36,580 nt of DNA from an uncultured Bacteroidales bacterium (GTDB lineage Bacteria > Bacteroidota > Bacteroidia > Bacteroidales > UBA4417): positions 1 through 36,580 of the forward strand of contig CAIWMA010000547.1 of the NCBI GenBank assembly GCA_903913645.1, given 5' to 3'. The notes under the pieces were generated by a model, which saw only the letters and a program-made list of their open reading frames with translations, searched no databases and was not told the origin of the DNA. The position numbers were made by a program, and so were the translations under genes. Of the stretch, positions 1 through 36,580 are shown piece after piece; position 1 is the first letter of the stretch; each line of letters begins with the position of its first letter.

Positions 1-1223
1 ATGATGGCCCGTTTATAACCAAACTATCCGTTTCCATGGCGAATCCGGATTTGGTTTTTGCCGTTGGAAACGCCGGTTTATATCGTTCAACAGATTTTGG
101 TGAAAATTTTAGCCTGTATCCTGTTTACACGAATTGGGCGAGAAACTCCATAGTATCTAGCTCTCACCATGTTGAAGTTTCACGGGCTAATGGAAATATT
201 GTATGGGCCGGTGGCGGTATGGCAACAAGTTCAGGTTTGCAGATGCAGGTATCAACCGATAATGGGTTAAACTTTAACGCGCTCGAAGATTATTCACTCG
301 TAAACATGAAAGCTCATATAAGCGGGCTCGCAACCCATCCAACCGAAGACTCAACAGCTTATGTTTTGTTCTCGCTGAAAGGTGCGCCAAAAGTGCTTCG
401 CACCAGAGATTTAGGGGTAAGCTGGGAAGATATATCAGGCTTTGGAACCAATAAAACAAGCTCGAACGGTTTTCCCGATGTTATCGTAAATTGTTTGCTG
501 GTAATGCCTTATGACCCAAATATCATTTGGGTTGGTACTGAAATCGGTTTATTTGAGTCCACCGATAATGGCGAAAACTGGCATGTGGCAAATAATGGTT
601 TACCTCCTTTAGCGGTTTACCAGATGAAAATAAGTGGCGATCAGGTTGTTATGGCATCACATGGGAGAGGCATCTGGTCAGTGACAATTCCGGAATTAAA
701 TAATACTCCTTTTGTTATAAAATTTGCTCAGCTAAATGCGACGCATCTTTCCTTAAGTGCTAATCTGAAAGTAGTTTACGATTCTGTTGAGATTTACCTG
801 GACAACACTTTGTATTCAACGGAAACGGATACGTATATTGGTGAAAATATTTTTCCTTTATCCACAAAATTAGCAGGCAACCATGTTGCGTATATAGTCG
901 GATATATTGATGGTGTGGCCTTCCGGTCAAATATAGTTTATATTACTTCAATCTTTGCCAAACTTGATCCTGTAAGCGAAATAAGTCAAACAGGACTGTA
1001 TCCCAACCCGGCAGGTAGCTTTTTTATGTTCGACCTGGATGAGAAATACAATAAATATAAAATTGAACTCTTTTCTTTAAGCGGGCAGAAAGTATTATCT
1101 CTCGAAAATTCCAATGCCATCAACAACAAGGTAGATGTATCTTCATTAATGGAAGGTAACTATGTAGTTAACCTAAATTATGGAACTATTAAGGAGACTA
1201 AAAAGTTAATAATAAGCCGATAA
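1..1223 (+). CDS. Secreted BNR/sortilin-like repeat protein with T9SS sorting domain (C-terminal part, cut by window edge)
   Basis: The frame is open to the left edge (codons run in from position 3), so the Met at 36 is internal and the N-terminus is missing. The visible part has several Asp-box-like repeats of the S-x-D-x-G-x-x-(F/W) kind (YRSTDFGENF, VSTDNGLNF, FESTDNGENW), as in beta-propeller BNR/Vps10-like domains. A linker and beta-sandwich-like stretch follow. The last ~75 residues form a type A T9SS sorting domain: GLYPNPAG start, the middle IELFSLSGQKVLSL, and a basic end LIISR. In the family this domain directs export across the outer membrane by the type IX system and is cleaved on the surface. 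A PorT-like T9SS protein is encoded later in the window. Substrate and enzymatic activity cannot be told from this fragment. Confidence 0.85.
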   Translation, partial: DGPFITKLSVSMANPDLVFAVGNAGLYRSTDFGENFSLYPVYTNWARNSIVSSSHHVEVSRANGNIVWAGGGMATSSGLQMQVSTDNGLNFNALEDYSLVNMKAHISGLATHPTEDSTAYVLFSLKGAPKVLRTRDLGVSWEDISGFGTNKTSSNGFPDVIVNCLLVMPYDPNIIWVGTEIGLFESTDNGENWHVANNGLPPLAVYQMKISGDQVVMASHGRGIWSVTIPELNNTPFVIKFAQLNATHLSLSANLKVVYDSVEIYLDNTLYSTETDTYIGENIFPLSTKLAGNHVAYIVGYIDGVAFRSNIVYITSIFAKLDPVSEISQTGLYPNPAGSFFMFDLDEKYNKYKIELFSLSGQKVLSLENSNAINNKVDVSSLMEGNYVVNLNYGTIKETKKLIISR

Positions 1224-1230
1224 AAATAAA

Positions 1231-1265
1231 CAGGGGGCGAAATAAATTCGTCCCCTGCTTATTTT
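1231..1265. terminator. Bidirectional intrinsic terminator between convergent genes
   Basis: An 11-bp stem (CAGGGGGCGAA pairing with TTCGTCCCCTG, one G-U pair) has a 5-nt loop. It is followed by CTTATTTTC on the plus strand and by TTTATTTTTA on the minus strand. It lies 8 bp after the stop of the secreted protein and downstream of the hydrogenase operon on the other strand, so it can serve both. Confidence 0.85.
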
Positions 1266-1314
1266 CATTGCTAAACTTCATAATTTAAGAAGTTGTATTT
1301 AAGCTAGAGCAGTG

Positions 1315-1788
1315 TTACTTACTATTCTGCAGCGAATTCACTAAATCCTTTACTGTTTTAACGGCTTCAGGAATTGCGGCTTCAACCTCAGGAGTCAATT
1401 CCATTCCCATATCCTGGAAATCTTTTATTGAAATGGCAACAAGATGAATTTTGGGCATATTTCCCAATAAAAAAGCAGCATCCAGCAGATCTTTAAGGCC
1501 TATTTCGTGAGCACTTAACTGTGACGGAAAATCCTTGGCATATTTAGGATACAAAACCCTTACATGCCCTGCCGGAAACTGGTCAAGTGCTGCATCAATA
1601 ATAATAACGGTTTCATAGGATTGGATAAATCCAAGCAAATGAAATCCACCAGTTCCGCCATCCATTAGGTCGGCATTCGTATAGCCTTCTTTTTCCAAAG
1701 CGGATACAACATGTATACCCACACCTTCATCATTCAGTAATATATTTCCGATCCCGAGAACCAGGATTTCTTTTTGTAATTCAATCAA
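1315..1788 (-). CDS. hyaD: [NiFe]-hydrogenase maturation protease (HyaD/HybD family)
   Basis: This endopeptidase removes the C-terminal tail of the hydrogenase large subunit once nickel is inserted. It has the family start ILVLGIGNILLNDEG and the three residues expected to bind nickel: Glu in NDEG, Asp in VIIIDA and His in LSAHEIG (HybD E16, D62, H93 equivalents). It is the last gene of the hydrogenase operon, about 160 bp after the cytochrome gene. No ATG or GTG is available in front of the conserved core. The frame offers TTG at 1788 (157 residues, family-like N-terminus) and TTG at 1845 (176 residues). I prefer 1788, because 1845 lies inside a long inverted repeat and would add 19 residues unlike the family. 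The start is uncertain; the family call is firm. Confidence 0.9.
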   Translation of the reverse strand: MIELQKEILVLGIGNILLNDEGVGIHVVSALEKEGYTNADLMDGGTGGFHLLGFIQSYETVIIIDAALDQFPAGHVRVLYPKYAKDFPSQLSAHEIGLKDLLDAAFLLGNMPKIHLVAISIKDFQDMGMELTPEVEAAIPEAVKTVKDLVNSLQNSK

Positions 1789-1841
1789 AATTCTGCAGTT
1801 AAAATTTTCTATTAAAAGTATAAATTCGTGTTGATTTAAAA

Positions 1842-1920
1842 ACAAGGATCAACGGTTTTTGATTTTAGATGTACTACTTATTCAGTTTTACTTCTAAAAT
1901 CTTAACTCATTAATCCTTGT
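1842..1920. repeat. Long nested inverted repeat between cytochrome b and protease genes
   Basis: Outer arms ACAAGGAT (1842-1849) and ATCCTTGT (1913-1920) enclose inner arms GATTTTAGA (1861-1869) and TCTAAAATC (1893-1901). The two 11-nt stretches between them do not pair. Read on the minus strand, the outer arm ends in a T-run (TTGTTTTTAAA). It could be a weak attenuator or an RNA processing site that lowers protease expression relative to the structural subunits. No known element is recognised. Confidence 0.45.
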
Positions 1921-1946
1921 CCAATATTCAGTTTATATAATGTATA

Positions 1947-2666
1947 TTAATCTTTAGGGCAGTCTTCCGACTTGTTATCATGACGCTCAATTACATCTTC
2001 CTCAATGAATTTCCAGCCACCTATCATGGAGGAAGTTACACCGCGGCGTTCGATATAATCATGATAAAATACCAGGTAAATATGCACCATGGCAAACAGG
2101 ATGAAACCCCACATCAGTATATGGTGCAATTGCCTTACATGCATATCGCCACCCATAAAAGGAACGATCCATGAAAATAGCTTTGGCAGAAATGCTGTGC
2201 TCATGGCAGCATACATTCCAAACCCGGTGAGGCATTGCAACAGGAAGATCAGGAAAGTAATGAAATAGATAAAACTGGCAAGTGAATTGTGCCCGATTGA
2301 ATCTATCTCTTTATGCGAAACCTGTAAAACATCAACTTTGATTACATTAATAATTTCCTTCCATTGGCAACGTTTCAATGGAATAAAATTATACCAGCGC
2401 GAAAATTCATTTCCAACAAAACCCCAATATGTACGGAATACAAAGTTGAAGAAGAATACAAATGCGCTCACGAAGTGGATGAAGCGTACGGTACCGAACC
2501 AATAATTAAGGTAGGCTTCGGTACCTCTCATAAATGCAAGAGGGTTGCCAATCAGAAAACCTGTAACGCAAAGCACAGTCACGCATAGTGCATTGACCCA
2601 ATGATAGACTCGAACAGGCATTTCCCAGACATGCACTTCACGCATGGGTATAGTCCGGCTTCTCAT
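1947..2666 (-). CDS. hyaC: Ni/Fe-hydrogenase b-type cytochrome subunit
   Basis: A 239-residue dihaem membrane anchor that passes electrons from the periplasmic hydrogenase to the quinone pool. Four hydrophobic helices are visible (about residues 21-41, 61-80, 129-153, 182-202). Candidate haem ligands are His22 (VYHW), His64 (RFIHF), and His181/His182 and His195 in the last helix region (QLHHILMWGF, VHIYLVF), the usual pattern of the HyaC/HupC family. The N-terminal motif VWEMPVRVYHWVNAL is typical. The ATG lies only 2 bp after the large-subunit stop, so translation is probably coupled. The physiological acceptor is probably menaquinone, inferred from the menG homologue in this window. Confidence 0.95.
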   Translation of the reverse strand: MRSRTIPMREVHVWEMPVRVYHWVNALCVTVLCVTGFLIGNPLAFMRGTEAYLNYWFGTVRFIHFVSAFVFFFNFVFRTYWGFVGNEFSRWYNFIPLKRCQWKEIINVIKVDVLQVSHKEIDSIGHNSLASFIYFITFLIFLLQCLTGFGMYAAMSTAFLPKLFSWIVPFMGGDMHVRQLHHILMWGFILFAMVHIYLVFYHDYIERRGVTSSMIGGWKFIEEDVIERHDNKSEDCPKD

Positions 2667-2668
2667 AA

Positions 2669-4390
2669 TTAATAGGTTTTAACTTCGTGAATGCTGGTTC
2701 CGTTTTCATCATACACGTGCACGGCGCAGGCCAGGCAAGGGTCAAAAGAATGGATGGTACGCAATACTTCCAGCGGTACCTTAGGATCAGCAACCGGTGT
2801 TCCTATCAATGATTCTTCATATGCCGAACGTTTTCCTGCAGGATCACGGGGTGAAGCATTCCATGTTGTAGGCACTACTAATTGATAATTTTCAATCTTC
2901 TTGTCTTTTATTACTATGAAATGTGACAACGCGCCACGGGGAGCTTCAACCATACCAATGCCTTTTGCTTCCTTTGGCCAGGATTCTGGTTCCCATTTCT
3001 CATTGTTCATGGTGCGGGAGTCTCCGTTTTTAATGTTGGCCAGAAGTGACTGGTAAAATTCGAGTGCCCAGTCGCAGGTAAGTTTGGTTTCGAGTCCACG
3101 CGCTGCAGTACGGCCAAGCGTTGAGAATAATGCCGTTACAGGCACATCCAGCGCTTTCAGTGCACTATCAACAACTTCCTTGAATTCCGGTTTGCCCGAA
3201 GCATATCCGACAAGCATTCTTGATAATGGTCCTACTTCCATCGGGTATCCTTTCCACCTCGGGGTTTTTACCCAACTGTACTTTTGCGATACATCCAGGT
3301 GATCGTAAGGCGGTTTAGGTCCGGTATAATTAAACTTGGTCTCTCCATCCCATGGATGTAATCCAACTTTGTCGCCTTTTGAATAATCGTACCATGAATT
3401 ATTTACATATTCCTGTATTTGTTCAGGATCATCAGCTTTAATTTCGTGGATTTTACTCAGGTCGCGGTTTAAAATAACACCTCGTGGAATTTTAAAGCTT
3501 TCCGGATTGTTGTACCCGTTGGTCGGGAAATCGCCGAACGACATATAATTTGTCAATCCACCTCCGATGGCACCCCAGTCGCTCTTATAGAAAGAAGCAA
3601 TGGCAAGTAAATCGGGAATATAAACCTGGTCGACAAAAGTTTTTGCATCTTCGAAAAGTTTGCCCACCATGGCAAGTCTTTCAGCATTAACGGCATTGGC
3701 TTCATCGATGTTAATGGAACAAGGAACTCCGCCTACAAGATAATTCGGGTGAGGATTTTTACCTCCGAAAATAGTATGGACTTTTACAATTTCCTTTTGC
3801 CATTCCAGTGCTTCGAGGTAATGTGCCACTGCAAGAAGATTTACTTCAGGAGGCAGTTTGTACGCCGAATGTCCCCAGTAGCCGTTTGCAAAGATGCCCA
3901 ACTGTCCGCTTTCAACAAAGTTTTTAAACTTTTTCTGAACATCAGTAAAATAGCCTACTGAGCTTTTTGGCCATGCCGAAATACTTTGCGCTAATGTTGA
4001 AGTGGCAGCCGGACTTGCTTTAAGTGCGGAAACAACATCAACCCAGTCGAGAGCATGTAGCACATAGAAATGTACCACGTGATCCTGGATATACAATGCG
4101 TTTGCCATCAGGTTGCGGATAAGTTCTGCATTTGGTGGTACAGAAATTCCAAGCGCATTTTCAACTGTTCTTACAGATGTCAGCGAATGTGTGGAGGTAC
4201 AAACACCGCATACACGTCCTACAAAAGCCCATGCATCGCGCGGATCGCGGCCTTTCAGAATGGTTTCAATACCACGAACCATAGTTCCGGCGCTATAGGC
4301 ATCGGTGATTACTCCGTTAGTAACTTCAATTTCAACCCGCAAATGACCTTCGATTCGGGTAATGGGATCTATAACGATTCTTTCAGCCAT
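2669..4390 (-). CDS. hyaB: [NiFe]-hydrogenase large (catalytic) subunit, group 1
   Basis: 573 residues, normal for the family. This subunit holds the NiFe(CN)2CO site that splits H2 in the periplasm. The proximal motif RVCGVCTSTHS gives Cys61 and Cys64, and the distal motif DPCLACAVH gives Cys552, Cys555 and His558. A 15-residue tail follows His558 and is the expected target of the protease encoded downstream. The N-terminus (IDPITRIEGHLRVE) is the classical large-subunit signature. The protein has no signal of its own and is expected to be carried across the membrane with the Tat-signal small subunit. It starts 2 bp after the small-subunit stop. The hyp genes for the cofactor are not in the window and must be elsewhere. 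Confidence 0.98.
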   Translation of the reverse strand: MAERIVIDPITRIEGHLRVEIEVTNGVITDAYSAGTMVRGIETILKGRDPRDAWAFVGRVCGVCTSTHSLTSVRTVENALGISVPPNAELIRNLMANALYIQDHVVHFYVLHALDWVDVVSALKASPAATSTLAQSISAWPKSSVGYFTDVQKKFKNFVESGQLGIFANGYWGHSAYKLPPEVNLLAVAHYLEALEWQKEIVKVHTIFGGKNPHPNYLVGGVPCSINIDEANAVNAERLAMVGKLFEDAKTFVDQVYIPDLLAIASFYKSDWGAIGGGLTNYMSFGDFPTNGYNNPESFKIPRGVILNRDLSKIHEIKADDPEQIQEYVNNSWYDYSKGDKVGLHPWDGETKFNYTGPKPPYDHLDVSQKYSWVKTPRWKGYPMEVGPLSRMLVGYASGKPEFKEVVDSALKALDVPVTALFSTLGRTAARGLETKLTCDWALEFYQSLLANIKNGDSRTMNNEKWEPESWPKEAKGIGMVEAPRGALSHFIVIKDKKIENYQLVVPTTWNASPRDPAGKRSAYEESLIGTPVADPKVPLEVLRTIHSFDPCLACAVHVYDENGTSIHEVKTY

Positions 4391-4392
4391 GA

Positions 4393-5505
4393 CTATAATA
4401 CTTTAGGTGTTTCTGTTTCGGAAGCTGTTTCGGGAGCATTGGTTATCTCCTTTTTTTTGCGGATGTTGGTGTAGATGGCATGTCCTGCGACGCCTACAGC
4501 GGTAGCAACTCCAAGTCCGACACCGATTTTGTCGGCAGTGGTTTCAATTCCAAATCCAGCAATACTTGGCAGGTGCTGGTAGAATGGACCGTTATCCCAG
4601 AATCCTTCTTCAGAACACCCGATACATGGGTGGCCTGATTGAATTGGATAACTTACTCCATCATTCCATTTGATTATTCCACATGAATTATAGGTAACAG
4701 GACCTTTACATCCCATTTTATAGAGACAATATCCGCGTTTTGCGCCTTCGTCGTCGAAAGACTCAACAAACAAACCGGCATCAAAATTAGCGCGGCGATA
4801 GCATGTATCGTGCACACGGCGTGAATAGAAGGCTTTAGGGCGACCCAAGGCATCAAGTTGAGGAATGCGGTCGAAAGTTAGTAAATGAACGACTACGCCT
4901 GCCATAACATCAGCTATAGGAGGGCATCCCTGAACATTAATCACAGGTTTGCCACTGATAATTTTATGCACAGGTCTAGCACCAGTAGGATTTGGGCTAG
5001 CAGCCTGAACACATCCTGCCGAAGCGCAGTTACCCCAGGCAACAACAGCTTTACAGTTTTTAACGGCTTCTTCCAGAATCTGTTTCGCACTTCTGCCGCC
5101 TATGCAGCAGTATGCTTCGTTTTCGGTCGGAATTGATCCTTCCACCATTACGATGTATTCGCCAGGGAATTTAGCCATTACGGCTTTGTACGCTTCTTCG
5201 GCCTGAACACCGGATGCTGCCATCAGGGTTTCCTGATAATCCAGCGAGATTTTACCAAGTACAATATCTGCTACAATAGGGTGCGAAGCCCGGATAAAAG
5301 ATTCACTGCAGCATGTACATTCCTGGAAATGGAACCAAATAACCGGGAGCCGGGGTTTGGTTTCAAGTGCTTTTACGATCTGGCCGATACCGCTGGATTC
5401 TAATCCAAGGAAGGCTGCCATTGTTGCACAAAATTTAAGAAAATCTTTCCGGGATATCCCATCCCCCCTGACTTCCTCATAAAACGAGGGTTGCTTATTT
5501 TCCAT
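4393..5505 (-). CDS. hyaA: [NiFe]-hydrogenase small subunit, O2-tolerant type (six-Cys proximal cluster)
   Basis: 370 residues from the chosen ATG (5505); an upstream in-frame extension to 5574 lacks family features. A Tat-like signal stands at the N-terminus (ISRKDFLKF, residues 17-25), with Arg-Lys in place of Arg-Arg. Proximal-cluster ligands Cys63, Cys66, Cys160 and Cys194 are present, plus the two extra cysteines Cys65 (ECTCCSESF) and Cys165 (CASAGCVQ), the hallmark of the [4Fe-3S] cluster of O2-tolerant enzymes such as E. coli Hyd-1 and Ralstonia MBH. Glu122 aligns with Hyd-1 Glu76. Distal ligands are His232, Cys235, Cys260 and Cys266; medial ligands are Cys275, Cys294 and Cys297. A C-terminal helix (about 326-348) followed by IRKKK anchors it in the membrane. 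It is the first gene of the operon. Confidence 0.97.
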   Translation of the reverse strand: MENKQPSFYEEVRGDGISRKDFLKFCATMAAFLGLESSGIGQIVKALETKPRLPVIWFHFQECTCCSESFIRASHPIVADIVLGKISLDYQETLMAASGVQAEEAYKAVMAKFPGEYIVMVEGSIPTENEAYCCIGGRSAKQILEEAVKNCKAVVAWGNCASAGCVQAASPNPTGARPVHKIISGKPVINVQGCPPIADVMAGVVVHLLTFDRIPQLDALGRPKAFYSRRVHDTCYRRANFDAGLFVESFDDEGAKRGYCLYKMGCKGPVTYNSCGIIKWNDGVSYPIQSGHPCIGCSEEGFWDNGPFYQHLPSIAGFGIETTADKIGVGLGVATAVGVAGHAIYTNIRKKKEITNAPETASETETPKVL

Positions 5506-5761
5506 AAAGCTGTAGGTTTTAGTTAGTTCAATCGAATGTAAATATATAGATATATTTAAACATTTTAACAACAATATAATAAATTATTGTAATTTATACT
5601 CGTTATAAATAAGAAAAATGATATATCAAATCTTAACCTGACTCTTTTTGATAACGCCCGTAATTGTTTATACTTTGAAGGTTATTCGGTACTTTTTATC
5701 CTCTTTATCCGATTAGTAAAAATGGAATAAATGATATTCTAAAGGATTGAAATAGTAGAAA
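5506..5761 (-). promoter_or_regulatory. AT-rich leader of the hydrogenase operon with two short palindromes
   Basis: No gene is seen here. Two candidate operators stand out: TAAATTATTGTAATTTA (5580-5596, 7-bp arms around TTG) and the perfect palindrome TGATATATCA (5619-5628). The second overlaps a relaxed TAnnnTTTG box (TAAGATTTG on the minus strand, 5627-5635). No clear -33 element and no sigma-54 boxes are visible. Which regulator binds is unknown. No obvious terminator for the upstream receptor gene is seen, so some read-through is possible. Confidence 0.35.
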
Positions 5762-8353
5762 CTAAAAACTGATTTTAGCAGATACATTAAACGTCCTGCC
5801 CAACGACCAGAACCCGCTGAAAGTTTCAATATTATGGCCGGAGCCATCATCGCCACGGATTATAGTTTCTTTATTGAATAAATTCTGACAGCTTAACTGC
5901 AGTGAAACTGGAAATTGTTTCACAGCCATATCATATCCGGCGTATAAATCGAGCAAAGAGTAGGAGGGAATCCGATAAGGCTGAATCCTGTCATTGGGAT
6001 TATTGCGGTTTGCAGGATCGAAATTAGCGTACAACCTTTCATAAAAAACCCAATCGGCCGAAAACCTGAACCCGTCCACAGTATGATATTCTGCTGAAAG
6101 ACCCAATTGGGTTTGTGGTGCGTCACCTACATATAAACCTTTGGTGTAAACCATCATGCTATCAACAAGCACCTGGTTATCGTTGTAAATACTGGCTGAA
6201 ACATCATTCTGCCATTTCCAGTTGCCTATTGATGCAGTAGCAACCAGAGTAAAATTTTTCAGAACTTTATAGCTAACTTCGGCTTCAATTCCCTCGTGTA
6301 AGGCATTCAATCCACGAACCAGCGAACGGGTAAGAGTACTATCAGCCAGTTGAATGTTTTCGCGTGATAAAAGGGATTTATCCTTCCAAAGTGTATAATA
6401 AAGGTTTATCCGGGTTGTGATTTTGTCGTTATCGTAAGTATAGCCGACTTCGGCCGAAGTTATTTTTTCATTAACCAGGTCTTTTGCAACTGCATTTGAG
6501 AAATTCACATAAACGAATTTGTAGTATGGCTCGCGGGAGTAAAATCCTATGTTTCCATAAATATTCCCAAACCTGCCAATTTTATACCCCATTCCACTTT
6601 TAACATCAAATCCTGCTTTATTCACTGGCTCACTTAAAGGTTTTTCAGGATAATTATATGGATCCCTGCGCCTGTAATGGGTTCCGGAAAGCGTTGATGC
6701 TGCAAAAGTTGTAAGTTTTCCAATCTTATATTCCACCTGGCCGAAGACGTTACCATAACTTATCATAGAGTAATTATCAACGTTAATTATATCGCCTCGT
6801 TGTTTTATCTGCTTACGGCCATCGACACCAGCCTGCGACCATGCATATTGTTCCACCCAGAAATTGCCTCCCATCAGGTTGTCGACTGTTTCGTATAAAT
6901 GTGATTTGAAGTTCCGCAAATGAATTCCTGTTGTAATTTTAAGGTTATCATTTACATTCAGGGTAAGCGAACTTAACAGACCAACCCAATAATGATCCGC
7001 TTTGTAGTTCGTTATAATATTGTTTGAATAGCCTTTCACAATTGATCCGTCAGCCAATGTGGCTGAATCATTGTTAGTTGAATTAGTCAGAAATACCTGG
7101 TCAAAATCTATCTGGTCATTCTTCCTGTAAGTCCATGTTGGTTTGCCGTAATTGTATACTTCAGTATACTTGCCACCGCCCTTGCCAAACGAAACATAAG
7201 CTGAGGTGGCCAGGAACGCCTTAGGCGTGATGTTCCAATAGTGGTTGAGGTTTATCTGAGGTTTGTGATAAAAGTTCTCTGAGAGGCTTAAAATCTCTCC
7301 GTTATATTCACCCCAGTTTTTATTGTATTTAACACCGAATTTTTCGAAATCAGCCTGGCTCATGCCATAGTTCCGCTGACCGTGTTTTTCGGGGGCGCCC
7401 ATTGCGGTGAGTACGAGCTTATGTTTTTTACCAAATTCCCGGCTCAGGCTCAGGAAATAGGCCCAGCCTTTCACATAGGTGGCATCAACGAATCCTGGCC
7501 CAACTGTATGTGAACCAAGGAAAGTCAAGGAAGTTCCGTTTTTCATTTTGCCGGTCGAGAAACTCAGGGTTGTCTTGCTGTTTCCATAGTCCGAAATGCT
7601 GTATCGCAAAGCGCCACCAGCTATGGCAGAGGTTGATTTTGTAATAATATTGACAGTTCCGCCAACCGAATTCATGGCAACTCTCGAAGCGCCAAGACCA
7701 CGTTGAACCTGTATAGCTTCGGTTGCATCGGTAAGCCCGGTCCAGTTCGACCAGTAAACTAGCCCATTTTCCATACTGCTGACAGGCACCCCATTTAAAA
7801 GAAGCGATACATTTTCCTGCTGAAATCCTCGTATTGAAAGCCTGTCATCGCCGCTTCCACCGCCTTCCTTGGTGGCATAAATTCCGGGAGTCATCTTTAA
7901 TATTTCAGGATAATCCTGGTTACCAGTCTTCTGTTCGATAGTACGGGATTTAATATTCGAAATTGCTACAGGAGTATTTCGCTCAGTTATATAGGATGAT
8001 ATGATCTTTACCCCATCAAGGGACACCACGGTTGGCTCTAGTGCAATAACACCTATATTAATTACATGGGCTGACTTTTCGTTAACTTCGTAAGTAAAGG
8101 GTTTGTACGAAATGTGTGAGAACCGCAAAATCACTTTTACAGCATTTAAATTCAATTCAAAAGTACCGTTGTTTCCTGTTATGGTTCCGATGGATGTGCC
8201 TTCAACCTGGATTGAAATTCCCGAAATAGTTTCATTTGTATTAATATCGGTAACAGTTCCTTTTATTTTAAAAACCTGCGCGTTAAGATTCCCTGAAAGA
8301 AGTACCACAAAAAAGAAGAAGTGGAGAGTTATTAAAAGTCTTTTCATCATCAT
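5762..8353 (-). CDS. TonB-dependent outer-membrane receptor, predicted flavin (riboflavin/FMN) transporter
   Basis: 863 residues. It has a signal peptide (about 1-25, ending in NLNAQ), a carboxypeptidase-regulatory-like beta-sandwich domain (about 28-115, KGTVTDINTNETISG), a TonB plug (about 125-240, with ILKMTPGIY, LSIRGFQQENVSLLLNGVP and VGGTVNIITKS) and a long beta-barrel ending in an aromatic residue (SAKISF), as required for outer-membrane insertion. Such receptors take up scarce ligands with energy from TonB-ExbBD. The ligand is not evident from the protein alone. The leader carries an FMN riboswitch and terminator, so flavin uptake is the best inference. No susD-like partner is adjacent, which argues against a glycan system. 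Start ATGATGATG gives three equivalent Met choices. Confidence 0.9.
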   Translation of the reverse strand: MMMKRLLITLHFFFFVVLLSGNLNAQVFKIKGTVTDINTNETISGISIQVEGTSIGTITGNNGTFELNLNAVKVILRFSHISYKPFTYEVNEKSAHVINIGVIALEPTVVSLDGVKIISSYITERNTPVAISNIKSRTIEQKTGNQDYPEILKMTPGIYATKEGGGSGDDRLSIRGFQQENVSLLLNGVPVSSMENGLVYWSNWTGLTDATEAIQVQRGLGASRVAMNSVGGTVNIITKSTSAIAGGALRYSISDYGNSKTTLSFSTGKMKNGTSLTFLGSHTVGPGFVDATYVKGWAYFLSLSREFGKKHKLVLTAMGAPEKHGQRNYGMSQADFEKFGVKYNKNWGEYNGEILSLSENFYHKPQINLNHYWNITPKAFLATSAYVSFGKGGGKYTEVYNYGKPTWTYRKNDQIDFDQVFLTNSTNNDSATLADGSIVKGYSNNIITNYKADHYWVGLLSSLTLNVNDNLKITTGIHLRNFKSHLYETVDNLMGGNFWVEQYAWSQAGVDGRKQIKQRGDIINVDNYSMISYGNVFGQVEYKIGKLTTFAASTLSGTHYRRRDPYNYPEKPLSEPVNKAGFDVKSGMGYKIGRFGNIYGNIGFYSREPYYKFVYVNFSNAVAKDLVNEKITSAEVGYTYDNDKITTRINLYYTLWKDKSLLSRENIQLADSTLTRSLVRGLNALHEGIEAEVSYKVLKNFTLVATASIGNWKWQNDVSASIYNDNQVLVDSMMVYTKGLYVGDAPQTQLGLSAEYHTVDGFRFSADWVFYERLYANFDPANRNNPNDRIQPYRIPSYSLLDLYAGYDMAVKQFPVSLQLSCQNLFNKETIIRGDDGSGHNIETFSGFWSLGRTFNVSAKISF

Positions 8354-8370
8354 AAATTTTAGTCCTGAAA

Positions 8371-8400
8371 CAAAAATGCCCTGAAGAATTCTTCAAGGGC
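8371..8400 (-). terminator. Riboswitch-controlled intrinsic terminator
   Basis: On the minus strand GCCCTTGAAG and CTTCAGGGC form a stem with one bulged T and an AATT loop. ATTTTTG follows. The hairpin ends about 18 nt before the receptor start codon, so it can stop transcription and possibly also hinder ribosome entry. Its 3' arm TTCTTCAGGGCA is also present in the 5' P1 strand of the riboswitch. Confidence 0.85.
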
Positions 8401-8464
8401 TGATGACTAAAATACAGATGCACATTAACGCATGCCAGGAAACGGCAAGCGCCAAGTGATCAAT

Positions 8465-8578
8465 ATTCTTCTTCCATCCAGACTATACTGTCGGTACCGG
8501 AGTTAAACCGGTTCAATCCTTTTTACGGGAGTCGCGGACTGTACCGCCGATCGGGAATTGCACCCTGCCCTGAAGAAT
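8465..8578 (-). promoter_or_regulatory. FMN riboswitch (RFN element)
   Basis: Read on the minus strand, the conserved RFN segments occur in order: GGGCAGGGTGCAATTCCCGA, then CGGCGGTACAGTCCGCGA, then ACCGGTTTAACTCCGGTACC, then CGACAGTATAGTCTGGATGG. P1 is closed by ATTCTTC (8572-8578) with GAAGAAT (8465-8471). This matches the six-helix FMN-binding aptamer closely. It lies 111 bp upstream of the receptor gene on the same strand, with a terminator between them. FMN binding would therefore be expected to switch the receptor off. Confidence 0.96.
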
Positions 8579-8616
8579 GGCTAATCTGATTGAAATTCAA
8601 TTCAAAATTGCCGCTG

Positions 8617-8624
8617 CAAAGGTA
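8617..8624 (-). promoter_or_regulatory. Candidate -7 promoter box for the riboswitch-receptor transcript
   Basis: TACCTTTG on the minus strand fits the Bacteroidota -7 consensus TAnnTTTG and stands about 40 bp before the aptamer. A clear -33 TTTG is not seen at the expected spacing. Confidence 0.45.
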
Positions 8625-8738
8625 TAATTATTTCAGTCATGCAGCAGCATGGAATATGTATAAATGAAAATAACGAATATTTTGTTGCTATACAGATAAT
8701 TGCCGAATTTTGTCAGCAAAAGTAAAAGTGAGGATTTA

Positions 8739-9821
8739 CTACCGCGAAAGCTTCACTTCTGAACCTGGTTTTGGTTCATCGCCGGGTTGTAAATGATTGT
8801 ATTTACGTAGTTTATCAAGTTTAATGCATTTTTCCTGCGAAATAGAATACATGCTGTCGCCATTTTTAACTTTATAGACGTTATCCGGATTTTTCCGCTT
8901 TTTTGATTCCAGGTATAATATCTGCCCTGGAAGTATAGGATCACTTTCCAAAAGGTCGTTCTGTTTAAATACCTGGAAACTGAAAATCTTGAATTCCTTG
9001 GCAATACTCAGCCAGGTATCGTCCTTTTTTGCAAAAATAAATGGCACATTGCAATTCTGATATACTTTCCGACCCAATTCAGATGTATATAAAAGATCAA
9101 AAGCCGAAGGTACCGGCATTTTATAACTGTTACGGTAAATTATCCGTTCACCGCTATTTATGGAACTATTTTCCGGAACAATTACCTTTTTTGCAAAAGA
9201 TTTCTTTTCCGTTCTATCAGCCGTTTTTTTTTCATTTTTAACAGTCTGTTTCTTTTCAGTTTTTTCAGATTTGTAGTCATTTAATGCAATCTCTTCTGTA
9301 CTGGTAAGGCTATCATCCAATAAGTAAAGTTGGTTCGACTCGATTAACCTTATTAATATATTCGGATAATCGGGATTGGTTGCATAGCCTGCTTTTTTTA
9401 GCCCGAATGCCCAACCTTTGTAATCGGTGAGCGGAAGCGTAAAGAGTGCGGCATACCTGCTCCGTGTTGTTAAAAAGATGGAGTGATCACGGTACGATTC
9501 TTCAACACTGTTATATTTTCTGAAACACTCTTTTGCTTTGTCATCGTCGTAAAAGTAGGTATCACCAGGCCAGTTATTCTGGCATTTTATTCCAAAATGG
9601 TTCTTTGAGTCCAATGCCAGAACACTTTTGCCGCAACCACTTTCAATCATTCCCTGGGCAAGAGTAATGCTTGCAGGAATTTTATAAAGTTGCATTTCCC
9701 TGATTGCAGCTGATTTATATTGCTTTATATATGCGCCATAGTCGGTACTAATAAGTTTCTGTGCCGTTAATGAACAAGTTAAAATGAGAAAAAATGAGAA
9801 ATATGCGATTCGTTGCCTCAT
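8739..9821 (-). CDS. Secreted glucosaminidase-domain cell-wall hydrolase with LysM repeats
   Basis: 360 residues. An N-terminal signal peptide (about 1-20, IAYFSFFLILTCSLTAQ) is followed by a glucosaminidase/FlgJ-like domain (about 28-170). That domain contains ITLAQGMIESGCGKS, with Glu60 as the probable catalytic acid, and the downstream NHFGIKC and YRDHSIFL motifs. A lysine-rich linker (about 185-215) precedes two LysM-like modules (about 258-308 and 315-358, YKVKNGDSMYSISQEK) that bind peptidoglycan. The protein likely cuts the glycan strands of the wall during growth or division. It is a single gene with about 300 bp of non-coding DNA on each side. The architecture is common in Bacteroidota. 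Confidence 0.88.
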   Translation of the reverse strand: MRQRIAYFSFFLILTCSLTAQKLISTDYGAYIKQYKSAAIREMQLYKIPASITLAQGMIESGCGKSVLALDSKNHFGIKCQNNWPGDTYFYDDDKAKECFRKYNSVEESYRDHSIFLTTRSRYAALFTLPLTDYKGWAFGLKKAGYATNPDYPNILIRLIESNQLYLLDDSLTSTEEIALNDYKSEKTEKKQTVKNEKKTADRTEKKSFAKKVIVPENSSINSGERIIYRNSYKMPVPSAFDLLYTSELGRKVYQNCNVPFIFAKKDDTWLSIAKEFKIFSFQVFKQNDLLESDPILPGQILYLESKKRKNPDNVYKVKNGDSMYSISQEKCIKLDKLRKYNHLQPGDEPKPGSEVKLSR

Positions 9822-10129
9822 GAAAATTTCAGTTTAATTTGCAATATTACAAAATCCATGGCTTAGTTCGGCTTTTGTATAAATGAAGCAGCCATATAGT
9901 AAGGCGTATTTATTTTAAAGTTTTGATAAAAATATATTTATAAAAATACTAAACTTATAGAAACTTATTATAAATTTGTGGAATCAATAATAGAGTAAAT
10001 AAAAAAAATAATAAACATTGGTTTTGTCTTTGATGCATCAGGCTTAAATAGAAAGTTAGTAGTTTTTTGGTTAATAATTTGGTTCAGAAGTCCCCGTTGA
10101 AAAGCGGGGATTTTTGGTTTAGAAAATTT
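9822..10129 (+). ncRNA. Gene-free region with a candidate small RNA (about 9985-10115)
   Basis: No ORF of useful length is seen. A plus-strand TAAATTTG box (9971-9978) fits the -7 consensus. About 120 bp later a strong plus-strand intrinsic terminator stands alone. No plus-strand gene lies upstream that would need it, so the pair may bound a small RNA of about 130 nt. A perfect palindrome TGATGCATCA (10031-10040) lies in the middle. No -33 box is visible and no known RNA family is recognised. Confidence 0.3.
10091..10115 (+). terminator. Intrinsic terminator on the plus strand
   Basis: TCCCCG and CGGGGA pair over an 8-nt loop and TTTTTGG follows. The minus strand has no T-run after the stem, so the orientation is plus, away from any annotated coding transcript. 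It could still act weakly as the 3' end of the minus-strand rnhB transcript. Confidence 0.7.
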
Positions 10130-10726
10130 TTATCTTATTTCTGAAGCTTTTACCTGCACGGTAAATGTCAGGCGGTGGTAAGGAGTACTTCCAACCTGGA
10201 GTATTTTCCTGCGATGTTCAAGAGTTGGATAGCCCATATTTCTGTTCCATCCGTATGATGAATATGTTTCATGGAGTTTCAGCATATATTCATCACGATG
10301 AGTTTTTGCCAGAATTGAAGCAGCTGCAATGGAAAGATATAATCCATCGCCTTTTATAATACACTCGTGTGGGATATCCTGGTAGGATTTGAAACGGTTT
10401 CCATCAACCAATATCAGCTCTGGTATCAAAGAAAGATTCGCCAACGATTTATGCATAGCTAATATGGAGGCATTAAGTATATTGATTCTATCAATTTCAA
10501 TATTATCGACCATTTCAACATTCCAGGCTAAAGCATCATTTTCAATCACAAGGCGCAATTTGTTACGCTGCGCCGCAGTGAGTTTCTTCGAATCATTCAA
10601 AAGTGGATTAGAATAATTGTTGGGTAAAATAACAGCTGCTGCAAACACGGGCCCTGCAAGACAGCCGCGGCCGGCTTCGTCACATCCGGCTTCAATCAAA
10701 TGATTCGAGAAAGAAGATTTTAACAT
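10130..10726 (-). CDS. rnhB: Ribonuclease HII
   Basis: 198 residues, the normal length. The enzyme cuts RNA in RNA-DNA hybrids and starts ribonucleotide excision from DNA. The metal-binding acidic residues are visible: Asp16 and Glu17 in AGCDEAGRGCLAGPV, an Asp in LILVDGN, and a late Asp in LAKTHRDEYM. The motifs NDSKKLTAAQR and GYPTLEHR are typical of type II enzymes. It follows the DUF6427 gene by 90 bp on the same strand and is probably the last gene of the purD group. Confidence 0.97.
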   Translation of the reverse strand: MLKSSFSNHLIEAGCDEAGRGCLAGPVFAAAVILPNNYSNPLLNDSKKLTAAQRNKLRLVIENDALAWNVEMVDNIEIDRINILNASILAMHKSLANLSLIPELILVDGNRFKSYQDIPHECIIKGDGLYLSIAAASILAKTHRDEYMLKLHETYSSYGWNRNMGYPTLEHRRKILQVGSTPYHRLTFTVQVKASEIR

Positions 10727-10816
10727 TCTACTTTATTTTGTGGAATTCAATCAAATTTCTTCCTTAACTGGAGTTAAACCCTTAGCTAATTCCCATTAAA
10801 TTTAACAAACAAATAA

Positions 10817-11803
10817 TTAGCTTATTACCTGATAAACCCGCATGCTAACAAAAAGCAGGAAATATCCTAATGCCAGCATTTCGAACCAGAATTTGCGTTT
10901 TATCATTGTCACACTTCCGGTTACAAAAAACGCCATTGGAATAGAAAATAAATAATTAGCAGAAAGCATTGGCCATCCTGCAAACAACATGATAATACAC
11001 ACCGTAAAACTAAAGTTGAATAGAACCCATGACCTGCGCCGGAGACTTATAAGCTTGTCATTCATTATGTTAAGTACAGCTATCATTGTAACGGTCATAA
11101 TAAAGGTCGAAACGGAAAGCCAGATTGTGTTTATTGCTGAAAGCCCTGGAGCCAATATAAAGTTGAATAAGGCCGAAGTTAACTGATGTAAACCTGCTGG
11201 TAATTTATCGTTCCAGAAGAGTAAGGTGATATAATAGATAAATGGCAGTAAAAAGCCGATTATTGAAACTGCATATTCATGCCATGATGAGATGCGGTAT
11301 GTAATCAACGTAAACCAAATCATGAGGATCAAAAATGCCAGCGGGAAATAAAATAGTGCAGCAATTGCAATTGAAATAGATGCTGTAAATACCTGGTGGT
11401 AGGCATCTTGTTTTCCATACATTTCCATAATGGAATTCAATGCGATAATTATAAAGATTCCTGCAGGAAGAATGGCATGCATGGTTTGATAAGTGCTGCT
11501 CCAACTGTACGATAGTAAAAGGATAATTGCCGGAAGGAAATTACCTCGCTTGAAAAACCCGTTTGCCTGGTAAACATAAAACAGTATCAAAGCTTGTAAT
11601 ACAATCAAGAGTAGAGCAACCGAAACAATTAAAGTTGGGGAATTCTGCATCCAGCCTAACAGCAATATGTATAATGGTCCATCCGATGGAGTCAAAACAG
11701 GAGGTACAGGTTTAACAAAAGCCTGAAACCATGTCGAAACAAGAATTATAGTAAAAATTGTAAACTGTATAAATGTTCCAGATTTTGAAATCCACTTGAT
11801 CAT
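10817..11803 (-). CDS. DUF6427-like polytopic membrane protein
   Basis: 328 residues, almost all hydrophobic, with about eight to ten membrane helices and short loops. No catalytic motif is seen. The N-terminus (SDGPLYILLLGW) and overall form recall the Bacteroidota DUF6427 family, whose function is unknown. It starts 20 bp after the purD stop, so the two genes are probably co-transcribed. The family name is from memory of sequence style and was not searched. Confidence 0.7.
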   Translation of the reverse strand: MIKWISKSGTFIQFTIFTIILVSTWFQAFVKPVPPVLTPSDGPLYILLLGWMQNSPTLIVSVALLLIVLQALILFYVYQANGFFKRGNFLPAIILLLSYSWSSTYQTMHAILPAGIFIIIALNSIMEMYGKQDAYHQVFTASISIAIAALFYFPLAFLILMIWFTLITYRISSWHEYAVSIIGFLLPFIYYITLLFWNDKLPAGLHQLTSALFNFILAPGLSAINTIWLSVSTFIMTVTMIAVLNIMNDKLISLRRRSWVLFNFSFTVCIIMLFAGWPMLSANYLFSIPMAFFVTGSVTMIKRKFWFEMLALGYFLLFVSMRVYQVIS

Positions 11804-11823
11804 TATCCGTGAAGTATTATTAT

Positions 11824-13113
11824 TTAGTATTGCATCAGGTCTTTCCCGATATCACTGCGGAAATAGGCATCTTCAAACGTAATCTGAGAGGCTGATTCGA
11901 GAGATTGAACAATTGCAGCATTTAGATCATCCGCAAGGGTTGTAACAGCTATAACGCGGCCACCGGAAGATATGACATTTGCATTGATAGAACTTGTTCC
12001 TGCGTGAAATACTAAGCTTTTATCCACAGTTTCAAGGCCTGTTATCACCTTGCCTTTTGCATATCCTCCGGGATAACCTCCTGAAACGATCATCACGCAG
12101 GCGGCGGTCCGCTCATCAGTTTCCAGTTTTATTTTGGAAAGATTACCATCAGCCGTTGCCAGGAATATTTCCAACAGGTCATTCTTTATGCGGGGTAATA
12201 TCGATTCCGTTTCAGGATCACCCAACCGGACATTATATTCAATAACAAACGGATCGTCTTTTACATTCATCAATCCAAAAAACAAGAATCCCTGGTAAGG
12301 AATGCCATCTTTCCGCAATCCTTCGACAGTTGGTTTGATTACGCGGTTTTCCACTTTCTGCATAAATTCCTTGCCTGCAAAAGGCACCGGTGATATGGAT
12401 CCCATTCCGCCGGTATTGGTGCCAGTGTCGCCAATGCCAATACGTTTGTAATCTTTTGCTTCAGGCAAAACCAGGTACTCATGTCCGTTGGTAATGGCAA
12501 ATGCCGAAAGTTCTATTCCATCAAGAAATTCTTCAATAACCACCATCTCTGATGCTTTTCCAAATTTCTGGTTGGCAAGCATTTCGGTAAGTTCAACTTC
12601 TGCTTCACGTAATGTTTTGCAAATCAAGACACCTTTTCCTGCTGCAAGGCCATCAGCCTTAAGCACATAAGGCGGATTTAAAGTTTTAAGAAAAGCGATT
12701 CCTTCAGTGAGAGTATCTTTTGTAAATGTTTGGTAAGCACCTGTCGGGATGCCGTGCCTGATCATAAACTGCTTGGCAAAATCCTTGCTTCCTTCAAGTT
12801 CGGCGCCAGCTTTTTGAGGACCAATTATAGATATGTTTTTTAAGAGTTCGTCATCAAGAAAGTAGTCGTGAATTCCGAGAACTAAAGGATCTTCCGGGCC
12901 GACCACCACCAGATCAATCTTTTTTTCTAAAACAAACTTTTTAATGCTTTCGAAATCGTTGCCGCTTATCGGAACATTTGTGCCAACGGCTTGAGTGCCT
13001 GCGTTGCCGGGAGATATATATAGCTGGTTCAGCAAAGGACTTTGTGAAAGTTTCCAGGCTATGGCGTGTTCGCGGCCACCATGACCGATAAGAAGGACGT
13101 TTGTTTTATTCAT
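11824..13113 (-). CDS. purD: Phosphoribosylamine-glycine ligase (GAR synthetase)
   Basis: 429 residues, full length. It joins glycine to phosphoribosylamine with ATP in the second step of purine synthesis. The N-terminal motif NVLLIGHGGREHAIAWKL, the ATP-grasp segments (PPYVLKADGLAAGKGV, GIELSAFAI, NTGGMGSISP) and the metal-binding stretch VIEYNVRLGDPETE are all present. It heads a probable unit with the DUF6427 gene and perhaps rnhB. purB lies 2.4 kb upstream on the same strand. Confidence 0.98.
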   Translation of the reverse strand: MNKTNVLLIGHGGREHAIAWKLSQSPLLNQLYISPGNAGTQAVGTNVPISGNDFESIKKFVLEKKIDLVVVGPEDPLVLGIHDYFLDDELLKNISIIGPQKAGAELEGSKDFAKQFMIRHGIPTGAYQTFTKDTLTEGIAFLKTLNPPYVLKADGLAAGKGVLICKTLREAEVELTEMLANQKFGKASEMVVIEEFLDGIELSAFAITNGHEYLVLPEAKDYKRIGIGDTGTNTGGMGSISPVPFAGKEFMQKVENRVIKPTVEGLRKDGIPYQGFLFFGLMNVKDDPFVIEYNVRLGDPETESILPRIKNDLLEIFLATADGNLSKIKLETDERTAACVMIVSGGYPGGYAKGKVITGLETVDKSLVFHAGTSSINANVISSGGRVIAVTTLADDLNAAIVQSLESASQITFEDAYFRSDIGKDLMQY

Positions 13114-13148
13114 TTATAATTAATGTGTGTTTTCGTTTCCTGTTGAAG

Positions 13149-13204
13149 AGACCTAGCATGCTAGGTCTTTACGTGGCTGAAGTGTAGCAAGCTACGCCTT
13201 TTTT
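13149..13204. repeat. Perfect 20-bp palindrome plus second short inverted repeat between pyrD and purD
   Basis: AGACCTAGCATGCTAGGTCT (13149-13168) is a perfect palindrome. Fifteen bases on, GTAGC-AA-GCTAC (13184-13195) is followed by CGCC and a run of six T (13199-13204). The pair fills most of the 95-bp gap between pyrD and purD. It resembles the short palindromic elements (REP- or MITE-like) scattered in Bacteroidota intergenic DNA. It has no coding capacity. As RNA it could form a hairpin separating the two genes. Confidence 0.6.
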
Positions 13205-13208
13205 GTCA

Positions 13209-14117
13209 TCAGTTCAGCGCACCGATCAATTCCTTAATATCTTTTACCCCGTGCCGGTTGCAGTATTCCTCAATACCATCAAGAATTTTTATACAAACCT
13301 GTGGATCAATAAAATTAGCAGTTCCTACCTGTATCGCTGTTGCACCTGCTAAAAGGAACTCAATGGCATCGGTTGCATTACTTATCCCCCCTAATCCGAT
13401 AACAGGTATTTTCACTGCCTTGGAAACCTGCCAGACCATTCGAAGCGCTATGGGTTTTATCGCCGGACCTGAAAGTCCGCCGGTGATGGTTGAAAGTATG
13501 GGCCTGCGCTTTTCCGCATCAATTGCCATTCCAAGTAATGTATTTATTACCGAAACTGAATCTGCACCTTCGTCTTCTACAGCTTTCGCAATTTCTGCGA
13601 TATTGGTCACATTAGGCGAAAGTTTTACAATCATTGTTTTACTGTAAACACCACGAACTGCTTTTGTAACAGCGCCGGCCATGGGGCAGGAGGTGCCAAA
13701 AGCCATTCCGCCTTCTTTTACGTTAGGGCAGGAAATATTTAACTCAATTCCGTTGACCTTTTCGAGTGAATTCAGCTTTTCAGCTACTTCCATATAGCCT
13801 TCAACTGTTGAATCGGATACATTTACGATAATATGAGTATCGTAATGCTCGATTTTAGGATATATAGTATTGATAAAATACTCAACACCTTTATTCTGAA
13901 GCCCGACGGAATTCAACATTCCTGCCGGTGTTTCGGCCATACGGGGATAGCGGTTTCCATCCCGGTTTTTCGAAGTGCAGGCTTTAGTCAGAATGCCACC
14001 CAACCGGTTTACATCAATGAAGTCATCAAATTCGATACCATAGCCAAAAGTTCCCGAAGCTGACATCACCGGGTTCTTGAGCATTAGCTTATGGACATTT
14101 ACAGATAAATCAAGCAT
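13209..14117 (-). CDS. pyrD: Dihydroorotate dehydrogenase, class 1B catalytic subunit
   Basis: 302 residues from the ATG at 14117; the frame is open further up to 14336 only because it runs over the end of pyrK. It oxidises dihydroorotate to orotate with FMN in the fourth step of pyrimidine synthesis. Visible features are the start [13 protein letters not shown], the segment [15 protein letters not shown] with the expected catalytic Cys, VKLSPNV, and the FMN phosphate site ([27 protein letters not shown] region). The partner pyrK directly precedes it (55 bp), which marks the heterotetrameric NAD-dependent 1B form. Confidence 0.97.
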
Positions 14118-14122
14118 TGTAA

Positions 14123-14150
14123 TTTTCGATTTCGGATTTTCGATTTCGGA
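14123..14150. repeat. Tandem repeat, 2 x 14 bp, in the pyrK-pyrD gap
   Basis: TTTTCGATTTCGGA occurs twice in direct succession (14123-14136, 14137-14150), a few bases before the pyrD start codon on the minus strand. Similar CCGAAATC-type repeats are frequent between Bacteroidota genes. It may vary in copy number and so alter pyrD leader length. Confidence 0.7.
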
Positions 14151-14172
14151 TTTATTTTGATCCTGATCGGTA

Positions 14173-14940
14173 CTATTTAAGCTTTCTCGTATCAAAAACA
14201 GGTCCTTCGATGCAGGTAGTTTTGTTTCCATCAACAGTTTCGACAACACAGCAAAGGCAGGCACCGATTCCGCAGGCCATTGTATTTTCAAGAGAGATTT
14301 CACAAGGGATTTCAAGCGAAGCTGCAACTCTTGCAACAGCTTTCATCATTGGATCCGGACCACAAGCATAGAGCATCGAGTATTCTTTAACATTTTCTGA
14401 AAACAACGAATGTTGGGTTACCATTCCTTTTTCGCCGGCTGATCCGTCGTCGGTCGTAATAAATACTTCACCAAATGGTTTGTATTTCTCAGGTTCTACA
14501 ATATCATTTGAAGTACGGCCGCCAATAAGCACATCGGGTTTATATCCTTTTCCGTGAAGAAATTTTGCAAGGAGCAGCATGGGCGCAATACCAACTCCAC
14601 CGCCAATCAACAAAGCCTTTTTGCCTTCAGGTAAACTGAAAGAATTTCCCAACGGATAGATCAGGTTAAGAATATCGCCTTCTTTAAGTTTTGAAAGGGC
14701 AGAAGTTCCATCGCCTACTTTTTTAATAAGCAGGGAAAGTACATTCTTTTCATAATCAACATCATAAATTGAGAAAGGCCTGCGCAGATATGTTGTAGTC
14801 GAGTTGCTTACCAGCACCTCGGCAAACTGACCCGGAAGGATCTGGGGCAGGGCGACCGGGCATTTCAGGTAAATGGCAAAGTAGTTGTCGGTGATGTGGT
14901 GGTTATGAGTAACCTCAAAATCGTGGATAAATTTCTTCAT
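14173..14940 (-). CDS. pyrK: Dihydroorotate dehydrogenase electron-transfer subunit
   Basis: 255 residues from the ATG at 14940 (a TTG three codons earlier is less likely). It carries FAD and a [2Fe-2S] cluster and passes electrons from PyrD to NAD+. The FAD-binding motif [11 protein letters not shown], the nucleotide-binding stretch [19 protein letters not shown], and the C-terminal cluster motif [13 protein letters not shown] followed by TTCIEGPVF give the four cluster cysteines plus one extra. It is followed at once by pyrD. Confidence 0.96.
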
Positions 14941-15007
14941 CAGGGGCAATATTACAGGCGAAAATACTTAAAAAAAGTCCGCCATGATTAAATGACGGAC
15001 TTGTTGT

Positions 15008-15463
15008 TTATTTTTCTTCAGCGGTCTCGCCAGTGTCGCCCGGAGAATCAGATTCTCCTTCAGTTTCTTCAGCAGGAGCTGAAAAATCATTTATTTCATT
15101 GGCAATTAATAGGTTATACCATTGAACCAATTTGCGTATATGTGATGTATAAACACGTTCACGATCATAGTCCGGAATAACAGTTTCGAAAAATGCTTTT
15201 AAAGTCTTGTCATCAGCTTTTGCATCAGGTGCCGCTTGTTCGCCATTCTTCTCGCGTATAAGCCTGAATACTTCCCGAAGAGGCATATCTTCGGTAGTAG
15301 TAAAAATACTTATTTCTCCCAGTGAGCTTATTTTATCGCTTGCAAAAGCCTGGATGCGTTTGCCATCAATGAGCGATTCAATAATAACGCCGGTTTTAGT
15401 CTGAGCAATTGTCTTAAAAAGCCCCGGCTTTCCCGAAACGGATAAAATTTCTTTCAAATCCAT
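15008..15463 (-). CDS. DUF5606-like conserved Bacteroidota protein
   Basis: 151 residues, soluble, no signal peptide. The N-terminal half (DLKEILSVSGKPGLFKTIAQT, then GVIIESLIDGKRIQAF) fits the small family DUF5606 of Bacteroidota. The middle is helical (VFRLIREKNG, FFETVIPDYDRERVY) and the last ~25 residues are acidic and low-complexity. Function is unknown. It lies between purB and pyrK on the same strand with gaps of 86 and 67 bp. Confidence 0.75.
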   Translation of the reverse strand: MDLKEILSVSGKPGLFKTIAQTKTGVIIESLIDGKRIQAFASDKISSLGEISIFTTTEDMPLREVFRLIREKNGEQAAPDAKADDKTLKAFFETVIPDYDRERVYTSHIRKLVQWYNLLIANEINDFSAPAEETEGESDSPGDTGETAEEK

Positions 15464-15484
15464 AAAATGTTCTTAATTTTTATG

Positions 15485-15518
15485 CAAAATTAATTAAAAC
15501 AATCTGTTTATACTACAA
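15485..15518 (-). promoter_or_regulatory. Candidate promoter for the DUF5606 gene
   Basis: TAATTTTG on the minus strand (15485-15492) fits TAnnTTTG, and TTG (15516-15518) stands 23 bp upstream. This places the RNA start shortly before the ATG at 15463. Confidence 0.4.
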
Positions 15519-15549
15519 TGTTATGATTTTGCACAAAATTTAACACTTC

Positions 15550-16902
15550 TCATATCTCGAAACGGCCGGTATAATTTGAAGGAGTAATTTTATTCAATTC
15601 GGCTTTTACTTTAGCAGGTACATTCAGTGTTTCAATAAATGCGCTGATAGCTTTATGGTCAATATGTGTATTGGTACGCGTTAGTTCTTTCAGTGTTTCG
15701 TATGGTTTCGGAAACCCTTCGCGACGAAGAATAGTTTGTATAGCTTCGGCAACTACAGCCCAGTTATTTTCCAGATCGGCATATATTTTCTCTTCATTGA
15801 GAATCAACTTATCAAGTCCCTTAATCAGAGATTTAATTGCAACCATGGTATGCGAAATGGGGACTCCGATATTACGGCTTACCGTTGAATCGGTTAAATC
15901 GCGCTGCAGCCTTGAAACAGGAAGTTTTGAAGAAAGATGCTCAAAAAGTGCATTTGCGAATCCAAAATTACCTTCGGCATTCTCAAAATCTATCGGGTTC
16001 ACTTTATGAGGCATAGCCGAGGATCCGATTTCACCGGCTTTGATTTTTTGCTTGAAATACTCCATTGAGATATAGCTCCACATATCGCGGCTTAAATCGA
16101 TGAGTATTGTATTGATGCGCTTCATGTTATCGAAAAGCGCAGCCTGGTTATCGTAATGTTCAATCTGTGTAGTATAACGCAGACGTTCTAGTGAGAGCTT
16201 GTTTTTTACAAAATTATCACCGAATTCAGCCCAGTCAACATCAGGGTAAGCTACATAATGGGCATTAAAGTTACCGGTTGCTCCACCAAACTTGGCTGAA
16301 AAAGGAATAGTTTTAAGTAATTTGAGCTGCTGTTTTAGTCTTTCAACAAAAACATAAACCTCTTTTCCTAAAATTGTAGGAGATGCAGGCTGGCCGTGGG
16401 TGCGGGCAAGCATTGGAATTTTTTTCCATTCTTTTGCCCGCTTGGTAAGTTTTTGAAGCAGGTCTTCATACAAAGGTACAATTACCTCATCCATAGCAAG
16501 TTTCAGCGCATAGGGGCCGGCTGTATTATTGATATCCTGCGATGTGAGACCAAAATGAATAAACTCCTTGTATTTGGCCAGACCCATTTTGTCAAACCGT
16601 TTCTTTAGGTAGTACTCAACAGCTTTAACATCATGGTTAGTGGTTACTTCTATTTCTTTGATTTCCTGAGCGTCGGTAAATGTAAAATCGCGGCACAGGG
16701 CTCGGAGTTCTGCAATCTTTTTGCGTTCAATTTCTTTCAGCTGCGGAAGCGGAAGTTCACACAATGCAATAAAGTATTCAACCTCAACAAAAACCCGATA
16801 ATTAATAAGTGCAGCTTCACTGAAATAATAAGAAAGACTTTCAATCTGTTTTCGGTAACGCCCGTCGACAGGGGAGATGGCATTAATCATAGTCAGTTCC
16901 AT
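15550..16902 (-). CDS. purB: Adenylosuccinate lyase
   Basis: 450 residues. It cleaves SAICAR and adenylosuccinate, releasing fumarate, at two points of purine synthesis. The N-terminus (INAISPVDGRYRKQ) and the superfamily signature SSAMPHKVNPIDFENAEG are present, as are TSQDINNTA and ARTHGQPASPT, which carry substrate-binding Thr and His residues. This is the ~450-residue form also found in E. coli. A second ATG four codons downstream cannot be excluded as the start. Confidence 0.97.
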   Translation of the reverse strand: MELTMINAISPVDGRYRKQIESLSYYFSEAALINYRVFVEVEYFIALCELPLPQLKEIERKKIAELRALCRDFTFTDAQEIKEIEVTTNHDVKAVEYYLKKRFDKMGLAKYKEFIHFGLTSQDINNTAGPYALKLAMDEVIVPLYEDLLQKLTKRAKEWKKIPMLARTHGQPASPTILGKEVYVFVERLKQQLKLLKTIPFSAKFGGATGNFNAHYVAYPDVDWAEFGDNFVKNKLSLERLRYTTQIEHYDNQAALFDNMKRINTILIDLSRDMWSYISMEYFKQKIKAGEIGSSAMPHKVNPIDFENAEGNFGFANALFEHLSSKLPVSRLQRDLTDSTVSRNIGVPISHTMVAIKSLIKGLDKLILNEEKIYADLENNWAVVAEAIQTILRREGFPKPYETLKELTRTNTHIDHKAISAFIETLNVPAKVKAELNKITPSNYTGRFEI

Positions 16903-16928
16903 AGCAAATTGTATATCGGTTCAGTGGT

Positions 16929-16960
16929 CAAAAGTATGAAAGCCTTTGAATGAATTGCAA
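16929..16960 (-). promoter_or_regulatory. Candidate promoter for purB
   Basis: On the minus strand TTG (16958-16960), 21 bp, then TACTTTTG (16929-16936) fits the Bacteroidota -33/-7 pattern, with the ATG about 27 bp further on. This is the best-formed promoter in the window. The remaining upstream DNA to 17176 is AT-rich and shows nothing else. Confidence 0.6.
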
Positions 16961-17176
16961 GTTTTGTGAAAAATTAATATGACTTTTACGTTTTTTACTT
17001 AAAAAAAAGCTGATTTGCGGAAATTATATTCAAAAAATAGCACTTTAGTTACCTGAAAGCAAGTTATTTAGAAGAATGAAGCTGTTTTGCAATTTGTAAT
17101 GACTTTAGATAGGCACATAAAAACTTCAGCAATTGAATGGTATTGGTTAATATTTAAAAAAGTTCAGGCATATTAA

Positions 17177-17851
17177 TCAGAATCCTAATGAATCATTCAC
17201 AATAAACACCGAAAAATCGATTAATGGAGGTTTACGTCGCGTTGCTACATAAATATTGCACCCTCGGGTAGGAAGGTTGCAATTCATACAAATACCTTGT
17301 TTGGTGCATGGATTTGGCCTGTTGAGCCGTTTAAAATTTATTGGTGCTGCAATTGTCCTGATTCGTTGCCAGGCTGCTTCTTCATCAGCAACCAGTTTAT
17401 TAACGCCTGCAATCACTATTACTTTCTTCGGACCAAAGGCCATAGCCGCAACCCGGTTTCCATTTCCATCAATATTAAATAATTCGCCCTGTAAAGAAAC
17501 AGCGTTGCTGCTGCAGATAAAAACATCACAGATTTGCTGGCGGCGCATAACATCCAGTTTCTGCTCTTGGGTAAGCCCGGCTGCATTGTGATCAAGAATT
17601 TTTGCTCCTTTATCCAAAACCAGTTGTTGAAGATTCAGCTGTTTTGCTGTTTGCGAACCCCCAAAAGCTACTTCCATACCTGCTGAAATCAAATCCAGAA
17701 CTGCATTGGTTGTCTCGTCGCGCGTTTCGAAAAAGGCAGCTTCAAAACGATTTCTTCGCAGGGCTTCCACAGTTTTTAGCCCGATTGTCTGGCCATGCCA
17801 GGAGTTCATTTCGGTAACAAAGGTATTAGTAGGATTTAGTGTAGTACTCAT
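17177..17851 (-). CDS. LUD-domain protein with C-terminal four-cysteine cluster (LutC/DUF162 family)
   Basis: 224 residues. The LUD fold spans most of the chain (AVLDLISAGMEVAFGGSQTAKQL region, then DVFICSSNAVSLQGELFNIDGNGNRVAAMAFGPKKVIVIAG). The end has Cys182, Cys188, Cys191 and Cys198 (NPCTKQGICMNCNLPTRGC), enough for an iron-sulfur cluster or a zinc site. LutC-type proteins take part in lactate oxidation, but here no lutA or lutB neighbours are present, so the role is open. It is a stand-alone member of the family seen in many anaerobes. Confidence 0.85.
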   Translation of the reverse strand: MSTTLNPTNTFVTEMNSWHGQTIGLKTVEALRRNRFEAAFFETRDETTNAVLDLISAGMEVAFGGSQTAKQLNLQQLVLDKGAKILDHNAAGLTQEQKLDVMRRQQICDVFICSSNAVSLQGELFNIDGNGNRVAAMAFGPKKVIVIAGVNKLVADEEAAWQRIRTIAAPINFKRLNRPNPCTKQGICMNCNLPTRGCNIYVATRRKPPLIDFSVFIVNDSLGF

Positions 17852-17870
17852 TTTGTTGTTTTTAGTCGCG

Positions 17871-17904
17871 CAAAGATAAGGGATCGGATAGTTTAATTAT
17901 ACAA
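17871..17904 (-). promoter_or_regulatory. Candidate promoter for the LUD-domain gene
   Basis: TATCTTTG (minus, 17871-17878) matches TAnnTTTG, with TTG (17902-17904) 23 bp upstream. It overlaps the 3' end of the glycosyltransferase gene. Confidence 0.5.
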
Positions 17905-19134
17905 GGTAGTAAGTCCTGTAAAATCATTCCAGTGAATTTTCCTGTAATGCATTTCTATTTCGAAAAGCAAATCACGGATATGGTTAAGGTCGGCGATTGA
18001 AGTTAGTTTAAAGTCAACTTTTGTTTTTAATCCGGAAATCAAATCAGGGAATTGATTTTTATAGAGCAATAAAAGTTCCGATAGTGATATTTCGCTGAAT
18101 TCTTCATCGGGAAGCTGGCTCTCTTTTAAGAATTGAAGTATCCGCAGCCCGTCAATTTTCTCATGGCAGGCGCGGATAAAATGCGTCTGCGATTTAAAAT
18201 TTTGCCGCAGCGCTTTCCAAGGAAGTTCTTTGAATCTTCTAATCAGGAAATCATCCAGTGGCGTTTTAATATCCTTACTATAAATTGGACCGAATAACTT
18301 ATATGTGTTGGCAATCATATCAAAAAGTCTATAGTTGTATATCGGGTAGCTGCTCCAATCGCCATCAATACCTTTAATAAGCGCGGGGCCGGTACCAAAG
18401 AAAACCCGGTCGGATAAACGAGCTGCAGGAAACACAATTTCGTTGTTGAAATGTAGCAATCGCCCGGTTTTGACAATTTTCTGAAGGAAATAAAAATCTT
18501 CGCCGCTTATTTTGGGCGTCATTCCTCCGACTGCACGGTATGCCCATACTGGAATAGCTATCGCAGATCCCAGGGCCGAAAAACTATAGGGACTCCGGAT
18601 GCGCCACATATTTATGGCAAAGGCACGCATATAAATCTCGTACCGGAGCATGATACGATCCAATTCATTATTATAGGTAAGTTTGTGGTAATATGGAATT
18701 GCAATGGCAGAAGCAGCCGGATTAAGGCGCAGATTCTCAGCAACTGAAGCAAAGTATTCCGTGTTAAAAACAGTATCGGCATCCATGCTGATAATAACAT
18801 CGTTTTCATTTGCAATCCTCGAAATATGATCCATCAGCAGTTTGCGTGCGACACCAATTCCATGTGCTTTTTCCGGCCAGCCTTTCCCGGGTGATGATCT
18901 GTCAATAATTTCTATCCTTCTGTCATTCAGCGAATCCAGGTAACGGATAGTTAATTGATTTTCTTCGCAAGCATTCGAATGTGCCGGGTTATTCCACCAG
19001 TTATCCGGTTGGTTAACACATACTACCAGCCTGAAATCCTGAACTGTCTGCTCCAATATTACTTTGATAAGTAGTGGCAGGCGTTCCATCTCATTCAATA
19101 CCGGAAGCGCAATATAAATGAGAGAAGCCGTCAA
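17893..19134 (-). CDS. Family-2-type glycosyltransferase
   Basis: 413 residues. The GT-A fold starts at once (YIALPVLNEMERLPLLIKVIL), with the metal-binding DxD motif at Asp118-Ala-Asp120 (IISMDADTVF) and a later SGEDFYFLQK, the usual ED motif. No membrane helix is clear, so the enzyme is cytosolic or peripheral. A helical C-terminal part of about 100 residues is not recognised. The only start ahead of the core is TTG (19134); no ATG is available. Acceptor and sugar cannot be told and no polysaccharide cluster surrounds it. Confidence 0.85.
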   Translation of the reverse strand: MTASLIYIALPVLNEMERLPLLIKVILEQTVQDFRLVVCVNQPDNWWNNPAHSNACEENQLTIRYLDSLNDRRIEIIDRSSPGKGWPEKAHGIGVARKLLMDHISRIANENDVIISMDADTVFNTEYFASVAENLRLNPAASAIAIPYYHKLTYNNELDRIMLRYEIYMRAFAINMWRIRSPYSFSALGSAIAIPVWAYRAVGGMTPKISGEDFYFLQKIVKTGRLLHFNNEIVFPAARLSDRVFFGTGPALIKGIDGDWSSYPIYNYRLFDMIANTYKLFGPIYSKDIKTPLDDFLIRRFKELPWKALRQNFKSQTHFIRACHEKIDGLRILQFLKESQLPDEEFSEISLSELLLLYKNQFPDLISGLKTKVDFKLTSIADLNHIRDLLFEIEMHYRKIHWNDFTGLTTLYN

Positions 19135-19271
19135 AATAAATAGTATTACCTGGATGTTAAATGTCTGCGGGAAATGTACAGTAAATAATTTCCAAAAGTA
19201 ATAGTTTAATTAGACATCAAAAGCGGGTTAAATCGAAAATGAAAAAATATCTTTCGGCGGAATACAATGCA

Positions 19272-20186
19272 TTACATTTCAGTATTTGCAAGGTTACTCA
19301 CAGCCAGGAGCAATAAAAGTGCTTTAAAAATTTCGTTGCCGGCAATCATTGTATGCGCTAGTTTATGTGCTTCTTCTAATATTTTGCCGGCATTCCCACT
19401 GTGCGTTGACGAGATTTTCCTGAAATCAGCCGATGTAAAATATTTCTCAATTTCAGGAGCAGTCGGTCTGGAATTCAGACTTCCTAACCTGCCTATGTCA
19501 TTGCCGGTAAGAATAGTACTCATACGAATGTTTTCGGGAAGTGAATCAACTCCGATTGGAGATTTGCCGGATGGTTTTTCGAGGGCGAAAAGCGCCCGGC
19601 CCGATGCCCTTACGTAATAGTCACCACCCATCCGACCGACAAGGTCGAGCTTTCGGGTATCAATCATTCCTGTTTTATCGAGAATATTATCATTTGCATG
19701 AATTAACAAAACTTCGCAAATCACCAGGTTTGCCGCTCCAGCACCATCTCCGGTTTCAATAACCTGCTGGACTTTACATTCGATCTGAACCGGCGACTCT
19801 TTTACCCTGAATGGCTTGATTTTTTCGGATGGTACAGGCGTAAAGCCAGATTTGTAGAATTCATTTATTCCACGCGGAAATTCAGTACTGGCAAGGTTCA
19901 TCTGTTCAACCATGGAATACGTAACTACGTTGATAACCACTTCAGGAACTTCTATTACGTTGAGATACGTATCCTTTACTTCATTGGTCTGGCCGCTGCG
20001 TGACGGAGAAAAAATTAAAGTACTTGGGTTTACACCAAAAACATTAAAACAACTAAAAGGTGATAAGTTAGCGTGTCCAAAGCTGTCAATTGTACTTGCA
20101 AAGGCAATCGGGCGAGGAACTATAGCGCCAAGTAGATTACGATGTAAAATTTGGGGAGGAATGTTACTTGGATCGATGGTTGACAT
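19272..20186 (-). CDS. Flavin-reductase-like (FMN-binding split-barrel) protein
   Basis: 304 residues. The N-terminal ~200 residues fit the flavin-reductase-like family (PRPIAFASTIDSFGHANLSPFSCFNVFGVNP, then IEVPEVVINVVT and ESPVQIECKV), which binds FMN in a split barrel. The C-terminal 100 residues are a less conserved extension. Members reduce flavins or act as NAD(P)H-dependent FMN oxidoreductases; the substrate is unknown here. It stands alone, with 85 bp or more on each side. Confidence 0.88.
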   Translation of the reverse strand: MSTIDPSNIPPQILHRNLLGAIVPRPIAFASTIDSFGHANLSPFSCFNVFGVNPSTLIFSPSRSGQTNEVKDTYLNVIEVPEVVINVVTYSMVEQMNLASTEFPRGINEFYKSGFTPVPSEKIKPFRVKESPVQIECKVQQVIETGDGAGAANLVICEVLLIHANDNILDKTGMIDTRKLDLVGRMGGDYYVRASGRALFALEKPSGKSPIGVDSLPENIRMSTILTGNDIGRLGSLNSRPTAPEIEKYFTSADFRKISSTHSGNAGKILEEAHKLAHTMIAGNEIFKALLLLLAVSNLANTEM

Positions 20187-20423
20187 CAGGTATTAAGTTA
20201 ATAGTTAATGAAAATAGAAAATGGGAACTGTATAAGAGAATATAGAAAATGGTCTTATAATAATAAGGACTAATTACCCATTTTCCATTCATCTATTTAC
20301 ATCTGCTTTGCATGTAAAATTTCAATAACAGCCTCACCAAATCAAACCCGGAGCCTTTCTTTTTCGGAATATCCGCTCAGAAGTACAGTATCTTTTAATT
20401 TTATCAGTTTTTAGTGCTGCAGT
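20187..20423. other. Intergenic stretch, only a distant inverted repeat
   Basis: GAAAATGGG (20217-20225) and CCCATTTTC (20277-20285) are inverted copies 51 bp apart. They could form a long-loop hairpin between the esterase and the flavin-reductase-like gene. Nothing else is seen. Confidence 0.3.
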
Positions 20424-21659
20424 TTACTTTTTCTCAAGTTTCTCCAGTTTTACTTTTGTTTCAGGCATAACTTTTATCGACATTGCTTTCTTATAATTTA
20501 ATATTGCATTTTCTTTATCTCCTTTGGCATCATATGAATCCCCAAGAGAATCGTAGGCATTTGCACTTTCCGGATAATTGGCTATATTAATTTTAAACAG
20601 GTACTCTGCCATCTCAAAGTTTTTAGTTGCCAGTTTCTGATATCCCAAACCATTAACCATGCTTTCAGGCAATTTTACCGTATAGCCCAGCTTTTTTGAA
20701 ACATTTTCGTAATGTTTTTCGATTTTCGAAATTACATCCTTATTCATATTTATATATTCATCCATTGAAAGCTTCAATCGGTAGTAATCAAAAATAAAAT
20801 GAAGAGCGTCATAAGTGGCAATAAGCGGCACTGATCCGTGATCATCTTCATTGTAATACTTTGATTTACTTTTTAATTCATTTTGCTTATAGAAATTTAA
20901 ATAAGAATTCAATTCCAGGATGGAACGTATATGTCTGGTATTTAATGATGTATCTGTTCTGGCTTTCAAGGTATCCATTCCATCAGGCATGGTATTCGCA
21001 ATTCCTAAAAATAATGAATTTCCTTTAAAATCTTTTGTAGCTAATGCCGTTTTCGTTTCATTTAAAAGTTTTCCATGGTCCCACCACATGCTTGGGTCGA
21101 TAGCAACGTAAGCATTAAATAAATTTGTGTGATGTACTACCGTATTAACCACTGTTAAACCGCCAAAAGAGTGCCCGATCAGCATGCGGTATAGCGCGGT
21201 CGGATACAACGAATCTATATGAGGGATTAATTCTTTTTCAATAAATGAAATAAATTTCTCTCCGCCGCCCGAATTCAGGGATGAAGTGCTATCCATCATT
21301 GGCGGGTCCGAAATTATATGTGTTGGTGTTAAATCCCTGGTTCTGTCAGTATTTGGAATTCCGACAACAATCATTTCCGGGCAAATAGAATTCCCGTTCA
21401 CTTGACTCAGTTGCTGGATCATTCCTACTACTGAATAAAAATGTGCATCACCATCGAGCAGGTAAACAACCGGATAATGCTGTTTTGAATAAATTCCTTC
21501 AGGTCCATCATTGGGTACATAAACCCATATTTTCCTTTGTTCACCTAATATTTTGGAATGAATTGAGTCGATTTTGCCAATTACCACTTTGTTTTCTGAC
21601 TGGGCGGATACCCTAAAATAACCAGCAACCAGTAATATTAGAATAAGTGCTTTTTTCAT
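20424..21659 (-). CDS. Secreted alpha/beta-hydrolase (putative esterase family) with C-terminal TPR
   Basis: 411 residues with a signal peptide (about 1-20, ending VSAQ). The hydrolase domain (about 25-300) has the nucleophile elbow GHSFGG with Ser164, the strand YPVVYLLDGDAHF typical of the esterase-D/IroE group, and a late DDHGSVP that offers the catalytic His. The last ~65 residues (YQKLATKNFEMAEYLFKINIANYPES...) form two TPR-like helix pairs. In the family the enzymes act on carboxylic esters, including acyl sugars and siderophores. The substrate here is unknown. The protein is probably periplasmic. Confidence 0.87.
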   Translation of the reverse strand: MKKALILILLVAGYFRVSAQSENKVVIGKIDSIHSKILGEQRKIWVYVPNDGPEGIYSKQHYPVVYLLDGDAHFYSVVGMIQQLSQVNGNSICPEMIVVGIPNTDRTRDLTPTHIISDPPMMDSTSSLNSGGGEKFISFIEKELIPHIDSLYPTALYRMLIGHSFGGLTVVNTVVHHTNLFNAYVAIDPSMWWDHGKLLNETKTALATKDFKGNSLFLGIANTMPDGMDTLKARTDTSLNTRHIRSILELNSYLNFYKQNELKSKSKYYNEDDHGSVPLIATYDALHFIFDYYRLKLSMDEYINMNKDVISKIEKHYENVSKKLGYTVKLPESMVNGLGYQKLATKNFEMAEYLFKINIANYPESANAYDSLGDSYDAKGDKENAILNYKKAMSIKVMPETKVKLEKLEKK

Positions 21660-21715
21660 GATCTTTTGATTTTGATTAAATTAAATGATATGAACTTTAC
21701 TTGACGAATTATGGT

Positions 21716-21736
21716 CAGTTGTCAACTGCAAAAGTA
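21716..21736 (-). promoter_or_regulatory. Candidate -7 box with operator-like inverted repeat before the esterase gene
   Basis: TACTTTTG (minus, 21729-21736) fits TAnnTTTG. Directly downstream, CAGTTG-T-CAACTG (21716-21728) is a perfect inverted repeat sitting over the expected RNA start, where a repressor could act. No -33 TTG is seen at 17-25 bp. Confidence 0.4.
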
Positions 21737-21739
21737 TTT

Positions 21740-22546
21740 CTGCACTAAAGAATTATTTGAAAGGGGTTACAATTAAATAGTGAAACATTAACAATGAAAA
21801 CAGAATTCCTTCACCAATTCCATTAACGATCTATACTAATCGGCATCTTGAATTTACTATGCCAGTTTGATGATTTTCAACAACATTGAAGTGTCATACA
21901 TCAAAACTGATTCATTATTTTTTTTTGTAAGAAATTATCCAAAGATACTAAAACGAAGAATATCAGAAGTTTGTTCAGTAGATATATTAAGCAAATTCGT
22001 CTTAAAACTGTTGCTTTGTTTTATCTGTAGTTACTGGCAAGTTTTTCGGAATTTAATTAGCACATAAAAGAGAAATCATATCATCAATCAAGTCCGTTTC
22101 ATAAAAATACCCACTTTATTATTGTAGTTTTCTCTTTAAGTGTAAATATTTAGTATGTTGATTCGAACTTAAAAGATATGAGCATTTACATATAACGTTC
22201 AAAAAGTAAAAATATGTTACTTAAGTTTTGTGGCTATCTGGCGAATAATTTTTATAGCCATTTAACTCAAAAGTAATAAAACTAAGCATATTAGAGTTTC
22301 ACCCTGGAAAATATTTGTGGATTTGCGGAAACGATTTAACGTTTTTTGGCTTAGCAGTTGCACGTACCGGATACTTATGCTATTTTTATTTTCGTTAACA
22401 GCAAAAATTAAAAGAAATTGAATTCAAATATCAATGAATTTATTGGATTTGAAAAGTTACTTTTTTCATAAATGTCGATTAACAAGCAGTACAGTTCTAA
22501 AATATAAATAAAATTAATTAGGTACATTTCATTAAAAATTAAAGTT
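21740..22546. other. AT-rich gene-poor stretch
   Basis: No credible gene of normal size. There is one 7-bp hairpin (TGGCTAT 22231-22237 with ATAGCCA 22254-22260, then TTTAA). A 66-codon plus-strand frame at 21867-22067 starts with TTG, is rich in Phe, Leu and Cys, and is not believed. The region may contain decayed sequence. Confidence 0.4.
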
Positions 22547-22687
22547 ATGTTAGCTACTCTTAAATTCCCTGTTCTAGGATTCACCGAAATCCGACTGATT
22601 ATCAAACGCGATTGCAAATGGCTGGCCGAACTGGTTGGTGCTGATTTAGAAATTGAGGTTTCTGATAGTGATTTTGTTCTCAACTAG
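22547..22687 (+). CDS. Small protein of 46 residues, unknown function
   Basis: ATG at 22547 to TAG at 22687, with an in-frame stop (22505) upstream, so the frame is closed and short. The product starts MLATLKFPVLGFTEIRLIIK, continues with KRDCKWLAELVGADLE and ends in the acidic EVSDSDFVLN. It has balanced charges, no membrane helix and one Cys. Codon use looks like that of neighbouring genes and GC rises to about 40% exactly over the frame, against clearly more AT-rich DNA on both sides. An A-rich leader precedes it, as is common in Bacteroidota, and a plus-strand terminator lies 180 bp downstream. I do not recognise the family. Confidence 0.55.
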   Translation: MLATLKFPVLGFTEIRLIIKRDCKWLAELVGADLEIEVSDSDFVLN

Positions 22688-22734
22688 TTTGTGGAATTTA
22701 AATTATTCTATATCAGTAATATATAGTTTTTAGT

Positions 22735-22893
22735 TACCAGGTTTCCTGGTTGCCCTTGAATAATTATGAAATTTTCAGAATAATTTGAAGCTGATTGAGG
22801 GAAAGACAAATCCTATTATTTTACACGTATCTTTCCCGATTTTAAAATAATTTCCCGAATTTGAACCAAAAATGCTGAAAGGCATTTTTTTTT
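22735..22893 (+). terminator. Terminator at 22868-22893, preceded by a second hairpin at 22736-22750
   Basis: AAAAATGC and GCATTTTT pair around TGAAAG and further T residues follow, a usable intrinsic terminator on the plus strand. Upstream, ACCAGG-TTT-CCTGGT (22736-22750) is a perfect hairpin without a T-run. Both lie after the small ORF and before the convergent SRPBCC gene. Confidence 0.55.
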
Positions 22894-23039
22894 GTGCTTA
22901 GATCAAAATTTTGTGAACATGAGATTTTTGTGAATTAGTCGAAATTCATAAAAATGCTGAATGATTACATTACATTGTATAAAAAAAATTTAGACTTAAC
23001 ATGTTTTAAATTAAGTACTTAAATAAATAATTGATTACT

Positions 23040-23492
23040 TTATTTGGGGAACAATACTTGTATCTGCTTTTCCCTGTATGCGAAAATTTGCTTTACTTTT
23101 CTGCTGACAAAAATCAGGTCTGCCAGATTGCCAATGAAGCCAAAAGGCACAGTGTAATAGAGAATATCATGCATCTGGACTCCGCCTTTCACTTCCTCAA
23201 AATGATGCTCGTGATGCCATATGCTATAAGGGCCACGACGTTGTTCATCAATAAAGAATTTCCTGTTGTTTATCTGGGTGATTTCGGTTACCCAATCCAA
23301 TTTAATTCCTAAGGCCGGGCTCACTTTGTAAGTTATAAACATTCCTGCATAAAAATCCTTTTGTTCGGGTGATGTGATCTGAAATCCCATCTTGGTGGGT
23401 GTAATCTTCGAAAGGTTAGCGGGTGATGAGAAGAAATCCCAGACTATATCAAGACTGGCGGGGACAAACTGAAAATATTCTAATCGTTGCAT
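23040..23492 (-). CDS. SRPBCC-family ligand-binding-like protein
   Basis: 150 residues, cytosolic. The START/SRPBCC helix-grip pattern is visible: FVPASLDIVWDFFSSPANLSKITPTKMGF, then DWVTEITQINNRKFFIDEQRRGPYSIWHHEHHFEEV and a C-terminal long helix. It resembles the single-domain proteins of COG4276 and the cyclase/dehydrase-like group. The bound ligand is unknown. It ends close to the AT-rich region and is followed upstream by the DUF7935-like gene on the same strand (100 bp). Confidence 0.85.
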   Translation of the reverse strand: MQRLEYFQFVPASLDIVWDFFSSPANLSKITPTKMGFQITSPEQKDFYAGMFITYKVSPALGIKLDWVTEITQINNRKFFIDEQRRGPYSIWHHEHHFEEVKGGVQMHDILYYTVPFGFIGNLADLIFVSRKVKQIFAYREKQIQVLFPK

Positions 23493-23592
23493 TGTTTAGC
23501 TATTTTAGTTCATAGTTAAACAGGAAATAGGAAAAATAGTTCAGACTCTAGTAAGCAGGAACTCAAATAGGAAAGAGGAGGGACCTGAAAAA

Positions 23593-24117
23593 TTAAAAAA
23601 AGTTATTCCTGGCTTCGGATTTCAGGAGGTCAAGAGCACCTTTTACAACCGATTGTTCAGCGTCGACATCATTTATTAGGATCAGGCTTGCAAGGTCAGC
23701 AGAGGTGGCTTCGGGAGTCAATTTAATGGCAGCCGTGTTGATGCGCTTAATTGTTTCTTCACGGGCATTGCGCACCATTTCCCATGCTTTTGTCGATACA
23801 TATAACTGTTGCGAAAGATTGTGCTCAAATTCTGAACGAATGGTCTGTATTAGAGCCGATTGCAGTTGGATAGCATTCATACCTGGCAAATTGGTACGGA
23901 TAAGCAAACCGGCAGGCTCAATACGTTCGAGCAGCAAAACGAGTCGTTCATATGCCTGCATACGTACCGGAAGACTGATCTTCTGAACGTCAAGCCGCAT
24001 TTGCATTTGTGTTTTTTCAGTTTCCTTTTCCAGGAACATTTTTAACAGGTAATAGGCCGTAGCAAGCACAACCAGGGATGGAACTGTGTATTTCAGTAAT
24101 TCGTATAATGCCAGCAT
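23593..24117 (-). CDS. DUF7935-like membrane-anchored protein
   Basis: 174 residues. One N-terminal helix (about 9-28, YTVPSLVVLATAYYLLKMFL) anchors a cytosolic, mostly alpha-helical body. Its segments ISLPVRMQAYERLVLLLERI and SALIQTIRSEFEHNLSQQLYVS are strongly conserved in Bacteroidota relatives as I recall them. Function is unknown. The call rests on recognition of these segments. Confidence 0.75.
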   Translation of the reverse strand: MLALYELLKYTVPSLVVLATAYYLLKMFLEKETEKTQMQMRLDVQKISLPVRMQAYERLVLLLERIEPAGLLIRTNLPGMNAIQLQSALIQTIRSEFEHNLSQQLYVSTKAWEMVRNAREETIKRINTAAIKLTPEATSADLASLILINDVDAEQSVVKGALDLLKSEARNNFF

Positions 24118-24554
24118 AACTCATTTTATATATGGACAAATTTCGGGAAAATTACTTTCTTATTATAACTTCAAACCAATAATCTGAAAAACAATTTTAT
24201 GATACTTTAAAACCACAGATAAATTACTCTCATTTTATTATTCAATAATTTATAGGAAAGAAAGTAACAATATGTTTAAATGATTGTTAGAGGTTACTAT
24301 TCTGTTATCATACTAAGCCTTAAGCCCCCACTTAATGGAATTTACCCCAAAAGACGAGCTGCTAATTTGATTCCGGCTAAATGAATACCTTTGATAAACA
24401 AAGAAATTAACCGAAGATTATCGATGTAATTAGTTGTAAAATAATAATATACATTCAATCAATGTTATTTAATTAACAATAGATACGCTAAAAACAACTT
24501 AACGTAAATAATTTTTCTACTTTTGCCAGTCATGTTCAATTAATACAATTTTCA
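24118..24554 (+). promoter_or_regulatory. Divergent intergenic region with a -7 box for the aminotransferase
   Basis: TACTTTTG (24518-24525) fits TAnnTTTG and stands 29 bp before the ATG. No -33 TTG is visible. The rest of the 437 bp is AT-rich and shows no gene or hairpin of note. Confidence 0.5.
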
Positions 24555-25757
24555 ATGAACTACTTGTCCGACAGGATTAACCTGCTTGCAGAATCGGAAA
24601 CACTAGCCATGACACGCCGCAGCCGCGAACTTCGCGCACAAGGTTTTGATGTTATTAATTTAAGCATTGGCGAACCCGATTTTGATACTCCTGATCATGT
24701 GAAGGAAGCAGCTAAAGAAGCAATTGATCAAAATTATTCGCATTATACGCCGGTTCCGGGATATCCCGAACTCAGGCAAGCCATTGTAAATAAGCTAAAG
24801 CGCGACAACGGACTGGATTATACATTGGAACAGATTGTGGTTTCGACCGGTGCGAAGCAATCTCTAGCCAATGCAATACTAAGCCTGGTGAATCCCGGTG
24901 ACGAAGTACTTATTCCAGCTCCTTACTGGGTTTCCTACAAAGAAATAATTAAACTGGCAGAAGGAAAAGGTGTTTTCATTGAAGGTGGTATTCAGGCTGA
25001 TTTCAAAGTTACTCCCGAACAAATTAAATCTGCTATTACACCCAATACCAAGGTGTTCATGTTCAGCAGTCCCTGTAATCCATCAGGTACAGTGTATACT
25101 TATGATGAGTTGAAAGCGTTTGCTGATGTGTTTGCACGTCATCCGCAGGTGTTTATTATTTCCGACGAAATCTATGAAAACATAAATTTCAGTGGAAAAC
25201 ATCATAGTATTGCGTCATTTGAAAATATTCACGACAGGGTAATTGTCATCAACGGGCTATCCAAAGGTTTCGCAATGACAGGCTGGCGTTTGGGCTACAT
25301 GGCGGCAAATAAGGAAATTGCAAAAGCCTGCGACAAACTACAGGGACAAATTACCTCAGCAACCTGTTCAATTACCCAGCGTGCTGCAATTGTTGCTATG
25401 AATACCAATCCTGCCGATAGCGCTGAAATAAAAATGATGGTTGAGGCGTTTAAATACCGTCGTAACCTTGCAATAAGCTTATTACACGAAACTCCAGGTA
25501 TTAAAATTAATGTTCCTGATGGTGCTTTTTACCTGTTCCCTGATGTTACATCCTATTTTGGTAAATCGGATGGTGGTCGGGTAATTCTTTCGGGATCAGA
25601 TCTTTGCGATTATTTACTTGATACTGCTTTCGTTGCAATTGTTCCGGGATCAGCTTTCGGATCTCCTGATTGTGTTCGCATTTCGTATGCAACTTCCGAA
25701 GACAACCTTCGTGAAGCTATCAGAAGAATAAAGGAAGCGCTATCGAAACTGAAATAA
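24555..25757 (+). CDS. aspC: PLP-dependent aminotransferase, aspartate aminotransferase-like (class I)
   Basis: 400 residues. Fold type I landmarks are all present: SIGEPDFDTPDHV, SSPCNPSGTV with Asn175, ISDEIYENI with Asp204 to the PLP ring nitrogen, and NGLSKGFAMTGWRLGY with the Schiff-base Lys237. CVRISYATS near the end carries the carboxylate-binding Arg. This is the short Bacteroidota/Thermus-like group (Igamma), which mostly transfers the amino group of aspartate, though some members prefer other amino acids. It is followed after 44 bp by the heptose kinase gene. Confidence 0.93.
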   Translation: MNYLSDRINLLAESETLAMTRRSRELRAQGFDVINLSIGEPDFDTPDHVKEAAKEAIDQNYSHYTPVPGYPELRQAIVNKLKRDNGLDYTLEQIVVSTGAKQSLANAILSLVNPGDEVLIPAPYWVSYKEIIKLAEGKGVFIEGGIQADFKVTPEQIKSAITPNTKVFMFSSPCNPSGTVYTYDELKAFADVFARHPQVFIISDEIYENINFSGKHHSIASFENIHDRVIVINGLSKGFAMTGWRLGYMAANKEIAKACDKLQGQITSATCSITQRAAIVAMNTNPADSAEIKMMVEAFKYRRNLAISLLHETPGIKINVPDGAFYLFPDVTSYFGKSDGGRVILSGSDLCDYLLDTAFVAIVPGSAFGSPDCVRISYATSEDNLREAIRRIKEALSKLK

Positions 25758-25801
25758 GTTTTTAAATTACACTCTTTGATAACCCAATACTGATTAGAAA
25801 G

Positions 25802-26812
25802 ATGATCATCACAGAAGAAGAAATTAAGCATCTGTTCAACAAATTCAACTCATGCAGGGTGCTTGTTATCGGAGACGTGATGATCGATTCGTACCTGATT
25901 GGAAAAGTGGATCGTATTTCGCCTGAAGCTCCGGTTCCCGTGGTTGCGCTGAAGCAAAGAGATAATATGCTTGGTGGCGCTGCCAATGTTGCGCTTAACA
26001 TCCGGTCGCTCGGCGCTGAAGCCATTTTGTGCTCGGTAATTGGAAATGATACGCAAAGTGAAGTACTACTACGTCTTATGAAGAATGAAGGCCTGAAAAC
26101 CGATGGGATTATCAGGAGCAGCGAAAGAATTACTACTACAAAATTCAGAATTATCGGCAACCGCATGCAAATGCTCCGCGTTGACGAAGAAATTGATACT
26201 GATCTTAGCGAAAAAGATTCTGCTGAGTTAATTAATTGTATTTCAAACCTGATCTCAGAACAAAAACCGGATGTAATTATTCTACAGGATTATAACAAAG
26301 GAGTTCTGTCACCAGAGGTGATTAAAAGTGTAGCTGAAATTGCTGCCCAACATGGAATATCTGTTGCAGTTGATCCCAAGAAAAAGAATTTTACCGAATA
26401 TAAAAACATAACACTTTTTAAACCCAACCTGAAAGAAATAGGTGAAGGTCTAAAAATTGAGGTTGATCCGTTGTCAATTGAAAGCCTGCAGAAAGCTGCA
26501 GATATATTGCATATGAGCCAGAATATAGCTTTGGTCTTGATCACTTTATCCGAACATGGCGTCTTTATCAGTTTCAAGGATTCTAAAGGGAACGGGTCAA
26601 AAATTATTCCTGCCATAATGCGCAGCATTGCCGATGTTTCCGGTGCCGGTGACACTGTAATAAGTGTTGCCGCCCTTTGCCTGGCAGCTAAAACTGATCA
26701 TTTTCTCATGGCGGCATTGTCAAACCTTGCCGGCGGACTGGTTTGCGAGCAGGCAGGAGTTGTGCCTGTTGATAAATATATGTTTATGGCAGAAGCGTCG
26801 GTTGAGTTATAG
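25802..26812 (+). CDS. hldE: D-glycero-beta-D-manno-heptose-7-phosphate kinase (HldE kinase domain, PfkB family)
   Basis: 336 residues, kinase domain only. It phosphorylates heptose-7-phosphate at C1 for ADP-heptose, a precursor of the lipopolysaccharide core. Typical segments are VLVIGDVMIDSYLIGKVDRISPEAPVPVV, LGGAANVALNIRSLGA, KFRIIGNRMQMLRVDEE and the PfkB signature DVSGAGDTVISVAA, which has the catalytic Asp. The nucleotidyltransferase domain of bifunctional HldE is absent, so a separate enzyme is expected elsewhere. A terminator follows. Confidence 0.9.
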   Translation: MIITEEEIKHLFNKFNSCRVLVIGDVMIDSYLIGKVDRISPEAPVPVVALKQRDNMLGGAANVALNIRSLGAEAILCSVIGNDTQSEVLLRLMKNEGLKTDGIIRSSERITTTKFRIIGNRMQMLRVDEEIDTDLSEKDSAELINCISNLISEQKPDVIILQDYNKGVLSPEVIKSVAEIAAQHGISVAVDPKKKNFTEYKNITLFKPNLKEIGEGLKIEVDPLSIESLQKAADILHMSQNIALVLITLSEHGVFISFKDSKGNGSKIIPAIMRSIADVSGAGDTVISVAALCLAAKTDHFLMAALSNLAGGLVCEQAGVVPVDKYMFMAEASVEL

Positions 26813-26908
26813 CCGTTCAATTTCAGAATCGGGAAATTAGAAAATGGAATCTGGAAATTGAAGAGTGGAATTTTGCACTTTGTAAAAGTTTCATTGGCAC
26901 ATAATCCT

Positions 26909-26928
26909 TCCTGAAAACCAGGATTTTT
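26909..26928 (+). terminator. Intrinsic terminator after the heptose kinase gene
   Basis: TCCTG-AAAAC-CAGGA followed by TTTTTC. The stem is short (5 bp) but well placed, 97 bp after the stop and before ubiE. Confidence 0.55.
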
Positions 26929-26962
26929 CTCCTCAATAAAAAACTAAAATATCCATACCGTA

Positions 26963-27682
26963 GTGACCAAACCTCTCATTACTCAGACTCCCGGCCGCAA
27001 ACAACAGGTTCAGGTTATGTTCAATAACATTGCGGGCCGGTACGACTTATTGAACCATTTGCTGTCGATGGGTATCGATCGTGGCTGGAGGAAGAAACTG
27101 GTTAAACTTATGGCCCAGGATAAACCCAACCGGATTTTAGATATGGCCACCGGTACCGCCGACCTGGCAATTGCTGCTTCAAAATTAAATCCTGTAAATA
27201 TTACCGGCATTGATATTGCTGAGGAAATGCTGGCAATCGGTCAGGAGAAAGTGAATAAGCTTGGTTTAGGGAATATGATTACTCTGCTTAAGGCTGATTC
27301 TGAAAACCTTCCTTTCAGAGATGCTGAATTCGATGCCGCCATGGTAGCTTTCGGGGTTCGGAATTACGAAAATCTTCCAAAAGGGTTGAGTGAAATGTGC
27401 CGGGTTCTGAAACCGGGTTCACGTGCGTTTATTCTTGAATTTTCGAAACCGCAGAAATTCCCCGTCAAACAGCTTTTTGGCTTTTATTCCCGTTTCATCC
27501 TGCCTGTAATAGGCCGATTAGTTTCAAAAGATTCCACAGCATATACATATTTACCTGAATCAGTTGCTGCTTTTCCGCAAGACAATCATTTTATTCAGAT
27601 CATGCTGGAAGCCGGTTTTAGTAATGCTGAATTTATCAGTTTAAGCTTTGGAATTACAAATCTCTATATAGGTAAAAAGTAA
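26963..27682 (+). CDS. ubiE: Demethylmenaquinone methyltransferase
   Basis: 239 residues with a GTG start (26963). It methylates demethylmenaquinone with SAM in the last step of menaquinone synthesis (also called menG). The family start VQVMFNNIAGRYDLLNHLLSMGIDRGWR, the SAM site ILDMATGTADLAI, and the segments FDAAMVAFGVRNYENL and EFSKPQKFPV are present. It directly precedes porT, a gene order I recall from many Bacteroidota. Its product is the probable electron acceptor of the hydrogenase in this window. Confidence 0.97.
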   Translation: MTKPLITQTPGRKQQVQVMFNNIAGRYDLLNHLLSMGIDRGWRKKLVKLMAQDKPNRILDMATGTADLAIAASKLNPVNITGIDIAEEMLAIGQEKVNKLGLGNMITLLKADSENLPFRDAEFDAAMVAFGVRNYENLPKGLSEMCRVLKPGSRAFILEFSKPQKFPVKQLFGFYSRFILPVIGRLVSKDSTAYTYLPESVAAFPQDNHFIQIMLEAGFSNAEFISLSFGITNLYIGKK

Positions 27683-27782
27683 GTCTAACGCTTGCTGTTT
27701 TTCGTAAATTTTGCCTGATAAAGTTGTTTTATATAATAAAGACAGACTTGTTCCGTTTTTAAATTACCACTTTAAATTGCTC

Positions 27783-28562
27783 ATGCTCCATACGCCAAAA
27801 TTCTTTATCTTTTTTATATTGCTTTGCTTTACCGGCCAAGCTTTTTCACAATCGAGGCAGGTTCCCAACAAGCCTGATTACGATAACGCACCGTATCATT
27901 TTGGTTTTCTGCTTGGGATCAATGAAATGCTATTTACAATAAAAACGACTCCCGGGTATCAGAATAAGTTTTATTATAATAATACTTCTGAACATTCAAT
28001 TCCGGATCAGAATAGCGACTCAGCCAATCTTTTTAATGTTGAAGGATCACCAACATTTGGTTTTGTCATAGGCATAGTCGGTAACCTTCGTTTGGGAGAG
28101 TATTTCGATATGAGATTTACTCCTTCACTTACTTTTGGTGAACGAAATTTGGATTACACCCTGAAAAACTATTATGGCACGGCAGCACCTGAAATGCTTA
28201 ATGTCACGAAAAACATACAATCCACATTTGTCGAATTCCCTTTATGGGTTCGATTTAAAGGCAAGCGTATTCACAACGTAAGACCATATATCATGGCTGG
28301 CGGAAAATATTCATTGGACTTGGCTTCAAATGCAAAGAAAAAGGCTGATAATTCTGAAGCGTATGTTTTTATAAACCGAAAAGATGTTTATGCGCTTGGA
28401 GGAGTCGGTTTTGACTTTTATACAGCCTATTTCAAGTTTGGCACTGAAATATCAATGTCGTATGGGTTATTTGATATCCTTAAACGGGATAACACAATTT
28501 ATACGGGTTCTATCGACAAGATGAGATCCAAAATATTCCAGATATCATTTACTTTTGAGTAA
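27783..28562 (+). CDS. porT: Type IX secretion system outer-membrane protein, PorT-like
   Basis: 259 residues from the ATG at 27783; a TTG at 27711 would add 24 residues before the signal peptide and is less likely. The signal peptide runs to about residue 23 (FFIFFILLCFTGQAFSQ). The rest is a beta-rich outer-membrane barrel with alternating strands (FGFLLGINEMLFTIKT, YFDMRFTPSLTFGE, FVEFPLWVRFKGKR, VRPYIMAGGKYSLDL). PorT is needed for maturation and export through the T9SS in Porphyromonas. The T9SS sorting domain of the first gene in the window agrees with this. Confidence 0.85.
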   Translation: MLHTPKFFIFFILLCFTGQAFSQSRQVPNKPDYDNAPYHFGFLLGINEMLFTIKTTPGYQNKFYYNNTSEHSIPDQNSDSANLFNVEGSPTFGFVIGIVGNLRLGEYFDMRFTPSLTFGERNLDYTLKNYYGTAAPEMLNVTKNIQSTFVEFPLWVRFKGKRIHNVRPYIMAGGKYSLDLASNAKKKADNSEAYVFINRKDVYALGGVGFDFYTAYFKFGTEISMSYGLFDILKRDNTIYTGSIDKMRSKIFQISFTFE

Positions 28563-28672
28563 ATATTCTAAGTTTATAAACATTCACCACACCTGTCTGT
28601 TTGTTAAAACAATGCTCAGTTTTATTGAGCTTAGAGCCTAGAAATCCCTGATAAAACACCTTCCCGAAAAAT

Positions 28673-30235
28673 ATGCGCAAAGAAATTGAAATCGCCATGA
28701 CCCCGAAACAGGCTGCAGACCCATCGGGATGGAAGACTGCTTTTGCACATGTGCTTCGTATTCAACCTGGCAGGATTAAATATCTTAATCCTCTGCAACG
28801 ATCAGTTGATGCCCGTTCATCAAAAGTAAAAGTCAGGATGAAAGCTGAACTATTTATTGATGAGCAACCCATTGAAGTGAGGAAATTTATACGGAAGAGT
28901 TATAATGATGTCAGCCGTAAAATACCTGTAATAGTTGTTGGGGCTGGACCTGCTGGCCTTTTCGCCGCGCTTACGCTGATAGAAAACGGGATGAAACCGA
29001 TTATAATCGAACGTGGGAAAGATGTAAAAGCCCGTAAGTTCGACATAGCCCAGATTAACCGTGAGCATATTGTAAACCCGGATTCAAATTATTGTTTCGG
29101 TGAAGGCGGAGCAGGAACTTACAGCGATGGAAAACTTTATACGCGATCATCAAAACGGGGAAACATAAGTGAAATCCTCGCCATGCTTGTATCGCATGGA
29201 GCTGAAGAAGATATTTTAATCGACAGCCATCCCCATATAGGTACTGATAAGCTTCCGGCAATAATTGCTGCCCTACGCCAGACAATTCTTGACGCAGGTG
29301 GAGAAATTTATTTCAACAAGCGTATTTCAGATATACTAATTCAGAATGGGAAAGTAAAGGGAGTAGAAGATAAGAACGGTGAACGGTTCGAAGCCCAGGC
29401 TGTTATACTTGCAACCGGCCATTCGGCCCGAGATATATACGAATTGTTGCATAGCAAAGGCCTGGCGCTGGAAGCAAAAAGTTTTGCATTGGGAGTACGT
29501 GCCGAACATCCACAAGCACTTATCGACAGCATTCAATACCGGCAATCTCCCCGTGATATCTATTTACCGGCAGCACCATATAGCCTGGTGAAACAGGTTG
29601 AAGGGCGCGGCGTTTTTTCGTTCTGCATGTGTCCCGGAGGCATAATTGTACCGGCAGCAACCGAATCCGGTCAGGTTGTTGTTAACGGCATGTCGAATAG
29701 CCGGAGGAATTCTCCATATGCTAATTCAGGAATTGTAGTTCAAATCGATCCGTCTGACATCGCATATCTTTCTGAATACGGGCCTTTTGCTGGCCTGGAG
29801 TTACAGCGTAGGGTAGAAGATGCCTGCTGGCGTGCTTCAGGAATGAATCAATCGGCTCCGGCGCAACGGATTTCAGATTTTACCAGGGGCGTCACTTCTG
29901 CTACCTTACCCGAATGTTCATATAATCCTGGGATTGTTCCGGCTCCGCTTCACGAAATCCTGCCTCCGTTTGTTGCAGGCAGGTTGCAGGAGGCATTTCT
30001 GCAATTCGACAAAATGATGAAAGGATATCACACCTCTGAAGCTGTAATCTTGGGAACTGAATCACGGACTTCATCGCCAATACGGATTCCGCGAAATGCA
30101 GACACGCTTGAGCATATCAGCGTTGCTGGCTTGTTCCCTTGCGGTGAAGGTGCAGGCTACTCAGGCGGCATCGTATCTTCGGCAATGGATGGAGTAAGTT
30201 GTGCACAGGCGGTTGTGAAAAAATACAGGAAATAA
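28673..30235 (+). CDS. FAD-dependent dehydrogenase-like protein (COG2509 family)
   Basis: 520 residues. An N-terminal ~80-residue domain precedes the FAD dinucleotide site VVGAGPAGLFAALTLIENG (about 88-106). Further features are CFGEGGAGTYSDGKLYTRSSKRG, the second Rossmann segment AVILATGHSARDIYELL, and the end CGEGAGYSGGIVSSAMDG that closes over FAD. These mark the uncharacterised COG2509 flavoproteins found across anaerobes and phototrophs. The substrate is unknown. It starts the group of plus-strand genes that ends at 32345. Confidence 0.9.
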   Translation: MRKEIEIAMTPKQAADPSGWKTAFAHVLRIQPGRIKYLNPLQRSVDARSSKVKVRMKAELFIDEQPIEVRKFIRKSYNDVSRKIPVIVVGAGPAGLFAALTLIENGMKPIIIERGKDVKARKFDIAQINREHIVNPDSNYCFGEGGAGTYSDGKLYTRSSKRGNISEILAMLVSHGAEEDILIDSHPHIGTDKLPAIIAALRQTILDAGGEIYFNKRISDILIQNGKVKGVEDKNGERFEAQAVILATGHSARDIYELLHSKGLALEAKSFALGVRAEHPQALIDSIQYRQSPRDIYLPAAPYSLVKQVEGRGVFSFCMCPGGIIVPAATESGQVVVNGMSNSRRNSPYANSGIVVQIDPSDIAYLSEYGPFAGLELQRRVEDACWRASGMNQSAPAQRISDFTRGVTSATLPECSYNPGIVPAPLHEILPPFVAGRLQEAFLQFDKMMKGYHTSEAVILGTESRTSSPIRIPRNADTLEHISVAGLFPCGEGAGYSGGIVSSAMDGVSCAQAVVKKYRK

Positions 30236-30291
30236 GTTGTTAAACAGTTAAATATTAGCTTACATTTATATCCTCAACAATTGCAGCCCTA

Positions 30292-30984
30292 ATGATGGAT
30301 ATTTTACCTAGCGATGAGCTTTTTCCAGGTTTGAGGAAAAAGGCAGCATTCAAACAGGAGGTTTACCGCAGTACCCTTGAAACTTTCAGGCTTTTCAAAT
30401 TTGTGCTGGCTGAAATGGCTGAAGAATACAGGCAGAAATTCCGGACTGATCCTACACAAATTCCATTTGAATATCACGATAAAGGCGAGTTTGAAGCCGA
30501 ACTCAGGTTTGGTGGCGATGTCCTCATTTTTACCATGCATACCAATGTATTCGAATTCTCGCGCGACCACGAAGTAATGAAAACAAGCTATATTCACGAT
30601 AATAAAAATCGATCCTATTGTGGTGTGATCATGATCTTCAATTTCCTTGCCGATTCCTTCAAGTACAACCGAATCAACGACTTAGGATATATGATTGGCA
30701 GGATATTCATTAACAATGAAAAGCATTATTTCGTGGAAGGAAAACGTGAAGTAGGACAGTTATACAATAATTTCCAGTCGTCAGTTATCACACGAGAATC
30801 CGTAAGGCTGATACTTGAGTCGGCTATAAGGTATACCTGCAATTTTGACCTGTTGACGCCTCCATACGATGCAATTAAAATGATAACGGTTGCAGATATT
30901 CAAAGCACACTCGATAATATGAAAATGACTACTGGCAAAAGACTGGGTTTTCGCTTTCAGGGCGATCATGAGGATCCCATTTAA
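30292..30984 (+). CDS. Conserved hypothetical cytosolic protein
   Basis: 230 residues with no signal peptide and no membrane helix. It is rich in aromatic and charged residues. The segment FEAELRFGGDVLIFTMHTNVFEF looks like beta-strands, and RNRSYCG-like and YMIGRIFINNEKHYFVEGKREVGQLYN pieces suggest an alpha/beta fold. I recall similar proteins in Bacteroidota but no function. It follows the COG2509 gene by 56 bp and may share its transcript. Confidence 0.8.
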   Translation: MMDILPSDELFPGLRKKAAFKQEVYRSTLETFRLFKFVLAEMAEEYRQKFRTDPTQIPFEYHDKGEFEAELRFGGDVLIFTMHTNVFEFSRDHEVMKTSYIHDNKNRSYCGVIMIFNFLADSFKYNRINDLGYMIGRIFINNEKHYFVEGKREVGQLYNNFQSSVITRESVRLILESAIRYTCNFDLLTPPYDAIKMITVADIQSTLDNMKMTTGKRLGFRFQGDHEDPI

Positions 30985-31075
30985 TTGTCAGAAAAAATGA
31001 TTGATTAATACTCAGAAACTACATTGTTCACCAGGTTCTGATTCAGAATTAAAGTAGTAAACGAATGCCTGTACT

Positions 31076-31813
31076 ATGACCAACACCAGACATAACGATG
31101 CATTAACCATTCGCGAAATAGAATATTCCATCCTGCTGAAGGATAAGGATAAAGGGTCTCACGAATTATATGATATACTTTGTTCAGAGTTGACCCGGTT
31201 CGAAGATACACGGAGTAAGCACGTAAGTTCTGATAATCCAATCCGCAATTTTTTAAAAACAAATATCGAACGAAGTATTGTAATACGCGATAGTACCAAG
31301 GTTTACTTTTTAAATTATCAGGAACAGAGTTCGTTTACTATTAAATTTACGTTGCTGGTAATAACCAGGTACATCAATTACGGAACAATCCGTCAGGCAC
31401 TCGACTACCTGATAAAAGACACTATAGGTGATTACTTTGAAGAGTTACTTGAACGACATATTCCAGTCAGTGTTTCGGTACATTCAGTCGACACTGAGTT
31501 ATATGAAATTCCCGGAAATCAGGATAATCATTATAGCAAACAAAAAAAAGAACACGATATTCTGCCTTTAATATTTGCTTCTGTGGCATTGTTTTTTACA
31601 ATCACATTCGGTACCATTTGGTTTTTTCAGAGAAATCAGCCAGTCGAAGTGATAAAGCCTTCAGATGATTACCGGGATAAGTATTTCGAATTACTGATTG
31701 AAAAACAAGTGAATGCAGCTTTTGAAAAAGAAAAGCTTGATTTCTTACTATTTAAAAACCTTGTATCAGCTTCAGATTCAAGTCATACTATTTATAATCT
31801 GAATAGACGATAG
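31076..31813 (+). CDS. Hypothetical protein with one membrane helix near the C-terminus
   Basis: 245 residues. The first ~160 residues are soluble and mixed alpha/beta (EIEYSILLKDKDKGSHELYD, SFTIKFTLLVITRYINYGTI, LIKDTIGDYFEELLERHIPV). They are followed by a basic stretch, a single helix (about 162-184, ILPLIFASVALFFTITFGTIW) and a charged ~55-residue tail that looks coiled. The positive-inside rule places the large N-terminal domain in the cytosol. I do not recognise the family. It may be a membrane-tethered adaptor, but that is a guess. Confidence 0.75.
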   Translation: MTNTRHNDALTIREIEYSILLKDKDKGSHELYDILCSELTRFEDTRSKHVSSDNPIRNFLKTNIERSIVIRDSTKVYFLNYQEQSSFTIKFTLLVITRYINYGTIRQALDYLIKDTIGDYFEELLERHIPVSVSVHSVDTELYEIPGNQDNHYSKQKKEHDILPLIFASVALFFTITFGTIWFFQRNQPVEVIKPSDDYRDKYFELLIEKQVNAAFEKEKLDFLLFKNLVSASDSSHTIYNLNRR

Positions 31814-31955
31814 GTAGAAATCTTCTATTTTATTCTTTACAGAACCAATTCCTAAACAGTGAATCTTTCTCTCAAATATACACATTTTCAACAATATTTG
31901 TAAATTTAGCTATTGGTAGAACAATCGTTTCATTCATAATTCAAAACAGAACATT

Positions 31956-32345
31956 ATGAAAACATCAATCACTGTTTTTCACTGGTTGCCAAGGATAATC
32001 TGTATCCTTGCAATTCTTTTTATAAGTATGTTCGCTCTAGATGCATTTGAACCCGGACCAACACTATGGCAGCAACTTGGTGCATTCATGATGCATCTGA
32101 TTCCTTCATTTGTTTTATTAGCTCTGCTTGTGGTTGCCTGGAACTGGGAATTGATTGGAGGAATAATATTTGCTATTATTGGTCTGGCCCTGAGCCCAAT
32201 AATATATATTCACAATTATGAAATGAACCATTCCATAGGCATGAGCCTTGGTATAATAGCGGTGATTACTTTCCCGTTTGTGGTTGTAGGGATTCTTTTT
32301 ATTGTTAGTTATAAGAAAAAGAAAAAGGATTCGACAACAGTTTGA
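31956..32345 (+). CDS. Small four-helix membrane protein (DUF7670-like)
   Basis: 129 residues with four predicted helices (about 9-29, 42-66, 70-88, 98-119) and a basic end KKKKKD. The first helix and ALDAFEPGPTLWQQLGAFMMHLIPSFVLL are typical of a small membrane family often annotated in Bacteroidota. The function is unknown. It stands alone and converges on the efflux genes. Confidence 0.75.
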   Translation: MKTSITVFHWLPRIICILAILFISMFALDAFEPGPTLWQQLGAFMMHLIPSFVLLALLVVAWNWELIGGIIFAIIGLALSPIIYIHNYEMNHSIGMSLGIIAVITFPFVVVGILFIVSYKKKKKDSTTV

Positions 32346-32394
32346 TTGTCAGTCTGATCAATATAGAAATTAGTTACAGAAAACAAGAATTCTC

Positions 32395-33705
32395 CTAAAT
32401 TCCAAGGCTATAAGTCAATTGTTTCAATTCAATTTCAGCCACTTTTGCCGAATAAAGCAGGTTAACTAAAAGGTAAGCGGCAGTCTCAAAACTCGTTTGA
32501 GCAGCTCTCACATCAAGTATTGTAGCGTGGCTAACGTGAAACTGTTGCATTACCACACCAACCAGTTCTTTCGTCATTTCGAAGTTTTTTCGCTGTGATT
32601 CTATTTGCTGAAGAGTTGTAGAGTAGGTTCTGTATGTTTTAATAGCTTGGGTTGTGAGAGAACTCTGCAGGCTTTCCATCTCCAGTTTCGAATTATTGAC
32701 ATTTATTTTGGCAACATCCTTTTGAGTTTTATAAATATTCCCGTTGAAAATAGGTATCTGCAGGTTAACTCCGGCGGTGGGACCATAATTTTGGTTCATT
32801 GTCATGGCTCCTTTATTGAGATTCGCCTGTAAGAAATCGTAACCGGCATTCAGCTTAACAGAAGGAAAACGTTGTGCCGAAACCTCTTTAACTATTTGTT
32901 TATCAATCAGTATCTTTTGTTCGGCACTCAGGTATTGCGGGTTCCGGTTCAGATAATTGATAATTGAATCCAGTTTCAGGGATTGATCAATAATTATAGT
33001 GTCGGTAACCGAAAACTCCATTTGCTTTTTCGCATTGATAAGAAGCAACAGGTCGGATTTATTTTGTTCAATTACAGTTTTTTGTATTACCAGCAATTGT
33101 TCAGCACTGTTTACATCAGTCTGGGCCTGAAGCATTTCAACGGCATCGGTCATTCCGACATTTTTCTTCACATTAATAATATCCAGTTTCTGTTGGGAAA
33201 CTTCCAGCGAGTTCTTAATAATTTTAAGGTAATTCTGCTGCCTGATTATATCATAATACGTAATCATGATATCAGCCATGGTATTCTGTATCTGCTGATT
33301 GAGCTGGATTTCGCTCAGGTTCTGCAAGCGGCTTAATTTCTCTTTGGTTGCTGTTATTTTGAATCCGTTAAACAAAACAATTCCTGCCGAAACACCTGCA
33401 TTTAAAGCGTTTTCTCCTTTATTCGAAATATTCGATTCAGGAGTTCCGTCATTAAATTTCTGGTTTATTGACGTAGAGGACGCGTTATCACCTGCATTTG
33501 CTGATACATATGGCAATCCACCGGCAACTCCATAGGTATTGTTCATCCTGGCAATTTCGACATAGTTTTTCGAAATCTGAATGTCATAATTGTTCCTGAG
33601 CGCCGTATCAATTGCATTCCTTAAAGTAAATTGCTGCTGAGCCTGTGATATAAACGGAAAGCTTAACAGTATTATCAGGAATATTGATTTTATATTGAAA
33701 TTCAT
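32395..33705 (-). CDS. TolC-family outer-membrane efflux protein
   Basis: 436 residues. A signal peptide (about 1-22, SIFLIILLSFPFISQAQ) precedes two related halves of long helices and short beta-strands, the outer-membrane factor pattern. Examples are LRNAIDTALRNNYDIQISKNYVEIA and, in the second half, PSVKLNAGYDFLQANLNKGAM, then NLQIPIFNGN. It forms the periplasmic-outer-membrane exit duct for the RND pump encoded 130 bp upstream on the same strand. Substrates are unknown. Confidence 0.95.
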   Translation of the reverse strand: MNFNIKSIFLIILLSFPFISQAQQQFTLRNAIDTALRNNYDIQISKNYVEIARMNNTYGVAGGLPYVSANAGDNASSTSINQKFNDGTPESNISNKGENALNAGVSAGIVLFNGFKITATKEKLSRLQNLSEIQLNQQIQNTMADIMITYYDIIRQQNYLKIIKNSLEVSQQKLDIINVKKNVGMTDAVEMLQAQTDVNSAEQLLVIQKTVIEQNKSDLLLLINAKKQMEFSVTDTIIIDQSLKLDSIINYLNRNPQYLSAEQKILIDKQIVKEVSAQRFPSVKLNAGYDFLQANLNKGAMTMNQNYGPTAGVNLQIPIFNGNIYKTQKDVAKINVNNSKLEMESLQSSLTTQAIKTYRTYSTTLQQIESQRKNFEMTKELVGVVMQQFHVSHATILDVRAAQTSFETAAYLLVNLLYSAKVAEIELKQLTYSLGI

Positions 33706-33719
33706 TGTTTTTGAATGAT

Positions 33720-33829
33720 TGGTTAATTGTTACTGGTTAATGGTCAATAGTTATTGGTTGATCTTTAAAGAATTAATGTTAGTGGTAAATTGATATCAGT
33801 TTAACTTTGAACTTTAAACTTTGAACTTT
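33720..33829. repeat. Degenerate tandem repeats between the pump and TolC genes
   Basis: At 33803-33829 the unit AACTTT(G/A) occurs four times in a row. At about 33720-33761 GGTTAAT/GGTTGAT-like words recur. Such simple repeats are common in Bacteroidota intergenic DNA. No promoter is clear between the two genes. Confidence 0.6.
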
Positions 33830-33834
33830 TCTAA

Positions 33835-36580
33835 TTAAATCACCTCATCCTCAATTTTTTCTTCCACGACATGTTTCCCTGAAATATAGGTATAAACTGC
33901 AGGAATCACAAACAAGGTAAGTATCAGTGAAAACATAATACCACCTACAACTACAATACCCAAAGGAATACGGCTGGTTGCGGCAGCTCCAAGGCTTAAT
34001 GCAATTGGTAAAGCACCAAGTGAAGTTGCAAGGCTGGTCATCAGAATTGGCCTTAACCGTAAAGTAGCACCTTCTATAACAGCCTGATGCTTAGTTAAGC
34101 CGGCTTCACGTTGCTTATTTGCAAATTCTACGATCAGAATACCGTTTTTAGTTACCAGCCCAATCAGCATAATCATTCCGATTTCGGAGAAGATATTCAA
34201 CGTTTGTTTGAATACCCAAAGGCTTAGTACAGCTCCTGCGATGGCCAAAGGAACAGTTAACATAATGATAAGCGGATCTCTGAAACTTTCGAATTGTGCT
34301 GCAAGCACCAGGAAAATGAGCACTAATGCCAGGATAAATGCAAATGCTGTATTGGATGAGCTCTCGGCATAGTCGCGCGATGGACCGCTGAGCGCTGTTT
34401 GAAAACTTTCATCCAGCAATTTGTCGGAGATTGCCTGCATAGCTTTCACTCCGTCGCCAATTGTTTTTCCTTCGGCCAGGGAAGCAGAGATAGTTGCTGC
34501 CTTGTACCGGTTAAAATGGTACAACGATGGTGGCATGGCATTCGGTTCTATCTTGGTAACCGAAGCAAGTGAAATATTTTCACCATTATTGTTGCGCACA
34601 TATAGGTTCGAAATATCGGCCGGAGCCTGCCTGTTTTTCAGGCCAACCTGGCTGATAACCTGGTATTGTTTGCCATTCATAATAAAATAAGCCATACGCT
34701 GGCCGCTGAAGGCACTTTGCAGCACACCGGCAATATCGGTTACAGTAAGCCCGAATTCGCGGGCTTTAATCCTGTCGATGGTAATGTCGACTTCAGGTTT
34801 GTTAAATTTCAGGTTAACATCTACATTCTGAAAAGTCTTATCATCCTTGGCCATTTCCATAAATTTGGGAACGACTGTCCTCAGTTTTTCAAAATCAAGG
34901 TTCTGAAGAACGAATTGCACCGGCAGCGAGCCTCTGGATCCAAGACCCACAGAAATGGTTTGTTCCTCAACGGCAAATATCTTAATATCGTTAAAGCGAC
35001 TCATTTTTTTACCAAGGTCTTTGGCGATATCACTCTGGGAACGTTGCCTTTCATCCCTGGGAACTAAACCAATACGGCCGCTGCCGCTGTTTACACCAGA
35101 GCCACCAAAACCTGGAATAGAAACAAATGAAAAATCAACTTCGGGAATTGAATCGACCAGGTAATCAGCCAGTTTATCTCCGGTTGTCATCATATATGGA
35201 TAGCTAGCGCCTTCCGGACCTGAAAGTTGTAAACGTACGCTTCCTTTATCCTCCAGCGGAGCAATTTCACTCTGAAGGTTTGTACCAACAAAATAAACTG
35301 CAGCAAAACAAGCCACCACAATCGCCCAGGCTGTCCACCTGTATTTGATAAAGCGGGTAAGCAGATTTCTGTATCCACTTTCCATTCCTGCAAAAAACGG
35401 TTCAGTTTTATTGTAGAAGTTGCCATGCTGGGCTCCTCTGCGGTTGAGTATAACATTTAGTACCGGTGTAATGGTTAGAGAAACAAATGCCGACACTATC
35501 ACCGCTGTGGCAAGCACAACCCCGAATTCGCGGAACAAACTGCCTACAAATCCCTGGAGAAACAGTACAGGAAGGAATACAATGGCCAATGTGATGGATG
35601 TAGCAATTACAACAAAGAAAATTTCCTTACTGCCATCGATGGCTGCTTTCTTTACAGGAATTCCTTTTTCAATCTTTCGAAAGATATTTTCGGTAACCAC
35701 AATACCGTCGTCCACCACCAACCCTGTTGCCAGGATGATGGCTAAAAGCGTGAGGATGTTAACTGAAAATCCAAATGCATACATGATAAAGAACGTAAAT
35801 ATCAGCGAAATAGGTATATCTATTAGCGGACGCAAGGCAATAAGCCAGTTGCGGAAGAAGAAAAATATAACAAGTATAACCAGTATGATAGCAATCGCCA
35901 AGGTTTCGCCAACTTCTTTCAGCGAACGGCGTACATTGACAGTATTATCAATTAAAGTGGTAAAGGTTAAATCCCCTTTCTGCGATTTCTTGATTTCTTC
36001 AAGTCTCTTGTTAAATTCGTCAGAAATATTTACGTAATTGGCACCAGGTTGAGGTGTGAGGGCAATACCAACGGCGTTTACTCCATTCAGCTTCCAGCTT
36101 CTTTCGTAAGTATCAGGGCCAAGTTCAACTGTTGCAATATCCCCAAGCCGGATAATACCATCTTCATTTCCGCGGATGATCAGGTCACGAAAATCCTTTT
36201 CAGTTTTAAGCAATCCCAAAGCCCGGATTGTGAGCTCGGTTTTATTTCCATATATTTTTCCTGAAGGAATTTCAACATTTTCTTTGTTGAGAACCGTGGT
36301 AATATCATTAAATGCCAAACCATAGGCATTCATTTTATCAGGGTCAACCCAAATGCGCATAGCTGGCCGTTTCTGACCGATAATATTTACAGCGCTTACT
36401 TCGGGGATGGTCTGGAATTTATTCTGAAGCACATTCTCGGCATAATCACTTAATTCAAGCAATCCTTTGGTTGGACTTTGAACCGCCAGCAATACAATAA
36501 AGTCGCTGTTGGCATCCGATTTTGTAACAACCGGGGGTGCGTCAATATCCTGTGGCAAATTCCGTACTGCCTGGCTGACC
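33835..36580 (-). CDS. RND efflux pump, AcrB/HAE1 family inner-membrane subunit (N-terminus cut by window edge)
   Basis: The frame is open to the right edge (VSQAVRN precedes the first possible start), so about 115 N-terminal residues are missing and 914 are visible. It has the proton-relay motif LVVDDGIVVTENIFRK (AcrB Asp407/Asp408 equivalents) in helix 4, the Lys of GLVTKNGILIVEFANK in helix 10, and the large periplasmic porter loops on both halves. It exports drugs, detergents or other amphiphiles using the proton gradient. The membrane-fusion partner is expected just upstream, outside the window. The TolC-like gene follows. Confidence 0.96.
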   Translation of the reverse strand, partial: VSQAVRNLPQDIDAPPVVTKSDANSDFIVLLAVQSPTKGLLELSDYAENVLQNKFQTIPEVSAVNIIGQKRPAMRIWVDPDKMNAYGLAFNDITTVLNKENVEIPSGKIYGNKTELTIRALGLLKTEKDFRDLIIRGNEDGIIRLGDIATVELGPDTYERSWKLNGVNAVGIALTPQPGANYVNISDEFNKRLEEIKKSQKGDLTFTTLIDNTVNVRRSLKEVGETLAIAIILVILVIFFFFRNWLIALRPLIDIPISLIFTFFIMYAFGFSVNILTLLAIILATGLVVDDGIVVTENIFRKIEKGIPVKKAAIDGSKEIFFVVIATSITLAIVFLPVLFLQGFVGSLFREFGVVLATAVIVSAFVSLTITPVLNVILNRRGAQHGNFYNKTEPFFAGMESGYRNLLTRFIKYRWTAWAIVVACFAAVYFVGTNLQSEIAPLEDKGSVRLQLSGPEGASYPYMMTTGDKLADYLVDSIPEVDFSFVSIPGFGGSGVNSGSGRIGLVPRDERQRSQSDIAKDLGKKMSRFNDIKIFAVEEQTISVGLGSRGSLPVQFVLQNLDFEKLRTVVPKFMEMAKDDKTFQNVDVNLKFNKPEVDITIDRIKAREFGLTVTDIAGVLQSAFSGQRMAYFIMNGKQYQVISQVGLKNRQAPADISNLYVRNNNGENISLASVTKIEPNAMPPSLYHFNRYKAATISASLAEGKTIGDGVKAMQAISDKLLDESFQTALSGPSRDYAESSSNTAFAFILALVLIFLVLAAQFESFRDPLIIMLTVPLAIAGAVLSLWVFKQTLNIFSEIGMIMLIGLVTKNGILIVEFANKQREAGLTKHQAVIEGATLRLRPILMTSLATSLGALPIALSLGAAATSRIPLGIVVVGGIMFSLILTLFVIPAVYTYISGKHVVEEKIEDEVI

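Follow-up and report, generated by a model that had tools for sequence, protein, structure and literature searches.

An FMN riboswitch preceding a TonB-dependent receptor suggests an outer-membrane flavin receptor in riboflavin-auxotrophic Bacteroidales

The described flavin-uptake systems RibU, PnuX/RibM, RibN, ImpX, RibXY, and RibZ are located in the inner membrane, and we know of no energised outer-membrane receptor for flavins. Several of these flavin-uptake systems are controlled by the RFN element, the FMN riboswitch aptamer, as covered in the 2015 survey of riboflavin transporters, where neither "TonB" nor "outer membrane" was found in the accessible text and no such outer-membrane receptor is among the entries shown of its Table 1 (PMC4418817). 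Sun et al. (2013) reported FMN regulons consisting of riboflavin biosynthesis genes or riboflavin transporters and none in Bacteroidaceae; the same two terms have no mention in the main text of that study as far as it was available (PMC3766115). For vitamin B2, a 2019 survey of gut vitamin genes lists RibU, PnuX, ImpX, RibN, RfnT, RibZ, and RibXY, and "TonB" is not mentioned in the accessible part (PMC6593275). No FMN switch linked to a TonB receptor appeared in the accessible portions of four further articles (PMC12405394, PMC5756330, PMC11475020, and PMC13028884), and no flavin TonB receptor was found by title or the start of the abstract in the openly licensed PMC literature, among the matches listed.

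The combination of a riboswitch and an outer-membrane vitamin receptor is already known for B12 and thiamine; the new element here would be a predicted flavin receptor clade tied to a wide loss of riboflavin synthesis. Thiamine receptors of the BT2390 type, like the receptor described below, are preceded directly by a vitamin riboswitch, but the aptamer (TPP) and the vitamin differ. An example comes from Caldithrix abyssi, with the TPP switch 163 nt 5' of the receptor gene (PMC5317091). A second parallel is BtuB, an outer-membrane vitamin receptor governed by the B12 riboswitch; for Gluconobacter, a table lists a cobalamin switch 5' of a TonB-dependent receptor (PMC5756330). Our receptor scores far below the cut-off of the BtuB model TIGR01779 (35.4 vs. 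599.7 bits). PqqU (YncD) is, to our knowledge, not under riboswitch control. It mediates the TonB-dependent uptake of PQQ, a soluble redox cofactor (PMC12124388).

The locus studied here comes from an uncultured Bacteroidales bacterium of the lineage UBA4417 (GCA_903913645.1, contig CAIWMA010000547.1), and we refer to the whole stretch analysed, positions 1–36,580, as the window. On the minus strand, a promoter-like TAnnTTTG element, an RFN element, an intrinsic terminator, and a TonB-dependent receptor gene follow each other in this order (Table 1). The locus shares with the known FMN riboswitches (RF00050) the complete aptamer with a terminator and an antiterminator downstream, but the controlled gene is here an outer-membrane receptor. 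The initial annotation had described a complete minus-strand RFN element, a terminator, and a TonB-dependent receptor gene within 5762–8578, a span that misses just three bases at the aptamer start. All three features were borne out: the aptamer by cmscan, the terminator by a terminator scan and the hairpin energy, and the receptor by Pfam domains and the AlphaFold fold. Its observation that neither rib genes nor a SusD partner lie nearby also held, as none was found among the 10 window proteins scanned by Pfam (36 to 13113).

Table 1. Features of the locus, in minus-strand order
Feature	Positions	Strand	Basis
Promoter -7-like element TACCTTTG	8617..8624	-	TAnnTTTG conserved in family leaders
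FMN riboswitch aptamer (RFN element, RF00050)	8462..8581	-	cmscan 113.4 bits, E 6.9e-26
Aptamer 5' strand (stem P1 and beyond), ATTCTTCAGGGCA	8566..8578	-	exact 13-nt copy is the terminator 3' arm
Switching segment GCCCTTGAAGAAT, terminator 5' arm / antiterminator strand	8388..8400	-	duplex energies
Intrinsic terminator hairpin	8378..8400	-	terminator scan; hairpin -13.2 kcal/mol
Terminator U tract	8372..8376	-	sequence and terminator scan
Gene of the TonB-dependent receptor (863 aa), predicted to take up a flavin	5762..8353	-	ORF, Pfam, AlphaFold, orthologues

The aptamer matches the model over its entire length (1–138 of 138), well above the gathering cut-off of 66.2 bits, and nothing else in the 36.6-kb window reached an Rfam gathering cut-off. 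Because the match is complete and strong and the search of the genome found one RFN, the window's own, a chance occurrence can be ruled out. The TAnnTTTG motif, which we take to be the Bacteroidota -7 consensus, sits 29–36 nt 5' of the aptamer in all 13 family leaders, and it occurred by chance in 2 to 21 of 300 shuffled 60-base upstream pieces.

The terminator (CCTTGAAGAATTCTTCAGGG followed by CATTTTTGTT) was one of two terminator-like sites in a scan of 8300–8750, where 0.4 would be expected; the scan placed the stem at 8379–8398 on the minus strand, and the limits in Table 1 are our extension by eye. Thirteen nucleotides of the aptamer 5' strand recur exactly in the terminator 3' arm, and none of 200 single-base shuffles contained a repeat as long. 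The switching segment can therefore pair with either partner, with a calculated energy of -17.7 kcal/mol for the antiterminator duplex, compared with -7.5 kcal/mol for P1 and the hairpin energy given in Table 1. Terminator and antiterminator share this one segment and are thus mutually exclusive structures; without ligand, the leader adopts the antiterminator in its minimum-energy fold. Eight of the 13 family leaders have an exact repeat of at least 9 nt, and the remaining five (L014, L016, L019, L020, and L021) have one of 6–7 nt, no longer than in shuffles. Across 72 leaders, pairing of the aptamer 5' strand with the downstream leader had a median z of -2.7, with 48 of the 72 below -2, a result that is supportive of switching but uneven and that extends beyond the terminator arm. 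By analogy with the RFN family, we infer that the window leader is switched by FMN. When FMN is scarce, the terminator 5' arm would pair with the aptamer 5' strand as an antiterminator and the receptor would be transcribed. When FMN is plentiful, its binding would stabilise P1 and free the switching segment, so that the terminator would form and the receptor would be turned off.

The receptor contains a CarbopepD_reg_2 domain (residues 30–115) and a Plug domain (residues 124–233; PF07715, 55.7 bits vs. a cut-off of 23.9) above the Pfam cut-offs, without a match to the barrel family PF00593. The Pfam domains are those of a receptor alone, with none of the inner-membrane riboflavin transporters; by domains and fold, the protein is an outer-membrane receptor, in contrast to RibU, PnuX/RibM, RibN, ImpX, RibXY, and RibZ. 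It scored under the cut-off of every named NCBIfam receptor model, including SusC/RagA TIGR04056 (61.3 vs. 368.25 bits) and FecA (48.3 vs. 1100 bits). The AlphaFold model calculated with 61 clade sequences had a pLDDT of 83.6 and a pTM of 0.79; the 61-row alignment leaves out L079 plus about 18 further rows of the clade that were near copies, truncated, or late. All 50 matches listed of 882 in a Foldseek search with this model were TonB-dependent receptors or complexes thereof. The best match in the PDB was PqqU with PQQ (E 2.6e-35, TM 0.82 by target), but at 15% identity and with FecA close behind (E 5.6e-33, TM 0.81). The PqqU match establishes the fold; as to the cargo of the modelled receptor, it gives no more than a hint of a small redox cofactor.

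We identified 33 clade-specific positions that are conserved in at least 90% of the RFN clade (79 rows) and in at most 25% of the sequences outside (47 rows). Twenty-six of them fall within residues 445–862, and 17 of these 26 are in long loops, which make up 161 of these 418 residues by a hand count on the DSSP string of the AlphaFold model. The long loops presumably face outward because the turns at the opposite side are short. The clade-specific loop residues include R513, K612, E665, R676, and H840, and H478 in the barrel of the RFN clade is replaced by Asp in all 47 outgroup rows. These clade-specific residues are candidates for the binding site.

TonB-dependent receptors are mostly carriers of iron compounds. 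A profile-level search of the PDB ranked an unspecified TonB-linked receptor first, and the sequence-level matches were mostly ferric or siderophore receptors, mainly along the N-terminal and plug part. Together with the link between iron and riboflavin responses described for Vibrio in the accessible part of one report (PMC5816637), such matches might favour a receptor for another nutrient, such as iron, haem, or a siderophore, with the FMN switch tying its uptake to the flavin status. This alternative can be weighed by the distribution of the switch and of the riboflavin synthesis genes among the relatives.

Exactly one RFN was found in each of 13 of the 16 family genomes, and all 12 RFNs outside the window are directly 5' of the orthologous receptor (58–86% identical). 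The other three family genomes (G006, G007, and G010) have no RFN and, judged by score, no RFN-type receptor either, with best receptor matches of 268–531 bits vs. 1725 for the window; G007 is 97% complete and the other two are 90% and 64% complete. We extended the comparison to the best 80 of 231 relatives, which were chosen by the receptor sequence alone (86 to 38% identity) and belong to Bacteroidales or other Bacteroidota, with MAGs in 79 of the 80. An RFN precedes an RFN-type receptor in 73 of these 80, and in 62 of 69 when the 11 loci that are family loci again are set aside. These counts include L047, where the match is cut by the contig end, and L101, where the RFN belongs to a tandem receptor copy at 3181 rather than to the copy that fetched the locus. 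Five of the seven RFN-less loci (L055, L071, L088, L095, and L102) start at a contig end. Another, L078, has the receptor but has lost the switch, with a leader kept in its near twin L075 and no RFN found in its genome (G298). The seventh, L104 from Marinifilum fragile, is a receptor homologue outside the clade.

A tree obtained by a quick method without bootstrap, with the short L057 left out, groups the RFN receptors in a single set of 79 rows with an SH-aLRT support of 100. This set comprises 73 RFN rows, the window included, the five contig-cut rows, and L078, and the paralogues outside it have no RFN. None of 29 receptor homologues from 247 genomes of the class had a significant RFN, and with stricter search filters the only RFN among these 247 genomes was the window's own. 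Under the same stricter filters, 49 of the 50 genomes holding fetched loci, Marinifilum among them, contain exactly one RFN. We also considered whether homologues are placed under other riboswitches: a scan of 15 loci with all Rfam models at gathering gave RFN alone (L084 and L101), with no match in L078, L104, and 11 homologues from the class. Thus, the strong RFN score is accompanied by close homologues that were not found under other regulators, and the presence of the RFN-receptor pair in dozens of related bacteria points to a putative family of outer-membrane vitamin B2 receptors.

The genomes carrying the pair differ from their class in riboflavin synthesis, and we regard this metabolic difference as the evidence that decides the case. 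Lumazine synthase RibH (PF00885) is missing in all 16 family genomes and in 47 of the 50 genomes holding fetched loci, one of which is Marinifilum; it was found in 235 of the 247 class genomes and in 212 of the 216 good ones. DHBP synthase RibB (PF00926) is missing in 64 of these 66 genomes (the 16 and the same 50), and all 14 control genomes contain both families. The searches covered 50 of the 69 out-of-family loci; many of the 19 omitted were short or at contig edges. All 66 genomes contain flavokinase RibF (PF01687), with G001 and G278 having just the more divergent copy; this argues against incomplete assembly as the cause of the missing rib genes. With the synthesis genes missing and flavokinase kept, riboflavin must be obtained externally, and the window bacterium itself appears to be incapable of making it. 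RibB and RibH are both present in G270 (L044), and RibH alone in G300 (L082), so the auxotrophy is not strict among carriers. The receptor of L045 is identical to that of L044, yet the L045 genome has neither RibB nor RibH. Conversely, the receptor is dispensable for such an auxotrophy, as G007, 97% complete, lacks RibH, RibB, and, by score, an RFN-type receptor and retains RibF. Many carriers have a second RibF copy, located in a Rex/HydG-like cluster without an adjoining transporter, which gave no lead on the inner-membrane step.

The third genome with rib genes, Marinifilum fragile (G310), has both RibB and RibH. Its single RFN is just 5' of a RibD-like ORF, after which come RibE-like, RibB, and RibH ORFs (the RibD-like and RibE-like labels were given by eye). 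Judged from the gene order, the contrast is telling: the switch of the prototroph would serve synthesis, whereas that of the auxotrophs would serve the receptor. The retention of the switch with the receptor in carriers without riboflavin synthesis genes, its position 5' of the rib operon in the prototroph, and the lack of any further RFN found in those genomes all speak against a receptor for iron, haem, or a siderophore, which we regard as improbable. The proposal of the initial annotation that the receptor is a flavin-uptake protein under FMN control is supported by the conserved RFN linkage, the missing rib genes, and the kept flavokinase.

NiFe hydrogenase genes lie 3' of the receptor in some family members, the window included, which raises two other explanations. 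The true target of the switch could be this downstream operon as a redox system, with the receptor merely in between, because the hydrogenase genes are on the same strand in the window and in four family loci (L022–L025). However, L014, L015, L016, L019, and L020 have no hydrogenase genes downstream while RFN and receptor are still together, and among the 80 relatives such clusters occur in just L026, L027, L029, and L032, which are the same four genomes. The hydrogenase ORF in the window also begins 187 nt after the receptor stop. The loci that keep RFN and receptor without hydrogenase genes largely refute this explanation, to which we give next to no weight. The neighbouring hydrogenase genes also make flavin shuttling conceivable, so that the receptor might take up flavins as electron shuttles rather than as a vitamin, or else a flavin analogue. 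We find this very improbable because most of the carriers searched lack the riboflavin synthesis genes yet have flavokinase, so that a demand for the vitamin exists and is a sufficient explanation.

Other neighbours might indicate the form in which flavins are acquired. Downstream sequence of 5 kb or more is available at 57 loci; among these, a nucleotide pyrophosphatase/phosphodiesterase (PF01663) is found in the same-strand run 3' of the receptor in 26 and a PhoD-like phosphatase (PF09423) in 14, with both enzymes in 13; one member of each, when scanned, scored 305.8 and 89 bits, respectively. A second receptor usually lies between the RFN receptor and these genes. The pyrophosphatase is related to proteins of solved structure, namely ectonucleotide pyrophosphatases and bacterial phosphodiesterase-nucleotide pyrophosphatases. 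The TFPNHY motif is present in 17 of the 29 pyrophosphatase members, with no match in 12, two of which are truncated, and a crude pattern found a lipobox-like cysteine in 25 of the 29. Pyrophosphatase and phosphatase are separated by a median of just 5 nt (13 pairs), and the gap that precedes the pyrophosphatase is 81 nt (28 pairs). The first and second receptors are 238 nt apart (40 pairs), which makes co-transcription of the enzymes with the RFN receptor no more than a possibility. Of this set, the locus in the window has the receptor alone, and the enzymes were not seen at the loci of its family either. An MFS gene near the Lentimicrobium-type loci was rejected as a partner since an opposite-strand gene separates it from the receptor in 9 of 12.

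As predicted from their sequences, the neighbouring enzymes could convert FAD to FMN and riboflavin in the periplasm. The RFN receptor, with the second receptor in many relatives, would import FAD and FMN; the lipoprotein-like pyrophosphatase/phosphodiesterase would split FAD into FMN and AMP; the PhoD-like phosphatase would strip the phosphate; and riboflavin would pass the inner membrane, where RibF would rebuild FMN and FAD. Whole Bacteroidales lineages would then have given up riboflavin synthesis, exchanging a rib-operon switch for a receptor switch. We put forward tentatively, as a possibility that we favour less than its converse, that the RFN receptor is the outer-membrane entry of such FAD/FMN scavenging, with pyrophosphatase, PhoD-like phosphatase, and RibF downstream, for which Bacteroidales lineages traded synthesis.

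In summary, the best reading of the locus is a flavin receptor in the outer membrane of riboflavin auxotrophs that is repressed by FMN, and we consider it highly probable, with FMN binding, TonB-driven transport, and a flavin as cargo being what we infer. Energised by TonB, the receptor would carry riboflavin, FMN, or FAD to the periplasm of a bacterium auxotrophic for riboflavin. Dissolved riboflavin is tabled at 0.2–5 pM in aquatic environments in the accessible part of one source (PMC7609354), which makes high-affinity uptake plausible. If this reading is true, flavins would gain an energised outer-membrane receptor, and the finding would account for the survival of many uncultured Bacteroidales that lack riboflavin synthesis. 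Receptor and RFN would together be a predictive sequence family, which might make the cross-feeding of vitamin B2 predictable from genomes.

Two receptor leaders of relatives were compared: the whole RFN element and its platform, present at L075:5660-5990, are missing from L078:2050-2140, while the flanks of the gap are nearly identical in both loci. Searches of G298, the genome that holds L078, for RFN, lumazine synthase (RibH) and DHBP synthase (RibB) found none. On the sequences compared, the leader lacking RFN may represent a real loss or an assembly error. Within the family of the window's lineage, the 97% complete genome of G007 (2.3 Mb) encodes the flavokinase RibF, and searches of it for RibH, RibB, RFN and an RFN-type receptor found none. 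Many genomes carrying RFN-type receptors have a second, divergent RibF inside a conserved cluster (L155, in G000:C302, and L156-L162), whose partners, named by eye, are presumably a Rex-like regulator, a metallo-beta-lactamase-fold protein and a HydG-like radical SAM protein.

The surroundings of the receptors were also compared. The hydrogenase genes adjoining the window's receptor (see the table) occur at this position in some family members only. Downstream of the RFN receptor in 13 loci of relatives (L059, L061-L064, L067, L068, L071, L074, L079, L082, L090 and L101), a nucleotide pyrophosphatase and a PhoD-like phosphatase form one run, with a second TonB receptor lying in between in most of them. 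The RFN-free receptor paralogue at L136, in the window's own genome, is followed by a 407-aa lipoprotein-like ORF.

Features beside the receptor, elsewhere in its genome and in Marinifilum fragile
Feature	Location	Strand	Context
NiFe hydrogenase set: small subunit, large subunit, b-type cytochrome, maturation protease	window 1315-5574	-	downstream of receptor
Receptor paralogue, no RFN	L136:7721-10396	-	window's own genome
Single RFN with ribD-ribE-ribB-ribH-like operon directly after	L153:3270-7056	-	Marinifilum fragile

Judged from this arrangement, the rib operon of Marinifilum fragile, a Bacteroidota isolate, is predicted to be RFN-controlled.
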